A DNA stretch of 64,000 bases from Geodermatophilus sp. YIM 151500 (GTDB lineage Bacteria; Actinomycetota; Actinomycetes; Mycobacteriales; Geodermatophilaceae): positions 64,032 through 128,031 of the forward strand of contig NZ_JAOVZT010000003.1 of NCBI RefSeq assembly GCF_025716945.1. Direction: 5' to 3'. A model generated the notes under the pieces. It had not been told where the DNA came from. It did no database searches and worked only from the letters and a program-made list of their open reading frames with translations. The first letter of the stretch is position 1. Each line of letters opens with the position of its first letter. Both the position numbers and the translations under genes were made by a program. This document shows, piece after piece, positions 1 to 64,000 of the stretch.

Positions 1-1162
1 GCACCTTCGTGGCCACGAAGGCCTTGATGAGGTTGTTGTTGACCGGCGCGATCTGGTACATGCGGGTCTCGCGGAACTTGCGTTCGATGTCGTACTGGTC
101 GACGAAGCCGTTGCCGCCGTGGGTGTCGAGCGCGGCGTTGCCCGCCGCCCAGCTCGCCTCGGACGCGAGGTGCTTGGCCATGTTGGCCTCGGCCCCGCAC
201 GGCTTGCCCTCGTCGAACAGCCGGGCCGCCTCGTACCGCATCAGATCGGCCGCGCGCACCTTCATGTAGGCGTCGGCCAGGGGGAACTGGACGCCCTGGT
301 TGGCGCCGATCCGACGGCCGAACACCTCCCGCTCGTTCGCGTAGGCGACGGCCCGCTGGATGAACCAGTAGCCATCCCCGATGGCCTCGGACGCGAGCAG
401 GATGCGCTCGGCGTTCCAGCCGTCGATGACGTAGCGGAAGCCGGCGTCGACCTCGCCGATGACGTGGTCGGCCGGCACGCGCATGCCCCGGTAGAAGACC
501 TGGTTGGTGGCGTAGTTGAACATCGTGCGCACGGGAACGACCTCGAGCGTGGCCGGCTGCTCGGCGCGCACCTGCCGCAGGTCCACGAGGAAGAGGGTCA
601 GCCCGCGCGTCCGGTCGGCGCCCCGATCGCTCGTCCGGGCCAGGACGAGCGCGAGGTCGGACTCCAGGATGCGGCTGGTCCAATTCTTGTGGCCGGTGAT
701 GACGTAGTCGTCGCCGGCCCGGGTCGCGGCGGTGGCGATGCTGGTGGTGTCCGAGCCGGCGGCCGGCTCGGTGACGGAGAACGCCTGCAGCCGCAGCTCG
801 CCCGTGGCGACGCGCGGGAGGTACCGCTCCTTCAGCTCGTCGCTGCCGTGCCGCAGCAGGGCGCCCATCGTGTACATCTGCGCGTGGCAGGCGGCCGAGT
901 GCCCGCCGGACCGGTTGATCTCCTCCATCACCACGGACGCCTGGGTCACGCCCAGCCCCGAGCCGCCGTACGCGGTGGGTATCAGGACGGCGAGCAGCCC
1001 GGACGCGGTCAGTGTGTCGACGAAGTCCTGCGGATAGCGGCGGTCGCGGTCGGTGTCGCGCCAGTACTGGTCGGGGAACCGGGCGCACAGCGCGCGGGTG
1101 CGTGCGCGGAGCCCGTCGAGATCGCCGGCGCCGACGCCCCGCCCGGGGGTGGTCTCGGACAT
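1..1162 (-). CDS. Acyl-CoA dehydrogenase, C-terminus cut by window edge
   Basis: FAD-dependent acyl-CoA dehydrogenase, the enzyme class that introduces an alpha-beta double bond into acyl-CoA esters; the substrate cannot be read here. The reading frame is open for 387 codons from the ATG at 1162 to the window edge. Visible family signatures are LQAFSVTEPAAGSDTTSI (the flavin/substrate loop), GHKNWTSR, and near the edge a run with ALDTHGGNGF and YDIERKFRETRMYQI, typical of the C-terminal helical domain that carries the base. A GGAGCGAG sequence lies before the start. The next gene downstream on this strand lies outside the window. Family is certain, specificity unknown. Confidence 0.9.
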   Translation of the reverse strand, partial: MSETTPGRGVGAGDLDGLRARTRALCARFPDQYWRDTDRDRRYPQDFVDTLTASGLLAVLIPTAYGGSGLGVTQASVVMEEINRSGGHSAACHAQMYTMGALLRHGSDELKERYLPRVATGELRLQAFSVTEPAAGSDTTSIATAATRAGDDYVITGHKNWTSRILESDLALVLARTSDRGADRTRGLTLFLVDLRQVRAEQPATLEVVPVRTMFNYATNQVFYRGMRVPADHVIGEVDAGFRYVIDGWNAERILLASEAIGDGYWFIQRAVAYANEREVFGRRIGANQGVQFPLADAYMKVRAADLMRYEAARLFDEGKPCGAEANMAKHLASEASWAAGNAALDTHGGNGFVDQYDIERKFRETRMYQIAPVNNNLIKAFVATKV

Positions 1163-1425
1163 GCTCGCTCCTCGGGATCCGTGTCGTCGTCGTGCGAGCT
1201 TGCATCGCTCACCGGTTCGCCCCGCACGCGGCCCTCGGGGTCCCGGTCCGTCGCGGGCGCGGGCGGGAGCGTCGGTCGGCGTCCGGCTGCCCTGCGGGGA
1301 TCCACCGAACCGCCGGCCTGCGAGTCACCCCGCCGGGACGGTCCGGCCGCTCCTCCGGGTGTCCGGCCGGCCGAGCGGCCGTCTGCCACCGGGCTCCGGA
1401 CGGCGCGGTCTGGTATGCCTCCGCC

Positions 1426-1644
1426 ATGAGCAGCGAATACGTGGTGGGCCGCCGCGCGGGCGGCGACGGCAACCCGGTGGGGGAGCGGCACGCCGTCGTG
1501 GCCAAGGCGGCCCGCCGGGACGGCCCCTACCGGGCCGAGTGCGGAGCCCGGGTGGAGGTGGTGGTCGGCGACTGGCCGCCGGAGGGCGGCGACGAGCACG
1601 CCTGCCCGGTCTGCGCGCGCGACACCAGCGCACCCTGGGGATGA
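1426..1644 (+). CDS. Small conserved hypothetical protein with CPVC ending
   Basis: A 72-residue protein starting at ATG 1426. It begins MSSEYVVGRR and ends with a HACPVCARD motif and a Cys at about residue 39, so a metal-binding pair of cysteines is possible. The middle reads like a short beta-rich actinobacterial protein with basic and acidic patches. I do not recognise a named family. It is divergent from the acyl-CoA dehydrogenase with about 260 bases between the starts, and stands alone before a DUF1918 gene. Coding is supported by the clean frame and third-position GC. Confidence 0.55.
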   Translation: MSSEYVVGRRAGGDGNPVGERHAVVAKAARRDGPYRAECGARVEVVVGDWPPEGGDEHACPVCARDTSAPWG

Positions 1645-1805
1645 GCCCGCGTCGCCGTCCACCCGACGGCGGGTGGGGGGTCCGGCGCGTCGGGCCCGGG
1701 CGCGCCGGACGGCGTCCGTCGTCCGTACCGGGGTCTTGATCGTCCCCCGCCGCCCAGGCAGGCTGTGAACCACAACACAGCTCGGAGCACTGCCGGGAGG
1801 TCGCC

Positions 1806-2006
1806 GTGGAAGCTCACGTCGGGGACAGGATCGTCGTCCGCTCGACCCACCAGGGGGAACCGGAGCGCACCGGGACGATCCTCGAGTGCCACGAGCCCGG
1901 CGGCGGGCCGCCCTACCGGGTGCGCTGGGAGCCCGACGGCCACACCGGGCTCTTCTACCCGGCCGGCACGGCGGCCGTCGTCGAGCCCGGCCCCTCACGC
2001 GGCTGA
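1806..2006 (+). CDS. DUF1918 family protein
   Basis: A 66-residue protein starting at GTG 1806, with GGGAGG about ten bases upstream. It has the DUF1918 pattern: MEAHVGDRIVV, then RTGTILE, then PYRVRWEPDGHTGLFYPG-like residues. The fold is a small SH3-like barrel in this family; the role is not established. It ends 12 bases before the EF-G-like gene, so the two may be cotranscribed. Confidence 0.85.
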   Translation: MEAHVGDRIVVRSTHQGEPERTGTILECHEPGGGPPYRVRWEPDGHTGLFYPAGTAAVVEPGPSRG

Positions 2007-2018
2007 GGGGCTGACATC

Positions 2019-4100
2019 GTGGCGAAGGACACCGCCGCGGCCCCGGCGCCGCGGCCCGCCGACAAGGTGCGCAACGTGGCCCTCGTCGGCCACGCGGGCG
2101 CGGGCAAGACCACGCTGGCCGAGGCCCTGCTGGTCGCGGCCGGCGCCCTGCCCCGCGCCGGGCGGGTGGAGGACGGCACGACCTGCCTGGACACCGAGGA
2201 GGTCGAGGTCCGCCAGCAGCGCTCGGTGTCCCTCGGCGTGGCCACCCTCGAGCACGACGGCCACCGCATCACCCTGCTGGACACGCCGGGCTCGCCGGAC
2301 TTCGTCGGCGAGCTGCGCGCCGGGCTGCGCGCCGCGGACGCTGCGCTGTTCGTCGTCTCCGCGGTGAACGGCGTCGACGCGGCCACCGTGCAGCTGTGGC
2401 AGGAGTGCGCCGCCGTCGGCATGCCGCGAGCGGTGGTCATCACCCAGCTCGACCGCGCCCGCGCCGACGTCGACGACGCCGTCCGGCTCTGCCAGATGAT
2501 GCTGGGCGAGGGGGTGCACCCGCTGCACCTCGTCGAGCGCGGCGCCGACGGGGCGGTAACCGGGCTGGTGTCGCTGCTCCAGCCGCACCCCGAGGCGGCG
2601 ACCGCGGCCGCGGACGCCGACCGCCTCCGCGCGGAGCTGATCGAGGGCATCATCGGCGAGAGCGAGGACGAGACGCTCATGGAGCGCTACCTCGCCGGTG
2701 ACGAGCTCGCCGTGGCCGATCTGGTCGCCGACCTGGAGACGGCGGTCGCCCGCGGCCACTTCCACCCCGTCCTGTGCGTCGCCCCGCTCACCGGCGTCGG
2801 CGTCCCCGAGCTGCTCGACCTGCTCGTCTCCGCGTTCCCGTCCCCCCTCGAGCACGGCTGCCCGCGCGACACCCGCCCGGACGGGTCACCCGCGCCGCCG
2901 CTGGCGTGCGACCCGGACGGCCCGCTGGTGGCCGAGGTCGTCAAGACCACGACCGACCCCTACGTCGGCCGCGTCTCCCTGGTGCGCGTCTTCTCCGGCA
3001 CGCTGCGGCCGGACGTGCCGGTGCACGTCTCCGGGCACGGGCTCGCCGATCGCGGCCACCCCGACCACGACGTGGACGAGCGGATCGGTGCGGTGTCCTC
3101 CCCGCTGGGCACCGCGCTGCGCCCCGTGGCGGCCTGCCCGGCCGGTGACATCTGCGCCGTCGCCCGCCTCAGCAGCGCCGAGACCGGCGACACGCTCTCC
3201 TCGCCGGACGACCCGCGGCTGGTGCCGCCGTGGGACCTGCCCACGCCGCAGCTCCCGGTCGCCGTGGAGGCCGCGTCCCGCTCCGACGAGGACCGGCTCG
3301 CCACCGCGCTGGGCCGGCTGGTCGCCGAGGACCCGACCGTGCGGCTGGAACGCCGGCCGGACACCGGCCAGCTGCTGCTGTGGTGCGTGGGCGAGGCGCA
3401 CGCCGAGGTGCTGCTCGACCGGCTCCGCACCCGCCACGGCGTCACCGTGCAGACGGTGCCGGTGCGCGTCCCCATGGTCGAGACGCTGGCCGGCGCGGCC
3501 ACGGCGACCGGCCGGCACGTCAAGCAGTCCGGCGGTCACGGCCAGTACGCGATCGTCGTCGTCGAGGCCGAACCCGGCCCGCCCGGCTCGGGCATCGTGT
3601 TCGAGCAGCGCATCGTCGGCGGGACGGTGCCCAGCCAGTACCACGGCAGCGTCGAGAAGGGCGTCCGCGCCCAGGCCGAGCGGGGCATCAGCGGCGACCG
3701 GCCGATCGTCGACGTCCACGTCACCCTCGTCGACGGCAAGGCGCACTCGGTCGACTCCTCGGACGCCGCCTTCCAGGCCGCCGGGGCGCTGGCGCTGCGC
3801 GAGCTCGCCGCCGCCGCGGGCACCCGCGTGCTGGAACCCTGGTGCGAGATCGAGGTCGTGGTGCCCGCCGAGTACGTCGGGGCCGTCATGAGCGACCTGT
3901 CCGCCCGGCGGGCCCGCGTCACCGGCAGCGAGGCCGATCCCGACCGCGACCGCACCCGCGTGCGCGCCGAGGTGCCCGAGGTGGAACTGCTCACCTACCC
4001 CGGCGTGCTGCGCTCGGTCACCCACGGCACCGGCAGTTTCGACCGCCGCCCGCTGGGTTACGAACCGGCGCCCCCGTCGGTCACCGCCGTGCCGGCCTGA
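2019..4100 (+). CDS. fusA2: Elongation factor G-like protein EF-G2
   Basis: A 693-residue translational GTPase of the EF-G family, matching the second actinobacterial paralogue (EF-G2, Rv0120c type) rather than canonical FusA. Start is GTG 2019. The P-loop GHAGAGKT is at residues 24-31 and the switch II DTPG at 88-91. The usual NKxD guanine-recognition motif is replaced by TQLD in VVITQLDRARAD. Domain IV sequence (KQSGGHGQYA, VEKGVRAQAERG) and a C-terminal domain V (LTYPGVLRSVTHGTGSF) are present, so all domains are intact. In other bacteria such paralogues do not replace FusA in elongation; the role here is unknown. Confidence 0.9.
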   Translation: MAKDTAAAPAPRPADKVRNVALVGHAGAGKTTLAEALLVAAGALPRAGRVEDGTTCLDTEEVEVRQQRSVSLGVATLEHDGHRITLLDTPGSPDFVGELRAGLRAADAALFVVSAVNGVDAATVQLWQECAAVGMPRAVVITQLDRARADVDDAVRLCQMMLGEGVHPLHLVERGADGAVTGLVSLLQPHPEAATAAADADRLRAELIEGIIGESEDETLMERYLAGDELAVADLVADLETAVARGHFHPVLCVAPLTGVGVPELLDLLVSAFPSPLEHGCPRDTRPDGSPAPPLACDPDGPLVAEVVKTTTDPYVGRVSLVRVFSGTLRPDVPVHVSGHGLADRGHPDHDVDERIGAVSSPLGTALRPVAACPAGDICAVARLSSAETGDTLSSPDDPRLVPPWDLPTPQLPVAVEAASRSDEDRLATALGRLVAEDPTVRLERRPDTGQLLLWCVGEAHAEVLLDRLRTRHGVTVQTVPVRVPMVETLAGAATATGRHVKQSGGHGQYAIVVVEAEPGPPGSGIVFEQRIVGGTVPSQYHGSVEKGVRAQAERGISGDRPIVDVHVTLVDGKAHSVDSSDAAFQAAGALALRELAAAAGTRVLEPWCEIEVVVPAEYVGAVMSDLSARRARVTGSEADPDRDRTRVRAEVPEVELLTYPGVLRSVTHGTGSFDRRPLGYEPAPPSVTAVPA

Positions 4101-4218
4101 ACCCGGGCGCCGGACGTCCGGGGCCCGCCACCGTCGGCCCCGGCCTCCGGTGCGTCGCGCGGACGGCCCGACGCGGGACACTAGCCTCGAAGGCGGTGTG
4201 CTGGGCGCGGGAGGGATC

Positions 4219-4866
4219 GTGACGTCGTCGAACGGGCCGTGGTCCGCGACCGCGCTGTCCGCCCGGGTGGACGCTGCCGTCGCCGACCGCGTGCTGACGG
4301 TGCCCAACGCGCTGTCGGTGCTGCGCCTGCTCGGCGTCCCGCTGTTCCTGTGGCTGCTGCTGGGCCCGCGCGCCGACGGCTGGGCGATCACCGTGCTGGC
4401 CCTGGCCGGGGCCAGCGACTGGGCCGACGGCAAGCTCGCCCGGATGCTCAACCAGCGCAGCCGGCTGGGGGTGGTGCTCGACCCGGCCGCCGACCGGCTG
4501 TACATCGTCGCCGCGCTCACCGCCCTGGCCCTGCGCGAGGTGGTGCCGCTGTGGCTCGTGGGCGTCCTGGTGGCGCGGGAGTTCGCGCTCGGCGTCCTGC
4601 TGCTGCTGCTCCGGCGCAGCGGCAGCCCGCCGCTGCAGGTGCACTACCTGGGCAAGGCGGCGACGTTCATTATGCTGTACGCCTTCCCGCTGCTCCTGCT
4701 CGCCGACGGCACCGCGCCGGTCGCGGTCGTCGTCCAGCCGGTCGCCTGGGCGCTGACCATCTGGGGCGCCGCGCTCTACCTGCTCTCCGGTGTCCTCTAC
4801 GCCGGCCAGGCGCTGGGCATCCTGCGCGGCCGGCGCCCGCCCGACGCGGCGGGGGCGGTCCCGTGA
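4219..4866 (+). CDS. CDP-alcohol phosphatidyltransferase family membrane protein
   Basis: Integral membrane enzyme that transfers a phosphatidyl group from CDP-diacylglycerol to an alcohol acceptor. The diagnostic CDP-OH-P motif is complete: D-WA-DG-KL-AR, eight residues, G-VVL-D-PAA-D. Several hydrophobic helices follow. I chose GTG 4219 because GGAGGGA lies five bases before it; the frame is open upstream to 4150, and GTG 4198 is an alternative. It sits at the position of Rv1822 (annotated pgsA2) and is followed by the DUF881-DUF1290-DUF881 set, as in other actinobacteria. Acceptor alcohol not determinable. Confidence 0.88.
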   Translation: MTSSNGPWSATALSARVDAAVADRVLTVPNALSVLRLLGVPLFLWLLLGPRADGWAITVLALAGASDWADGKLARMLNQRSRLGVVLDPAADRLYIVAALTALALREVVPLWLVGVLVAREFALGVLLLLLRRSGSPPLQVHYLGKAATFIMLYAFPLLLLADGTAPVAVVVQPVAWALTIWGAALYLLSGVLYAGQALGILRGRRPPDAAGAVP

Positions 4867-4927
4867 CGCCGTCGACCCGCCGGTGCGGGGCGATGCAGGG
4901 CCGGACCGGTGCCGGCCGGGAGGGGGC

Positions 4928-5878
4928 GTGACCGCCCCGCCGCGGGGCAGCGGGCTGCGGTCGGTCGGTGCCTCGCTGCTCGACCAGGTGCTGGCGGAGA
5001 CACTCGACCCGGCCTACGCGCAGGCGGCCGAGGCGCGCGCGGCGGGGGTGCCCTCCCAGCGGTCGCCGTGGCGCGGCCGCGTCCTGGCCGGGGTGACCAT
5101 GCTGGCCGCGGGTGTGCTGGTCGCGGTCGCGTACAGCCAGGCCGCCGCCGGCGCGGAGGGCCGCGAGGAGATCCGGGCGGCGCTCGTCGCCGACATCGAG
5201 CGCGAGTCCGCCGTGACCGACGACCTCGCCGCCCAGCTGGACGAGCTGAGCGGCCGGGTCGGCGACACCCGGGAGGAGCTGCTGGCCACCTCGGCCGGGG
5301 GGCAGGAGGCCCTCGAGGAGCTCGCCCGCCTCGAGGCGGCCGCCGCCGCGGTGCCGGTCACCGGTCCGGGGCTGCTGGTGACCCTGGCCAACGCCGAGGC
5401 CGACGCCGACGCCGACCCGGTCGGCGGCACCGCCGAGGAGGACCCCCGTGGCCGCGTGCGCGACGGGGACCTCCAGCTGGTGGTCAACGCGCTGTGGGCC
5501 GCGGGTGCCGAGGCGGTCAGCGTCAACGACCAGCGGCTGGGCCCCACCACGGCGATCCGCTTCGCCGGGGAGGCGGTGCTCGTCGACTTCCGGCCGGTCA
5601 CCAACCCCTACGAGATCCGGGCGATCGGCGATCCGGGTCGGCTGTCGCAGGGCTTCCTCGCCAACCCGGAGGTGGGTGCGCTGGCCGTCATCTCCGAGAC
5701 GTTCGGGCTGCGCTTCGACTTCGCCCAGGAGGACGAGCTCGGCCTGCCGGCCGCGGGCATCCCCGAGCTCCGCATCGCCCGGCCCGTGCCGCCGAGCGGC
5801 GCCGCTGTCGACGACCCCTCGGCCGCCGACCCCTCGCCGGCCGACCCCCCGGCCGCCGACCCCTCACCGGAGGGTTGA
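4928..5878 (+). CDS. DUF881 family membrane-anchored protein (first copy)
   Basis: A 316-residue protein. Start GTG 4928 was chosen because GGAGG lies four bases upstream; the frame is open further but upstream sequence looks non-coding. It has one transmembrane helix near residues 55-75 (VLAGVTMLAAGVLVAVAY), a coiled-coil stretch rich in Glu, Leu and Ala, then the DUF881 domain with VPVTGPGLLVTL, DLQLVVNALWAAGAEAVSVNDQRL and YEIRAIGD. The C-terminal tail is a low-complexity Ala/Asp/Pro repeat. DUF881 proteins are predicted extracytoplasmic and resemble sporulation-type cell-envelope factors; the function is unknown. It is likely in an operon with DUF1290 two bases downstream. Confidence 0.88.
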   Translation: MTAPPRGSGLRSVGASLLDQVLAETLDPAYAQAAEARAAGVPSQRSPWRGRVLAGVTMLAAGVLVAVAYSQAAAGAEGREEIRAALVADIERESAVTDDLAAQLDELSGRVGDTREELLATSAGGQEALEELARLEAAAAAVPVTGPGLLVTLANAEADADADPVGGTAEEDPRGRVRDGDLQLVVNALWAAGAEAVSVNDQRLGPTTAIRFAGEAVLVDFRPVTNPYEIRAIGDPGRLSQGFLANPEVGALAVISETFGLRFDFAQEDELGLPAAGIPELRIARPVPPSGAAVDDPSAADPSPADPPAADPSPEG

Positions 5879-5881
5879 GCC

Positions 5882-6214
5882 GTGGTCCCCATCATCGGCC
5901 TGGCGCTCGGCGTCCTCCTCGGCCTGGTCTTCGACCCCACCGTGCCCCTGTGGCTGCAGCCGTACCTGCCCATCGCCGTCGTCGCCGCCCTCGACGCCGT
6001 CTTCGGCGGCCTCCGCGCCCGGCTCGACGGCATCTTCGACGCCAAGGTCTTCGTGATCTCGTTCGTGTCCAACGTCGTCATCGCCGCGCTCATCGTGTTC
6101 CTCGGCGACCAGCTCGGCGTCGGGGCCCAGTTGTCGACCGCCGTCGTCGTCGTCCTCGGCATCCGCATCTTCGGCAACGCCGCCGCGATCCGGCGGCACG
6201 TCTTCCGGGCATGA
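5882..6214 (+). CDS. sbp: DUF1290 small basic membrane protein (Sbp family)
   Basis: A 110-residue membrane protein, start GTG 5882. It shows three hydrophobic helices and the family signatures GLALGVLLGLVFDP, LDAVFGGLRARLDGIFDAKVF and SNVVIAALIVFLGDQLGVG. In Firmicutes and Actinobacteria this gene is nearly always next to cell-division or DUF881 genes. Here it is enclosed by two DUF881 genes; its TGA overlaps the ATG of the next one (ATGA), so translation is probably coupled. Confidence 0.9.
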   Translation: MVPIIGLALGVLLGLVFDPTVPLWLQPYLPIAVVAALDAVFGGLRARLDGIFDAKVFVISFVSNVVIAALIVFLGDQLGVGAQLSTAVVVVLGIRIFGNAAAIRRHVFRA

Positions 6215-7230
6215 ACGTCCCCGAGCCGCGCCGGCCCGCCGACGGCGGCCCGGCCTCCGGTACCGACGGGGAGCGGCGGCTCCCCGCGCCCGGCGACGGG
6301 TCCAGCGGTGCGCCGGCCGCCGGAGCGCCCGGCACCGAGCCCGGCGAGGCTCCCGCCCGCGAGGTCGCCGACGGTCGGGGACCCGGCGGCGACGGACCGG
6401 ACGGCGGGCGACCGGACGGCGACGGACCGGACGGCGGGCGACCGGACGGCGACGGACCGGACGGCGGGCGACCGGACGGCGGTGGACCGGGGGAGGAGCC
6501 CACCACCGTCCCCACTGCGGCCGCGCCGGCCCCGGCCGCTCGTCGGCGGCGCGACCCGCGGGCCGCCGCGCTGATCGGCGTCCTCACCCTGCTGCTGGGA
6601 TTCGCCCTCGCCGTGCAGGTCCGCACGACCGACGCCGGGGAGGTGCTGGCCGGCGCCCGGGAGGAGGACCTCGTCCGGATCCTCGACGAGCTCGACGACC
6701 GGGAGAGCCGGCTGCGCCAGCAGATCGCCGAGCAGCGCAGCACCCTCGCCCAGCTCACCACCTCCGACACCCGGTCGCTCACCGCGTTGGAGGTGGCCCG
6801 CGAGCGCGCCGAGGCCATCGGCATCCTCACCGGCACCGTCGCCGCCCAGAGCCCGGGCCTGCGCGTCAGCATCGGCGACCCGCGCGGGGAGATCCGGGTG
6901 GCCGACCTCATCGACGTCGTCCAGGAACTCCGCGGCGCCGGCGCGGAGACGATGCAGGTCGACGGCGCCCGGGTGGGCGTCGACACGGCGGTCACCGGCC
7001 GCCCCGGCGAGCTGCGGGTGGACGGACGGCCGATCTCCGCGCCGTACGAGGTCGTCGTCATCGGTTCGCCGCAGTTCATGGAGACCGCGCTCAACATCCC
7101 CGGCGGCGCCGTGCAGCGGATCACCGGGCGCGGTGGCACGGTGACGGTCACGCGGTCCGACAGCGTGCAGGTGGACGCGTTGCGGCCCCTGGAGACGGCT
7201 CAATACGCTGCGCCCGCGACCGGGGACTGA
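6211..7230 (+). CDS. DUF881 family membrane-anchored protein (second copy)
   Basis: A 339-residue paralogue of the gene at 4928, start ATG 6211 overlapping the DUF1290 stop. The first 110 residues are a disordered, Gly/Asp/Pro-rich cytoplasmic segment that contains three perfect copies of a ten-residue repeat (GDGPDGGRPD). Then come a transmembrane helix (ALIGVLTLLLGFALAVQV), a coiled coil (LDELDDRESRLRQQIAEQ) and the DUF881 domain (DLIDVVQELRGAGAETMQVD, APYEVVVIGS). Function unknown; the two copies could form a heteromeric envelope complex with DUF1290, which is an inference from gene order only. Confidence 0.88.
   Translation: MNVPEPRRPADGGPASGTDGERRLPAPGDGSSGAPAAGAPGTEPGEAPAREVADGRGPGGDGPDGGRPDGDGPDGGRPDGDGPDGGRPDGGGPGEEPTTVPTAAAPAPAARRRRDPRAAALIGVLTLLLGFALAVQVRTTDAGEVLAGAREEDLVRILDELDDRESRLRQQIAEQRSTLAQLTTSDTRSLTALEVARERAEAIGILTGTVAAQSPGLRVSIGDPRGEIRVADLIDVVQELRGAGAETMQVDGARVGVDTAVTGRPGELRVDGRPISAPYEVVVIGSPQFMETALNIPGGAVQRITGRGGTVTVTRSDSVQVDALRPLETAQYAAPATGD
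6391..6480 (+). repeat. Three perfect 30-bp in-frame tandem repeats
   Basis: Three identical 30-base units at 6391-6420, 6421-6450 and 6451-6480, inside the second DUF881 gene, followed by a diverged partial unit. Unit length is a multiple of three, so copy-number change keeps the frame and only alters the length of the cytoplasmic tail. Confidence 0.95.
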
Positions 7231-7294
7231 GCCGCCGCTCGCGGAGAGACCAGCCGTGCAGCTCCATGACGTACAGGACGGGAGACGACGCCGC

Positions 7295-7705
7295 ATGCCC
7301 ACCGAGGTGCCCGACGACCGCCGCTACACCGACCAGCACGAGTGGGCGCTCGTGCAGGGCAGCGAGGGGGCGGGGACCGTCGTCCGGGTCGGCATCACCG
7401 ACCACGCGCAGGACGCCCTGGGTGACATCGTCTTCGTGCAGCTGCCGGAGGTCGGCGAGGAGGTGTCGCCCGGCAGCCCGATGGGCGAGGTCGAGTCGAC
7501 CAAGAGCGTGTCGGACGTGTACGCGCCCGTGGCGGGGGTCGTCGCCGCGATCAACACGGCGCTGGCCGACGCGCCCGAGACGATCAACGCCGACCCGTAC
7601 GGCGAGGGCTGGCTGGTGGAGATCACCGTGACCGGCGACGACGGCGACCCGACCGCCGGGATGCTCGACGCCGACGCCTACCAGGCGCTGGTCGACGCCT
7701 CGTGA
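7295..7705 (+). CDS. gcvH: Glycine cleavage system H protein
   Basis: A 136-residue lipoyl carrier protein that shuttles the methylamine intermediate between the P, T and L proteins of glycine cleavage. Start ATG 7295 gives the usual family length and has GGGAGA nine bases upstream. The lipoylated lysine is K70 within VESTKSVSDVYAPVAG, and the start motif RRYTDQHEWA is typical. gcvP lies 3.5 kb downstream, separated by four regulatory genes, as in Mycobacterium (Rv1826 and Rv1832); gcvT and lipoyl-attachment genes are not in the window. Confidence 0.96.
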   Translation: MPTEVPDDRRYTDQHEWALVQGSEGAGTVVRVGITDHAQDALGDIVFVQLPEVGEEVSPGSPMGEVESTKSVSDVYAPVAGVVAAINTALADAPETINADPYGEGWLVEITVTGDDGDPTAGMLDADAYQALVDAS

Positions 7706-7963
7706 CCGGGGCCGCCCACCGGTGTCCGGGCGGCGGCGCTCACTATGCTTCGGCACGGGCAGGTGACCGCCGGCGGCCGGCCGGCCGGCCAGAGCCCCGA
7801 CCCTCGACGTGCGGTTGACCCTCGGGCCGCCCGCTGATCGAATGACCCCGGTCCGCCCCTAGGGTGGCGGCCGACCCCCGGCGGGCCGTCCGGTCCGCCG
7901 TCCGCCGGCCGCCCGCGGCCGTCCCGAAGCCCGGATCCGGGCCCTCGTACGGAGGAGACAGAC

Positions 7964-8485
7964 GTGCACTGCACTCGATGTGGCCACGAGAACCCCGAGG
8001 GCAGTCGCTTCTGCGCACAGTGCGGCACGGCGCTCGCACAGGAGCGCGTCGGCGAGTCGACCAGCGTCATCCCCAAGATCGGCGGTGACGAGGCGCCCAC
8101 CGGCGAGACCGAGCTGCCCGAGGCCCCGGCCGACGCGCACGCCGGTGCCGTCGAGTCCCTGCCGGCAGGCTCGGCGCTGCTCGTCGTGAAGCGCGGTCCC
8201 AACGCCGGCAGCCGGTTCCTGCTCGACCAGGACGTCACCACCGCCGGCCGGCACCCCGACAGCGACATCTTCCTCGACGACGTCACGGTCAGCCGCCGGC
8301 ACGTCGAGTTCCACCGCGAGGGCGGCGGGTTCTCCGTGCACGACGTCGGCAGCCTCAACGGCACCTACGTCAACCGCGAGCCGGTCGACGTGGCCACGTT
8401 GGCCGGCGGCGACGAGGTGCAGATCGGCAAGTTCCGGCTCGTCTACCTCACCGGTCCGCGCACCGGCGAGCAGGCCGGTCGCTGA
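7964..8485 (+). CDS. garA: Zinc-ribbon and FHA domain protein, GarA/OdhI type
   Basis: A 173-residue FHA-domain regulator. In mycobacteria and corynebacteria GarA/OdhI binds and inhibits 2-oxoglutarate dehydrogenase and steers glutamate metabolism, and is switched off when Ser/Thr kinases phosphorylate an N-terminal ETTSV motif. Here residues 83-165 are almost the textbook GarA FHA domain (SAGRHPDSDIFLDD-like, TVSRRH, GSLNGTYVNREPV, QIGKFRLV). The phospho-motif is E-S-T-S-V at 31-35. Unlike mycobacterial GarA there is an N-terminal zinc ribbon with Cys 3, 6, 17 and 20. GGAGGA lies before GTG 7964. A TAGGGT box at 7860 could be the -10, giving a leader of about 90 bases. Confidence 0.92.
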   Translation: MHCTRCGHENPEGSRFCAQCGTALAQERVGESTSVIPKIGGDEAPTGETELPEAPADAHAGAVESLPAGSALLVVKRGPNAGSRFLLDQDVTTAGRHPDSDIFLDDVTVSRRHVEFHREGGGFSVHDVGSLNGTYVNREPVDVATLAGGDEVQIGKFRLVYLTGPRTGEQAGR

Positions 8486-8637
8486 CCCGTCGCGCGGAGC
8501 GCACCGATGGGCACCGCAGCAGGACGGGCGGAGCCGGCGGGCGGAGCGCCGTCCACCGGCGGCAGCGCCGGGACGGCTGACCTCCGCGCGCCCTCGCGCG
8601 CTCCGGCGGCCCCGGCGACCCTCGGCGGGAAGGGCAC

Positions 8638-9375
8638 GTGACCGCGGTGCCCGAGCCGCGCGAGGGCGCGCTCGGGGACGCCGCCGACGAGCACGCTCCC
8701 CGGTTGGCCATCGGGGAGGTCCTGGCCGTCCTGCGCGACGACTTCCCCGACGTGACGATCAGCAAGATCCGGTACCTGGAGAGCGAGCAGCTGGTGCACC
8801 CCCGACGGGCACCGTCGGGCTACCGCAAGTTCTCCTCGGCGGACGTGAGCCGGCTGCGGTACGTGCTGGCCGCGCAGCGCGACCAGTACCTGCCGCTGCG
8901 GGTGATCAAGGAGCACCTGGACGCCCTCGACCGGGGCGAGCCGCTGCCGGGCACGCCGCCCGCCGCGGCGGCGGTCCCCCCACCGGCGCCCGGCGCGGGC
9001 CAGGAGCAGCCGCTGACCCCCGAGGAGTTCGCCCGCGCCGCCGGGCTGGAGCCCGGGCAGCTGGCCGACTGCGTGCAGTTCGGCCTGCTCACCCCGGACG
9101 ACGACGGCCGGCACCCGGTCGCCGACCTGCCCGTCGCCCGGGCCGCCGCGGGGCTGGCCCGGCACGGGATCGAACCCCGGCACCTGCGCGTCTACCGCAC
9201 GGCCGCCGACCGCGAGGCGGGCCTGGTCGAGCAGGTCGTCGCACCCGTGCTGCGGGCCCGTTCCGAGGAGGCCCGCACCCGGGCGACCGAGAAGCTGCGG
9301 GAGCTGGCCGGCCTCTCGGCGAGGCTGCACACGGCGCTGCTGGAGGCACGGCTCCGCGACCTCCTGCGCCCCTGA
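8638..9375 (+). CDS. ftsR: MerR-family regulator FtsR (Rv1828-type)
   Basis: A 245-residue MerR-like DNA-binding protein, start GTG 8638. The N-terminal winged helix reads AIGEVLAVLRDDFPDVTISKIRYLESEQLVHPRRAPSG-YRKF, then a helical stretch with QRDQYLPLRVIKEHLD. A Pro/Ala linker near residue 105-120 leads to a second domain (LTPEEFARAAGLEPGQL) typical of this group. The C. glutamicum orthologue FtsR activates ftsZ. Its place between garA and the bifunctional nuclease is conserved in actinobacteria. Assigned by sequence pattern and synteny. Confidence 0.88.
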   Translation: MTAVPEPREGALGDAADEHAPRLAIGEVLAVLRDDFPDVTISKIRYLESEQLVHPRRAPSGYRKFSSADVSRLRYVLAAQRDQYLPLRVIKEHLDALDRGEPLPGTPPAAAAVPPPAPGAGQEQPLTPEEFARAAGLEPGQLADCVQFGLLTPDDDGRHPVADLPVARAAAGLARHGIEPRHLRVYRTAADREAGLVEQVVAPVLRARSEEARTRATEKLRELAGLSARLHTALLEARLRDLLRP

Positions 9376-9519
9376 CGGCGGCGTACGGTGAGGACACCGG
9401 GACGGCGACCCGCCGCGCGCCCCGGGCCGCCGAGCAGCCACCCGCCGTCCACCAGCCTTCGTCCACGCCGCACAACCGCACCGCCCGCACCCTCGGGCCG
9501 CAGCGGAGGGAGCCGCACC

Positions 9520-10005
9520 GTGCAGGAGCTTCGAGTCGTCGGAGTCCGGGTGGAGCTGCCCGGGAACCAGCCGATCCTGCTGCTCAAGGAGACGCAGGGG
9601 GAGCGGTACCTGCCGATCTGGATCGGTGCGGTCGAGGCCGCGGCCATCGCCTTCGAGCAGCAGGGCGTGCGGCCGGCCCGGCCGATGACCCACGACCTGC
9701 TGCGGGAGGTCGTGCGGGCGCTGGGCGCCACGCTGGAGGCCGTCAACATCACCGAGATGCGCGACGGCATCTACATCGCCGAGCTCGTCTTCGGCGACGA
9801 CCGGGTGGTCAGCGCCCGCCCGTCGGACGCCGTCGCGCTCGCCGTCCGGACCGGCGCTCCCATCTACGGTGCCGAGGAACTGCTCGACGAGGTCGGCATC
9901 GAGATCCCCGACGAGCAGGAGGACGAGGTCGAGAAGTTCCGCGAGTTCCTCGACCAGATCTCCCCGGAGGACTTTGGCGCCGGCTCGGGTTCCGGCGGCA
10001 GCTGA
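9520..10005 (+). CDS. Bifunctional nuclease (BFN) family protein
   Basis: A 161-residue member of the BFN/DUF151 family, described in plants and bacteria as having RNase and DNase activity. Start GTG 9520 has GGAGGGA eight bases upstream and gives the normal family length; the frame is open upstream to 9388 but that part is Arg/Pro-rich and not family-like. Signatures are LPGNQPILLLKE, ERYLPIWIGAVEAAAIA, RPMTHDLL and RPSDAVALAVRTGAPIY. The tail is acidic and ends in Gly/Ser. Conserved neighbour of two MerR genes (Rv1829 position). Confidence 0.92.
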   Translation: MQELRVVGVRVELPGNQPILLLKETQGERYLPIWIGAVEAAAIAFEQQGVRPARPMTHDLLREVVRALGATLEAVNITEMRDGIYIAELVFGDDRVVSARPSDAVALAVRTGAPIYGAEELLDEVGIEIPDEQEDEVEKFREFLDQISPEDFGAGSGSGGS

Positions 10006-10236
10006 ACCGGGCGGTCGGTGCGGTCACCGCACCGAGCGCATCCCGGTCCTATCGGCAGCGGCCGTGCCGGGGTCAACCCGAAGTGATGAGGACGGCGACA
10101 CGCCGCCCCGCTCAGTTGACCCACCTCGGGGCCCGGCCTACGGTCGCGAACGACAACGGTGTGACACCTGAGGTTTCGTGGGTGCAGCGCCGCGACCGCC
10201 GCGCGAGCGGGCCGGGACAAGAGGAGGACGCTGGAC

Positions 10237-10809
10237 GTGAGCGACCAGAGCAACGGCTCCCAGGGTCAGCTCTTCAGCGACGCCGCCGTCGGCGCCCCCG
10301 CCTACGACGAGATCGACACCGACCTCGTCGGTTACCGCGGCCCGACCGCGTGCGCCGCCGCCGGGATCACCTACCGGCAGCTGGACTACTGGGCCCGCAC
10401 CGGGCTCATCGGGCCCTCGGTGCGCACCGCGACCGGATCGGGCACCCAGCGGCTGTACTCGTTCCGCGACATCCTGGTGCTCAAGGTGGTCAAGCGGCTC
10501 CTCGACACCGGGGTGTCGCTGCAGAACATCCGCAAGGCCGTCGACCACCTGCGCAACCGCGGCGTCAAGGACCTCGCCAACGTCACGCTGCTCTCCGACG
10601 GCGCGACCGTCTACGAGTGCACCTCGGCCGAGGAGGTCGTCGACCTGCTCGCCGGCGGCCAGGGCGTCTTCGGCATCGCCGTCTCCGGGGCGCTGCGCGA
10701 GCTGTCCGGCGAGCTGGCCGAGCTGCCGGCCGAGCGCATCGACGGCAGCACCGTGCACCCCGCCGACGACGAGCTCTCGCAGCGTCGTCGCCGCCGCGCG
10801 GCGGTCTGA
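10237..10809 (+). CDS. MerR-family transcriptional regulator (Rv1830-type)
   Basis: A 190-residue MerR regulator starting at GTG 10237 with GAGGAGG ten bases upstream. The winged helix spans roughly residues 28-100: GYRGPTACAAAGITYRQLDYWARTGLI, RLYSFRDILVLKVVKRLLDTGVSLQNIRKAV. No effector-binding domain is visible beyond a short helical tail, as usual for this orthologue group. It occupies the conserved Rv1830 position upstream of gcvP. Targets are not deducible from the sequence. Downstream lies an intergenic tandem repeat rather than a simple terminator. Confidence 0.9.
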   Translation: MSDQSNGSQGQLFSDAAVGAPAYDEIDTDLVGYRGPTACAAAGITYRQLDYWARTGLIGPSVRTATGSGTQRLYSFRDILVLKVVKRLLDTGVSLQNIRKAVDHLRNRGVKDLANVTLLSDGATVYECTSAEEVVDLLAGGQGVFGIAVSGALRELSGELAELPAERIDGSTVHPADDELSQRRRRRAAV

Positions 10810-10841
10810 GCTGTTCCATCTGTCGCCCTAGCGGGCTCCAA

Positions 10842-11009
10842 CCGCGACCACGTGCCGTCCCCGGTCGCGCTGAGCCCCGCGCGGCGGTCGTCGGGGGACC
10901 CTCCGGGCCCCCGCTCCTCGCGCCACCGCGACCACGTGCCGTCCCCGGTCGCGCTGAGCCCCGCGCGGCGGTCGTCGGGGGACCCTCCGGGCCCCCGCTC
11001 CTCGCGCCA
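10842..11009. repeat. Perfect 84-bp direct tandem duplication
   Basis: Copy 1 is 10842-10925 and copy 2 is 10926-11009, with no difference seen between them; a third copy starts (CCGC) and stops. Each unit contains a GGGGGACC / GGGCCCCC near-palindrome able to form a hairpin. Not found elsewhere in the window. Confidence 0.95.
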
Positions 11010-11085
11010 CCGCATCCGGTCCCTCACGCTCCGGTTGAGCGTCACCTCCGTTCCTCCTGCACCGGGGCTCGTGCGGGGTCGTCCG

Positions 11086-11117
11086 CGCTCCTGCGGTGGA
11101 GCAGCGCCGCAGGAGCG
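11086..11117. other. 11-bp inverted repeat upstream of gcvP
   Basis: Arms CGCTCCTGCGG (11086-11096) and CCGCAGGAGCG (11107-11117) are perfect complements around a ten-base loop. There is no T run, so it is either a hairpin terminator for the upstream regulator or an operator; it ends about 80 bases before the predicted gcvP -10 box. Confidence 0.7.
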
Positions 11118-11210
11118 AGGAGAACACCGCAGAAGTCGAAGCGCCGGGCCCGGGCGTGACCTCGGTCGCTGGCCGCCGGAGGACGTCTCCGCGCTGGTAG
11201 CGTCGCTGCA

Positions 11211-14255
<3,045 letters not shown>

Positions 14256-14286
14256 CCCTCGGGGTCCCACCCGCCGAGCACGCGCG

Positions 14287-14323
14287 CCGACGCCCCGTCC
14301 CCTGACCGCGAACGGGGCGTCGG
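14287..14323. terminator. Hairpin terminator after gcvP
   Basis: Perfect 12-bp inverted repeat: CCGACGCCCCGT at 14287-14298 and ACGGGGCGTCGG at 14312-14323, with a 13-base loop, 31 bases after the gcvP stop. A second smaller hairpin (CGCCCC-GTCA-GGGGCG, 14364-14379) follows on the way to the convergent DUF5999 gene. No U tract, as usual in actinobacteria. Confidence 0.75.
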
Positions 14324-14346
14324 CGGAGCACGATGCCGGAACTTCC

Positions 14347-14358
14347 GTTATCCCCAAC
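14347..14358 (+). promoter_or_regulatory. GTTATCCCCAAC motif, copy 1
   Basis: A 12-base AT-containing motif that is striking in this GC-rich DNA and occurs three times in the window, always between genes. This copy lies between the convergent gcvP and DUF5999 genes, and is preceded by CGGAACTTCC, resembling the flank of copy 3. Confidence 0.6.
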
Positions 14359-14384
14359 ATCGACGCCCCGTCAGGGGCGCACGG

Positions 14385-14588
14385 TCAGGATGCGACGAGC
14401 TCGGGCGCGAGCCAGGTGTGGTGGGCAGCGACGGCGCGGCCGTCGGGCAGCAGCTCGCCGTCGTCGTCGAAGAGGACCACCCCGTTGCACAGCAGGCTCC
14501 AGCCCTGCTCGGGGTGGCTGCGGACGACGGCGGCGAGGTCGCGGTCGTCACTGGTGGCGTCGGGGCACGGCGTCCGGTGCTGGCACAT
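14385..14588 (-). CDS. DUF5999 family small protein
   Basis: A 67-residue protein matching the actinobacterial DUF5999 family: MCQHRTPCP at the start, then VVRSHPEQGWSLLCNGVVLF and DDGELLPDGR. I chose ATG 14588 because it begins the family motif and has GGAAGG six to eight bases upstream; the frame is open up to 14711 but that part is Arg/Pro-rich noise. Cys 2, Cys 8 and Cys 34 with His 4 might bind metal. The function is unknown; the family is widespread in Streptomyces and relatives. Confidence 0.85.
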   Translation of the reverse strand: MCQHRTPCPDATSDDRDLAAVVRSHPEQGWSLLCNGVVLFDDDGELLPDGRAVAAHHTWLAPELVAS

Positions 14589-14741
14589 CGTGGTTCCTTC
14601 CGTCCCGGCGGGGGAGCCGGCGGGATCGTGGTGCGTACTCGTCCGGCTCTGGTATCGGCACGCTCGCGTGCCGGCTGGAGGGCGGGGGCACGTCCGCCGC
14701 CGCCGGGTCACCCGGACGGGGGACGGTGCGGCCGGCCGGCG

Positions 14742-15695
14742 TCAGAGCTTGCGCAGCAGCACCCGCCGCACGGAGTGGTCGGCCGTCTTCTGCAGCACCA
14801 GCCGCGCCCGCGACCGGGTGGGGGCGATGTTGGTGCGCAGGTTCGGCCCGTTGACCGCGGCCCAGATGCCGCGGGCGGTCGCCCGCGCCTGCTCGTCGGT
14901 GAGGTCGGCGAAGCGGTGGAAGTACGCCGTGCTGTCGCGGAAGGCCGTCCGGCGCAGGGCGAGGAAGCGCTCGACGTACCACTGCCGGATGTCGGACTCC
15001 GCGGCGTCGACGTAGACGGAGAAGTCGAAGAAGTCGGACAGGAAGAGGTCCGGGGCCGACCCGTCGGCCTGCCGGCCGGCCTGCAGCACGTTGAGGCCCT
15101 CGAGCACCAGGACGTCGGGCCGGTCCACGACCTGCCGCTCGCCGGGCACGATGTCGTAGGCCGCGTGGTCGTACACGGGCGCCGACACGTCGGCCCGTCC
15201 GGACTTGACCTCGGCGAGGAAGCGCAGCAGCGCCCGGCGGTCGTAGCTCTCCGGGAATCCCTTGCGGCCGAGCAGCCCGCGCGACTCGAGCACCGCGTTG
15301 GGCAGCAGGAAGCCGTCGGTGGTGACCAGGTCGACCCGCGGCGACCCGGGCGCGGCCGCCAGCAGCGTCTGCAGCAGCCGGGCGGTGGTGCTCTTGCCGA
15401 CGGCGACGCTGCCGGCGACGGCCACGACGAACGGGACCTTGTCGGTCGAATCGCCGAGGAACGCGCGCTGCGCCGCCCACAGTCGCCGGCCGGCGGCCAC
15501 GTGCAGGCCCAGCAGCCGGGCGAGCGGCAGGTAGACGGTCGCGACCTCGTCCAGGTCCAGCCGGTCGCCGAGGGAGGTCAGGGCGCGCACGTCGGCCTCG
15601 TCGAGGGGCAGCTCCGAGCCGGCGGCCAGCGCTCGCCAGGACTCGCGGTCGAAGACCGCCCAGGGCGAGATCCCATCGCGGGTGCCTGCCGTCAC
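14742..15695 (-). CDS. coaA: Type I pantothenate kinase
   Basis: A 317-residue kinase that phosphorylates pantothenate, the first committed step of coenzyme A synthesis. The P-loop [11 protein letters not shown] is intact, as are [19 protein letters not shown] and the feedback-site region [13 protein letters not shown]. The normal type I ending [14 protein letters not shown] is present. I chose GTG 15695, since upstream residues are Arg/Pro-rich and the M. tuberculosis enzyme is 312 residues; no strong Shine-Dalgarno is visible. It is divergent from the GNAT gene at 15815. Confidence 0.95.
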
Positions 15696-15814
15696 GGGTC
15701 CATCGTGCCGTCCCGCGCGGGTCGGTCTCGCCGGGGTCACCCGCCCGGGTGCTGCGGACCTCCCGGTTCCCGCGCAGGTCCGGCGGCCGGGGGGCCGGCG
15801 TCTATGGTGCCGGT

Positions 15815-16630
15815 GTGCCGACCCGCCCGGGCCTGCTCGACTGCATCGAGCGCTACTTCGCCGCCGCGCCGCTGCCGGACGCGCGGATCGAGGTCGCCGG
15901 TGCGCTCGACGTCCCCATCGGCGCCCCGGCGTGGCCCTGGCCGGCCCGGCCGCGGCCCGGCGCCGGACCGGTGACCGTGGCCGACGTGGAGGCGGCCCTC
16001 GCGCTCCAGCTCGCCGCTCGGGTCCCGGTGGCGCTGGAGTGGGTGTGCGAGCGGGCTCCGGAGGCGGTGACCGCCGCCCGCGAGGCCGGGTTGACCGTCG
16101 ACGAGCTGCCGCTGCTGGTCGCCGCCGACCCGGTCGAGCTCCTGCTGCCCGCCGGCGTCCGGCTGTGGTTGGTGGGCGCCGACGATCCCGACCTGCCGCG
16201 CTACCAGCAGGTCGCGGTCGTGGCCTTCGCGCACCCCGGCGGGCGGGTCGACGTCCGGGAGACGTCGGCGGTCCTCTCGCCCGAGCTGGCCGCCCGCACG
16301 GAGGTGCTGCGCGAGCGGATCGCGGCCGGTCGCACGGTCATGATGGTCGCCGTCGAGGACGGGGAGCCGGTGGCGGTCGGTTCGCACCAGCCCGTGGCCG
16401 TCGGCGAGGGGGTCGTCAGCGAGGTCGTCGGCGTGGCTACGCTGCCGCGGCTGCGCGGACGCGGCCTGGGCGCGGGCCTCGCGTCGGCGCTCGTCGCGCA
16501 CGCCCGGGAGACCGCCGGGCTGGTGTTCCTCACCGCCGGCGACGACGACGTCGCGCGGGTCTACGAGCGGGTCGGCTTCGCCCGGCTGGCCACGACCGGT
16601 GTCGCCGGGCCGGGCGACGACGCGGCCTGA
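15815..16630 (+). CDS. GNAT family N-acetyltransferase
   Basis: A 271-residue protein whose C-terminal half is a GNAT domain: [25 protein letters not shown] supplies the acetyl-CoA pyrophosphate loop, and [19 protein letters not shown] the usual C-terminal strand-helix. The N-terminal 140 residues are less conserved and may bind the acceptor. GTG 15815 is preceded at six bases by TATGGT, so a leaderless start is likely. Substrate is not determinable; the neighbour coaA is divergent and gives no clear hint. Confidence 0.82.
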
Positions 16631-16687
16631 TCGGCCGGGGACGCCGACCCCGGCGCCGGGCCGGCCGGATGCCGGCGGGTCCGGCTG

Positions 16688-17653
16688 CTACCCCGTGGGG
16701 GTGGCGGCCCGGTGCGCCGGCGGCGGGGGCGGGTCGATCCACCCGGGCGCGGGGCGGTCCGGCAGCGGGATCTGCGCGGCCGCGGCGGTCAGGGCCTCCC
16801 GGGCGGCGGCGTAGCCCACGCCGCGCGGCACCTCGCTGAGCAGCACGACCACCCGCCCGCCGACCAGGCCGACCGAGTGCAGGTGCCGTCGTCCGCCGAC
16901 GCAGCACATCCAGCCCTGCTTGACGGCCGGCCGCTGGGCGACCGCGCCGAGGAGGCCGAAGCGCTGGTCGAAGCCGTCCGCGGCCGTCGGCGTCACCCCG
17001 TACATCCACCGGAGCAGGGTCGCCGCGTCCAGGGGGTGCGCCACCGTCGGCAGGAGGCTGAGGAAGCGGGCGAGGTCGCGGGCGGTCGTGTAGGTCTCGC
17101 CCCACTCGCCCGTCACCCGCGGCGGCGTGGTGGCGGCGAGCTGGTAGCGGGCGGCGACGTCGCGCACCATCTGCGGCCCGCCGTAGCGCACCCACAGGGA
17201 GGAGGCGGCCGGGTCGTCCGACGAGCTGACCATCCGCTGCAGCAGCGCGCGGTCGCGGTCGGTCAGGCTGATCGCCCCCGAGCGGTGCCGGTGCAGCAGG
17301 TCCTCGGCGACGAACAGCTTCACCAGCGACGCGGTCGGGAACGGCCGCGCCGCCGCCTCGCCGTTGTCCGCCCAGGATCCGGAGGCGAACGCGGCCCGCT
17401 CGCGGGCGGCCCGGATGCCGGACGCGGTCACCGGGCGCTGCTGCGGCGCGACGACGACGGCGATCGTGCCGGTCCCGCCGTACGCGGCGACGGCCGCGGG
17501 CACCACGTCGGCGGGCGCCGTCGAGGCCGCCGCCGGCCGGTGGGCAGATCCGGCCACCGACGCGGCCAGCAGGGCGAGGACCGTCAGGACCACCAGGACC
17601 GCCGCACCGCCGCGGCCGACGGCCGGGCCCGCCGGGGGCCGTCCTGTCGACAT
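16688..17653 (-). CDS. Secreted serine hydrolase of the beta-lactamase/PBP fold
   Basis: A 321-residue protein with an N-terminal hydrophobic segment (GGAAVLVVLTVLALLAASVAG) that is either a signal peptide or an anchor. The class A-like active-site pattern is present: SLVK as the SxxK motif, a SDD in SSSDDPAASSLW in the SDN position, and KQGW in the KTG position. The rest (TYTTARDLARFLSLLP) fits the beta-lactamase2 family found in actinobacterial envelope proteins. Start ATG 17653 was chosen because it directly precedes the signal sequence. Beta-lactamase activity is not implied; a carboxypeptidase or esterase role is equally possible. Confidence 0.78.
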   Translation of the reverse strand: MSTGRPPAGPAVGRGGAAVLVVLTVLALLAASVAGSAHRPAAASTAPADVVPAAVAAYGGTGTIAVVVAPQQRPVTASGIRAARERAAFASGSWADNGEAAARPFPTASLVKLFVAEDLLHRHRSGAISLTDRDRALLQRMVSSSDDPAASSLWVRYGGPQMVRDVAARYQLAATTPPRVTGEWGETYTTARDLARFLSLLPTVAHPLDAATLLRWMYGVTPTAADGFDQRFGLLGAVAQRPAVKQGWMCCVGGRRHLHSVGLVGGRVVVLLSEVPRGVGYAAAREALTAAAAQIPLPDRPAPGWIDPPPPPAHRAATPTG

Positions 17654-17760
17654 GGGCCCATGCCTACCCCGCCTGCGCGCGCTCATCCAGTCGTCGCGCG
17701 CCCGAGCCGGTGAATTCTCAACGAACTCCCAGGCGGCCCCGCGGACCGGGCGGCGACGGG

Positions 17761-17812
17761 CACCGGGCACGCGCACCGGGTACGCGCACCGGGTACGCGC
17801 ACCGGGCACGGG
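17761..17812. repeat. Four 13-bp tandem units upstream of the serine hydrolase
   Basis: Units at 17761, 17774, 17787 and 17800 follow CACCGGGTACGCG with C/T and final-base variation. They lie between the PEBP stop and the serine hydrolase start on the minus strand. No promoter element is evident inside. Confidence 0.9.
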
Positions 17813-17823
17813 TGCGCCCCGGC

Positions 17824-18369
17824 TCAGCGCTGCTCGTAGGTGCCGACGAGGACGGCGCGGCCCACGGTGTGACCGAAGAGGTTGAAGCCGTGGTACGCGG
17901 GGGAGGCGTCGTCCGGGACACCCATGTCCGCGGTGTCGAGCGCGTGCACCACGATGAAGTAGCGGTGCTCCCCGTGCCCGGCCGGGGGAGCGGCGCCCAC
18001 GAAGCCGGCGAAGCCGGCGTCGTTGCGCAGCTGCCGGGCACCGCCGGGCAGTCCCCGGCCGCCTGGGTCGCCGGCGCCGCTGGGCAGCTCGGTCACCGAG
18101 CCGGGGATGCCGGTGACCACCCAGTGCCAGAAGCCGCTGACGGTGGGCGCGTCCGGGTCGAACATCGTGACGGCGAAGCCCTGCGTGCCCTCCGGGAAAC
18201 CGGACCAGGACAGCTGGGGCGACCGGTCCTCGCCGCCGGCGCCCATCGTGCCGCTCACCTGGGCCCGGTCCAGCGGCGCGCCGTCGCGGACGTCGCTGCT
18301 GGTGACGGTGAAGCTCGGCACCGGGGGGAGGAAGTCGTAGGGGTTGGGTGGCACGGGCCGGTCGGCCAT
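17824..18369 (-). CDS. YbhB/YbcL family PEBP-like protein
   Basis: A 181-residue phosphatidylethanolamine-binding-protein-like fold of the bacterial YbhB/YbcL group. Signatures: [39 protein letters not shown], and [14 protein letters not shown] 18369 has GGAGGT six bases upstream. There is no signal peptide, so a cytosolic ligand-binding role is expected; ligands of bacterial members are unknown. The upstream intergenic region is shared with the divergent phosphoglucomutase gene. Confidence 0.92.
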
Positions 18370-18543
18370 GGCGGACCTCCTGCGGATCGGGGTGGGCGGC
18401 GGGGCGGGGCTCGCCCCCTGTCCGCGACCCTAGGCACCGGCCCGCCGGCCCGCCCGGTCACGGGGCGGGCGCCGATCACCCACCGGGACGAGCCCCGCGG
18501 GCATGGCGTAGGTCGCGGCGGCCCGCGCCACTAGCGTGGGACC

Positions 18544-19275
18544 GTGCTCGGACTCCCGGACCAGATCCGTGCCTGCCTGTTCGACCTCGACGGCGTCCTG
18601 ACCCGGACGGCGACCGTCCACCAGGCCGCCTGGAAGCGCACCTTCGACGAGTTCCTCCGCAGCCGCGATCCGCAGGCGCCGGAGTTCACCCTCGCCGACT
18701 ACCACCTGCACGTCGACGGCAAGCCGCGGGAGGACGGCGTGCGCGACTTCCTGGCCAGCCGCGGCATCGTGCTGCCGGAAGGCGCCCCGGACGACCCGCC
18801 CGACGCGGCGACGGTCCGCGCCATCGCCACCCGCAAGAACGAGCTGATCCAGGTGGAGCTCGCCGAGCACGGCGTGGAGGTGTTCCCCGGGTCGGTCCGG
18901 TACCTGCGTGCGTGCCGGGACGCCGGGCTGGCCACCGCCGTGGTCACCGCCTCGGCCAACGGCGAGCAGGTCATCGCCGCCGGGGGCTTCGCCGGCCTCG
19001 TCCAGGCGAGGATCGACGGGGTGGTGGCCAAGGCCCGCGGTCTGCGCGGCAAGCCGGAACCCGACACGTTCCTCGCCGGCGCGGAGGCGCTGGGCGTCCC
19101 GCCGGAGGCGGCGGTGGTGTTCGAGGACGCGCTCTCCGGCGTGGCGGCCGGCCGCGCAGGCGGCTTCGGCTACGTCGTCGGGGTGGACCGGGCCGGGCAG
19201 GCCGAGGCGCTGCGGGCCCGCGGCGCGGACGTCGTCGTCACCGACCTCGCCGAGCTGTTGGACCGGGCGGCATGA
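18544..19275 (+). CDS. pgmB: Beta-phosphoglucomutase family HAD hydrolase
   Basis: A 243-residue HAD-superfamily protein with a helical cap. The nucleophile motif is D14-L-D16 (CLFDLDGVLTRT), the third motif is RGKPEPDTFLAGAEALG and the last FEDALSGVAAG. Beta-phosphoglucomutase converts beta-glucose 1-phosphate to glucose 6-phosphate. The ATG of the GH65 phosphorylase overlaps its stop (ATGA), so the pair would release and then channel beta-glucose 1-phosphate. TAGCGT six bases before GTG 18544 suggests a leaderless transcript for the operon. Confidence 0.9.
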   Translation: MLGLPDQIRACLFDLDGVLTRTATVHQAAWKRTFDEFLRSRDPQAPEFTLADYHLHVDGKPREDGVRDFLASRGIVLPEGAPDDPPDAATVRAIATRKNELIQVELAEHGVEVFPGSVRYLRACRDAGLATAVVTASANGEQVIAAGGFAGLVQARIDGVVAKARGLRGKPEPDTFLAGAEALGVPPEAAVVFEDALSGVAAGRAGGFGYVVGVDRAGQAEALRARGADVVVTDLAELLDRAA

Positions 19276-21641
19276 CCGAGGGCCGGGCAACCTTCCCCAT
19301 CGAGCCGTGGGCGCTGACCGAGATCGGCCTCGACCACGCGTCCCTGGGCACGCACGAGTCGGTCTTCGCGCTGGCCAACGGCCACATCGGCATGCGCGGC
19401 TCCTTCGACGAGGGCGAGCCGGTCGTCGTCCCGGGCACCTACCTCAACGGGTTCTACGAGGAGCGGCCGCTGCCGCACGCCGAGGCCGGCTACGGTTTCC
19501 CGGAGTCGGGTCAGACGGTCGTCAACGTCACCGACGGGAAGCTGATCCGCCTGCTGGTGCGCGACTCGCCGCTCGACCTCAACTACGGGGAGATCATCGA
19601 GCACCGGCGCACCCTCGACCTGCGCGCGGGCGTGCTGCGCCGGTCGACCGAGTGGCGCTCCCCGGGCGGGCGCACCGTGCGGGTCACCAGCACCCGGCTG
19701 GTCTCGCTCACCCGGCGGTCGATCGCGGCCATCGAGTACCTGGTCGAGGTCACCGACGAGCTGGGCGACCTCTACGTCGCGCTGCAGTCGGACCTGCTGG
19801 CCAACGAGGACCACACCACCATCCAGAGCAGCGATCCGCGCGCGGCGGCGGCCCTGGCCGCGCCGCTGGTGTCGGAGCTGGCGGTCGCGCGCGGGCGCAA
19901 GGCCGTGCTGGTGCACCGCACCCGGCGTAGCCGGCTGCGGGTCGCGGCGGGCATGGAGCACGTCGTCGAGCTGCCCGACACCGGCACCGAGGACATCGAG
20001 GCGAGCAACGACCTGGCCCGCTACACCCTGGCCGCCCGTCTCCCCCCGGGCGAGTCGCTGCGCATCGTCAAGTTCCTGGCCTACGGCTGGTCGTCGCGGC
20101 GGTCGTCGGCTGCCGTGCGCGACCAGGTCGAGGGAGCGCTGGCCACCGCCAAGCTGGCCGGCTGGGAGCGGCTGGTGCGCGAGCAGCGGGAGCTGCTCGC
20201 CCAGCACTGGGACGAGGCCGACGTGGAGATCGACGGCGACGACGAGCTCCAGCAGGCGGTCCGCGTCGGCATGTTCCACGTCCTGCAGGCCGGGCTGCGC
20301 GGTGAGCGGCAGGCGATCCCGGCCAAGGGGCTGACCGGCCCGGGCTACGACGGGCACACCTTCTGGGACACCGAGACCTACGTGCTGCCGGTGCTGACCT
20401 ACACCGCCCCCAGCGCCGCCCGCGACGCGCTGCGCTGGCGCCACTCGACGCTGGAGAAGGCCCGGGAGCGGGCGGGGGTGCTGGGCCTCCGCGGCGCGGC
20501 CTTCCCGTGGCGCACGATCCGCGGCGAGGAGACCTCGGGCTACTGGCCGGCGGGGACGGCCGCCTTCCACATCAACGCCGACATCGCGGACGCCGTCGTC
20601 CGGTACTACAACGCCACGCTGGACGAGCCCTTCGACCGCGACTTCGGCGCCGAGCTGCTCGTCGAGACCGCCCGGCTGTGGGCGTCGCTGGGCCACTTCG
20701 ACGTGGAGCACGGGTTCCGCATCGACGGGGTGACCGGGCCGGACGAGTACACCGCGGTCGTCGACAACAACGTGTACACGAACCTCATGGCGCAGCGGAA
20801 CCTCCGCGAGGCGGCCGCGGCGGTGGACCGCCAGCCGGAGGTGGCCGCCCGGCTCGACGTCACGCAGGAGGAGGTCGCGGAGTGGCGGCGGGCGGCGGCG
20901 CTGATGGCGGTGCCCTACGACACGCAGCGCGGCGTGCACATGCAGTCCGACGCGTTCACCCACCACGAGGAGTGGGACTTCGCGGGCACACCGCCGGAGT
21001 CCTATCCGCTGCTGCTGCACTACCCGTACTTCGACATCTACCGCAAGCAGGTGGTCAAGCAGGCCGACCTGGTGATGGCCCTGCACCTGCGGGGTGACGC
21101 CTTCACCCTCGACGAGAAGATCCGCAACTTCGCCTACTACGAGGCCCGGACGACGCGCGACTCGTCACTGTCGGCCACGCAGCAGGCGGTGGTCGCCGCC
21201 GAGACCGGGCACCTGGAGCTGGCCTACGACTACTGGGGCGAGGCGGCCCTGACCGACCTGCAGAACCTGCACCACAACTCCGGGCACGGATTGCACATCG
21301 CCTCCCTGGCCGGTGGCTGGACCGTGGCCGTCGCCGGCTTCGGCGGCATGCGCGACCACGACGGCGAGCTCAGCTTCGCCCCCCGGCTGCCGCAGCGGAT
21401 CAGCCGGCTGCGGTTCCGCATGCTGTACCGGGGCCGCATCCTGACGGTGACGGTGGGCCAGGAGAAGGCCACCTACCGGCTGTCGGAGGGCGATCCGCTC
21501 GACATCCGCCACCACGGCCGGCAGGTGATCGTCGACCACGACGACGTCATCCTCGACATCCCACCGCCCCCGGTGGTCGAGCCGGTCAGCCAGCCCGCGG
21601 GCTGCGCGCCGCGCCGGCGCAGCCGCGCCGCCCGTGACTGA
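19272..21641 (+). CDS. Glycoside hydrolase family 65 disaccharide phosphorylase
   Basis: A 789-residue GH65 enzyme. GH65 phosphorylases split maltose, trehalose, kojibiose or similar alpha-glucosides with phosphate, giving beta-glucose 1-phosphate. The general acid is E492 in VTGPDEYTAVVDNNVYTN. The N-terminal beta-sandwich (GNGHIGMRGSFDEG-like, YLNGFYEE) and the (alpha/alpha)6 barrel with FWDTETYVLP and YPLLLHYPYFDIYRKQVVKQADLV are complete. The actual disaccharide cannot be told from motifs; trehalose or kojibiose are the usual candidates in actinobacteria with a linked phosphoglucomutase. The C-terminal 30 residues are a basic tail. Confidence 0.93.
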   Translation: MTEGRATFPIEPWALTEIGLDHASLGTHESVFALANGHIGMRGSFDEGEPVVVPGTYLNGFYEERPLPHAEAGYGFPESGQTVVNVTDGKLIRLLVRDSPLDLNYGEIIEHRRTLDLRAGVLRRSTEWRSPGGRTVRVTSTRLVSLTRRSIAAIEYLVEVTDELGDLYVALQSDLLANEDHTTIQSSDPRAAAALAAPLVSELAVARGRKAVLVHRTRRSRLRVAAGMEHVVELPDTGTEDIEASNDLARYTLAARLPPGESLRIVKFLAYGWSSRRSSAAVRDQVEGALATAKLAGWERLVREQRELLAQHWDEADVEIDGDDELQQAVRVGMFHVLQAGLRGERQAIPAKGLTGPGYDGHTFWDTETYVLPVLTYTAPSAARDALRWRHSTLEKARERAGVLGLRGAAFPWRTIRGEETSGYWPAGTAAFHINADIADAVVRYYNATLDEPFDRDFGAELLVETARLWASLGHFDVEHGFRIDGVTGPDEYTAVVDNNVYTNLMAQRNLREAAAAVDRQPEVAARLDVTQEEVAEWRRAAALMAVPYDTQRGVHMQSDAFTHHEEWDFAGTPPESYPLLLHYPYFDIYRKQVVKQADLVMALHLRGDAFTLDEKIRNFAYYEARTTRDSSLSATQQAVVAAETGHLELAYDYWGEAALTDLQNLHHNSGHGLHIASLAGGWTVAVAGFGGMRDHDGELSFAPRLPQRISRLRFRMLYRGRILTVTVGQEKATYRLSEGDPLDIRHHGRQVIVDHDDVILDIPPPPVVEPVSQPAGCAPRRRSRAARD

Positions 21642-21643
21642 GC

Positions 21644-22351
21644 TCAGGCCGCGAGCAGCCACGAGCCGCCGAGCAGCAGCGCGCCGACGTCGACGGCGAG
21701 GAAGGCGCCCACCCACAGCACCGCCGGCACCCGGGTGAGGCGGGCCAGCTGGTCGGCGTCGGAGTCCGGCGTGCGGCGCCGGCGGCGCGCCGTCTGCAGC
21801 TCCAGGACCGTCCGGGGCGCGGCGAGCAGCAGGAACCAGGTCGCCGCCGCGGCCGCCGCGGCCTGCCCCTCGGGCGGCAGCCACCAGGTCGCCGCGAACA
21901 CCAGACCGCCGGTGAGCAGCACCGACCACAAGCCGTACCAGTTGCGGATCTGCACCAGCAGCAGGGCCAGCAGCGCCAGGAGCGCCCACAGCAGCCCGAC
22001 GGCGTACCCGGCCGCGAGCAGCGCCGCCGCGCCGAGACCGAACAGAGCGGGCCCGACGTAGCCGGCGGCGCAGGTCAGCACCATGCCCGGGCCCGAGGGG
22101 CGGCCCGCCGAGACGGTCAGCCCCGAGGTGTCCGAGTGCAGCCGGATGCCGGCCAGCCGCCGGCCCGTGGCGACCGCGGCCAGCCCGTGCGCGCCCTCGT
22201 GCGCGATGGTCACCGCGTGCCGGGCGGTGCGCCACAGCGTCGGGGAGAGGACGACGACCGCCGCGACCGCCGCCGCGCCCAGCAGCACCGACGGCGGCAG
22301 GTCGGCGGTCGGGGTCGTGACCGCCGCCCAGAACCGGCCGATGGGCTCCAC
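21644..22351 (-). CDS. M50-family-like membrane metalloprotease
   Basis: A 235-residue polytopic membrane protein of the peptidase M50B-like group. HEGAH in AVTIAHEGAHGLAAVATGRR is the zinc-binding HExxH-type motif embedded after the first helix. At least five further hydrophobic segments follow. GTG 22351 was chosen for the perfect AGGAGG seven bases upstream; the frame is open much further but that is antisense to the tryptophan dioxygenase gene. It is convergent with the GH65 gene with only two bases between stops. The substrate is unknown. Confidence 0.82.
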   Translation of the reverse strand: MEPIGRFWAAVTTPTADLPPSVLLGAAAVAAVVVLSPTLWRTARHAVTIAHEGAHGLAAVATGRRLAGIRLHSDTSGLTVSAGRPSGPGMVLTCAAGYVGPALFGLGAAALLAAGYAVGLLWALLALLALLLVQIRNWYGLWSVLLTGGLVFAATWWLPPEGQAAAAAAATWFLLLAAPRTVLELQTARRRRRTPDSDADQLARLTRVPAVLWVGAFLAVDVGALLLGGSWLLAA

Positions 22352-22537
22352 GGCGGACCTCCTCGGCCGGGGCGGGGTGCGGACCGGGCGAGTCAACCGC
22401 ACAGCGGCGCCGCTGGGCGACCAGGCGCACCGGTGCCCGGGGTTGCGGGGCGGGCACCCGACCCGGTGACCGCCGGTGACAGATCTGGTGCCGACCGGCG
22501 CCGGCGGCGAGACTCGGCGGGGAGGAGGCCGTGTCGG

Positions 22538-23461
22538 GTGGGCGGAGTGGAGCGCGGGCGGGGCCCGGCGGACCAGGACGGCGGTGTGCCGGAGGCCGCG
22601 GCGGGGGAGGCGGACCGCCGCGCCCGCGCCCGGGCGACCGGCGGCGTCCCCGCGGTGGACGTCGACGGGGGCGGCGGCTTCGCGACGCCCTACGACCGGT
22701 ACGTGCGCCCCGACGTGCTGCACGGCCTGCAGCAGCCGGTCACCGACGTGCCCGAGGAGCGGGCCTTCCTCGTCGCGTCGCAGATCATGGAGCTGTACTT
22801 CGGCCTGCTGCGGCACGAGTGGGAACTGGCCCAGCGGCACCTGCGGGCCGACGAGGTGTGGGACGCGGTGGCGGTGCTGCGCCGCTCGGTCCGCGAGTTC
22901 GAGGGCCTGGTCGCCGCCTGGTCGACGGTCGACTGGCTGGAACCCGCCGCCTTCAACCGCTTCCGCGACGCGCTCGGCGTGGCCAGCGGCTTCCAGTCGT
23001 GGGGTTACCGGCGGCTGGAGATCCTGCTCGGCAGCAGGCAGCGGTCGCTGGTCGACATGTACCGCGGGAACCCGGCGGTGCACGAGTCGCTGCTGCGGGC
23101 GTCGGCGGCCCCCTCGCTGTACGACGACGCGATCGCCGTGCTCGCACGCGCGGGTGTCGCCGTCCCCGCCGCGGTGCTCGACCGCGACCCCGGCGAGGAG
23201 CACCGGCCGCACCCGGCGGTCGAGGCCGCCTGGGTCGAGGTGCTCGGCCGCGCCCCGGGGGACCCGCTGCTCGAGCTCGCCGGGGTGCTCACCGACCTGT
23301 CGGCCGCCTTCGGCGAGTGGCGGTTCCGGCATCTGACCGCCGTCCGCCGCAGCATGGGCGCCAAGGCGGGCACCGGCGGGTCGTCGGGCGTGGCGTGGCT
23401 CGAGCGCAGCCTGGCCCGCGCGGTGTTCCCCGAGCTCTGGTCGGCCCGGACGGCGGTCTGA
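22538..23461 (+). CDS. kynA: Tryptophan 2,3-dioxygenase
   Basis: Heme enzyme opening the indole ring of L-tryptophan to N-formylkynurenine. Family motifs are clear: FGLLRHEWELAQRHL, NRFRDALGVASGFQSWGYRRLE, and the C-terminal FGEWRFRHLTAVRRSMGAKAGTGGSSG. Start GTG 22538 has GGAGGAGG nine bases upstream; the first 45 residues are poorly conserved, and later GTG codons are possible. No kynureninase or formamidase is nearby, so the rest of the kynurenine route must lie elsewhere. Confidence 0.92.
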   Translation: MGGVERGRGPADQDGGVPEAAAGEADRRARARATGGVPAVDVDGGGGFATPYDRYVRPDVLHGLQQPVTDVPEERAFLVASQIMELYFGLLRHEWELAQRHLRADEVWDAVAVLRRSVREFEGLVAAWSTVDWLEPAAFNRFRDALGVASGFQSWGYRRLEILLGSRQRSLVDMYRGNPAVHESLLRASAAPSLYDDAIAVLARAGVAVPAAVLDRDPGEEHRPHPAVEAAWVEVLGRAPGDPLLELAGVLTDLSAAFGEWRFRHLTAVRRSMGAKAGTGGSSGVAWLERSLARAVFPELWSARTAV

Positions 23462-23485
23462 GGGGCGCCGTCCGGGCCGGGCCGG

Positions 23486-24487
23486 TCAGGCGGCCACGGA
23501 ACCGGCCGGACGCGGCGCGGTCGGCAGCGGACGCCGTCGCTCCCGCACCACGCCGGCCGCGCAGAGCAGCAGGCCCAGTGCCGCCCATCCGGTCAGCACC
23601 CACAGCGGTCCGGCCGCGCCGGCGCCGTCGAAGAAGGCGACCGACCGGAGCGCGCTGACCGTGGCACCGGGCGGCAGCAGCTGGCCGAGACCGGCCCAGC
23701 CTGCGGGCAGGAACTCCGGTGCGCTCGCGGCGCCGGACAGCGGGTTGCCCAGCAGCACCATCGTCGCCGCGCCCAGCCCCAGGCCGCTGTCGCCCGCGAC
23801 CGCGTGCAGCCCCAGCAGCGTCCACGCCGTCGCCGCCAGGCCGAGGGCGAGCACCGCGCCGTTGGCCGTCCAGCTCCCGTCGAGCGCGCCCAGCCAGCCC
23901 TGCAGCAGACCGACGAGCGCGAGCCCCGCCCCGGCCGCCACGGCGAGCGCGGTGACGGCCCGCTGGCCGGTGCGGGGCAGCGCGCGCGACAGCAGCGCGG
24001 CGGTGAGCACGCCGCCCAGCACGAGCGGCAGGACGCCGGCGGCGAGACCGGCGCCGCGCGGGTCGTCCGTCGGTGCCGGCACCACGTCCTCCACCGCCAC
24101 CTCGCTGCCCAGGCCGGCCGACAGCCCGGTGGCGAGCTGCTGCAGCGTCTGGGCGACGGCGGCCCCGCCGGCCGAGGCGGTGAGCACGGCCGCGCCGTCC
24201 GGGCCCACGACGACGGCGCCGGAGACCTCGCGGTCGGCGACGGCGGCGCGGGCCGCCGCCTCGTCGGCGACCCGCACGACCTCGAACGCCCCGGACCGGC
24301 CGGCGGAGATGCCCGTCTCGATCCGGTCGGCCACCGCCGGGGGAGCGGCGAGGGCGACCGGGAGGTCGCGCGGTTGCGAGCGCACGGCCGGCCAGGCGAA
24401 GGCGGTCAGCAGGACGGCGAGCACCGCGACCAGCGCGGCGGTGAGGGCCGCGGCGGTGCGCGCGGGGGAGCGGGGGTCGGACGACAT
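23486..24487 (-). CDS. Polytopic membrane protein, ABC-2/YhgE-like, TetR-controlled
   Basis: A 333-residue protein with one N-terminal helix, a periplasmic-like segment of about 120 residues (PAVADRIETGISAG, VAQTLQQLATGLSAGLG), then about five transmembrane helices. This resembles the membrane part of YhgE/DUF3533 or ABC-2 permease proteins used in efflux. Start ATG 24487; GGAGGTGA lies nearby. It is divergent from a TetR gene and its promoter region holds two TetR-type palindromes, so it is the likely target of that repressor. No ABC ATPase is adjacent. Confidence 0.75.
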   Translation of the reverse strand: MSSDPRSPARTAAALTAALVAVLAVLLTAFAWPAVRSQPRDLPVALAAPPAVADRIETGISAGRSGAFEVVRVADEAAARAAVADREVSGAVVVGPDGAAVLTASAGGAAVAQTLQQLATGLSAGLGSEVAVEDVVPAPTDDPRGAGLAAGVLPLVLGGVLTAALLSRALPRTGQRAVTALAVAAGAGLALVGLLQGWLGALDGSWTANGAVLALGLAATAWTLLGLHAVAGDSGLGLGAATMVLLGNPLSGAASAPEFLPAGWAGLGQLLPPGATVSALRSVAFFDGAGAAGPLWVLTGWAALGLLLCAAGVVRERRRPLPTAPRPAGSVAA

Positions 24488-24508
24488 GACGTCACCTCCG
24501 GTGAAAAC

Positions 24509-24520
24509 GAACGGTCGTTC
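24509..24520. promoter_or_regulatory. TetR-type operator, half 1
   Basis: GAACG-GT-CGTTC, five-base arms, 22 bases upstream of the membrane protein start. Same arms as the second site, 53 bases away. Confidence 0.75.
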
Positions 24521-24561
24521 TTGTGCGATCCGAGGATGGTCCGTGTGACGGGATGCGTCAA

Positions 24562-24573
24562 GAACGATCGTTC
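24562..24573. promoter_or_regulatory. TetR-type operator, half 2
   Basis: GAACGATCGTTC, a perfect 12-base palindrome 15 bases before the tetR GTG; typical for autoregulation by a TetR repressor. Confidence 0.8.
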
Positions 24574-24587
24574 GCTTTACTGGGGGA

Positions 24588-25181
24588 GTGCCCAGGGTGA
24601 CCGATGACCACCGCCAGGCCCGGCGGACCCAGATCCTCGACGCCGCGCAGGCCGCATTCGCCGCGGAGGGCTTCCAGGCGACCGGCATGGCCGAGGTGAT
24701 CGCGGCGTCCGGCCTGTCGGCCGGCGCCGTGTACCGGTACTTCGCCAGCAAGGACGAGCTGATCGAGGCGATCGTCGACCGGGTGCTGGAGCAGCGGGCC
24801 GTGCACCTGGACGAGGTGCTCGCCTCGCGGCGGGAGCTGTCCGCCGCGGAGGCGGTGGGGGTGGCGGTCGAGCTGGTCACCGAGGTGGCCGAGAGCGGAC
24901 CGGTGGACATCACGCGTCTCGCCGTCCAGGCGTGGGGGGAGGGCCTGCGCAATCCCGCGGTCGCCGCGGTCGCGCAGCGGGTCTACGGCCGTGTCCGCAC
25001 CTACTTCGCCGCGGTGCTGCGCCGCGAGGTCGAGGCCGGGCACCTCCCGTCGTCCTTCGACGTGGCCGCCGGGGCGGCGGCGCTGCTGTCGGTCGTGCTC
25101 GGGTACGCGCTGCAGCGGCTGCTGATGGGCGACGTCGACGCGGCCAGCTACCGGGCGGCCGTGGCCGACCTGCTGCGCTGA
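24588..25181 (+). CDS. TetR/AcrR family transcriptional regulator
   Basis: A 197-residue repressor. The helix-turn-helix lies at about residues 10-55: RRTQILDAAQAAFAAEGFQATGMAEVIAASGLSAGAVYRYFASKDELIEAIV. The C-terminal ligand domain is hydrophobic and poorly conserved. GTG 24588 starts the gene (GTG 24597 is an alternative). Two GAACG-NN-CGTTC palindromes between it and the divergent membrane protein make a classic local regulatory loop. The effector is unknown. Confidence 0.92.
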   Translation: MPRVTDDHRQARRTQILDAAQAAFAAEGFQATGMAEVIAASGLSAGAVYRYFASKDELIEAIVDRVLEQRAVHLDEVLASRRELSAAEAVGVAVELVTEVAESGPVDITRLAVQAWGEGLRNPAVAAVAQRVYGRVRTYFAAVLRREVEAGHLPSSFDVAAGAAALLSVVLGYALQRLLMGDVDAASYRAAVADLLR

Positions 25182-25242
25182 CCGCGCCGCCGACGTCGGA
25201 AGTCGGTCGACGCCGCCGGGCGGCGGCTGCCAGCATCCCCCC

Positions 25243-25887
25243 GTGGACGTCGTGTCGCTGCCCGCCTTCGTGCTGGCGGTGCTGCTGATCTCGGCCTCGC
25301 CCGGGCCGGCGATGGCGCTGATCGTCCGCCGCGCGGCGCTGCGCGGATGGCGCGGCGCCGTGCCGACGGTGCTCGGCCTCGAGCTCGGCCTGTACGTCTG
25401 GGCGCTGTTCGCCGGGCTCGGCTTCGCCGCGCTGGTCGCCGCGTCCGAGGTGGCCTACCTGGTGCTGCGGGCCGCCGGGGCGGCGGTGCTGCTGTACCTG
25501 GGGATCAGGGCCTGGCGGGCCGCGTGGCGGCAGCGCGGCACCACCGGGGCGGCGGGGGAGGAGCCGCCGCCGGCGCCGTCGCGCGGCCGCTGGTGGCGCG
25601 CGTTCGGCGAGGGGCTGGTGGTCCAGCTGGCCAACCCGAAGGCGGCGGTGTTCATGGTCGCCTTCTACCCGCAGTTCGTGCCCGCCGACGGGCCGGTGTT
25701 CGCGACGACGGCGCTGCTCGGCCTGCTGCAGATCGCGCTGGAGACCGCGCTGTACCTGGCCCTGGCGGCCGGTGTCGCCCGGGCCGGGCTCTGGTTCCGC
25801 CGTCCACGGGTCCGGCGCCGGGTGGAGGCGGTGAGCGGGACCGTCCTCGTCGCGCTCGGCCTGCGGGTGGCGGCGTCCGGACGCTGA
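25243..25887 (+). CDS. LysE/RhtB family exporter
   Basis: A 214-residue membrane protein of the LysE amino-acid exporter superfamily with about six transmembrane helices. Signatures are LLISASPGPAMALIVRRAA near the N-terminus, AAGAAVLLYLGIRAWR, and FGEGLVVQLANPKAAVFMVAFYPQF. The Pro/Ala/Gly insert between helices three and four is slightly long. Start GTG 25243 begins the first helix. The exported substrate is not evident; it stands alone between tetR and a PhoX-like gene. Confidence 0.88.
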   Translation: MDVVSLPAFVLAVLLISASPGPAMALIVRRAALRGWRGAVPTVLGLELGLYVWALFAGLGFAALVAASEVAYLVLRAAGAAVLLYLGIRAWRAAWRQRGTTGAAGEEPPPAPSRGRWWRAFGEGLVVQLANPKAAVFMVAFYPQFVPADGPVFATTALLGLLQIALETALYLALAAGVARAGLWFRRPRVRRRVEAVSGTVLVALGLRVAASGR

Positions 25888-25951
25888 GCCACCGGCTCGT
25901 CGCTGTCGTTCCCTAGGCTGGGGCCGCACGGAGCGGGGGCGAGGAGTGAGC

Positions 25952-27382
25952 ATGGACGGCGGTCGAGTGCCGGATGGCGGACGGGACGGCGCGCACGCGT
26001 CGGAGCACGGGGGGCTGTCGCGCCGGACCTTCCTCGGCGGCGCGGCCGGCGTCGGCATCGCGCTGACCGGGTGCTCGCCCTCGGTGTTCGGCAGCGGCGG
26101 GGGCGGGGGTGACGGCGGGGCGGACACCGCTCCGCCCCGCGCCGGGTACGGAGCGCTGGTCGCCGACTCCCGGGGCCGGCTGGCGCTGCCCACCGGGTTC
26201 CGCTACCGCGTCCTCGCCGAGGCCGGCCGCACCCGGCTGGACTCGGGGGAATGGTCGCCCTCCGATCCGGACGGCGCGGCGGCGTTCGCCCGGCCCGGCG
26301 GCGGTACGGTGCTCGTCTGCAACCACGAGATCAGCGGCGACGAGCCGCACGCGGTGCCGCACCGCGACGGGTTCGTGTACGACCGGAAGGCCAAGGGAGG
26401 CACCACGACGCTGGTGCTCGACGCCCGGGGTCGGGTGGAGTCCCACCACGTCAGCCTCGCCGGGACGAGCACGAACTGCGCGGGCGGGCGGACCCCGTGG
26501 GACACCTGGCTGTCCTGCGAGGAGACCGAGGACGTGCTGGAGGAGCGGCACGGCTACGTGTTCGAGGTCGATCCCCTGGACGACGCGGCCAACCGGAACC
26601 CGCGGCCCATCCGCGCGCTGGGCCGGTTCCGGCACGAGGCCGTGGTCGTCGACCCCGGTGACTTCCGCCTGTACATGACCGAGGACGCCGGCGATCCGAA
26701 CGGCTCGCTCTACCGCTGGACGCCGCCGGACGACGCGCTGCCGCTGGGCCGGGGAAGCCTCCGGCGGCTGGCCGACGACGCCGGCACGCTGGAGGCGCTG
26801 CACGCCACGGCCGTGGACGGGTCGCACGTCGCCGACCTGGCCTCGGTCACCGAGGTCGGCACGATGCTGCACGTCGAGTGGCGGGAGGTGCCCGACCGGG
26901 ACGCGCGGGACCGTCCCGTCCGCCGCCAGTTCCGCCGCGGCGAGATCACGCGGGCCCACAAGCTCGAGGGCATGTGGTGGGGCGACGACGGTGCCTACGT
27001 GGTCTCGTCCTACGCCCGCGATGGCGACGGCACCGCGCACGACGGCCAGGTCTGGCGGCTGGACCCGAGCGCCGGATCCCTCACCCTGGAGCTGATGTTC
27101 GCCGTCGCCAGCAACGCGGACACCAGCGTGGACGGGCCCGACAACATCACCGTCTCCCCGTACGGCGGGGTGATCATCGCCGAGGACGGCGAGGGGGCCT
27201 GCCACCTGATGGGCGCCACCCCGGAGGGCGAGGTGTTCCCGTTGGCGCGCAACGAGCTCACCGAGGGGAACGCCGAGTTCTGCGGCCCGACGTTCTCCCC
27301 GGACGGGCGGACGCTGTTCGCCAACGTGCAGGGCCCGGGGATCGTCTTCGCGATCGACGGTCCCTGGGCCGACCTCGCCTGA
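25952..27382 (+). CDS. Tat-exported PhoX-like phosphatase (DUF839)
   Basis: A 476-residue protein of the PhoX/DUF839 beta-propeller family. PhoX members are calcium- and iron-dependent alkaline phosphatases. The Tat signal is SRRTFLGGAAGVGIALTGC; the Cys at its end also fits a lipobox (LTGC), so it may be a lipoprotein. Family motifs include VLVCNHEIS, GTSTNCAGGRTPWDTWLSCEE, GRFRHEAVVVDP, YMTEDAG and GPDNITVSPYGGVIIAEDG. ATG 25952 has GAGGA six bases upstream; GTG 25946 is the other candidate. TAGGCT at 25914 may be the -10. Export would use the TatA/TatC genes of this window. Phosphatase activity not proven. Confidence 0.87.
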   Translation: MDGGRVPDGGRDGAHASEHGGLSRRTFLGGAAGVGIALTGCSPSVFGSGGGGGDGGADTAPPRAGYGALVADSRGRLALPTGFRYRVLAEAGRTRLDSGEWSPSDPDGAAAFARPGGGTVLVCNHEISGDEPHAVPHRDGFVYDRKAKGGTTTLVLDARGRVESHHVSLAGTSTNCAGGRTPWDTWLSCEETEDVLEERHGYVFEVDPLDDAANRNPRPIRALGRFRHEAVVVDPGDFRLYMTEDAGDPNGSLYRWTPPDDALPLGRGSLRRLADDAGTLEALHATAVDGSHVADLASVTEVGTMLHVEWREVPDRDARDRPVRRQFRRGEITRAHKLEGMWWGDDGAYVVSSYARDGDGTAHDGQVWRLDPSAGSLTLELMFAVASNADTSVDGPDNITVSPYGGVIIAEDGEGACHLMGATPEGEVFPLARNELTEGNAEFCGPTFSPDGRTLFANVQGPGIVFAIDGPWADLA

Positions 27383-27421
27383 CCGGCCCGGCGCCTCGTC
27401 GGGGCGTGCCCGCGGCCGGGT

Positions 27422-27607
27422 CTAGCCGCCCGGCTTGACCGCGCGACCGCGGGCGCGCTCCGCGTCGTCGGCGTCGTGGGCGCCCGGCGTGGCCACCGGC
27501 GGATCGACCTCCCCGGCGCGGCTCTGCTCGGTCGTGGTCGGGGTGCGGGTCAGGCTGCTCGACCCCGGCTCGGGCGTGCCGCCGGGCTCCGGGTGCTGCT
27601 CGCTCAT
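27422..27607 (-). CDS. Small hydrophilic protein
   Basis: A 61-residue protein, ATG 27607 with GGAGG five to six bases upstream. It is rich in Glu, Pro, Thr, Asp and Ala and has no hydrophobic core, so it is probably disordered. No family was recognised. Two CGTCAC/GGTCAC palindromes lie about 100-130 bases upstream of its start and may control it. Confidence 0.5.
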   Translation of the reverse strand: MSEQHPEPGGTPEPGSSSLTRTPTTTEQSRAGEVDPPVATPGAHDADDAERARGRAVKPGG

Positions 27608-27708
27608 GCGTCCTCCGGTCCGTCGGGTCGTGGTCGCCGGGGCGGGTACCCCCGGCGGGGCGGTGGACACCTGGCCGGTCCGGACCGCCCGCAGCCCCGG
27701 TGGCCTTG

Positions 27709-27740
27709 CGTCACCGTGACGGAACGCGGTCACCGTGACC
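27709..27740. promoter_or_regulatory. Two adjacent odd palindromes CGTCACCGTGACG / GGTCACCGTGACC
   Basis: Sites at 27709-27721 and 27728-27740, each with six-base arms around a single C. The first is preceded by TTG and followed by GAAC, like the site at 28655 upstream of the lipoprotein gene. They lie upstream of the small hydrophilic protein gene and just past the VOC stop. Confidence 0.6.
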
Positions 27741-27752
27741 GACGCACGGGCG

Positions 27753-28115
27753 TCACAGCGTCTGCGTCAGGTTGACGACGTTGCCGTCCGGATCTCGCAC
27801 GTGGGCGACCCGCTGGCCCCACGGCATGTCGTTGGCGCCGCTCTCGGCCCGGCCGCCGAGTTCGGCGACCCGGGGCAGCAGCGCGTCGACGTCCGGCACC
27901 TCGATGCTCAGCAGCATGCGGCTCGGCCCGCCGGCGACGACGTCGGCGCTGGCCGACAGGCCCAGCTCGGAGTCGCCTAGCTGGAGGCCGATGTAGGCGA
28001 GCGGCCCGTCCTCGGGATACCGGAACACCATCGAGGCGCTCAACAGCCCGGTGTAGAAGTCGCGGAGCCGGTCGATGTCCGGCGTGACGATGATCGGTCG
28101 GACGGTGGCGGGCAC
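27753..28115 (-). CDS. VOC (glyoxalase/bleomycin resistance) family protein
   Basis: A 120-residue single vicinal-oxygen-chelate module. It begins VPATVRPIIVTPDIDRLRDFYTGLL and ends WGQRVAHVRDPDGNVVNLTQ, the standard two-repeat beta-alpha-beta-beta-beta pattern. GTG 28115 was chosen for AGGAGG six bases upstream. Single-module VOC proteins act as dimers in metal-dependent isomerases, dioxygenases or resistance proteins; no substrate can be named. It is the last gene before the dif-containing gap. Confidence 0.87.
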   Translation of the reverse strand: MPATVRPIIVTPDIDRLRDFYTGLLSASMVFRYPEDGPLAYIGLQLGDSELGLSASADVVAGGPSRMLLSIEVPDVDALLPRVAELGGRAESGANDMPWGQRVAHVRDPDGNVVNLTQTL

Positions 28116-28233
28116 GCGGCCTCCTGGCGGACTGCGGATCGCGGCGGTAGCCGCGGGGGGCTGCGCCGGTGGGGACATCTCACCGCGGAGCCGCCGGTCC
28201 GGTACAGGGGCCAGGGCGGCGGGCTCTGACTCC

Positions 28234-28261
28234 AGTTGACATAATGTGCATTATCGGCGGA
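28234..28261 (-). other. dif: Chromosome dimer resolution site dif (XerC/XerD)
   Basis: Read on the minus strand: XerC-type arm TCCGCCGATAA (28261-28251), central six TGCACA (28250-28245), XerD-type arm TTATGTCAACT (28244-28234). The XerD arm matches the E. coli arm TTATGTTAAAT at 9 of 11 positions, and CCGATAAT with ACATTATGTCAA is the actinobacterial dif core as I remember it. It is AT-rich, intergenic, single-copy in the window, and lies where gene orientation switches. Confidence 0.85.
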
Positions 28262-28654
28262 GGCGGGCGAGCGGCAGAGGTGCCGGACCGGACCGTCGGC
28301 CGCGCGGCCGGCCCGGGTCCGACGCTGCTCGGCTCGTCGTCGCGGCCCGAGGCCGCGACGCGTCCGCGCCGTCCTGCGTCGTGGCCGAGACCGCGAGCCG
28401 GCCGGGTCGCGCTGGGAAGGCCCGCCGTCGTGGCCGGCGCGGGCCCGGCCCGGCGCCCCGCCGGTCGGCTCGGCGAGCTCGCCAGTCCGCCGGCCGGCCC
28501 GCTGATCGTCCGGTGGGACGTCGGCCGGCCGGCGACCCCTCGTCGGCGGCCGGCCGAGCCGACTTCGGCACGGACCCGCCCCGGGCGGAGCCGGCACCCC
28601 GACGACGGCACCCGGACGACGGCTCCCCTGCATCCCTCCGACACCGCCGCATTG

Positions 28655-28667
28655 CGTCACGCTGACG
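28655..28667. promoter_or_regulatory. CGTCACGCTGACG palindrome upstream of lipoprotein gene
   Basis: Arms CGTCA / TGACG, preceded by TTG and followed by AAAC. It matches the 27709 site over a 20-base frame and lies about 50 bases before the -10 box of the lipoprotein gene, near a -35 position. Confidence 0.5.
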
Positions 28668-28729
28668 AAACCGGCGGGCGCGGGAGTGCTCGACAGGCGG
28701 TGCACCCGAGGGCTTCGTAGGGTCGGGAC

Positions 28730-28969
28730 ATGCACATCCGACGTCCGCTCGCCGCCCTGTTCACCGCGCTGGCGCTGCTCGGGGGTGGCGGCGCGACGTT
28801 GACCGCGTGCGGTGACCCGGCCGGTCAGGACCGGTCCGACGGCACCACCGACGAGTCGGGCAACACCGGCGGAGCGAACCCCGGCGACGAGTCGCAGGGC
28901 GACCTGCCCGACAACACGAACCCGGAGCCGGGTCAGGACCAGGACGGCGACACCCAGGACCCGGACTGA
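28730..28969 (+). CDS. Small acidic lipoprotein
   Basis: A 79-residue protein with a lipoprotein signal: basic MHIRRP, a hydrophobic stretch, then the lipobox LTAC with Cys 27. The mature part is about 50 residues, disordered and very acidic (Asp, Glu, Gly, Asn, Gln). TAGGGT six bases before ATG 28730 indicates a leaderless mRNA. Lipid attachment would need Lgt/LspA and could be completed by the Lnt encoded at 34587. No family recognised. Confidence 0.72.
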   Translation: MHIRRPLAALFTALALLGGGGATLTACGDPAGQDRSDGTTDESGNTGGANPGDESQGDLPDNTNPEPGQDQDGDTQDPD

Positions 28970-28981
28970 CGGCGACCGGGG

Positions 28982-29377
28982 TCAGCCGGAGCGGCCGTTG
29001 ACCCACAGCCGGTCGAGCCGGCCGGTGCAGCGCACCAGATCGGCCAGCGACCGCTCGAGCTCGGCCTTGGTCGGCTTCTCGGTGAGCAGGGTCTGCACGT
29101 CCTCGAGGGCGCAGCGCAGCTGGTAGAGCCGGTCCTGGAGGCTGTCGAGCTCACCGCGGCTGACCAGGACGACGTCGTCGGGCAACCCGGCCTTGGTCGC
29201 CGCCGACCGCTGCTCGTAGGCGCGCTGCCGGCACGCCTGACCGCAGTACAGCCGGGGGCGGCCCACCGAGCCCTGCTGCGGCAGCACGCGGTGGCACCAG
29301 CCGCACCGGCGCTGCTGGTCGCTCCCCCGCTGCCCGGACGGCGCCAACTCGGCGACCGAACCCTCCTGCTGTGCCAC
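28982..29377 (-). CDS. Zinc-finger protein with coiled-coil tail, hypothetical
   Basis: A 131-residue protein. Residues 18-50 contain CGWCHRVLP and RPRLYCGQACRQRAYEQR, a four-cysteine zinc-finger arrangement seen in many actinobacterial hypotheticals and at the end of CGNR proteins. The C-terminal half is helical and probably coiled coil (LDSLQDRLYQLRCALEDVQ). Start GTG 29377 was chosen because TACCGT lies eight bases upstream, the leaderless pattern seen repeatedly here. It is convergent with the lipoprotein gene. The role is unknown; DNA binding is possible. Confidence 0.7.
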   Translation of the reverse strand: MAQQEGSVAELAPSGQRGSDQQRRCGWCHRVLPQQGSVGRPRLYCGQACRQRAYEQRSAATKAGLPDDVVLVSRGELDSLQDRLYQLRCALEDVQTLLTEKPTKAELERSLADLVRCTGRLDRLWVNGRSG

Positions 29378-29489
29378 GACTGCGCACGGTAGCCGCCGGT
29401 ACCGACGGCCGACCGCGGACACGCCCGAGCGTCCACCCCCGCCGGAGCGCGCGGCGGCGGGTCCCGGAGGGTCGCTAGCGTGTCGGTCC

Positions 29490-30266
29490 GTGCCGGTCGC
29501 GCGCTTCGCCTACCTGGAGGGGCCCACGCCGCTGGCGATGGCCCACCGGGGCGGTGCGGTCGAGCACCTGGAGAACACCATGCCGGCCTTCGAGGCCTGT
29601 GTGAAGCTGCGCTACCGGTACATCGAGACCGACGTCCGCGTGACGGCCGACGGTGTGCTCGTCGCCTTCCACGACTCGACGCTGGAGCGGGTGACCGACC
29701 GGCACGGCCGGCTCGACCAGCTGCCGTGGGCGGAGGTCGCCCGCGCCCGGATCGGCGGACGCGAACCCGTCGTCCGGCTCGAGGAGCTGCTCGGCGCCTG
29801 GCCGGACGTGCGGTTCAACCTCGACATCAAAGCCGCCGGCGTGCTCGCGCCGCTGGTGCACCTCGTGCGGCGGTCGGGAGTCGCCGACCGCATCTGCCTC
29901 GCCTCGTTCTCCGACGCGCGGGTTTCCGCGGCCCGGCGGGTGTTCGGCCCGAGGGTCTGCACCGCCCTGGGGCCGCGCGGCGTCGCCGCGCTGCGCCTGT
30001 CGTCCTACTCGCCCCGGGCGGCCGGGCTGGTCCGCCTGCAGGCCGGGTGCGCGCAGGTGCCGTTGCAGCTGGGCGGCCGGCCGCTGGTCGACGAACGCTT
30101 CATCGCGGCGGCGCACGCCCGCGGCCTGCAGGTGCACGTCTGGACGGTCGACTCGGAGGCCGACTGCACGGCGATGCTCGACCTCGGTGTCGACGGCGTC
30201 ATGACCGATCGACCGTCGATGCTGCGCGACCTGCTGGAGCAGCGCGGTCAGTGGACGCCGCGGTGA
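29490..30266 (+). CDS. glpQ: Glycerophosphodiester phosphodiesterase
   Basis: A 258-residue GDPD-family TIM barrel that hydrolyses glycerophosphodiesters to glycerol 3-phosphate and an alcohol. Catalytic signatures are AHRGGAVEHLENTMPAF (His and Glu), YIETDVRVTADGVLVAFHD (metal ligands) and VWTVDSEADCTAMLDLGVDGVMTDRP. There is no signal peptide, so it is cytosolic. TAGCGT eight bases before GTG 29490 suggests a leaderless start. The MFS gene follows 73 bases later. Confidence 0.93.
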   Translation: MPVARFAYLEGPTPLAMAHRGGAVEHLENTMPAFEACVKLRYRYIETDVRVTADGVLVAFHDSTLERVTDRHGRLDQLPWAEVARARIGGREPVVRLEELLGAWPDVRFNLDIKAAGVLAPLVHLVRRSGVADRICLASFSDARVSAARRVFGPRVCTALGPRGVAALRLSSYSPRAAGLVRLQAGCAQVPLQLGGRPLVDERFIAAAHARGLQVHVWTVDSEADCTAMLDLGVDGVMTDRPSMLRDLLEQRGQWTPR

Positions 30267-30339
30267 GCCGTACGGGGCGGCCGCGCCGCGTCCCCGGGCG
30301 GTGCTGGACCGGCACCATCCCGGCTGCCACAGTGCGGCC

Positions 30340-31698
30340 GTGAGCGCCGCACCCCCGACCAGCGCGCTCCCGGCCGACCGGGCGCTGCGGCGCGAGCGGC
30401 TCGGCTGGTACTCCTACGACTGGGCGATGTCGGTCTTCAACACCTCGGTGGTGACCGTCTTCCTCGCCCCGTACCTCACCTCGGTCGCCGAGGCGGCGGC
30501 GGACGCCGACGGCCGCATCCACCCGCTGGGCATCAGCATCCCGCCGGGCAGCTTCTTCGGGTACGTGCTGTCGCTGTCGGTCGCCCTGCAGGTGCTCGTC
30601 CTCCCCCTCACCGGCGCGCTGGCCGACCACACCGGGCACAAGCGGCAGCTGCTGGCCGGGCTGGCCGGGCTCGGCTCGCTGTGCACGACGGGGCTGTTCT
30701 TCGTCGCCGACGGCCGCTACCAGCTGGGCGCGTCGCTGTTCGTCGTGGCCAACCTCAGCTTCGGGGCCGCCACCGTCGTCTACCACAGCTGGCTGCCCGA
30801 CCTGGCCGGCCCCGACGAGCGGGACGCCGTGTCCAGCCGGGGCTGGGCGGTCGGCTACCTGGGCGGCGCGCTGCTGCTCGCGGCCAACCTGGTGCTGTTC
30901 ACCCGCTACGACGCCCTGGGCCTCACCGAGGGCGAGGCGGTGCGGATCTGCCTGGCCTCGGCGGGCGCCTGGTGGGCCGGCTTCACCGCGGTGAGCGTCG
31001 CGCTGCTGCGCAACCGGCGGCCGCGGGAGGTCGTGGCCGGCCCGGCGGGCGCCGTGGCGGGCAGCTTCCGCCAGCTGGGGGCCACCCTGCGCGACCTGCG
31101 CCGCTATCCGCTCACGCTGTGGTTCCTCGGCGCGTACCTGCTGTTCAACGACGGTGTGCAGACCGTCATCGGCGTCTCGGCGCAGTACGGCGCCGAGCAG
31201 CTGGAGCTGGCGCAGACGACGCTGGTCTCGGCGATCCTGCTGGTCCAGGTGGTGGCGTTCTTCGGCGCCCTGGCGCTGGGCCGCATCGCCGCCCGGGTGG
31301 GGGCCAAGCGCACGGTCCTGGGCGCGCTGGTGGTCTGGACGGGCGTGCTGGCCGCCGCGTACTTCCTGCCGGCCGGCGCCGCGGCGCAGTTCTACGCGCT
31401 GGCCGTCGTGATCGGGTTCGTGCTCGGCGGCACGCAGGCGCTGTCCCGGTCGCTGTTCAGCCAGCTGATCCCGCCGGGCAAGGAGGCGGAGTACTTCGGC
31501 TTCTACGAGATCAGCGACCGCGGCACGAGCTGGCTCGGGCCGTTCCTGTTCGCCGTCACCTACCAGCTCACCGGGTCGTACCGGTACGCGATCTTCAGCC
31601 TGATCTTCTTCTTCGTCGCCGGCGGTCTGCTGCTGGCCCGCCTGGACCTGCGGCGGGCCGTCGTCGCCGCGGGCAACGTCCCGCCGGAGCGGCTGTGA
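30340..31698 (+). CDS. MFS transporter of the UMF1/Atg22-like family
   Basis: A 452-residue major facilitator with about 12 transmembrane helices. The N-terminal YSYDWAMSVFNTSVVTVFLAPYL and the GTQALSRSLFSQLIPPGKEAEYFGFYEIS loop are characteristic of the UMF1/Atg22 family. GTG 30340 was chosen since it begins right before the conserved region; no clear Shine-Dalgarno is seen. The stop overlaps the thymidine kinase GTG (GTGA), so both are cotranslated. The substrate is unknown. Confidence 0.9.
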   Translation: MSAAPPTSALPADRALRRERLGWYSYDWAMSVFNTSVVTVFLAPYLTSVAEAAADADGRIHPLGISIPPGSFFGYVLSLSVALQVLVLPLTGALADHTGHKRQLLAGLAGLGSLCTTGLFFVADGRYQLGASLFVVANLSFGAATVVYHSWLPDLAGPDERDAVSSRGWAVGYLGGALLLAANLVLFTRYDALGLTEGEAVRICLASAGAWWAGFTAVSVALLRNRRPREVVAGPAGAVAGSFRQLGATLRDLRRYPLTLWFLGAYLLFNDGVQTVIGVSAQYGAEQLELAQTTLVSAILLVQVVAFFGALALGRIAARVGAKRTVLGALVVWTGVLAAAYFLPAGAAAQFYALAVVIGFVLGGTQALSRSLFSQLIPPGKEAEYFGFYEISDRGTSWLGPFLFAVTYQLTGSYRYAIFSLIFFFVAGGLLLARLDLRRAVVAAGNVPPERL

Positions 31699-32441
31699 CC
31701 GGACCGACCACCCCGCGGTCGGCGGCGGCCGGTGTCCCGGCGCCGGCCTGGGTGCCGGCGTCCGGGGACCGGCGGCGCCATCCGGCGCCGGCGCACCTGC
31801 GCTTCTTCCACGGGCCGATGGACTGCGGGAAGTCGACGCTGGCGCTGCAGGTCGACCACAACCAGAGCCGGCAGGGCCGGCACGGGCTGCTGCTGACCCA
31901 GGGCGACCGGTCGGCGGCTCCGCGGATCAGCTCCCGGGTGGGGCTGTGCCGCGACGCGGTCGACATCGACGCGGCCACCGACCTGCGGCTGCTGGTCCGC
32001 GACCGGTGGGCCGCCGGGCACCGCGTCGACTACCTGATCGTCGACGAGGCCCAGTTCCTGCAGCCGGGGCAGGTCGACCAGCTCGCCGAGCTGGTCGACG
32101 AGTCGCACGTCGACGTGTACGCCTTCGGCCTGACCACCGACTTCCGCGCCCGGCTGTTCCCCGGCACCGGGCGGCTGCTCGAGCTGGCCGACGACGTGCA
32201 GCGGATCCAGGTGGAGGTGCTGTGCTGGTGCGGCCTGCCCGGCCTGCTCAACGCGCGCGTCGTCGACGGCACGATGGTCCGCGAGGGGGCCACGGTCGTG
32301 GTCGCCGACACCGCGCCCACCGGTCCGGCGGGCGCCGTGGACTCCCCCGCCGTGCGGTACCAGGTGCTCTGCCGCCGGCACCACGTCCGCGGCCAGCTCG
32401 GCCCCACCGCGGCGGGGCCGGGTCAGCTGTCCCTTCCCTGA
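31695..32441 (+). CDS. tdk: Thymidine kinase, TK1 type
   Basis: A 248-residue thymidine salvage kinase. After a 35-residue unconserved N-terminus come the P-loop FHGPMDCGKSTLALQ, the Walker B VDEAQFLQ, and the thymidine lid FGLTTDFRARLFPG. Structural zinc cysteines are in CWCGLPG and VLCRRHH. GTG 31695 overlaps the MFS stop. Mycobacterium lacks this enzyme, so its presence separates this organism from that genus. The downstream 190 bases carry the rbpA promoter. Confidence 0.92.
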   Translation: MTGPTTPRSAAAGVPAPAWVPASGDRRRHPAPAHLRFFHGPMDCGKSTLALQVDHNQSRQGRHGLLLTQGDRSAAPRISSRVGLCRDAVDIDAATDLRLLVRDRWAAGHRVDYLIVDEAQFLQPGQVDQLAELVDESHVDVYAFGLTTDFRARLFPGTGRLLELADDVQRIQVEVLCWCGLPGLLNARVVDGTMVREGATVVVADTAPTGPAGAVDSPAVRYQVLCRRHHVRGQLGPTAAGPGQLSLP

Positions 32442-32518
32442 CCCGTGCGGGGTCACCCCGCGGAGGGGCGCCCGCGCGCCGGATGCCACCCCATGCGATG
32501 ATGAGCAACCAATTCTGC

Positions 32519-32544
32519 GGAATCTTCCCGCGAACTCTGTCGTT
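32519..32544 (+). promoter_or_regulatory. SigR/SigH-type promoter of rbpA
   Basis: GGAAT at 32519-32523, exactly 18 bases, then GTT at 32542-32544: the GGAAT-N18-GTT consensus of thiol-oxidative stress sigma factors. It lies about 88 bases before the rbpA ATG. Confidence 0.8.
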
Positions 32545-32631
32545 GGTTCCTCTGACTCCCGTGCGGCGTGGGTATGCCCTGCCGGACGCCGAGACACGAC
32601 CGACACGCGATGCACGAGAGGACGGTGTGCC

Positions 32632-32976
32632 ATGGGCGAGCGTTCCCTGCGCGGCAGCCGACTGGGTAGCGTGAGCTACGAGACCGAGCGGAACACCGCG
32701 CCCATCGAGCGGCAGTACGCCGAGTACCGCTGCCCCTCCGGGCACCTGTTCACGGTCCCCTTCGCCGACGACGCCGAGCTGCCCGACACCTGGGAGTGCA
32801 AGTTCGACGGGTCGGCCGCCAAGCTGGTCGGTGGCGCGGAGCCCGCGCCGAAGAAGGTCAAGCCGCCGCGGACGCACTGGGACATGCTGCTCGAGCGCCG
32901 GTCGGTCGAGGACCTCGAGGAGGTCCTGGCCGAGCGCCTCGAGGTGCTCCGCGGGCGGCGCACCCGGGCCAGCTGA
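32632..32976 (+). CDS. rbpA: RNA polymerase-binding protein RbpA
   Basis: A 114-residue actinobacterial transcription factor that binds the sigma subunit and promoter DNA and stabilises open complexes. The core SVSYETERN, YRCPSGHLFTVPFADDAELPDTWECKFDG and the C-terminal sigma-interacting helix THWDMLLERRSVEDLEEVLAERL are all present. ATG 32632 with GAGAGGA upstream. A GGAAT-N18-GTT promoter upstream implies induction under disulphide stress, as known for Streptomyces rbpA under SigR. A 19-bp stem terminator follows at once. Confidence 0.97.
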   Translation: MGERSLRGSRLGSVSYETERNTAPIERQYAEYRCPSGHLFTVPFADDAELPDTWECKFDGSAAKLVGGAEPAPKKVKPPRTHWDMLLERRSVEDLEEVLAERLEVLRGRRTRAS

Positions 32977-32991
32977 CCCGCGCGAGGACGC

Positions 32992-33033
32992 ACGAAGGGC
33001 CCCGGTGGAGATCTCTCCACCGGGGCCCTTCGT
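32992..33033. terminator. Strong bidirectional terminator after rbpA
   Basis: A perfect 19-bp stem: 32992-33010 pairs with 33015-33033 around an ATCT loop (core GGGCCCCGGTGGAG / CTCCACCGGGGCCC). It starts 16 bases past the rbpA stop and faces the convergent fxsA. Confidence 0.92.
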
Positions 33034-33104
33034 CGTGCTCGGCCCGGAACGCCGGCCCGCGGCCCGCCCTGTCCCGGGCCGACCTCCCGGCCCGTGCCGA
33101 CGCG

Positions 33105-33149
33105 CTCAGGACGATGCGGCTCAGGACGATGCGGCTCAGGATCATGCGG
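33105..33149. repeat. Three 15-bp tandem units just past the fxsA stop
   Basis: CTCAGGACGATGCGG at 33105-33119 and 33120-33134, CTCAGGATCATGCGG at 33135-33149; a fourth, diverged unit contains the fxsA stop codon. Confidence 0.9.
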
Positions 33150-33150
33150 C

Positions 33151-33738
33151 TCAGGACGACGGACGGTGGTGCGGCGCGTCGACGACCTGACCTTCGACGA
33201 CCTGACCTTCGACGACCTGACCCTCGACGACCTGACCCTCGACGACCTGACCTTCGGCGACCTCGCCCTCGACGACCCGCGGCGTCTCCCGGCCCGCCGC
33301 GGCGGCGGCCGGGTCGTGGTCGCGGACCTCGGCGGCGCGGGCGCTGTGCACGCGCACCGGACCGCGCAGCGCGTCGGGCAGCCGCGCGGCGACCGCCCGG
33401 CCGACCAGGCCGCGGACCAGGCCCCGGGTGCCCGGCAGCAGGCAGAGCAGGCCGACCAGGTCGCCGACGAAGCCCGGCAGCACCATGAGCAGCCCGCCGG
33501 CGGCGACCAGCCCGGTGTCGCCGAGAGCCCGACCCGCCGGTAGTCCCGAGCGTGTTCGCTCGCGGAGCTCGGCGAGCGCCCGGCTGCCCTGGCGGGCCAG
33601 CAGCGCCCAGCCCACGGCCGTCGTCGCCAGGGCGGCGAGCAGCGTCCAGCCCACGCCGATCCAGGCGGCGACCAGCACGAACACGACCGCCTCGACCAGG
33701 GCCAGCAGCCCGATGAGCAGGCGTACCCGTCGTCCCAC
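33151..33738 (-). CDS. fxsA: FxsA family membrane protein
   Basis: A 195-residue protein. The first 120 residues are the FxsA domain: two N-terminal helices (LLIGLLALVEAVVFVLVAAWIGVGWT) and the GRALGDTGLVAAGGLLMVLPGFVGDLVGLLCLLPGTRG segment. FxsA was named for relieving phage T7 exclusion in E. coli; its normal role is unclear. The C-terminus here is unusual: five in-frame repeats of a five-residue unit (VVEGQ) followed by DAPHHRPSS. It lies downstream of dpm1/lnt in the reverse sense, as at the Rv2051c-Rv2053c locus. Confidence 0.88.
   Translation of the reverse strand: MGRRVRLLIGLLALVEAVVFVLVAAWIGVGWTLLAALATTAVGWALLARQGSRALAELRERTRSGLPAGRALGDTGLVAAGGLLMVLPGFVGDLVGLLCLLPGTRGLVRGLVGRAVAARLPDALRGPVRVHSARAAEVRDHDPAAAAAGRETPRVVEGEVAEGQVVEGQVVEGQVVEGQVVEGQVVDAPHHRPSS
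33181..33255 (-). repeat. Five 15-bp in-frame repeats in fxsA
   Basis: Units of GACGACCTGACCTTC with a C/T change, five in a row, encoding VVEGQ repeats at the FxsA C-terminus; a sixth, diverged unit follows. Confidence 0.95.
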
Positions 33739-33783
33739 GAGGTCCTCCGTCCTCAGCAGCCGCGCGGGGCGGCGGGGGCGGGC

Positions 33784-34590
33784 CTACCGGGCCACGCCGG
33801 ACCGCCCGCCGTCGCGGACCCGTCCGGGCACGGGACGGCGGACCAGACGCGGCAGCCGGTCGGCCAGCCGGTCACGCAGGGCCCACACGGTGACCCGTGC
33901 CAACGCTTCTCCAACGATCGAGCCGCTCATCTTGCTCCTGCCGAACTCCCGCTCGGTGAAGGTGATCGGCACCTCGCGCACGCGTGCGCCGTTGCGCCAG
34001 GCGCGCCAGGCCCAGTCGACCTGGAAGCAGTAGCCCTGGCTGGCGACGTCGTCGAGCGGCAGGCGGTCGATCAGCTCCCCGCGGACCACCCGGTAGCCGC
34101 CGGTGGCGTCGGCGAGCGGTAGCCGCAGCGCCCACCGCGTGTACCGGTTGCCGGCGCGTGAGAGCAGCAGCCGGTGCAGCGGCCAGTCGGCGACCCGGCC
34201 GCCGGGGACGTACCGCGATCCGAGCACGAGGTCGGCGTCGTCGAGCGCGGCGAGCAGCTGCGGGAGCTCCTCGGGCGGGTGGGAGCCGTCGGCGTCCATC
34301 TCGACGAGCACGTCGAAGCCGTGCGCCCGGGCCCAGGTGAAGCCGGCCAGGTAGGCCCGCCCGAGCCCGGTCTTGGTGGTGCGGCGCAGCACGTGCACGC
34401 GTGGATCACGGCCGGCGAGCTGCTCGGCGAGCGTGCCCGTGCCGTCGGGTGAGCCGTCGTCGACGACCAGCGCGTGCGCATCGGGTTGGCTGGCGTGCAG
34501 CCGGTCGAGCACCCGGGGCAGGCTCTCCGCCTCGTTGTAGGTCGGGAGGATCACCAGCACGCGCGCGGCGGGCGTGGCCGGATCGCTCAC
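33784..34590 (-). CDS. dpm1: Polyprenol monophosphomannose synthase
   Basis: A 268-residue GT2 glycosyltransferase that makes polyprenyl-phosphomannose from GDP-mannose, the lipid mannose donor for lipoglycans and protein O-mannosylation. Motifs: LVILPTYNEAESLPRVLDRL, VVDDGSPDGTG, LVEMDADGSHPPEELP (the DxD), VLGSRYVPGG and FGRSKMSG. GTG 34590 overlaps the lnt stop (GTGA). In M. tuberculosis the two are one fused protein (Ppm1, Rv2051c); here they are separate but translationally coupled. Confidence 0.93.
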   Translation of the reverse strand: MSDPATPAARVLVILPTYNEAESLPRVLDRLHASQPDAHALVVDDGSPDGTGTLAEQLAGRDPRVHVLRRTTKTGLGRAYLAGFTWARAHGFDVLVEMDADGSHPPEELPQLLAALDDADLVLGSRYVPGGRVADWPLHRLLLSRAGNRYTRWALRLPLADATGGYRVVRGELIDRLPLDDVASQGYCFQVDWAWRAWRNGARVREVPITFTEREFGRSKMSGSIVGEALARVTVWALRDRLADRLPRLVRRPVPGRVRDGGRSGVAR

Positions 34591-36266
34591 CTGGACGCGT
34601 CCGTCCCCGCCGGACGCCCGCCGCGCGTCCGGGCGACGGCGGCGGCGACCGCACCCAGCCCGAGGGCGGTCAGCGCCCACTCCGGGGCCGCGCCGACCCG
34701 CTGCGCGACGGTGGTCGAGTCGCGGGAGGCGATCCGCTCGACGAGGACGGCGGGCTCGAACAGCTCGGTGCGCCGGACCACCGACCCGTCCGGGGCCACG
34801 ACCGCCGAGATGCCGCTGGTGGCGGCGATGGCGACGGTCCGGCCGTGCTCCACGGCGCGCAGCCGGCTCAGCGCCAGCTGCTGCTCGCTCTCGTCGGTGA
34901 AGCCGAAGGTGGCGTTGTTGGTCTGGACGACGAGCAGGCCCGCCCCGGCGCCGACGACGTCGTGCACCAGGCCGTCGTACACCACCTCGAAGCAGATGAG
35001 ATCGCCGAGCGGCACACCGCCGACCTGCAGGAGGCCGACCTCGTCGCCGGCGGCGAAGTCGCGGCGCACCCGGTCGACGTCCGCGCTGAACAGGCGGAAG
35101 AACGAGCGGTGCGGGATGTACTCGGCGAAGGGCACCGGGTGCCGCTTGACGTAGGTGTCGCCCGGGCCGGTGTCGGGGCCCCACACGATCGCGGTGTTGC
35201 TGATGAACCGCCCGGGGCCCTCCACGACGGCGCCGACGAGCACCGGCGCGTCGACCGCCTCGGCCGCCCGGTCGATCTGCCGGGCGGCGTCGGAGTTGGC
35301 GTACGGGTCGATGTCGGAGCTGTTCTCCGGCCAGATGACCAGGTCCGGCTGCGGTCGGTCCCCGGCCTCGACCGCCGCGGCGAGCTCGAGCGTGCGCTGC
35401 ACGTGGTTGTCGAGCACGGCGCGGCGCTGGGCGTTGAAGTCCAATCCGGCGCGCGGGACGTCGCCCTGGACGACGGCGACCGTGGCGGCCGGTCCCCCGG
35501 CGGTCAGCGACGCGCCGGGCAGCGGCAGCCAGGCCAGCGCGCCGATCGCCGGCACGGTGGCGGCACCGGCGAGCGCGACGGCGACCGGGCGGACCGGGAC
35601 GGCAGGGCGCGGCGTCCCGGGGCCCTCCTCCCCGGGCCGGGCGCGGGTGAGCGCCAGGACGGCGGCGGCCAGCAGCGTGCCGGTCAGCGCGACGGCGAAG
35701 GTGACCAGCGGCACGCCGCCGTAGGCGGCCAGGGCGAGCAGCGGCCCGTCGGTCTGGCTGAACCCCAGGCGGCCCCACGGGAACCCGCCGAACGGCGCGC
35801 GGCCGCGCAGCGCCTCGGCCGCCACCCACAGCGACGCGGCCCACAGCGGCCACCCGGGCAGCCGGGAGGTCAGTGCCGTGGCTGCACCCAGCAGCGAGAC
35901 GTACAGCGCCTGGCTGACGGCGAGGGCCAGCCACGGCACCGGGCCGACGTAGATGCCGGTCCAGCTCAGCAGCGGGACGAAGAAGGCGAGGCCGAGGACC
36001 AGCCCCGACCAGGCCCCGGACCGGGCCCGGCGGCCGTGGACGGCGACCGCGAGGGCCGCCGGGCCGAGGGCGGCCAGCGGGACCAGCGACCAGCCCGGGA
36101 AGGCGAGGAAGAGGGCGAGGCCGCCGAGGGCGGCGACCACGGTGCGCCAGAGCCGGCGGGACCACCAAACGGCCGCCGGCGGGGGCGGGATGCCGGTCGG
36201 TGCGGGCGTCGTCGTCGGCGTGCGGGATGCCTCGGGTGCGGGGGCCGGCGTCCGCCCGGGGTGCAC
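34587..36266 (-). CDS. lnt: Apolipoprotein N-acyltransferase
   Basis: A 559-residue membrane enzyme that adds the third acyl chain to lipoproteins. About seven hydrophobic helices are followed by a nitrilase-like domain with the triad: Glu in VIWPENSSDIDPY, Lys in YVKRHPVPFAEYIP, Cys in LICFEVVYDGL. I chose GTG 36266 with AGGAGAG about ten bases upstream; the frame is open to 36692 but those residues are Arg/Pro-rich and look non-coding. It feeds dpm1, whose product may depend on Lnt for membrane attachment as in mycobacteria. Confidence 0.92.
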   Translation of the reverse strand: MHPGRTPAPAPEASRTPTTTPAPTGIPPPPAAVWWSRRLWRTVVAALGGLALFLAFPGWSLVPLAALGPAALAVAVHGRRARSGAWSGLVLGLAFFVPLLSWTGIYVGPVPWLALAVSQALYVSLLGAATALTSRLPGWPLWAASLWVAAEALRGRAPFGGFPWGRLGFSQTDGPLLALAAYGGVPLVTFAVALTGTLLAAAVLALTRARPGEEGPGTPRPAVPVRPVAVALAGAATVPAIGALAWLPLPGASLTAGGPAATVAVVQGDVPRAGLDFNAQRRAVLDNHVQRTLELAAAVEAGDRPQPDLVIWPENSSDIDPYANSDAARQIDRAAEAVDAPVLVGAVVEGPGRFISNTAIVWGPDTGPGDTYVKRHPVPFAEYIPHRSFFRLFSADVDRVRRDFAAGDEVGLLQVGGVPLGDLICFEVVYDGLVHDVVGAGAGLLVVQTNNATFGFTDESEQQLALSRLRAVEHGRTVAIAATSGISAVVAPDGSVVRRTELFEPAVLVERIASRDSTTVAQRVGAAPEWALTALGLGAVAAAVARTRGGRPAGTDASR

Positions 36267-36814
36267 CGGCGCCCGCTCTCCTGCCGGCACGCGCCGCCTC
36301 CCCGCCGTCCGCCCGGCCGCGCCGGTGTCCCCGCCCCGTCCCGGTCGGACGGGGTCGCCGACCGCGGCCCGTGCCGCGGTCTGCGACCCAGCATCCCACC
36401 CCGCGCCGCTCGGCCGGACCGCTGAGCGGCCGCGCGACGGCGGAGGGCGTCCCTCCGGTCGGCGACGGCGGCTGCCCGCGCCCCGGGCGCGCCCCGGGGC
36501 CGGACGGCCGGCCGCTGGCGGCGGCCGGCGCGCTCGTTGTCCGATGGCGCGGCGGAGAGCGGTCCCCGCCGGGTGACCCGCCCGGACCGCCGGCGCGCCA
36601 CCGGCCTCCCCGGCCCGGCTCGTGTGCGGCCGCGCCGCCGAGGGCGCGGGCCGCACCGGCCGGGAGGCCCGCGCGACGCGTCCGGAGGGCACGGGCGGTG
36701 CTCCCGGAGTGGAACTGCAGGGACTGTAGGAACGCTGGGCATGCGGCGCGGTACTTGCGGTGACTCCGGGCCCGACTGTGATCCGATCGTTACCGGTCGG
36801 TGGAGGGCGCCGGG
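36267..36814. other. 548-bp stretch without a recognised gene
   Basis: Between the chosen lnt start and kal. The minus frame is open to 36692 in the lnt phase but is Arg/Pro-rich, and plus-strand frames are similar noise. The GC content drops around 36710-36800 (CTGCAGGGACTGTAGGAACG, GATCGTTACC), which may be the true lnt promoter zone or the kal operon end. No clear hairpin was found. Confidence 0.5.
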
Positions 36815-37201
36815 TCAGGGGACGACGAGGGTCGCGGTCGCCTCGACGACCGTGAGCGGCTCGTCGAGCACCCGGGCGGCCGACGCACCCCGCTCCGGCT
36901 CCGCGCGGGCGACCACGCGCGCGGTGCAGCGCAGCTCGCGGCTGCGCCGGCCGATGCGGGTCACCTCGCAGGCGGCCTCCAGCACGTCGCCGGCCCGCAC
37001 CGGACCGAGGAAGCGGACCTCGGAGTACCCGGCCAGCAGCCCCTCGTCGCCGTCCGTGCGGATCGCCACCTCGGTGGCGACGTCGCCGAAGAGGCCGAGC
37101 GTGTAGGCGCCGTCCACCAGGTCGCCGCCGTAGTGGGCGTGCGCGTACGGCACGTACCGGCGGTGGATGACGGTCAGGCCCAGGCGCGGGTCGTCGGTCA
37201 T
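36815..37201 (-). CDS. kal: 3-aminobutyryl-CoA ammonia-lyase
   Basis: A 128-residue hotdog-fold enzyme that removes ammonia from L-3-aminobutyryl-CoA to give crotonyl-CoA, the last special step of lysine fermentation. It matches the clostridial and fusobacterial Kal pattern: AHYGGDLVDGAYTLGLFGDVATE, DGDEGLLAGYSEVRFLGPVRAGD and VLDEPLTVVEATATLVVP. The ATG overlaps the kamE stop (ATGA). Its presence next to kamDE and kdd makes the assignment firm. Crotonyl-CoA would then enter butyrate or beta-oxidation type routes. Confidence 0.92.
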   Translation of the reverse strand: MTDDPRLGLTVIHRRYVPYAHAHYGGDLVDGAYTLGLFGDVATEVAIRTDGDEGLLAGYSEVRFLGPVRAGDVLEAACEVTRIGRRSRELRCTARVVARAEPERGASAARVLDEPLTVVEATATLVVP

Positions 37202-37965
37202 GCGGGGAGCCCTTCCGGCACGAGTGCGTGGACGAGGTAGCTGGCGACCTCGCCGGGCGTCGTCCCGCGGCCGAAGACCCTGTCGACCCCCAGCTCGCCG
37301 GCCGCGCCCGGGTCGAACCGCGGTCCGCCGACCACCAGCAGCGGCCGCCGCTCCCCCATCGCCTCGCGGAAGGCGGCGGCCAGCTCGCGGGTGTTGCGCA
37401 GGTGCGCGTCCTTCTGGGTGACCACCTGCGAGACGAGCACCGCGTCGGCGCGCGCCGTCCGCGCCCGGGCGACCAGCTCCGGGACGGAAACCTGCGCGCC
37501 CAGGTTCGCCACGCTCATCTCTCGGTAGTACTCCAGACCCTTCTCCCCCGCGAAGCCCTTGAGGTTGAGGATCGCGTCGATGCCCACGGTGTGCGCGTCG
37601 GTGCCGATGCAGGCGCCGAGCACGACGAGCTTGCGGCCGAGCCGGCTGCGGATGGCCAGGTTCACCTCCGACGGCGACAGCAGCGGGTAGGCGCGCTCCT
37701 CGACCGCGACCGCGTCCAGGTCGACCAGGTGCCGCACGGAGCCGTAGACGACGAAGAACGTGTACCCGTCGCCCGCCGTCCCACCCCCGCCACCGATCCC
37801 GTGGCTGTGCACCACCATCGCCGGCTCGAGGCCCATCTTCCGCGCCAGCTGCAGCGCGGCGCCGTCCGCCTGCGGGCCGGGCGGGACGGGCAGCGTGAAC
37901 GAGACCTGCACCATGCCGTCACCCGTGGTGTCGCCGTACGGGCGGATCACCGTCCCCTCAGGCAT
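37198..37965 (-). CDS. kamE: Lysine 5,6-aminomutase beta (cobalamin-binding) subunit
   Basis: A 255-residue subunit of the adenosylcobalamin- and PLP-dependent mutase that moves the terminal amino group of beta-lysine to carbon 5. The base-off B12 motif DxHxxG is D123-A-H125-T-V-G, and the PLP lysine is K136, eleven residues after the cobalt-ligand His, the same spacing as His133/Lys144 in the clostridial enzyme. LVVGGPRFD is the end of the B12 fold. ATG 37965 overlaps the kamD 3' end by eight bases, implying tight coupling of the two subunits. Confidence 0.95.
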   Translation of the reverse strand: MPEGTVIRPYGDTTGDGMVQVSFTLPVPPGPQADGAALQLARKMGLEPAMVVHSHGIGGGGGTAGDGYTFFVVYGSVRHLVDLDAVAVEERAYPLLSPSEVNLAIRSRLGRKLVVLGACIGTDAHTVGIDAILNLKGFAGEKGLEYYREMSVANLGAQVSVPELVARARTARADAVLVSQVVTQKDAHLRNTRELAAAFREAMGERRPLLVVGGPRFDPGAAGELGVDRVFGRGTTPGEVASYLVHALVPEGLPA

Positions 37966-39556
37966 CGGCCGGCTCCCTGTCCAGCAGCGCCAGCGCCGGG
38001 TTCCAGGCGCCGGCGGCGAGCCGGACGACGCCGTCCAGCCCCTTGCCGCCGTCCGGCGGTCGCCGGGTGATGCCGAAGGTGCCGTCGGCGATGGCCTGCA
38101 GCAGCCCGCCCTCGTGCGCGGCGATCTTCTCCAGCAGCTGCACCGCCTCGGTGAGCACGGTGTGCGCGCGGCGGTCGATGAAGCCGCCCGTCGGCGGCGC
38201 GAAGTCCTCGACCAGGCCACCGGCGGCGTCGAGGACGTAGCGCACGTTGCGCAGGGCCAGGTCGCGGTCGGACAGCCACGGGGTGACCACGGCCTCGGTC
38301 ATCATGCCGACCAGCAGGATGCCCTGGCCGGTCAGCGCCCCGGCCAGGTTGAAGAAGCCGTCGAGCAGGTAGCCGCGGAACACGTCGCCGGTCATGTGCT
38401 TGGTCGGCGGCATCCACTTCAGCGGCGCGTCGGGGAACAGCGCGCGGGCGAGCATGGCGTGCGCCAGCTCCAGCCGGAACGACTCCCGCCGGTCGGGGTC
38501 GATCTCGAACGCGTGCCCGAGGCCGAGCTGCCAGTCCGCCAGCCCGGCCTCGTGCGCGAACCGCTCGTTGAGCAGCTGGCTGACGGTGACCGTGTGCGCC
38601 TCGTCGACCGCGTCGGCGGTGGTGAGGTAGTTGTCCTCGCCGGTGTTGATGATGATCCCGGCGCGGGCGTGCACCATGCGGCTGAACCGCTGGTCGACGA
38701 AGGTGCGCTGCGGGTTGATGTCGCGGAAGAGGATCCCGTACATCGCGTCGTTGAGCATCATGTCCAGCCGCTCGAGGCCGGCCAGCACGGCGATCTCGGG
38801 CATGCACAGCCCGGACGCGTAGTTGGTCAGGCGCACGTAGCGGCCCAGCTCCGCGCTGGTCTCGTCCAGCGCCGCCCGCATCAGCCGGAAGTTCTCCTGG
38901 GTGGCGTAGGTGCCGGCGTAGCCGGTGCGGGTCGCGCCCTCGGGAACGAAGTCCAGCAGCGACTGCCCGGTGGAACGGATCACGGCGATGACGTCGGCGC
39001 CGGCGCGGGCGGCCGCCTGCGCCTGCGGGATGTCCTCGTGGATGTCGCCGGTGGCCACGATCAGGTAGATCCACGGACGGCGGGGCGGATCGCCGTGCGT
39101 GGCGACCAGCTCCTCCCGCCGGCGGCGGTTGGCGTCGATGCGGGCGATGCCCCGGGCCACGGCGGTGCGGGCCGCCGCGCGGGCGCGGTCGGCGTCCGCG
39201 CCCTCGGGCAGGGTGAAGCGGGCCGTGCCCGCGCCGACCTGCTCGGCGAGCGCCTGCAGCGACGGCGCCGTCCCGGACGCCAGGGCGTGCCAGACCGGCA
39301 GCGCGACGCCGTGCTCGAGGCCCACCTGCTCGCGGACGGCGTCCACCACCCGGTTGACCCACGGCACGGTGTTCTCCGTCCCTCCCCCACCGGTCAGCGG
39401 ATCGGTGCCGGTCAGCCCGGCCAGCCGCAGCACCGCCCGCTCGACCGACACGGTCGTGTGCCGCCGCGCCAGCTCGACCACCGGCTCCGCCGCCCGCGCG
39501 GCCAGTTCCCGCGCCCGCGCCACCAGCAGCGGGTCCAGCTCCAGCCTCGGCGTCAT
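37958..39556 (-). CDS. kamD: Lysine 5,6-aminomutase alpha subunit
   Basis: A 532-residue TIM-barrel subunit that holds substrate, PLP and the adenosyl group. Signatures: VPWVNRVVDAVREQVGLEHGVALPVWHALASG, IYLIVATGDIHEDIPQAQAAARAGADVIAVIRSTGQSLLD, YVRLTNYASGLCMPEIAVLAGLERLDMMLNDAMYGILFRDINPQRT, and PPTKHMTGDVFRGYLLDGFFNLAG. ATG 39556 has GGAAGGGAG six to eight bases upstream. Full length relative to the clostridial subunit. Part of the kdd-amidohydrolase-kamD-kamE-kal operon. Confidence 0.95.
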   Translation of the reverse strand: MTPRLELDPLLVARARELAARAAEPVVELARRHTTVSVERAVLRLAGLTGTDPLTGGGGTENTVPWVNRVVDAVREQVGLEHGVALPVWHALASGTAPSLQALAEQVGAGTARFTLPEGADADRARAAARTAVARGIARIDANRRRREELVATHGDPPRRPWIYLIVATGDIHEDIPQAQAAARAGADVIAVIRSTGQSLLDFVPEGATRTGYAGTYATQENFRLMRAALDETSAELGRYVRLTNYASGLCMPEIAVLAGLERLDMMLNDAMYGILFRDINPQRTFVDQRFSRMVHARAGIIINTGEDNYLTTADAVDEAHTVTVSQLLNERFAHEAGLADWQLGLGHAFEIDPDRRESFRLELAHAMLARALFPDAPLKWMPPTKHMTGDVFRGYLLDGFFNLAGALTGQGILLVGMMTEAVVTPWLSDRDLALRNVRYVLDAAGGLVEDFAPPTGGFIDRRAHTVLTEAVQLLEKIAAHEGGLLQAIADGTFGITRRPPDGGKGLDGVVRLAAGAWNPALALLDREPADA

Positions 39557-39632
39557 CGCGCTCCCTTCCGAGTTCGCCGGATGGTCCCGTCCGGTGCGGG
39601 GGCCGGAGGCCCGCCGGGTGGGACGCCGCGGC

Positions 39633-41180
39633 TCAACGCAACTCCTCCGGCACCCGGCCGCGGTGTCGCCCGGAGGGCGACGGTGGACGTGGTTCGCCCG
39701 CGACGAGGAGCAGGCGGCAGGACGGCGTCGCGCGCGCGGCGAGGACGGCGGACAGCGGCTCCGTCGTCGCCCACAGCGCCAGGTCGGCCGGGGCGCCGAC
39801 GGCCAGCGACCCGTCGCGGTGCCCGGCGCGGACGGCGTGCCAGCCGCCGCGCGTGGCCGCGTCGAAGGCGTCGCACGGCCGCATGCCCGCCCCGGGCGTG
39901 CGGTGGTCGACGGCGGCGTGCACGCCGCCCCACGGGTCGAGCGGGGTGACCGGCGCGTCGCTGCCCAGCGCCAGCGCGACCCCGGCGTCGGCGAAGGCAC
40001 CGAACGGGTTGCAGCCGGCCGTGCGCGCCGCGCCGAGCCGCTCGACGTACATCCCGCCGCCCCCGCCCCAGGCCGCGTCGAAGGCCGGCTGGACGCTGGC
40101 GACCATCCCCCACCGCCGCATCCGGTCGATCGCCGCGCCGTCGGCCATCTCCACGTGCTCCAGCCGGTGCCGGCAGGCCCGTACCGCATCCGGGCCGAGC
40201 TCCTCGACCACGGCGCCGACCGCGGAGAGCACCTGGCCGACGGCGGCGTCGCCGATGACGTGGAAGCCGGCCTGCACGCCGGCGGCCGTGCAGGCCCGGA
40301 CGTGCTCGACCAGCTGCCCGGTGTCGAAGCGCAGGGCGCCCGCGGTGCCCGGCCGGTCGTCGTAGGGGGCGCTCAGCGCCGCGGTGTGCGAGCCGAACGC
40401 GCCGTCGCAGAACAGGTCACCGCCCGCGCCGGCCAGGCCGAGCTCGCGGACGACGTCCAGCCCGCCGCGCTCGGCCAGCTCGCCCCAGTAGCCGACCACG
40501 CGGGGGCCGGGCTGCTCGCCGGCCAGCGCCAGCAGGCCGGCGAGGTCGTCGACCCCGGAGACCTCCGGGCCGGCCATCTCGTGCACCGTGCCGATGCCGA
40601 GCGCCGCAGCGGCCTCGAGGGCGGCCCGCTGCGCGGCGCGCCGCTGCCCCGGGTCGACGGCGCCGTAGGCGGCCCGCCGGACGGCGTGGTGGGCGTCCAG
40701 GCGCAGCTGCCCGTCGGGCGCGAACCCGGGCAGCGCGGCGACCCCGGGCACCCGGTCGAGCAGCGCGGTGGACACGGCGGCCGAGTGGACGTCGACCCGC
40801 GCCAGGTAGGCCGGCCGGTCGCCGACGACGGCGTCCAGGTCGTGCCGGGTGAGCGCGCGCCCCTCGGGCCAGCCGGTCTCGTCCCACCCGGTGCCCAGCA
40901 CGATGCCGGACGGCGCGGCGGCCGCGTGGTCGGCGACCGCGGTCACTGCGTCCCGAAGGCTTGAGCTCGAGTGCAGGTCGAGACCGGTGAGGGCGAGTCC
41001 GGTCGCCGTGGCGTGCACGTGCGCGTCGACGAAGGCCGGCGTGAGCAGCGCCCCCTCCCCCGCGACCACGTGCCCGTCGGCCGGCGCCGCGGCGGCCGGG
41101 CCGAGCCAGGCGATCCGCCGGTCGACCACCCGCACCGCCCAGCCGCGCCGGTCGCCGACCGTCACGTCGCGGACCAGCAT
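39633..41180 (-). CDS. YtcJ-like metal-dependent amidohydrolase
   Basis: A 515-residue amidohydrolase-superfamily protein (Amidohydro_3/YtcJ group). Metal-site motifs are FVDAHVHATATGLAL, GFHVIGDAAV, HRLEHVEMAD and ALGSDAPVTPLDPWGGVHAAVDHR. Its ATG overlaps the kdd stop (ATGA), so it is made with the lysine-pathway enzymes although no amide hydrolysis step belongs to the known pathway. It could deacylate an N-acyl-lysine-type compound that feeds KamA, or remove a lactam formed from 3-keto-5-aminohexanoate; both are guesses. The C-terminal 20 residues are a basic tail. Confidence 0.85.
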   Translation of the reverse strand: MLVRDVTVGDRRGWAVRVVDRRIAWLGPAAAAPADGHVVAGEGALLTPAFVDAHVHATATGLALTGLDLHSSSSLRDAVTAVADHAAAAPSGIVLGTGWDETGWPEGRALTRHDLDAVVGDRPAYLARVDVHSAAVSTALLDRVPGVAALPGFAPDGQLRLDAHHAVRRAAYGAVDPGQRRAAQRAALEAAAALGIGTVHEMAGPEVSGVDDLAGLLALAGEQPGPRVVGYWGELAERGGLDVVRELGLAGAGGDLFCDGAFGSHTAALSAPYDDRPGTAGALRFDTGQLVEHVRACTAAGVQAGFHVIGDAAVGQVLSAVGAVVEELGPDAVRACRHRLEHVEMADGAAIDRMRRWGMVASVQPAFDAAWGGGGGMYVERLGAARTAGCNPFGAFADAGVALALGSDAPVTPLDPWGGVHAAVDHRTPGAGMRPCDAFDAATRGGWHAVRAGHRDGSLAVGAPADLALWATTEPLSAVLAARATPSCRLLLVAGEPRPPSPSGRHRGRVPEELR

Positions 41181-42235
41181 CAGCGCACCCCCGGATCGCC
41201 GGCGGACGCGGAGCGCACCCGGGGGTCGATGAGCGACCGCACGCCCGGTGTCCGCCGGTAGAGGTCGAGGGCCAGGTCCGCGTGCCCCGGCGCGTAGCCG
41301 TTGCCGACCAGCATCGTCACGTCCGCCGCCATCCCCTCCGCGCCGAGCGCCGCCGCGGAGAACGACGTCGCCATGGAGAAGAAGACCACGGTGCCGCCGC
41401 CGGCCGTCGCCAGGACCGCCCCGTGCTCGGCGCCGGGCGCGTCGACGCAGACGACGGTGACGTCGGCCGGCCCACCGACGGCGGCCAGCACGGCCAGCGG
41501 GTCGGTGGCGTCGGCGACCACCACCCGGTCGGCCAGGCCCGCAGCGGTCAGCGCGGCGGCCTCGGCGCCGTCGCGCACCAGCCCGGTGAGCCGGGTCGCA
41601 CCGGCCGCCCGCGCCGCGGCCAGGCTGAGGCAGCCGGACTTGCCGGCGGCGCCGAGCACGGTCACCGACCGCGCGCCGGCGCGCTCCACCACGCGCGCGG
41701 TGGCGGCCGGGGCCCCGCAGACGTCGAGGACGGCCAGCGCCACCGCGTCGGGCAGGTCGTCGGGCAGCGCTGCGGCGATCGAGCGGGCGAACAGGATCGC
41801 CGTCCCCTCGGCCGGCACCTGCTCCGACCGGCCGTCCCAGCGGCGGAGGTCGTCGGTGATCCGCAGCGGGGTGAGGGTGAGGGAGACCAGCGTGGCCACC
41901 CGCTGCCCGGCGGCCAGGCCGAGCGGCGACCCGGACCCGACCGCGTCGACGGTGCCGATCAGCATGCCGCCCGAGCCGGTGACCGGGTTCTGCATCTTGC
42001 CCCGCTCGCGCACGATGCCGAGCACCGCGGCCCGCACGGCGTCGCCGTCCCCACCGCAGGCCTCGGAGAGCTGGCGGAAGGACGCCGCGTCGAGGTTGAG
42101 CCGCTCGACGGCGATGCGCACCTCGTCCGGGCCGATCTCCGGGGAGGGGTCCAGCCGGTGGGCGGCCTGGGGCAGCACGCCCGGCGGGTCGAGCACGCGG
42201 TGCACGCCCAGCGCCCGCTCCGGGATCCGCTCCAC
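41180..42235 (-). CDS. kdd: L-erythro-3,5-diaminohexanoate dehydrogenase
   Basis: A 351-residue NAD(P)-dependent dehydrogenase oxidising 3,5-diaminohexanoate to 3-keto-5-aminohexanoate with release of ammonia. Family features: LGVHRVLDPPGVLPQAAHRLD near the start, RGKMQNPVTGSGGMLIG, the Rossmann loop VTVLGAAGKSGCL, and VVFFSMATSFSAAALGAEGMAADVTMLVGNGY. GTG 42235 has GAGGA two to seven bases upstream. First gene of the operon running to kal; its upstream region of 126 bases is shared with the divergent kamA. Confidence 0.93.
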   Translation of the reverse strand: MERIPERALGVHRVLDPPGVLPQAAHRLDPSPEIGPDEVRIAVERLNLDAASFRQLSEACGGDGDAVRAAVLGIVRERGKMQNPVTGSGGMLIGTVDAVGSGSPLGLAAGQRVATLVSLTLTPLRITDDLRRWDGRSEQVPAEGTAILFARSIAAALPDDLPDAVALAVLDVCGAPAATARVVERAGARSVTVLGAAGKSGCLSLAAARAAGATRLTGLVRDGAEAAALTAAGLADRVVVADATDPLAVLAAVGGPADVTVVCVDAPGAEHGAVLATAGGGTVVFFSMATSFSAAALGAEGMAADVTMLVGNGYAPGHADLALDLYRRTPGVRSLIDPRVRSASAGDPGVR

Positions 42236-42272
42236 TTGTCCTCCTCACCCGTCCGTGCAGGAGAACCTATCG

Positions 42273-42309
42273 CGCCGAAGACGAAACGCCGAAGATTCTC
42301 CCGTAGAGT
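42273..42309 (+). promoter_or_regulatory. Direct repeats and -10 box between kdd and kamA
   Basis: CGCCGAAGA occurs at 42273-42281 and 42287-42295, 14 bases apart start to start, then TAGAGT at 42304-42309 in -10 position for kamA, giving a leader of about 45 bases. The repeats could bind a pathway regulator acting on both directions. GAGAA (42261-42265) and TTCTC (42296-42300) also flank the repeats as an inverted pair. Confidence 0.5.
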
Positions 42310-42361
42310 GGCCCGAGCAGGTGAGAACCGTCGCGCAGCGGCCGTGCGGAAGGGGCAGTTC

Positions 42362-43729
42362 GTGCTGGAGCAGCCGTACGAGTACGGGGCCCGGGAGCTC
42401 GTCGAGCCCGACTGGCGCCGCCTGCCGGGTTTCGCCGACGTGAGCGGGGCGGAGTGGCGCTCGGCGCAGTGGCAGCGGGCGCACTGCGTGAAGAGCGTGC
42501 GCCAGCTGCGCGGCGTGTACGGCGACCTGCTCGACGAGTCGTTCTACGCCGACGTCGAGGCCGACCAGGCCGGTCGGGCGACCATGTCGCTGCTGCTGCC
42601 GCCGCAGATGCTGAACACGATGGTGCCCGACGCGGTCCCCGACTCCGCGGCGATGCGGGCCGACCCGGTGCGCCGGTACATGCTCCCGGTCGCCGCCGAC
42701 CGGTTGCCCGGCGCCGCGGCCAGCCATCCCTACGCCGCCCGCGACTCGCTGCACGAGCACGAGATGTGGGCCGTCGAGGGGCTGACCCACCGCTACCCCA
42801 CCAAGGTCCTCGCCGAGCTGCTGCCCACCTGCCCGCAGTACTGCGGGCACTGCACGCGGATGGACCTGGTGGGCAACTCGACGCCCGCCGTCCACAAGCT
42901 GAGGTTCGACCTGAAGCCGGTCGACCGGCACGCCGCGATGCTCGACTACCTGCGGCGCACGCCGGGCGTGCGCGACGTCGTCGTCTCCGGCGGCGACGTG
43001 GCCAACCTGCCGTTCCGGAACCTCGAGGCGTTCGTGTCCGGGCTGCTGGGGATCGAGTCGGTGCGCGACATCCGGCTGGCGACCAAGGCGCTGGTGGGTC
43101 TGCCGCAGCACTGGCTGCAGGACGACGTCGTCGAGGGCATGGGCCGGCTGGCCCGCACCGCGCGCGAGCGCGGCGTCTCGCTGGCCGTGCACACGCACGT
43201 GAACGCCGCCCAGCAGGTCACCCCGCTGGTGGCCGAGGCGGCGCGGGCGATGCTGGCCGCCGGGGTGCGGGACGTGCGCAACCAGGGCGTGCTGCTGCGC
43301 GGGGTGAACGCGACGGCGACGCGGCTGCTGGACCTGTGCTTCGCGCTGCTCGACGGCGCCGGCGTCACGCCCTACTACTTCTACATGTGCGACATGATCC
43401 CGAACGCCGAGCACTGGCGGGTGTCGCTGGCCGAGGCGCAGGTGCTGCAGCACGACATCATGGGCTACCTGCCCGGCTTCGCCACGCCGCGGATCGTGTG
43501 CGACGTGCCCTACGTCGGCAAGCGCTGGGTGCACCAGGTCGCCGAATACGACCGCGAGCGGGGCATCAGCTACTGGACGAAGAACTACCGCACCGGCATC
43601 GAGGTCGACGACGAGGACGCCCTCGACCGGCGGTACGTCTACTACGACCCGATCTCCACCCTGCCGCCGTCCGGGCAGGCCTGGTGGGCGCAGCGCGGCG
43701 TTCCGGCGGCCGGGGCGCAGGCGCGCTAG
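42362..43729 (+). CDS. kamA: Lysine 2,3-aminomutase, KamA family radical SAM enzyme
   Basis: A 455-residue radical SAM/PLP enzyme converting L-lysine to L-beta-lysine. The cluster motif is C157-PQY-C161-GH-C164. Two aspartates that bind the substrate amino group in the clostridial enzyme appear in YMCDMIPNAEHW and VCDVPYVGK; the lysine K387 in that last motif is the PLP lysine, but the loop is one residue shorter than the usual PGGGGK. I chose GTG 42362 with GGAAGGGG six bases upstream; GTG 42344 is possible. The C-terminal zinc cysteines of clostridial KamA are not seen. Divergent from the kdd-kal operon, with which it completes the pathway. Confidence 0.92.
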   Translation: MLEQPYEYGARELVEPDWRRLPGFADVSGAEWRSAQWQRAHCVKSVRQLRGVYGDLLDESFYADVEADQAGRATMSLLLPPQMLNTMVPDAVPDSAAMRADPVRRYMLPVAADRLPGAAASHPYAARDSLHEHEMWAVEGLTHRYPTKVLAELLPTCPQYCGHCTRMDLVGNSTPAVHKLRFDLKPVDRHAAMLDYLRRTPGVRDVVVSGGDVANLPFRNLEAFVSGLLGIESVRDIRLATKALVGLPQHWLQDDVVEGMGRLARTARERGVSLAVHTHVNAAQQVTPLVAEAARAMLAAGVRDVRNQGVLLRGVNATATRLLDLCFALLDGAGVTPYYFYMCDMIPNAEHWRVSLAEAQVLQHDIMGYLPGFATPRIVCDVPYVGKRWVHQVAEYDRERGISYWTKNYRTGIEVDDEDALDRRYVYYDPISTLPPSGQAWWAQRGVPAAGAQAR

Positions 43730-43826
43730 CGGAGTGGTGGCGGAGTGCGGGGAGCGACATCTCCTCGCCCCTGGTACTCCGCCGCGGGAGGTGAGACGCG
43801 CCGCGCCGGCGGGGTAGGGCCGCGGC

Positions 43827-44342
43827 GTGACCGTGCTGCGCACCGACCGGCTGCGGCTGCGCCCGTGGACGACGGCCCCGGACGACCTCGCCCGGATGGC
43901 CGACCTCTACGGCCGGGAGGAGGTCACCCGGTGGGTCGGGGGCACCCCCTCGGTGCCGCCGGCCGAGCTGGTCGCCCGCTGGGCCGCGGTGCACGCGCGG
44001 GACGGCCGGTACGGCTGCTGGGCGATCGAGCGGTCGGACGGCGTCGTCGCCGGCACGGTGCTGTTCAAGCCGCTGCCCAACGGCGTCGGCGAGATCGAGG
44101 TGGGCTGGCACCTGCACCCGGACTCCTGGGGGCACGGCTACGCCACGGAGGCCGGCCGGGCCGTCATCGAGCGCGGCTTCGCCGCCGGGGTGCCGGAGGT
44201 CTACGCGGTCGTCCGGCCGGGGAACACCGCCTCCGCGGCGGTGTGCCGGCGGCTGGGCATGCAGCCGCTCGGGCGGATGCGCCGCTGGTACGACGTCGAA
44301 CTGGACGCCTACCGGCTGATGGCGCCGGTCGTGGTCGACTGA
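43827..44342 (+). CDS. GNAT family N-acetyltransferase, RimJ/RimL type
   Basis: A 171-residue acetyltransferase of the RimJ/RimL-like Acetyltransf_3 group: TVLRTDRLRLRPWTTA at the start, GEIEVGWHLHPDSWGHGYATEAGRA as the acetyl-CoA loop and NTASAAVCRRLGMQPLGRM near the end. Start GTG 43827. Such proteins acetylate ribosomal or small-molecule amines; the target is unknown. Its position after kamA raises the option of acetylating a lysine-pathway amine such as beta-lysine, as in N-epsilon-acetyl-beta-lysine synthesis, but the sequence is not of the AblB type by eye. Confidence 0.87.
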   Translation: MTVLRTDRLRLRPWTTAPDDLARMADLYGREEVTRWVGGTPSVPPAELVARWAAVHARDGRYGCWAIERSDGVVAGTVLFKPLPNGVGEIEVGWHLHPDSWGHGYATEAGRAVIERGFAAGVPEVYAVVRPGNTASAAVCRRLGMQPLGRMRRWYDVELDAYRLMAPVVVD

Positions 44343-44376
44343 CGGTGGTCGACCGACGGCGAGCCGGGCCGGCGGC

Positions 44377-45258
44377 TCAGGCGGCGGGCCGCCGTCCGGT
44401 GCGCTCCTTGACGCGGCGGACGAGCCGGCGGACGACCGGCTCGCGCGGAGCCCGCCTGCCGATGCCCTTGGCGAACTCGGCGTCGCGCACCGCGGCCTGC
44501 GCCGGCGTGGGCGCGGTGCCGCCGAGGTGGGCCGGCAGCCACCAGCGGTCGTCGGGGCCGGAGGGCTGCTGCGGATAGCTGCGCTGGGCCGCGTCGAGCA
44601 GCGCCTCCATCGCCGCCCGCGTGCGGCGCAGCAGGGGTTGGGCCTTCTCCCCCGGTCCGGCCAGGATCGGCTCGCCCAGGACGACGGTCACCGCGACGTC
44701 GCGCCGCAGGTGCACCGGCTGACCCTTGGTGGCCACCCGGTGCCCACCCCAGACGACGGCCGGCACGATCGGCACCCCGGCGTCGATCGCCATGCGGGCC
44801 GCGCCCGCCTTGAGGTCCTTGACCGTGAAGCTGGTGCTGATGGTCGCCTCGGGGAAGACGCCGACCAGCTCGCCGTCCTTCAGCGCGCGGACGGCGGACT
44901 CGAAGGCCGCCGCCCCGGCCTTCCGGTCGACCGGGATGTGCTGCATGGCCCGCATGAACGGCCCGGCGAACCAGTGCTCGAAGACCGCGGCCTTGGCCAT
45001 GAAGCGGACCAGCCGGTGCTGCGGCAGGGCGCCGAGGCCGAGGAAGGTGAAGTCGAGGAAGCTGACGTGGTTGCTGCAGATGACCGCTCCGCCGGTGGCC
45101 GGCACGTTCTCCGCGCCGCGCACGTCGAAGCGGAAGCGGAACAGCCGGAACACGACGAGGGCCAGCCGGACGATCAACCGGTACGGCCGGTCCCGGGGAT
45201 CGGGCGACGGGCCGAACAGGTCGCGCCGGACGACGTCGCGCCAGGTCGCCGTGTACAT
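44377..45258 (-). CDS. plsC: 1-acylglycerol-3-phosphate O-acyltransferase family protein
   Basis: A 293-residue membrane-associated acyltransferase (PlsC domain). NHVSFLDF supplies the catalytic HxxxxD, FPEATIS is the glycerophosphate-binding block, and VPIVPAVVWGGHRV the last one. The C-terminal 60 residues are specific to actinobacterial members. ATG 45258 has TAGATT six bases upstream, a leaderless pattern. It is expected to make phosphatidic acid from lysophosphatidic acid, though some paralogues act on other lipids. Confidence 0.87.
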   Translation of the reverse strand: MYTATWRDVVRRDLFGPSPDPRDRPYRLIVRLALVVFRLFRFRFDVRGAENVPATGGAVICSNHVSFLDFTFLGLGALPQHRLVRFMAKAAVFEHWFAGPFMRAMQHIPVDRKAGAAAFESAVRALKDGELVGVFPEATISTSFTVKDLKAGAARMAIDAGVPIVPAVVWGGHRVATKGQPVHLRRDVAVTVVLGEPILAGPGEKAQPLLRRTRAAMEALLDAAQRSYPQQPSGPDDRWWLPAHLGGTAPTPAQAAVRDAEFAKGIGRRAPREPVVRRLVRRVKERTGRRPAA

Positions 45259-45267
45259 GGCCGGAAT

Positions 45268-46467
45268 CTAGCGGCTGGGCGCAACCGCCGCCCGGGCGAC
45301 GTCCCCGGGCTGCCCGGCCGTCACCGCCACGGCCGCGCGGACCACCGCTGCGGGGTCGCCGGTCTCCCGGAACACGCGGCGCTGCAGGTCGGCACCGGTG
45401 CCGCGGTGCAGCAGGACCCCGACGCCCCGCGTCACCAGGCGCTCGTCCCCGGCGTCGGCGAGGGCCGGCCGGACGTGCTCGACCAGCGCGGCGAGGACGT
45501 CGGCGGCCGGCGCCGGCCGGCCGGTGACCGGGTGCACCAGGTCACCGGTGAGGCCCGACCGGCCGGCCCGCCAGGAGGCCAGGCGCAGCAGCTCGCCGGG
45601 GGCGTCGGGCGGCGGGGTGCCGGCCGCGGCCTCCCGGGCGGCGGTCTCGACCAGGCCGCGGACCAGCCCGGCGAGGACGACGGCGTCCTCGACCCGGAGG
45701 GCGACGTCAGCGGTGCGCACCTCGACCGTCGGCCAGGTCGCGGACAGGCGGGCGTCGAAGTAGAGCATCCCGCGGTCGATCACGGTGCCGGTGGCGAGCA
45801 GGGCGTCCACGAGCCGGTGGTAGGCGGCGGCGTCGGGGACGACGGCGAGCGGCCCGGCGGTCGGCCAGCGGCTCCAGGCCCGGCTGCGGTAGCTGGCGTA
45901 GCCGGTGTCCTCGCCCTGCCAGAACGGTGAGTTCGCCGTCAGTGCCGTGAGCACGGGCAGCCACACCCGGATCCGGTTGAGGACGGCGACGCCCTCCTCG
46001 TCGTCGGCGACCGCCACGTGCACGTGGCAGCCGCAGGTCAGCTGGTCGGTGGCGATCGGCCCGAAGGTGGCCAGCATGCGGGCGTACCGCTCCCCCGGCG
46101 TGGGCCGCGCCCGGACGGCGACCGGCGAGGTGGCCAGCGCCGCGACGCGGGCTCCGGTGGCCGTCGCGGCCGCGGCGGCCCGGTCGCGCCAGTGGCGCAG
46201 CTCGGCCGCGACCTCGTCGAGGGAGCCGCACACCCGGGTGCCCAGCTCCACCTGCTGCGCCATCAGCTCGGGGACCAGGCGCGCGCCGCCGCCCCGGTCG
46301 GCGGAGCCCGGCCGGCCCTCGGCCGCGCGGTCGGCGCGGTCGTGCTCGACGACGTCCTCCCCCTCGCCGCGGCCGGCGGCGACCGCCAGGGCGTCCGGGC
46401 CGAGCGCGACCGGCCGGCCGTCGAGATCGACGACCAGCAGCTCCTCCTCGACCCCGACGGTGCGCAC
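45268..46467 (-). CDS. GCS2-type carboxylate-amine ligase (YbdK family)
   Basis: A 399-residue ATP-dependent ligase of the glutamate-cysteine ligase 2 family. The start TVGVEEELLVVDLDGRPV, the QQVELGTRVCGSLDEV segment, CGCHVHVAVADDEEGVAVLNRIRVWLPVLTALTANSPFWQG, and SRWPTAGPLAVVPDAAAYH are all family marks. GTG 46467 is in the right phase; the nearby ATG 46474 is out of frame. Substrate of YbdK-like proteins in actinobacteria is often unproven; weak glutamate-cysteine ligase activity is known for E. coli YbdK. The first GTTATCCCCAAC copy of this locus lies 84 bases upstream. Confidence 0.88.
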   Translation of the reverse strand: MRTVGVEEELLVVDLDGRPVALGPDALAVAAGRGEGEDVVEHDRADRAAEGRPGSADRGGGARLVPELMAQQVELGTRVCGSLDEVAAELRHWRDRAAAAATATGARVAALATSPVAVRARPTPGERYARMLATFGPIATDQLTCGCHVHVAVADDEEGVAVLNRIRVWLPVLTALTANSPFWQGEDTGYASYRSRAWSRWPTAGPLAVVPDAAAYHRLVDALLATGTVIDRGMLYFDARLSATWPTVEVRTADVALRVEDAVVLAGLVRGLVETAAREAAAGTPPPDAPGELLRLASWRAGRSGLTGDLVHPVTGRPAPAADVLAALVEHVRPALADAGDERLVTRGVGVLLHRGTGADLQRRVFRETGDPAAVVRAAVAVTAGQPGDVARAAVAPSR

Positions 46468-46550
46468 CCGCCCATGGTGGAGCGGGAGCCGCCCGCCGGC
46501 GAGCCGGGCGCCGGGCTTCCGCGACCAGGAGGTGCCCGCACAGACCTCCC

Positions 46551-46562
46551 GTTATCCCCAAC
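46551..46562 (+). promoter_or_regulatory. GTTATCCCCAAC motif, copy 2
   Basis: Lies 84 bases upstream of the ligase gene start and is inverted relative to copy 3, 134 bases away. Flank CTCCC rather than CGGAAC. Confidence 0.6.
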
Positions 46563-46684
46563 GCTGAGTTGCCCCTTTCGGACAACAGCCCTTCCGCCGC
46601 ACGTGTGTCGCCTGCCTTGGCGCCCGTGAGGGCGCCGAAACTCGCGCTTTCTCGCGCGGCCGGCCACCATTCGGTGGCATCATT

Positions 46685-46696
46685 GTTGGGGATAAC
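46685..46696 (-). promoter_or_regulatory. GTTATCCCCAAC motif, copy 3 (inverted)
   Basis: Reads GTTGGGGATAAC on the plus strand, ending 14 bases before ATG 46711. Its outer flank (CGGAACATTACC on the minus strand) resembles copy 1. Position suggests control of the gene at 46711, or a recombination or binding site for its product. Confidence 0.6.
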
Positions 46697-46710
46697 GGTA
46701 ATGTTCCGTC

Positions 46711-47553
46711 ATGGTGGCTCGATGGCAGCAGCCGCTGCCGCAGATGCCGGCTCCACCTGCGGCGATCGCCTGGCGCCGGCTCGCACCACCCCGTGGCTAC
46801 GAGGCGCAGTGGCGGCGGCTCGTCGACGCCGCCCTGGAGCTCGGCGTGGGGCCCGACGACCTCGCGGCGACCGGGCTCGATCCGCTGGCCGCGGCGCGGG
46901 GGTGGAAGCCGGCGACGGTGGCGCTGTACAGCAAGGTGGCCCGGTACGGGGGCCTGGCGCTGGCCACGGCGCGGACACCGGAACCCGATCCACCCCTGCT
47001 CGAGCTGAGACCGCTCACCGAGGTGCGCGGCGACGACCCGGAGCACCTGCGCGCGGTGGCCTGGTGCGCGCTGGCGCTCGGCTGGCCGGCGCCGGTGGGC
47101 GGCTTCCGGTCGCTGCGCCGCGACCAGGTGCACCCCGGCACCCGGCGCCTGCTGGTGCGCACCGACGACGGCGAGTGGGCCGCTCCCGGGGCGCTGACCG
47201 CCTGGCACGCCTGGGAGACCGTGCGCGCCCGCTTCCCCGCCCTCGCGGCGAGCCCCTGGGTGCTGCCGGCGCTACGCCGCGGTCCGGGCTTCGACTCCCG
47301 GGTGGGCGGCCGGCTGTCGAACCAGGCGCTGCAGGTGACCTTCGCCAAGCACGCCGTGCGCACCGCGGGGCACCTGCGCCGGACGGCGCCACCCTCGCGG
47401 CGCGAGGAGGTCGAGGCGCTCGCGGCCGAGTACCAGCGGCTGTCCTACGACTCCTACCGCCGGCTGGCCCTCGCCGCGGGAGCGACGCCGGTATCACCGC
47501 GCGGTGCCGTCCGCGCCGCCCGGGCGCTGCACCACACGCTCCGCCGCGCCTGA
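46711..47553 (+). CDS. Tyrosine recombinase-like protein, probably degenerate
   Basis: A 280-residue basic protein. An N-terminal helical part (KPATVALYSKVARYGGLALA) resembles a core-binding SAM-like domain, and LRAVAWCALALGWPAPVGGFRSLRRDQVHPGTRRLLVR resembles the start of a tyrosine recombinase catalytic domain. The Arg I site after the GW is not conserved, and no HxxR box is clear; RLSNQALQVTFAKHAVRTAG and YDSYRRLALAAG occupy the later positions. I therefore call a recombinase-like fold without evident activity, at modest confidence. ATG 46711; the motif GTTGGGGATAAC is just upstream. No mobile element borders are visible. Confidence 0.5.
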   Translation: MVARWQQPLPQMPAPPAAIAWRRLAPPRGYEAQWRRLVDAALELGVGPDDLAATGLDPLAAARGWKPATVALYSKVARYGGLALATARTPEPDPPLLELRPLTEVRGDDPEHLRAVAWCALALGWPAPVGGFRSLRRDQVHPGTRRLLVRTDDGEWAAPGALTAWHAWETVRARFPALAASPWVLPALRRGPGFDSRVGGRLSNQALQVTFAKHAVRTAGHLRRTAPPSRREEVEALAAEYQRLSYDSYRRLALAAGATPVSPRGAVRAARALHHTLRRA

Positions 47554-47566
47554 CCCGCCGGGCCGG

Positions 47567-48784
47567 TCAGCAGAGGGTGAGCTGCTCGGCGTCCGGCGAC
47601 CCGGCTCCGGACGCCGCCGCCGGCAGGTGCCGGCGCCGGTCGGCCGCCGGGCGCCGGTCGGGAGCCGGTGCTCCCGGCAGGCTGCCGGCCGGGAAGCCAC
47701 CAGCCTCGTCCCCGGGCGCGCCGGGGCCGCCAGCCTCGTCCCCGGGCGCGCCGGGGCCGCCAGCCTCGTCCCCGGGCGCGCCGGGGCCACCGTCCGCGGC
47801 CGCGGGTGCGCCGTCGCGGGCGGCGCCGCCGGACTGCGGGCCGAGACCGTGCCGCGCCAGCAGCGGCGCCACCCGCTCGGTCAACCAGGTGCGGTACTCG
47901 GCCGGGACGTAGGCGCCACGCCCGTACAGCCGGCGGTAGTGCGGCACCAGCCGCGGGTGCTCGCGTGCCAGCCAGGCGGTGAACCACTCGCGGGCGCCGG
48001 GCCGCAGGTGAAGCGGCAGCACGGTCACCCCGGTGGCGCCGGCGTCGGCGACGGCGGCCAGCGCCGCCTCGAGGTCGGCGAGGCGGTCGGTGAGGCCGGG
48101 CAGCACGGGGGCGAGGAAGACGCCGCACGGCAGTCCGGCGTCGGTGATCGCGCGGACCAGCTCCAACCGCGCGCGGGGGGTGGGTGCACCCGGCTCCAGG
48201 GCTGCGTGCAGTTCCTCGTCCCAGATGGCCATCGACACGCCCAGGCCGATCGGGACGTCGGCCGCCGCGGCGCGCAGCAGGGGCAGGTCGCGCCGGAGCA
48301 GCGTGCCCTTGGTGAGGATGGAGAACGGCGTCCCGGACGCGGTCAGCGCGCGGATCACGCCGGGCATCAGCCGGTAGCGCCCCTCGGCCCGCTGGTAGGG
48401 GTCGGTGTTGGTGCCGAGCGCCACGTGCTCGCGCCTCCAGGACCGGCGGGCCAGCTCGCGCCGCAGCACGTCGACGAGATTGGTCTTGACCACGATCTGC
48501 GTGTCGAAATCGCGCCCGCTGTCCAGCTCCAGCCACTCGTGCGTGCCCCGGGCGAAACAGTAGGTGCACTGGTGGGCGCAGCCCCGGTAGGGGTTGATCG
48601 TCCAGCGGAACGGCATGCCCGACGCCTCCGGGACAGCGTTGAGCGCGCTCTTCGCCCGGACCTCGTGCAGCGTGACGCCGGGGAACTCCGGCACCTCGAC
48701 GCTGCGCAGCAGGCCGCGGACGGCCGGGACGCCCGGCAGCGCCGCCGGGTCGTCGAGGTCCAGCCGCTGCGCGTCCCACCGCAT
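47567..48784 (-). CDS. Rv2578c-family radical SAM protein
   Basis: A 405-residue radical SAM protein related to spore photoproduct lyase-like enzymes. The cluster motif is C69-AHQ-C73-TY-C76 in WTINPYRGCAHQCTYCFARG; LGTNTDPYQRAEGRY and FSILTKGTLLRRDLPLL follow. The last 100 residues are disordered and include three perfect GGPGAPGDEA repeats, ending EQLTLC. ATG 48784. A LexA box with a perfect CGAACACGTGTTCG core lies about ten bases upstream, so the gene should be damage-induced. The substrate is unknown; DNA lesion repair is an attractive guess. Confidence 0.9.
   Translation of the reverse strand: MRWDAQRLDLDDPAALPGVPAVRGLLRSVEVPEFPGVTLHEVRAKSALNAVPEASGMPFRWTINPYRGCAHQCTYCFARGTHEWLELDSGRDFDTQIVVKTNLVDVLRRELARRSWRREHVALGTNTDPYQRAEGRYRLMPGVIRALTASGTPFSILTKGTLLRRDLPLLRAAAADVPIGLGVSMAIWDEELHAALEPGAPTPRARLELVRAITDAGLPCGVFLAPVLPGLTDRLADLEAALAAVADAGATGVTVLPLHLRPGAREWFTAWLAREHPRLVPHYRRLYGRGAYVPAEYRTWLTERVAPLLARHGLGPQSGGAARDGAPAAADGGPGAPGDEAGGPGAPGDEAGGPGAPGDEAGGFPAGSLPGAPAPDRRPAADRRRHLPAAASGAGSPDAEQLTLC
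47701..47790 (-). repeat. Three perfect 30-bp in-frame tandem repeats
   Basis: Identical or nearly identical units at 47701-47730, 47731-47760 and 47761-47790 (one base differs at the end of the last), within the disordered C-terminus of the radical SAM gene. Confidence 0.95.
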
Positions 48785-48792
48785 GCCGACAT

Positions 48793-48808
48793 ACGAACAC
48801 GTGTTCGA
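48793..48808. promoter_or_regulatory. LexA SOS box
   Basis: ACGAACACGTGTTCGA, one mismatch from the actinobacterial consensus TCGAACRNNNGTTCGA, with a perfect 14-base palindromic core. It ends ten bases before the radical SAM ATG on the minus strand. Confidence 0.85.
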
Positions 48809-48838
48809 CGGCGTGTCCAGCCGGGGCGCGGCGGGTCG

Positions 48839-49324
48839 TCAGATCGGCGGGCGGCCCTCGTAGAACGTCGACAGCACGACCGTCGTCCGGGTGGTCACGT
48901 TGGCCGCCGCGCGGATCTCCTGCAGCAGCGCCTCCAGCGCGTCCGGCGAGGACACCCGCACCTTGAGGATGTAGCTCTCCACGCCGGCGACCGAGTGGCA
49001 GGCCTCGATCGCGGTCAGGTGGGCCAGCCGGGCCGGCGCGTCGTCGGGCTGGGCCACGTCGATCGGGGTGATGGACACGAACGCGGTCAGCCCGACGCCG
49101 AGCGCCGCCGCGTCGAGCTTGGCGTGGTAGCCGGTGATCAGGCCCCGCTGCTCCAGCCGGCGGACCCGCTGGTGCACCGCCGACACCGACAGACCCACCC
49201 GCTCGGCCAGCTCGGTGTAGCTGGCCCGGCCGTCGCGGGCCAGCGCGGCCAGCAGGGCCCGGTCCACGTCGGCCGACGCGAGCGGGGCCGCGCCGGGGTC
49301 AGCCGGGGAGGACGACGAGCTCAC
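48839..49324 (-). CDS. Lrp/AsnC family transcriptional regulator
   Basis: A 161-residue regulator with an N-terminal helix-turn-helix (DVDRALLAALARDGRASYTELAERVGLSVSAVHQRVRRLEQRGLI) and a C-terminal RAM/AsnC ligand domain (AIEACHSVAGVESYILKVRVSSPDALEALL). GTG 49324 lies inside the end of the M24 peptidase gene (26-base overlap), so the two are cotranslated; later starts would shorten an unconserved Ser/Ala leader. Amino acids are the usual effectors; coupling to a proline dipeptidase-like enzyme suggests control by an amino acid. Confidence 0.9.
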   Translation of the reverse strand: MSSSSSPADPGAAPLASADVDRALLAALARDGRASYTELAERVGLSVSAVHQRVRRLEQRGLITGYHAKLDAAALGVGLTAFVSITPIDVAQPDDAPARLAHLTAIEACHSVAGVESYILKVRVSSPDALEALLQEIRAAANVTTRTTVVLSTFYEGRPPI

Positions 49325-50450
49325 GGGGACCGTCGTTCAGCGTCCGGACGCCGTCGTCGGTGCAGACGACGATGTCCTCGATCCGGGCTCCGCACCGGCC
49401 GGCGAAGTAGATGCCCGGCTCCACGGAGAACGCCATGCCCGGCTCCAGCGGCAGCGCGTTGCCGGCGACGACGTAGGGCGCCTCGTGGGTGTCCAGGCCG
49501 ATGCCGTGCCCGGTGCGGTGGATGAACTGCTCGCCCCACCCGGCGACGGCGATCAGCTCGCGCGCCGCGGCGTCCACCTGCTCGGCGGTGACGCCGGGGC
49601 GGACGGCCGCCGTGGCCGCCGCCTGCGCGGCCTGCAGCACGCCGTACCACTCGGCGGTCGCCGCGTCGGGGTCGCGCCCGACGGCGTAGGTGCGGGTGCA
49701 GTCGGACCGGTAGCCGGTCGCGGTCATCCCGCCGATGTCGACGACGACGAGGTCGCCGGCCTCGATCGCGCGGCCGGACAGCTCGTGGTGCGGGCTGGCG
49801 CCGTTCGGTCCCGAGCCGACGATGGTGAAGTCGACCGCCACGTGCCCCTCGGCGAGGATCGCCGCGGCGATGTCGGCGCCGACCTCGGCCTCGGTGCGGC
49901 CGACCCGCAGCCACTCCCCCATCCGCGCGTGCACCCGGTCGATGGCCGCGCCGGCGGCGGCGAGCTCCTGGATCTCGGCCGGCGTCTTGACCACCCGCAG
50001 CCGGTCGACGACCGGGCCGGCCAGCTCCAGCGCCGACCCGGGCAGCGCCCGCTGGACGCCGAGCGCGTGCTCGGCCCAGGTGCGCGCCCCGACGGCCACC
50101 CGCCGCGGCGCCGTCCCGAGCCGCGCGGTGGCCGCACCGGCCAGCAGCGCGAACGGGTCGTCGGTCTCGTCCCAGGCCATCAGCTCGAGCTGGAGTGCGG
50201 CGGCCGGGCTGGCGTCGACCATCGGCGCCTCCAGGCGCGGCACCACCAGGTAGGGCTCGCCGCGGCGGGGCACCGCCAGCGCGGTGAGCCGCTCCATCGC
50301 GTGGGCGGCATAGCCGGTGAGATAGCGCAGGTCGGACCCCGGCGTCAGCACGAGCAGGTCGATGCCCGCCTGCTCGGCCCGCGCACGCGCCCCGTGCACC
50401 CGGTCGATCGACACGAGCGGGTCGCCGGGCGGCGCGGCTGCGGTCGTCAC
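49299..50450 (-). CDS. M24 family Xaa-Pro peptidase
   Basis: A 383-residue pita-bread metallopeptidase that cleaves Xaa-Pro bonds. The N-terminal creatinase-like domain (DLLVLTPGSDLRYLTGY) and the catalytic domain (VVDIGG, YRSDCTRTYAVG, HRTGHGIGLDTHEAPYV, GMAFSVEPGIYF, ARIEDIVV) contain the two Asp, the His and the two Glu metal ligands. GTG 50450 has TAGGCT six bases upstream. It corresponds in position to pepE (Rv2089c) next to the exonuclease and helY region. Confidence 0.93.
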   Translation of the reverse strand: MTTAAAPPGDPLVSIDRVHGARARAEQAGIDLLVLTPGSDLRYLTGYAAHAMERLTALAVPRRGEPYLVVPRLEAPMVDASPAAALQLELMAWDETDDPFALLAGAATARLGTAPRRVAVGARTWAEHALGVQRALPGSALELAGPVVDRLRVVKTPAEIQELAAAGAAIDRVHARMGEWLRVGRTEAEVGADIAAAILAEGHVAVDFTIVGSGPNGASPHHELSGRAIEAGDLVVVDIGGMTATGYRSDCTRTYAVGRDPDAATAEWYGVLQAAQAAATAAVRPGVTAEQVDAAARELIAVAGWGEQFIHRTGHGIGLDTHEAPYVVAGNALPLEPGMAFSVEPGIYFAGRCGARIEDIVVCTDDGVRTLNDGPRELVVLPG

Positions 50451-50522
50451 GGCCGAAGCCTAGCCACCGCGGCGCGGGCCGCCGCGCCGCGGCGGGCGCC
50501 CGGACCGATAACGTCCGCGGCC

Positions 50523-51452
50523 GTGACGACCATGCTGCTGGACGCCGCCAGCCTCTACTTCCGGGCGTTCTACGGCGTCCCCACCAGCGTGACCTCCCCG
50601 GACGGGCGGCCGGTCAACGCCGTCCGCGGCTTCCTGGACATGACCGCCCGGCTGCTGACCACCCACCGGCCGGACCGGCTCGTGGCCTGCTGGGACGACG
50701 ACTGGCGACCGGCGTTCCGCGTCGCGGCCCTGCCCTCCTACAAGGCCCACCGGCTCGCGCCCGACGGCACCGAGGAGGTCGTGCCCGACGAGCTGACCCC
50801 GCAGGTCCCGGTGCTGGTCGAGGTGCTCGCCGCGGCCGGCGTCGCCCGCGTCGGGGCGCCCGGCTACGAGGCCGACGACGTGATCGGCACCCTGGCCACC
50901 CGGGCCCGGGGACCGGTCGACGTCGTCACCGGCGACCGCGACCTGTTCCAGCTGGTGGACGACGCCCGCGGCGTGCGGGTCCTCTACACCGCCCGCGGCA
51001 TCCTCGACATCGAGGTGGTCGACGAGGCGGCGGTCACCGCGAAGTACGGCATCCCCGGCCGGGCCTACGCCGACTTCGCCGTGCTGCGCGGCGACCCCAG
51101 CGACGGCCTGCCCGGCGTGCCCGGGATCGGCGCCAAGACGGCGGCGGCGCTGGTCACCGCGTTCGGCGACCTGGCGGGCATCCGGGAGGCGGCGTCCCGT
51201 ACCGCCGTGCCGCGGCCGCCGCTGACGGCGGCGGTGCTCAAGCGGCTGCACGCCGCGGGCGCGTACCTGGACGCCGCCCCGGTGGTGGTGGCGGTGGCGA
51301 AGGACATCGACCTGCCCCCGGTCGACGGCGACCTGCCCCGCCGGCCGGCGGACGCGGACACCCTCGCCGGGCTCGCCGCCGCGCACGGGATCGAGTCGTC
51401 GCTGCGCCGGCTGGGTGCCGCGCTGGGCTGGCCGGCGGACGCGCCGGCCTGA
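50523..51452 (+). CDS. 5'-3' exonuclease, PolI-like
   Basis: A 309-residue stand-alone homologue of the DNA polymerase I 5'-nuclease domain. Catalytic acidic residues are visible in LLDAASLYFRAFYG, CWDDDWRPAFR, GYEADDVIGTLA and VVTGDRDLFQLVDD; the helix-hairpin-helix is GLPGVPGIGAKTAAALV. GTG 50523 has TAACGT eight bases upstream, and ATG 50532 is an alternative. It matches Rv2090 in place and orientation, probably working in flap or Okazaki fragment processing. Confidence 0.92.
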   Translation: MTTMLLDAASLYFRAFYGVPTSVTSPDGRPVNAVRGFLDMTARLLTTHRPDRLVACWDDDWRPAFRVAALPSYKAHRLAPDGTEEVVPDELTPQVPVLVEVLAAAGVARVGAPGYEADDVIGTLATRARGPVDVVTGDRDLFQLVDDARGVRVLYTARGILDIEVVDEAAVTAKYGIPGRAYADFAVLRGDPSDGLPGVPGIGAKTAAALVTAFGDLAGIREAASRTAVPRPPLTAAVLKRLHAAGAYLDAAPVVVAVAKDIDLPPVDGDLPRRPADADTLAGLAAAHGIESSLRRLGAALGWPADAPA

Positions 51453-51488
51453 GCCGACGCCCGGGTTTCGGTCCGCCGGCGGGCGGGT

Positions 51489-51824
51489 TCAGGGCTCGGC
51501 CCAGGAGTACGCGGCCTCGGCCGCGTCGGTCACCGTGATCCGGATGGTGACGTCCTCGCCGTCGGCCGTGGCGCCGCGACAGGTGTAGGTGGCACCGGTG
51601 ACGACCAGCATCCGCTCGTCGCAGGACAGGTCCAGGGCGACGCCCTCGCGCTGCTCGAACTGCGCGGCGACGTCACGCTCGACCGCGGTGCGGTCCAGCA
51701 CCCGGGAGCCGAGCACGCCGGCCAGCACGACCACGACGATCGCGACGACCAGGGTCAGCGCGACCAGCGTGAGCAGCAGCCCGCGACGCGACCGCCGGCG
51801 CGGCCGGGGCGCGCCGGCGGTCAG
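51489..51824 (-). CDS. DUF4333 family membrane-anchored protein
   Basis: A protein of about 110 residues with a basic N-terminus, a transmembrane helix (LLLTLVALTLVVAIVVVVLAGVLG) and an outside domain of about 75 residues (VERDVAAQFEQREGVALDLSCDE, ATYTCRGATADGEDVTIRITVTD) with the Cys pair of DUF4333. No ATG or GTG precedes the helix in frame; the best start is a CTG at 51824 that overlaps the helY stop. It sits at the Rv2091c position. The domain fold is familiar but its role is unknown. Confidence 0.7.
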   Translation of the reverse strand: MTAGAPRPRRRSRRGLLLTLVALTLVVAIVVVVLAGVLGSRVLDRTAVERDVAAQFEQREGVALDLSCDERMLVVTGATYTCRGATADGEDVTIRITVTDAAEAAYSWAEP

Positions 51825-54652
51825 CCGCCCACCGCCACGGCCACGACGCCACGCCGCACGCGCGCGACGGCCGCCCGCGCGGCCGCGCCGACCGGGTCGT
51901 CGGCGACCGCGCCCAGCTGGTCGAGCAGGTCGATCAGCTGGCGGGCCCAGCGGACGAAGTCGCCCCCGGAGAGCTCGGTGCCGGCCTGCTCGGCCCCGGC
52001 GAGCACCCGGTCGAGGTGCTGCCCGTCGGCCCAGCGGTAGGCCGCCCAGACGAAGCCCAGGTCGAGGTCGCGGGTGGCGGGCACGCCGTGGTGCGCCTCG
52101 ACGTCCTGCAGCCGCAGCCGGATCCGGCGCATCTCGGCGATCGTGGCGGCCACCTTCCCGGCGGGCACCGCCGGCTGGCCGGGCATGTCGCGCCGGGCCT
52201 CGAAGACCAGCGTCGAGACGACGGCCGCCAGCTCGGCCGGCGTCAGGCCGCGCCACACGCCCGCGCGCAGGCACTCGGCGACCAGCAGGTCGCCCTCCGC
52301 CCAGATGCGGGCCAGCCGCCGGCCGTCGTCGGTGACCACCGGGACGTCGTCGGCCGCGCCGAGCTCGTGGGTGTCCGCGGGCACCAGGGGCGCCACCTCG
52401 GGCACCAGGTAGCCCAGCTCCTCGAGGACGTCGCAGGTGCGGTCGAACTGCCGGGTGAGCGAGCCGGTGCGGTCGGCCATGGTGCGCTGCAGCCCGTCGG
52501 CCTCGTGCACCGCGCGCAGCCACCGCTCGGCGGCGCGGACCCGCTCGTCCCGGTCCGGCAGGCCGTGCACCGGGTGGTTGCGCAGCGCCCGCCGGAGGTC
52601 GTGCAGCACCGGGTCGTCGGCGGCGGCCGACCGCTGCTTGACCCGCCGCGCGCCCAGGTCGTTCTCCAGCCGCGCGTTGCGCAGGGTGGAGGCGAGGTCG
52701 CGGCGGGCGTGCGGGCTGCGGTGGTTGAAGTTCTTCGGTACCCGGACCCGGGCCAGCGCGGTCACCGGCGTCGGGAAGTCGACGGAGCCGAGCCGGCCGG
52801 CCCACTTGTCCTCGGTGAGCACCAGGGGGCGCGGGTCGGCGAGGTCGGTGACGCCGGCGTCCAGGACGACGGCCAGCCCCTGGCGCCGCCCGGAGGGCAC
52901 CCGGATGACGTCACCGGGCCGCAGCGCGGCGAGCGCGTCGGCGGCCTCGAGGCGCCGCTTGGCCTGCGAGTCGCGGGAGAGCTCCTTCTCCCGCTCGCCG
53001 ATCTCCCGGCGGATCCGGGCGTACTCGCCGACGTCGCCGGAGTCGGAGTGCATGTCGGCGGCCCACCGCTCGGCGTCCTTCTCGTGCCGGGCCGCCGCGC
53101 GGGCCAGGCCCACGACCGACCGGTCGGCCTGGAACTGGGCGAACGAGCTGCCCAGCAGCTCGCGGGCGCGGGCCCGGCCGAACGAGCCGACCAGGTTGAC
53201 CGCCATGTTGTAGCTGGGCCGGAACGACGACCGCAGCGGGTAGGTGCGGGTGCTGGCCAGCCCGGCGACCACCGCCGGGTCGACGCCGGGCGCCCAGACG
53301 ACGACGGCGTGGCCCTCGACGTCGATGCCGCGCCGGCCGGCCCGACCGGTGAGCTGCGTGTACTCCCCCGGCGTCACGTCGGCGTGGGCCTCGCCGTTCC
53401 ACTTGACCAGCCGCTCGAGCACGACCGTGCGGGCCGGCATGTTGATGCCCAGCGCGAGGGTCTCGGTGGCGAACACGGCCTTGACCAGCCCGCGGACGAA
53501 GCACTCCTCGACGGTCTCCTTGAAGGCCGGCACCAGACCCGCGTGGTGCGCGGCCAGCCCGGCCAGCAGGCCTTCCCGCCACTCCCAGAAGCCGAGGACG
53601 TGCAGGTCCTCGTCGGGCAGCGAGCCGGTCCGCCGGTCGACGATCTCCGCGATCTCCGCGCGCTCGGCCTCGTCGGTCAGCCGCAGCCCGGCCAGGAGGC
53701 ACTGGTGCACGGCCTGGTCGCAGCCGTTGCGGCTGAAGACGAAGGTGATCGCCGGGAGCAGGCCGGCGCGGTCGAGCCGCTCGACGACGTCGGGGCGGGC
53801 CGGCGGGCGGTAGCGCGGGCGGTGGGAGAAGCCGCCGCGCCGCGGGCCCTCGCTCCAGCTGTCGGTGCGCCGCTCGTACTCGCGCACGTAGCGGACGAGC
53901 TCCGGGTCGACCACCGACGAGCCGCGCTCGCGGGTGGACTGCCGCGGGTCGTCCGCTCCGGCCGCGTGCGCCACCGGGCGCAGGCTGAACAGGTCGAAGA
54001 CACGGCTGCCGACCAGCATGTGCTGCCACAGCGGGACCGGCCGGACCTCGCTCACGACCACCTTGGTGTGCCCGCGGACGGTGACCAGCCAGTCGCCGAA
54101 CTCCTCGGCGTTGCTGACCGTCGCCGACAGGGACACCAGGGTGACCGACTGCGGGAGGTGGATGATCACCTCCTCCCAGACGGCGCCGCGGAACCGGTCG
54201 GCGAGGTAGTGCACCTCGTCCATGACCACGTAGCCGAGCCCCGCGATCGCCGGGGACTCCGCGTAGAGCATGTTCCGCAGCACCTCGGTGGTCATGACCA
54301 CCACCGGCGCGTCGCCGTTGACCGCGTTGTCACCGGTGAGCAGGCCCACCTTCGCCGGCCCGTAGCGCTCGACCAGGTCGTTGTACTTCTGGTTGGACAG
54401 CGCCTTGATCGGCGTCGTGTAGAAGGCCTTGCGGCCCTCCGCGAGCGCCTTGTGCACGGCGAACTCACCGACGACGGTCTTGCCGGCGCCGGTCGGCGCG
54501 CACACCAGCACACCCGCGCCCTCGTCGAGCGCCTCGCACGCCTCGACCTGGAACGGATCGAGGGAGAAACCGAGTTCGGCGGTGAAGTCGGACAACGTCG
54601 GGTGGGCGGTGCGCCGCCGCGCGGCCGCGTACCGCTCCGCGGGGCTGGACAT
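51821..54652 (-). CDS. helY: DEAD/DEAH-box superfamily 2 helicase HelY
   Basis: A 943-residue Ski2-like RNA helicase. Motifs: Q/I APTGAGKTVVGE, Ia TTPIKALSNQKY, II MDEVHYLAD (DEVH), III LVSLSATVSN, VI QLTGRAGRRGID. A winged-helix/ratchet part and a DSHCT-type C-terminus (VAATIAEMRRIRLRLQDVEA) follow. ATG 54652 was chosen because TAACGT lies seven bases upstream; GTG 54661 would add three residues. It is preceded by a small tandem repeat and followed directly by DUF4333. Same place as Rv2092c. Confidence 0.95.
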   Translation of the reverse strand: MSSPAERYAAARRRTAHPTLSDFTAELGFSLDPFQVEACEALDEGAGVLVCAPTGAGKTVVGEFAVHKALAEGRKAFYTTPIKALSNQKYNDLVERYGPAKVGLLTGDNAVNGDAPVVVMTTEVLRNMLYAESPAIAGLGYVVMDEVHYLADRFRGAVWEEVIIHLPQSVTLVSLSATVSNAEEFGDWLVTVRGHTKVVVSEVRPVPLWQHMLVGSRVFDLFSLRPVAHAAGADDPRQSTRERGSSVVDPELVRYVREYERRTDSWSEGPRRGGFSHRPRYRPPARPDVVERLDRAGLLPAITFVFSRNGCDQAVHQCLLAGLRLTDEAERAEIAEIVDRRTGSLPDEDLHVLGFWEWREGLLAGLAAHHAGLVPAFKETVEECFVRGLVKAVFATETLALGINMPARTVVLERLVKWNGEAHADVTPGEYTQLTGRAGRRGIDVEGHAVVVWAPGVDPAVVAGLASTRTYPLRSSFRPSYNMAVNLVGSFGRARARELLGSSFAQFQADRSVVGLARAAARHEKDAERWAADMHSDSGDVGEYARIRREIGEREKELSRDSQAKRRLEAADALAALRPGDVIRVPSGRRQGLAVVLDAGVTDLADPRPLVLTEDKWAGRLGSVDFPTPVTALARVRVPKNFNHRSPHARRDLASTLRNARLENDLGARRVKQRSAAADDPVLHDLRRALRNHPVHGLPDRDERVRAAERWLRAVHEADGLQRTMADRTGSLTRQFDRTCDVLEELGYLVPEVAPLVPADTHELGAADDVPVVTDDGRRLARIWAEGDLLVAECLRAGVWRGLTPAELAAVVSTLVFEARRDMPGQPAVPAGKVAATIAEMRRIRLRLQDVEAHHGVPATRDLDLGFVWAAYRWADGQHLDRVLAGAEQAGTELSGGDFVRWARQLIDLLDQLGAVADDPVGAAARAAVARVRRGVVAVAVGG

Positions 54653-54687
54653 GCTCCCCACGTTAGGCGCTGCGCCCTCCCGTCACC

Positions 54688-54775
54688 GGGGCCACCGCGG
54701 GAACCCTGCGCTCGGGGCGGGGCCACCGCGGGAACCCCCGCTCGGGGCGGGGCCACCGCGGGAACCCCGCGGTCG
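54688..54775. repeat. Three 30/31-bp tandem units upstream of helY
   Basis: Units starting GGGGCCACCGCGGGAACC at 54688, 54719 and 54749, with small differences. They lie between tatC and helY, just before the helY promoter. Confidence 0.9.
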
Positions 54776-54891
54776 GGCGGCCGTCCCCATCCGGGTCCCT
54801 GTGCTCTGGGTGCGCAGCGCACGCACAGCACGGGGGCGTTAGCAGAGCACAGGGGCGTGAGCAGTGCACCGGCGTCCGCAGGGCACCGGCG

Positions 54892-55794
54892 TCAGCGGTG
54901 CGAGGAGGCGCCCGAGTCGGCCGGTGCGGCCGCGTCGTCGAGCGACGACGGCCGGGCGTCCAGCGGCGAGGCCGCGTCGTCGGGGAGGCCGTGGAAGTGC
55001 TGCGCGGCGTCGCGCCGGGCGCGGCGGCGGTCGACCACCCGGGCGATCTGGATGGCGAGCTCGAACAGCACGGCCATGGGCAGCGCCATCGCCAGCATGG
55101 TGAACGGGTCCTGCGTCGGGGTGACGAAGGCGGCGAAGACGATGGTCAGGAAGTAGATCCACCGCCGCGAGCGGGCCAGGGCCGCGTAGGAGAGGAGCCC
55201 GACCAGGTTGAGCGCGACCGCGATCAGCGGCAGCTCGAACGACAGCCCGAAGGCCACCAGCAGGCTGGTGACGAAGCCGAGGTAGTCGGGTGCGGTCAGC
55301 TGGAACGCGACCTCGTCACCGGCCAGGGTGAGCAGGATCTCCAGGCCCTTGTACAGCGTGATGTAGGCGAGCACGGCACCGAGGGCGAACAGCGTGCTCG
55401 ACGCGGCGACGAAGGCGACGGTGTAGCGCCGTTCGTTGCGCTTGAGGCCGGGCGTGATGAACGCCCACAGCTGGTACAGCCAGAACGGCGCGGAGAGCAC
55501 CGCGCCGGCGATGAGTCCGATCTTCAGCCGGAGCAGCACCCCGCCGAAGACGTCGAGGACCACCAGCTGGCAGCTCGCGTCGCCCTGGAAGCGCAGGTCG
55601 CCGGGCAGCGCGCAGTAGGGCTCGGTGAGGAACGACAGCAGGCCCCGGTCGTACCAGAGGAAGCCGACGACGGTGCCGAGGGCGAGGGCGAGCAGCGCCT
55701 TCGCGACGCGGTTGCGCAACTCGGTGAGGTGGGCAACCAGCGACATCGTCGCCTCGGGGTCGCGGGGCGGCCGGCGCCGCCGCAGCCGGGGCAC
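54892..55794 (-). CDS. tatC: Sec-independent protein translocase TatC
   Basis: A 300-residue six-helix membrane protein, the receptor of twin-arginine signal peptides. MSLVAHLTELRNRVAKALLALALG is the conserved N-terminus with the LTELR motif, and FELPLIAVALNLVGLLSY the E-containing helix 4 region. GTG 55794 gives 16 extra basic residues; a start at the in-frame ATG 55746 is also possible. The C-terminal tail of 45 residues is disordered. It is 11 bases from the tatA stop; substrates in this window include the PhoX-like protein. Confidence 0.95.
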   Translation of the reverse strand: MPRLRRRRPPRDPEATMSLVAHLTELRNRVAKALLALALGTVVGFLWYDRGLLSFLTEPYCALPGDLRFQGDASCQLVVLDVFGGVLLRLKIGLIAGAVLSAPFWLYQLWAFITPGLKRNERRYTVAFVAASSTLFALGAVLAYITLYKGLEILLTLAGDEVAFQLTAPDYLGFVTSLLVAFGLSFELPLIAVALNLVGLLSYAALARSRRWIYFLTIVFAAFVTPTQDPFTMLAMALPMAVLFELAIQIARVVDRRRARRDAAQHFHGLPDDAASPLDARPSSLDDAAAPADSGASSHR

Positions 55795-55805
55795 GCCGCG
55801 CGGGG

Positions 55806-56150
55806 TCAGCGGGAGCCGTCGGCCGAGCGCGCCCGCTGGGCGCGTGCCTCGGCGTCGCGCGCCTCGGCCTGCAGCTGCGCGGTCAGGTCGTCGCGGGGGC
55901 CGGACGACGGGGCGACGATCTCGCCGCGCACCGGGGTGTCCGCGGCCGGTCGCGCGTCGTCGCGGCCCCCGGCGCGGTCGTCGGCGCGGTCGTCGGCGCG
56001 GTCGTCGTCCTTCATGCCCTTCATCTCGCCCTTGAAGATGCGCAGCGAGCGGCCGAGCGAGCGGGAGGCGTCGGGCAGCTTCTTGTACCCGAACAGCAGC
56101 AGGACGGCGAGGATGATCAGGCCGATCTCCAGGGGTCCCAGGTTGGGCAT
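55806..56150 (-). CDS. tatA: Sec-independent protein translocase TatA
   Basis: A 114-residue single-helix pore subunit. [46 protein letters not shown] carries the helix, FGxxKLP hinge and amphipathic helix. I chose ATG 56150 because CCGGAGG is six bases upstream; ATG 56156 lies within that spacing. The C-terminal half is disordered and contains DDRA repeats encoded by 12-bp tandem units. Followed by tatC. Confidence 0.94.
55974..56009 (-). repeat. 12-bp in-frame repeats in tatA
   Basis: GCGGTCGTCGGC units at 55974, 55986 and a diverged one from 55998, encoding DDRA repeats after the amphipathic helix. Confidence 0.85.
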
Positions 56151-56260
56151 GGTCATCCTCCGGTCGTGAGGGGCAGGGGAAATGCTACGCCGCGGTCCCC
56201 CCGCGGCCGGGCCGTCGCGGGTGGCGCGGTCCGGCCGGGACGAGCCCGTCCCGCCGGTGG

Positions 56261-56467
56261 TCAGCCGGCGTCCTCCTGGTCGGCGCGCAGCCGCGCGGCC
56301 CGCTCGGCGCTGTCGCGGGCCAGTTCGAGCACCGGGCCGAGCTCGCGCCCGAAGGCGTCGACCTCCCGGCCGAGCCGCTGGAAGGCGCCGAGCAGCCCGT
56401 GCAGCAGGCCGCCGAGCACGGCCAGCACCAGGACGGCGACGACGATCCAGACCACGACGAGCAGCAC
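56261..56467 (-). CDS. Small single-pass membrane protein
   Basis: A 68-residue protein: a strong N-terminal helix ([25 protein letters not shown]) then a charged, probably coiled tail ([32 protein letters not shown]). GTG 56467 is preceded at seven bases by TAGGGT. It lies between pafC and tatA on the same strand, and similar small proteins occupy this slot in relatives. No named family; a Tat-associated or envelope role is only a guess. Confidence 0.65.
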
Positions 56468-56477
56468 GGCAGCGACC

Positions 56478-57473
56478 CTAGCCGCCCCGGCTGGCAGCCG
56501 GCTGGGCGTCGCCGGTGTACCGGCCGAGGGCCGCCCGCGCGTCCGCGGCGACGGCGGCGGCGAGCTCGGCCGGCTCGTCGACCAGCGCCGCGCCGCCGAG
56601 GGAGGCGACCAGGCGGCGGGCCCAGGCGAGGTCGGCGGTGCGCAGCACGACGGCCAGCCCGCCGGGCGGGTCGTCGACCGGGCGGGCGTCCTCGACCGGG
56701 TAGTACTCGGCGACCCAGCGGGCAGCCCGGGCCAGCCGCAGCCGGACGACGGGCGAGCCCGGCTCCGGCTGGTAGATGCCGGACTCGACGTCCCGTCCGT
56801 GGGCCTGCGGCGGCGGGGCGGCCGGCTCGTCGAGCACCTCGACCCCGTCGACCCGGTCCAGCCGGAACAGCCGGACGCCCTCGGCCCGCCGGCACCAGGC
56901 CTCCAGGTACCACCGCCCGTCGACCAGCAGCAGGCGCATCGGGTCGACCGTGCGCTCGGTCCGCTCGTCGCGCGTGGGCACGTAGTAGTGCAGGTGCAGC
57001 GCCCGGCGGCGCTCCAGCCCGTCGCGGACGACGGCCAGCGCCTGCTCCCGGGCGTCGACGCTCAGCACGACGGGCGTGACCCGGTCGGCGGCGTGCCCGG
57101 CGGCGGCCGACACCTTGGCCAGGGCCCGGCTGACCGCGTCGCGCTCGGCCAGACCGGGCAGCTCCAGCAGCGTCCGGAGGGCCACCACGAGGGCGACCGC
57201 CTCGTCGGTGGTCAGCCGCAGCGGGCGCACCATGCCGGCGGTGAACGTCACCCGCACCCGGTCGCCCTCGAAGGCCAGGTCGATGAGGTCACCCGGGCCG
57301 TAGCCGGGCAGGCCGCACATCCAGAGCAGGTCCAGGTCGCTGCGCAGCTGCCGCTCGGGAACGCCGAAGTCGCGGGCGGCCTCGGTCAGCGGCACGCCGT
57401 CCGGGCGGGCGGTGAGGTAGGGCACCAGGGCGAGCAGCCGGGTCATCCGCTCGTTGGTGCTGGTCGCGGTCAC
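56478..57473 (-). CDS. pafC: WYL-domain regulator PafC
   Basis: A 331-residue partner of PafB. Winged helix at MTRLLALVPYLTARPDGVPLTEAARDFGVPERQLRSDLDLLWMCGLPG, then the WYL domain (LHLHYYVPTRDERTERTVDPMRLLLVDGRWYLEAWCRRAEGVRLFRLDRV). The PafBC heterodimer activates the LexA/RecA-independent DNA damage response in mycobacteria. GTG 57473 overlaps the pafB stop (GTGA). Confidence 0.94.
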   Translation of the reverse strand: MTATSTNERMTRLLALVPYLTARPDGVPLTEAARDFGVPERQLRSDLDLLWMCGLPGYGPGDLIDLAFEGDRVRVTFTAGMVRPLRLTTDEAVALVVALRTLLELPGLAERDAVSRALAKVSAAAGHAADRVTPVVLSVDAREQALAVVRDGLERRRALHLHYYVPTRDERTERTVDPMRLLLVDGRWYLEAWCRRAEGVRLFRLDRVDGVEVLDEPAAPPPQAHGRDVESGIYQPEPGSPVVRLRLARAARWVAEYYPVEDARPVDDPPGGLAVVLRTADLAWARRLVASLGGAALVDEPAELAAAVAADARAALGRYTGDAQPAASRGG

Positions 57474-58501
57474 GCCCGCTCCCCCGCCGGCGTGCCGGCG
57501 AGCGCGCCCGCGTCGCGGTCGCCGCCCGGGTCGGCGAGCCGCGCGAGCCGGGTCAGCCGGGCGACGACGGCGTCGCGCAGCTCGGCCGGCGACTCGACGA
57601 CGACGTCGGCGCCGAGGGCGGCCAGCTGGTCGGCCAGCGGGCCGAGCTCGGGGGTCCGCAGCTCCAGCCGGTCGTCGCCGTCCTCGGCGGCGCCCAGCGG
57701 GGTGGCGTGCCGCCGCAGGCCGACGGCGGTGCCCGGGCGGGCGCGCACGACGGCGATCCGCTCCGGACCGCCGGCGACCTGGCGGGCGACGGCCGCGGCG
57801 AGGTCGAGGTCCGCCGGCGGCTCGAAGGCGCCGGCGGGGCCGCTGGCCCGGGGGGTGCCGACGACGCGGGACAGCCGGAAGACCCGCGTGTCCTGCCGGT
57901 CGAGATCGAGGCCGACCAGGTACCAGCGGCCGTGCCAGGCCACCACGCCCCAGGGCTGCACGTGCCGCTCGGCGGGGGTGTCCTCGTCGGGACGGCGGTA
58001 CTCGAAGCTGAGCTGCCGCCGGTCGCGGGCCGCCGCGTAGGAGGCCTCGAAGGCGGGCTCCCCGGCGTCCAGCCGCGGCTGCAGCGGGATCGCCCGGGAG
58101 GTGTCGACATCGACGCCGGCCGCCTTGAGCTTGACCAGGGCGCTGTGCGCGGCCGACGCCAGCCGCGCCGACTCCCACAGCCGCAGGGCCAGGCCCACCG
58201 CCGCGGCCTCCTCGCCGGTGAGGGTGATCTCGGGCAGCTCGTAGTCGGCCCGGGCGATGCGGTAGCCGTCCTCGGTGTCGAAGACGCTCGTGCGGCCGGT
58301 CTCCAGCGGCACGCCCATCTCGCGCAGCTCGGCCTTGTCCCGCTCGAACATGCGCTTGAAGGCCTCGTCGGCGCGGTCGGTGCCGTCGTCGGCCTCGTAG
58401 CCGGGCACGGTGGCCCGGATCCGCGCGGCGGTGACGTACTGGCGGGTGGAGAGCAGCGCGATGACCAGGTTCACCAGTCGCTCCGCCCGCTTGGCCGCCA
58501 T
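57470..58501 (-). CDS. pafB: WYL-domain regulator PafB
   Basis: A 343-residue transcriptional activator subunit. N-terminal winged helix (AERLVNLVIALLSTRQYVTAARIRATVPGYE, FERDKAELREMGVPLET) and a WYL domain (RQLSFEYRRPDEDTPAERHVQPWGVVAWHGRWYLVGLDLDRQDTRVFRLSRV). ATG 58501 has TAGCCT seven bases upstream, suggesting a leaderless pafBC mRNA. In other genomes pafB follows pafA directly; here the DUF3866 gene lies in between on the other strand. Confidence 0.94.
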   Translation of the reverse strand: MAAKRAERLVNLVIALLSTRQYVTAARIRATVPGYEADDGTDRADEAFKRMFERDKAELREMGVPLETGRTSVFDTEDGYRIARADYELPEITLTGEEAAAVGLALRLWESARLASAAHSALVKLKAAGVDVDTSRAIPLQPRLDAGEPAFEASYAAARDRRQLSFEYRRPDEDTPAERHVQPWGVVAWHGRWYLVGLDLDRQDTRVFRLSRVVGTPRASGPAGAFEPPADLDLAAAVARQVAGGPERIAVVRARPGTAVGLRRHATPLGAAEDGDDRLELRTPELGPLADQLAALGADVVVESPAELRDAVVARLTRLARLADPGGDRDAGALAGTPAGERA

Positions 58502-58625
58502 GCCCGCCAGGCTAGTCAGCGGCCGGCGGGTGCCGTCGGTCCGGCCGCGGCCCGCCCGCCGACGCGGCGCGCGCGCCGGCGGGCGTCGTCCTGCTGGCCG
58601 TCGGGGCGCTGGCTAGCCTGCGGGG

Positions 58626-59804
58626 GTGAGCTCCGCAGACCGAGGCCGTCCGGTGTCGCGGATCCGCTGGCGGCGCGGGCGGGTGCGGGCGACCGGCCGG
58701 TCCTGGCGGGACGCGCTCGAGCTGACCGTCGACGTCCCGGACGACGGCGAGGTGCGGGCGCTGGCCTACCCCTCGTTGGTCGGGGTGCCTGAGGTCGGCG
58801 ACGACGTGCTGCTGAACACGACCGCGTGGGCGCAGCAGCTCGGCACCGGCGGGTACGCGCTGGTGGTCGCCGTCCCCGACCGGCTGCCACCGGACCCGGC
58901 CGGGCCGGGGCACCTGGTGAAGGCGCGGTACACGCCGCTGCAGGTGAGCGTGCAGGGCGTCGACGAGCAGGACACCGAGCACCACCGGACCCTCGCCGAC
59001 GCCGACGACCTCGGCGGCATGCCGGTCGTGGTCGCCGACCTGCACTCGGCGCTGCCGGCCGTGCTCATCGGCGCGCTGGCCACCGACCCGGACCTGCGGG
59101 TCGCGTACGTGATGACCGACGGCGGCGCGCTCGCGGCCGGCTTCTCCCGCACGCTGGGCGGCCTCCGGACGTCGCTGGCCGGAACGGTGACGGTCGGCCA
59201 GGCCTTCGGCGGCGACCTGGAGGCGGTGACCGTGCACACCGGTCTGCTGGCGGCCAGGCACGTGCTCGGCGCCGACGTCGCCATCGTCACGCAGGGGCCG
59301 GGCAACCTCGGGACGGGCACGCCGTGGGGCTTCTCCGGCGTGGCCGCCGGGGAGGCGTGCAACGCGGTGAGCGTGCTCGGCGGCCGGCCGATCGGGGCGC
59401 TGCGCATCTCGGACGCCGACCCGCGCCCCCGCCACCGCGGCGTCTCCCACCACTCGCTCACCGCCTTCGGGCGGGTGGCCCTGGCCGGGGTGACCCTGGT
59501 GGCGCCGCGCGGGCTGTCGTCGGAGCTCGGCGGGCAGGTGGACGAGGACCTCGCCGGCCAGCCGGAACGCAACCCGGTTGTGTGGGTCGACACCGACGGG
59601 CTGGACAAGGCGCTGTCGCTGTCGCCGGTGCCGCTGTCGACCATGGGCCGCGGCTACCCCGAGGAGCGGGCCTACTTCCTGGCGGCCGCGGCCGCCGGCC
59701 GGTACGCCGCGCTGCGGGTGCTCCCGCCACCCGAGCCCGGCGCGGCCGCGGGCGGTGCGGCCGCGGGCGGTGCGGCCGAGGACGACGCCGCCGGCGACGC
59801 CTGA
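58626..59804 (+). CDS. DUF3866 family protein
   Basis: A 392-residue protein with the DUF3866 layout: EVRALAYPSLVGVPEVGDDVLLNTTA, GHLVKARYTPLQVSVQGVDEQD, MPVVVADLHSALPAVL, VTQGPGNLGTGTPWGFSGVAAGEACNAVSVLGG and HRGVSHHSLTAFGRVAL. No catalytic family is known. GTG 58626 follows TAGCCT by six bases. It is the only plus-strand gene in the paf-tat block and is convergent with pafA and divergent from pafB. The tail has AAGG repeats. Confidence 0.87.
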   Translation: MSSADRGRPVSRIRWRRGRVRATGRSWRDALELTVDVPDDGEVRALAYPSLVGVPEVGDDVLLNTTAWAQQLGTGGYALVVAVPDRLPPDPAGPGHLVKARYTPLQVSVQGVDEQDTEHHRTLADADDLGGMPVVVADLHSALPAVLIGALATDPDLRVAYVMTDGGALAAGFSRTLGGLRTSLAGTVTVGQAFGGDLEAVTVHTGLLAARHVLGADVAIVTQGPGNLGTGTPWGFSGVAAGEACNAVSVLGGRPIGALRISDADPRPRHRGVSHHSLTAFGRVALAGVTLVAPRGLSSELGGQVDEDLAGQPERNPVVWVDTDGLDKALSLSPVPLSTMGRGYPEERAYFLAAAAAGRYAALRVLPPPEPGAAAGGAAAGGAAEDDAAGDA

Positions 59805-59856
59805 CGGACCCCCCTCACCGCGGGCGGGCCCGGGGGCTCCGCGCCGCGGCCCTCCC

Positions 59857-61215
59857 TCACATGCTGGCGATCAGCTTGTCGACCCGGTCGTCGACGGCCT
59901 TGAACGGGTCCTTGCACAGCACGGTGCGCTGGGCCTGGTCGTTGAGCTTGAGGTGCACCCAGTCGACGGTGAAGTCGCGGCGCTTCTCCTGGGCGCGGCG
60001 GATGAACTCGCCGCGCAGCCGGGCCCGGGTGGTCTGCGGGGGCACGTTCTTGGCCTCGAAGATGCGCGGCTCGTGCGCCACCCGCTCGACCTGCCCGGCC
60101 CGCTCGAGCAGGTAGTACAGGCCCCGCCTGCGGCTGATGTCGTGGTAGGCGAGGTCCATCTGCGCGATGCGCGGGTGCGACAGCGGCAGACCGCGCTTGC
60201 CGCGGTAGCGCTCGATCAGGCTGTACTTGGTCGCCCAGTCGATCTCGCGGTCGATCAGCGACAGGTCGCCGGTGTCGACCGCCTTGAGCACCCGGCCCCA
60301 CAGCTCGAGCATCTGCCGGTGCACCGGGCCGAACCCCTCCCGGTCGACGAACTCCGCGGCGCGCGAGTGGTACTCGGTCTGGATCTCCAGCGCCGACATC
60401 TCCCGGCCGCTGGCCAGCCGCACCTTGCGCCGTCCGGTCATGTCGTGGCTGATCTCGCGGATGGCCCGGATCGGGTTCTCCAGGCTCATGTCCTTGATCG
60501 GGGTGCCGGCCTCGATCATCCGCAGCACGAGGTCGGTCATGGCGACCTTGAGCAGTGTCGTCGTCTCGTTCATGTTCGAGTCGCCGACGATGACGTGCAG
60601 CCGCCGGTAGCGCTCGGCGTCGGCGTGCGGCTCGTCGCGGGTGTTGATGATCGGGCGGGAGCGGGTGGTGGCGCTGGAGACGCCCTCCCAGATGTGCTCG
60701 GCCCGCTGGCTGACGCAGTAGATGGCGCCCCGCGGGGTCTGCAGCACCTTGCCGGCGCCGACGACGATCTGCCGGCTGACCAGGAACGGGATGAGCACGT
60801 CGGCCAGCCGGCTGAACTCGCCGTGCCGGCCGACCAGGTAGTTCTCGTGGCAGCCGTAGCTGTTGCCGGCCGAGTCGGTGTTGTTCTTGAACAGGTAGAT
60901 GTCGCCGGTCACGCCCTCCTCGTTCAGCCGCTGCTCGGCGTCGACGAGCAGGCCCTCGAGGATGCGCTCGCCCGCCTTGTCGTGGACGACGAGCTCGGTG
61001 AGGTCGTCGCACTCGGCCGTGGCGTACTCCGGGTGGCTGCCGACGTCGAGGTACAGCCGCGAGCCGTTGCGCAGGAACACGTTGGAGCTCCGACCCCACG
61101 AGACCACGCGGCGGAACAGGTAGCGGGCGACCTCGTCCGGGGACAGCCGGCGCTGCCCGCGGAAGGTGCACGTGACGCCGTACTCGGTCTCGATCCCGAA
61201 GATCCGTCGGTCCAC
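59857..61215 (-). CDS. pafA: Pup-protein ligase PafA
   Basis: A 452-residue ligase that attaches Pup to substrate lysines. The start [16 protein letters not shown] contains the Mg-binding Glu, and [46 protein letters not shown]-like and [13 protein letters not shown] blocks are those of PafA/Dop. The YHDI and [17 protein letters not shown] segments favour PafA over Dop, as does synteny with pafBC. GTG 61215 has TAGGCT six bases upstream. Dop and the ATPase Mpa would lie beyond the right edge. Confidence 0.96.
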
Positions 61216-61293
61216 GGACCGAGCCTAGGCGCCGGGGACGACGAAAGCTGGCTGCCGGACCGCGTCGCGCCGATGCCGTGACCCGGCGACCGG

Positions 61294-62214
61294 TCAGCCC
61301 GCCCCGCCGTCCGGGCCGGCGTCCCGCTGGCGGTCGTCGGGACCGGGCTGCGGTCCGGAGCCCTCCCCGGTGCCCTCCGTGCCACCGGCCGTGTCGGGCG
61401 CCTCGGGGCTGCCCAGGCCGGCGGGCGTGCCCGGCTGCGGGTGGCTGGGGGCGTGCGCGGAGGCCGCCGTGGCCGCCTCGGGCGCCGCGGCGGCCGAGGT
61501 GTCGCCGAGCAGGGAGCGCAGGGCGGCGCCGACGATGCGGCGGAAGGCCCGCTTGGGGCGGCGGCGGTCGAGGACGGCGACCTCGAGCTGCGCAGCGGTC
61601 AGCTGCGCGGGGCCACCGTCGCCGGCGGCGCCCGAGGTGACCGGGCTGACCGCCGACAGGGCCCGGACGCCGACCTGGAGCGCGTCGGCCAGCCCCATGC
61701 CGGGGTGGAAGTGCTCGCGCAGGTGCCCGGTGACGGCGTCGGCCTGCCCGCCCATGACGACGAAGTCCGGCTCGTCGACCACCGAGCCGTCGAAGGTGAG
61801 CCGGTAGAGCTGGTCGGCCTCGGGCGTGTCGCCGACCTCGGCGACGCACAACTCGACCTCGTAGGGCTTCATCTGCTCGGTGAAGATCGCGCCGAGGGTC
61901 TGCGCGTAGGCGTTGGCGATGACCCGCCCGGTGACGTCGCGCCGGTTGTAGGAGTAGCCGCGGACGTCGGCGAGCCGGACACCGGCCACCCGCAGGCTCT
62001 CGAACTCGCTGTACCGGCCGACGGCGGCGAAGCCGATGCGGTCGTAGAGCTCGCCCACCTTGTGCAGCGTCGAGCTGGGGTTCTCGGCGATGAACAGCAC
62101 GCCGTCGGAGTAGGTGACGACGGCGACGCTGCGGCCGCGGGAGATGCCCTTGCGGGCGTACTCCGAGCGGTCGCGCATCAACTGCTCGGGCGAGGCGTAG
62201 TACGGCATCGTCAT
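61294..62214 (-). CDS. prcA: Proteasome alpha subunit
   Basis: A 306-residue outer-ring subunit of the 20S core. The gate region [28 protein letters not shown] and family block [32 protein letters not shown] are standard. The C-terminal 70 residues are a long disordered Pro/Gly/Ala tail, longer than in M. tuberculosis PrcA (248 residues). ATG 62214 lies five bases after the prcB stop, so the subunits are cotranslated. Confidence 0.96.
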
Positions 62215-62218
62215 GGCG

Positions 62219-63076
62219 TCAGCCCTCCCGCCCGGCGGAGAGCCGCTCGGCCTCGGCCCGCTCGGCGATGATCGACTCGGCGACGCCGGCGACCTCCTCG
62301 TCGGCCAGGCGGACGGCGCCTTCGGCGTCGACGCGGTAGACGATCGGGTACAGCCGGCGGACCGGGTCGGGCAGGCCGGTGGCGGAGTCGTCGTCGGCGG
62401 CGTCGTAGAGCGCCTCGACGACGGTCCGGGTGGCGCCGTCGCGGTCGAGCCCGGCCCGCCAGGTCTTCTTCAGCGAGTTCCGGGCGAACAACGAGCCCGA
62501 GCCGACCGTGGCGTAGCCGCGCTCCTCGTAGTTCCCGCCGGTGACGTCGTAGCTGAAGATGCGCCCGGGGCTGACGCCCTCGGCGGCGTCGAGGTCGTAG
62601 CCGGCGAACAGCGGGACGACGGCGAGCCCCTGCAACGCGGCGCCCAGGTTGCCGCGGATCATCTGGGCGAGCCGGTTGGCCTTGCCGTCGAGGGAGAGCG
62701 TGAGGCCCTCGATCTTCTCGTAGTGCTCGAGCTCGACCTGGTACAGCCGGACCATCTCGATCGCGATGCCGGCGGCGCCGGCGATGCCGATCACGCTGTA
62801 GGAGTCGGCCGGGTAGACCTTCTCGATGTCGCGGCTGGAGATGAGGTTGCCCATGGTGGCGCGCCGGTCGCCGGCCATGATGACGCCGTCGGCGAAGGTC
62901 GCCGCGACGATCGTGGTGCCGTGGGGGGCGATGTCACCGACCGGTAGCTGCGGGACCGGCCGGCGGCCGGGCAGCAGCTCGGGCGAGGTCGCCGCCAGGA
63001 AGTCGGTGAACGAGGAACCCACCCGGTCCAGATAGGCGGGCGGGAACCCGCTCCGGCCGGCCGACCACTCGTTCAC
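62219..63076 (-). CDS. prcB: Proteasome beta subunit
   Basis: A 285-residue catalytic subunit made as a precursor. Autocleavage before Thr54 in [24 protein letters not shown] removes a 53-residue propeptide and exposes the nucleophile. Other marks: [28 protein letters not shown] and [21 protein letters not shown] 63076 overlaps by four bases (ATGA) the end of the reading frame that continues the endonuclease VII gene, so prcB translation may depend on that gene. Confidence 0.96.
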
Positions 63077-63803
63077 CCATCCGCCTCTCCCGCCGTCGTG
63101 CGCCGGCGTCCACCCTCGGTCCGTCCGGCGCCGCGCACACCCTTGGTGCTGCGCGTCCCGCCGGGGCGTCGCTGCGACCCTACCGGCGGGCCGCCCGGTC
63201 GGCTGTCGGTGTCGGGCGACGAGCCAGCAGACCGCTGGGCGGCCAGGATCACTGCCCGCTCACGATGGAAGGCGACGTAATAGGCGGCCGCATGCAGGAG
63301 CAGTGGATCGTCGCGGACAACCCCAGGCCGTGGTTGCACCGCTGGCAGAGCAGCTGTCGCGTTTCCCCAGTAGCATGGTCGTGGTCCAGGTGCTGCGGGG
63401 CCGACTCACGGCAGATGGCGCACTGGTCGTCCTGGGCGGCTCGCATCTCCGCCACCTGGTTCTTGGTCAGCTTGTACCTGCGATGGAAGTAGTACTCGCT
63501 GTTCGCTGCGTTGTGGCAGGGCTTGCACCGACTCCCGAAACCAGAGGAGGTGACGCTGCTGCGCATGTACTTTTCGTGCCTTACGGCCTTGCGGCAGACC
63601 GGGCACCAACGGAAGCCGTCAGGAACCCACGACACGTCCCGCACCGTCTTGCCCATGGCTTGACGGCGTTTCCGGTAGTGCGTGTTGCTCTTGGCCCGGT
63701 TGCACTCGAGGCAGTAGAAGGACAGCCCGTCACCCAGCGATCTGTTGCGACCGAAGTTGGCAGCTGGCTTGGTCTTGCGGCAAGACGGGCACCGCTTGGT
63801 CAT
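63073..63803 (-). CDS. Endonuclease VII domain protein with a one-base frameshift
   Basis: From ATG 63803 the frame encodes three Cys-pair zinc modules ([41 protein letters not shown]) and a recombination endonuclease VII/HNH domain ([35 protein letters not shown]). That frame ends at 63249 in unlike residues. The expected family ending, [21 protein letters not shown], is in the -1 frame, which then runs on to 63073 and overlaps the prcB start. The break is at the G4 run 63321-63324 (CCCC on +). Either a true frameshift, a base-call error or -1 slippage. Similar genes are known between pup and prcB in Streptomyces. GC content is visibly lower than around it. Confidence 0.85.
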
Positions 63804-63833
63804 GACGGAGCGTAAGCTGCTGACTACTCTCCG

Positions 63834-64000
63834 CCCTTCTGCACGTATTGGCGAACAAACTCTTCGCTGTTCTCCTCGAGCACCTCGTCGATCTCGTCGA
63901 GGATGGCGTCGATGTCCTCGCTCATCTCCTTGTGGCGCTCGGCCACCTCGGAGTCGACCGAGGCCTCGACCTCCTCGGCCTCCTCGCGCGACCGCGTAGC
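63834..64000 (-). CDS. pup: Prokaryotic ubiquitin-like protein Pup, N-terminus cut
   Basis: Last 55 codons of Pup, the small protein tag for proteasomal degradation. Visible: an acidic helical region (AEEVEASVDSEVAERHKEMS, DIDAILDEIDEVLEEN) and the C-terminus SEEFVRQYVQKGGE. It ends in Glu, so no deamidation by Dop is needed before ligation, unlike the GGQ form of mycobacteria. The stop is 30 bases before the endonuclease VII start. The gene start is beyond the window. Confidence 0.95.

Follow-up and report, generated by a model that had tools for sequence, protein, structure and literature searches.

The 64,000-nucleotide stretch of the Geodermatophilus sp. YIM 151500 genome analysed here (the window) carries on its minus strand, at positions 28,234-28,261, a 28-bp sequence that is almost certainly the chromosomal dif site of this Geodermatophilaceae bacterium. 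The initial annotation had proposed a dif site at this place, and the proposal is supported by the agreement with the published dif of Frankia alni at 25 of 28 bases, the occurrence as a single copy, the conservation across the family and the position at the chromosome terminus.

Structure of the dif site

The minus-strand sequence of 28,234-28,261, TCCGCCGATAATGCACATTATGTCAACT, consists of an XerC-side arm TCCGCCGATAA (28,251-28,261), the central region TGCACA (28,245-28,250) and an XerD-side arm TTATGTCAACT (28,234-28,244), all read on the minus strand; the coordinates and strand given initially for the arms flanking TGCACA are exact. With a GC content of 43% against 75.8% for the window, the site is indeed the AT-rich island it had been described as, while the 614 bp given for the surrounding gene-free stretch is the upper end of a range of about 550-614 bp that depends on the start codon picked. 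This gap is bounded by a glyoxalase-family gene (27,753-28,178 at most, minus strand) and a small ORF starting at 28,730. Many long ORFs span it on paper, as expected at such a GC content.

Comparison with known dif sequences

The dif sequence of F. alni, likewise an actinobacterium, was reported as CACGCCGATAATGCACATTATGTCAAGT (Kono et al. 2011, PMC3025954). The site in the window has the same central hexamer and departs from it only at positions 1, 2 and 27, all three of which are variable in the family and the phylum. The XerC-side arm, to which a role is assigned by homology, matches the F. alni arm at 9 of 11 bases, and the XerD-side arm does so at 10 of 11. With Escherichia coli dif the site shares the 11-6-11 layout and 19 of 28 bases overall, comprising 6 of 11 in the XerC arm and 9 of 11 in the XerD arm, the latter being the count already obtained in the initial annotation. 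The best score to F. alni dif in each of two simulated genomes (order-1 Markov, 4.77 Mb) was 19/28. Over 400 kb of sequence from the contig carrying the site (C33, dif at 92,265), the runner-up also scored 19/28. The 28-mer is not a chance match.

A scan of public genomes with a degenerate core returned at least 119 stretches. Among the matches listed, the record titles are nearly all actinobacterial, the motif is spread over many actinobacterial families, and named members of Geodermatophilaceae have the same site. The core had been said to fit the actinobacterial dif pattern, and the comparison agrees, with TGCACA the same in F. alni and the dif profile of the phylum matched. Across the 128 sites compared, which were chosen by pattern so that their fixed positions provide no independent evidence, the freely variable positions are 1, 2, 13, 14 and 27. 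Positions 13-14, the second and third bases of the centre, differ from species to species; in the family genomes they depend on the genus, being GC in some and CG in others, and in one genus (g12) several genomes have ACG instead of ACA within the centre. An actinobacterial dif is also present in an unverified record titled 'Bacillus sp. AZ43' (SPQJ01000009.1), in which the genes flanking dif are mostly 76-85% identical to those of the window; this record looks mislabelled.

Copy number and conservation in the family

The genome of strain YIM 151500 (4.77 Mb in 53 contigs, 99.8% complete) contains one match to the 28-mer at up to 3 mismatches over its whole length, in line with the single copy anticipated at the outset, and a reversed control pattern had no match in this genome at the same threshold. 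The 22-base dif core was present, at up to 2 mismatches, in 94 of the 99 Geodermatophilaceae genomes sampled, and the control pattern had zero matches among the 99. Each of the 94 genomes has one copy, except for one MAG (76% complete) with two, one of which is at a contig edge.

The gene at 28,982-29,422 (minus strand), which has no Pfam match and is used here as a synteny marker only, lies near dif in the majority of the family loci that were compared, at about 1.0-1.4 kb (2.1 kb in one locus) and with its orientation kept. Its protein identity among Geodermatophilaceae loci is about 70-84%. A glycerophosphodiester phosphodiesterase gene usually comes next after it in the family loci. Both genes being kept, dif therefore sits in a conserved terminus neighbourhood.

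The standard motif was not found in one relative, G002, whose genome is a single contig and 99% complete. At the syntenic place, 48.8% of the chromosome away from dnaA, G002 instead carries TCCTCCGATAAGACACGTTATGACAAGT, composed of TCCTCCGATAA, GACACG and TTATGACAAGT (L167:1498-1525; G002:C1 near 4,488,263). This divergent site also adjoins the conserved neighbour gene (76% identity) and is very probably the dif of G002 with a changed XerD arm. A lineage-specific co-variation of dif and Xer within the family, with genus-dependent spacer types and the G002 XerD arm TTATGACAAGT perhaps matched by a co-evolved XerD, is conceivable, though rather unlikely.

Position at the chromosome terminus

In seven relatives that have a single-contig genome and the standard motif, dif is separated from dnaA by about 46.4-49.5% of the chromosome; these distances involve two rounded chromosome lengths and were taken from relatives, the genome of strain YIM 151500 itself being in 53 contigs. 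In the contig of the window the position was read from polar octamers, which were learned de novo as sequences biased to the leading strand, from 1.2 Mb sampled from three relatives, with strain YIM 151500 left out. The top octamers were CGGGGGAG, GGGGGAGC, TGGGGGAG, GCGGGGGA and GGGGGAGG, with the common core GGGGGAG. In contig C33 this core occurs 37 times on the plus and 2 times on the minus strand left of dif, and 11 and 97 times, respectively, on the right. Within the window, the left replichore side has 15 plus-strand and 1 minus-strand occurrences (1,479-25,560), the right side 0 and 13 (29,322-57,485), so that the prevailing orientation on either side, plus on the left and minus on the right, is toward dif. 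The maximum-likelihood change point falls between -2,680 and +1,088 bases of dif (89,585-93,353 of the contig), and the strand-sum statistic of the octamers is 121, whereas 5000 permutations of the labels gave no value above 73. Thus, the site lies opposite oriC, as judged by the dnaA distance in relatives and by the polar-octamer switch in its own contig, and the chromosome terminus is located in the window, as had been claimed.

De novo learning from relatives gave the actinobacterial polar octamers, with no difference found, and these change strand at the dif of the window. The FtsK motifs of E. coli (GGGNAGGG) and of the B. subtilis type (GAGAAGGG) had no sharp switch at dif, and literature searches on GGGGGAG/KOPS and on Geodermatophilaceae dif returned nothing useful. 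The GGGGGAG octamers are predicted to be the sequences read by FtsK in this lineage.

Cumulative GC skew over 400 kb of contig C33 gave a nearly flat curve with its extreme at 234,394, which is 142 kb from dif, and the GC skew of the sampled relatives is likewise very weak. Plain GC skew failed to locate the terminus because its signal is too weak in this genome of about 75% GC.

Xer and FtsK machinery and the predicted resolution of chromosome dimers

The genome of strain YIM 151500 has genes for XerC, for XerD and for an FtsK that carries the gamma domain; the FtsK-gamma domain is present once. With gene names read from translations, xerD lies at 25.7 kb of contig C33 (25,707-26,219), flanked by ald and by a parA-like gene; xerC lies at 588 kb of contig C22, flanked by dprA and by a sigma-factor gene. 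Both proteins are tyrosine recombinases with HxLRH, LGH and tyrosine motifs. The XerD-type protein scores 327.3 bits against TIGR02225, just below the NCBIfam equivalog cut-off of 329.6, and the XerC protein scores 298.2 bits against TIGR02224, just below the cut-off of 335.2. The spacing between xerD and dif on contig C33 is only about 66 kb.

By analogy with the E. coli Xer system, XerC and XerD are predicted to bind this dif, with strand exchange and activation by FtsK taking place there. The TCCGCCGATAA arm would be occupied by XerC and the TTATGTCAACT arm by XerD. Once sister chromosomes have been joined into a dimer by recombination, FtsK would be loaded and steered by GGGGGAG-type octamers pointing to dif from either side. 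It would pair the two dif copies at the septum and activate XerD; strands would then be exchanged across the central TGCACA, yielding two monomers.

Alternative explanations

Plasmid cer/psi-like sites and attachment sites look like dif, and mobile elements are able to use dif itself, so the sequence could in principle be another Xer site, either cer/psi-like and of plasmid origin or the attachment site of an XerCD-using integrative element. The site in the window occurs only once in the genome, however, on a chromosomal contig of 407 kb, and it lies at the polar-octamer switch between genes that are syntenic across the family. The single copy and the syntenic conservation refute this explanation in practice, and we regard it as extremely improbable.

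The 28-mer also holds an inverted repeat and is located on the 5' side of the glyoxalase-family gene (minus strand), as would be the case for a regulator operator or a promoter of that gene formed around a chance AT-rich inverted repeat. Yet the glyoxalase-family gene is beside dif in only 5 of 25 family loci (a minimum, some of the loci being short), and the 28-mer is kept where this gene is absent or replaced; moreover, among the matches listed in the public-genome scan, conservation of the motif extends across the phylum. Because the conservation is independent of the neighbouring gene, this explanation is refuted as well, with a negligible probability left to it. A chromosomal dif site is the reading retained.

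Significance of the dif site

The dif of the window is a standard textbook element that is found in the chromosome of nearly every relative, and the terminus and octamer result is helpful for annotation but no surprise. The site fixes the replication terminus of the draft genome and the replichore orientation of contig C33. In very GC-rich actinobacteria, polar octamers pin dif down to a few kb, which plain GC skew is unable to do.
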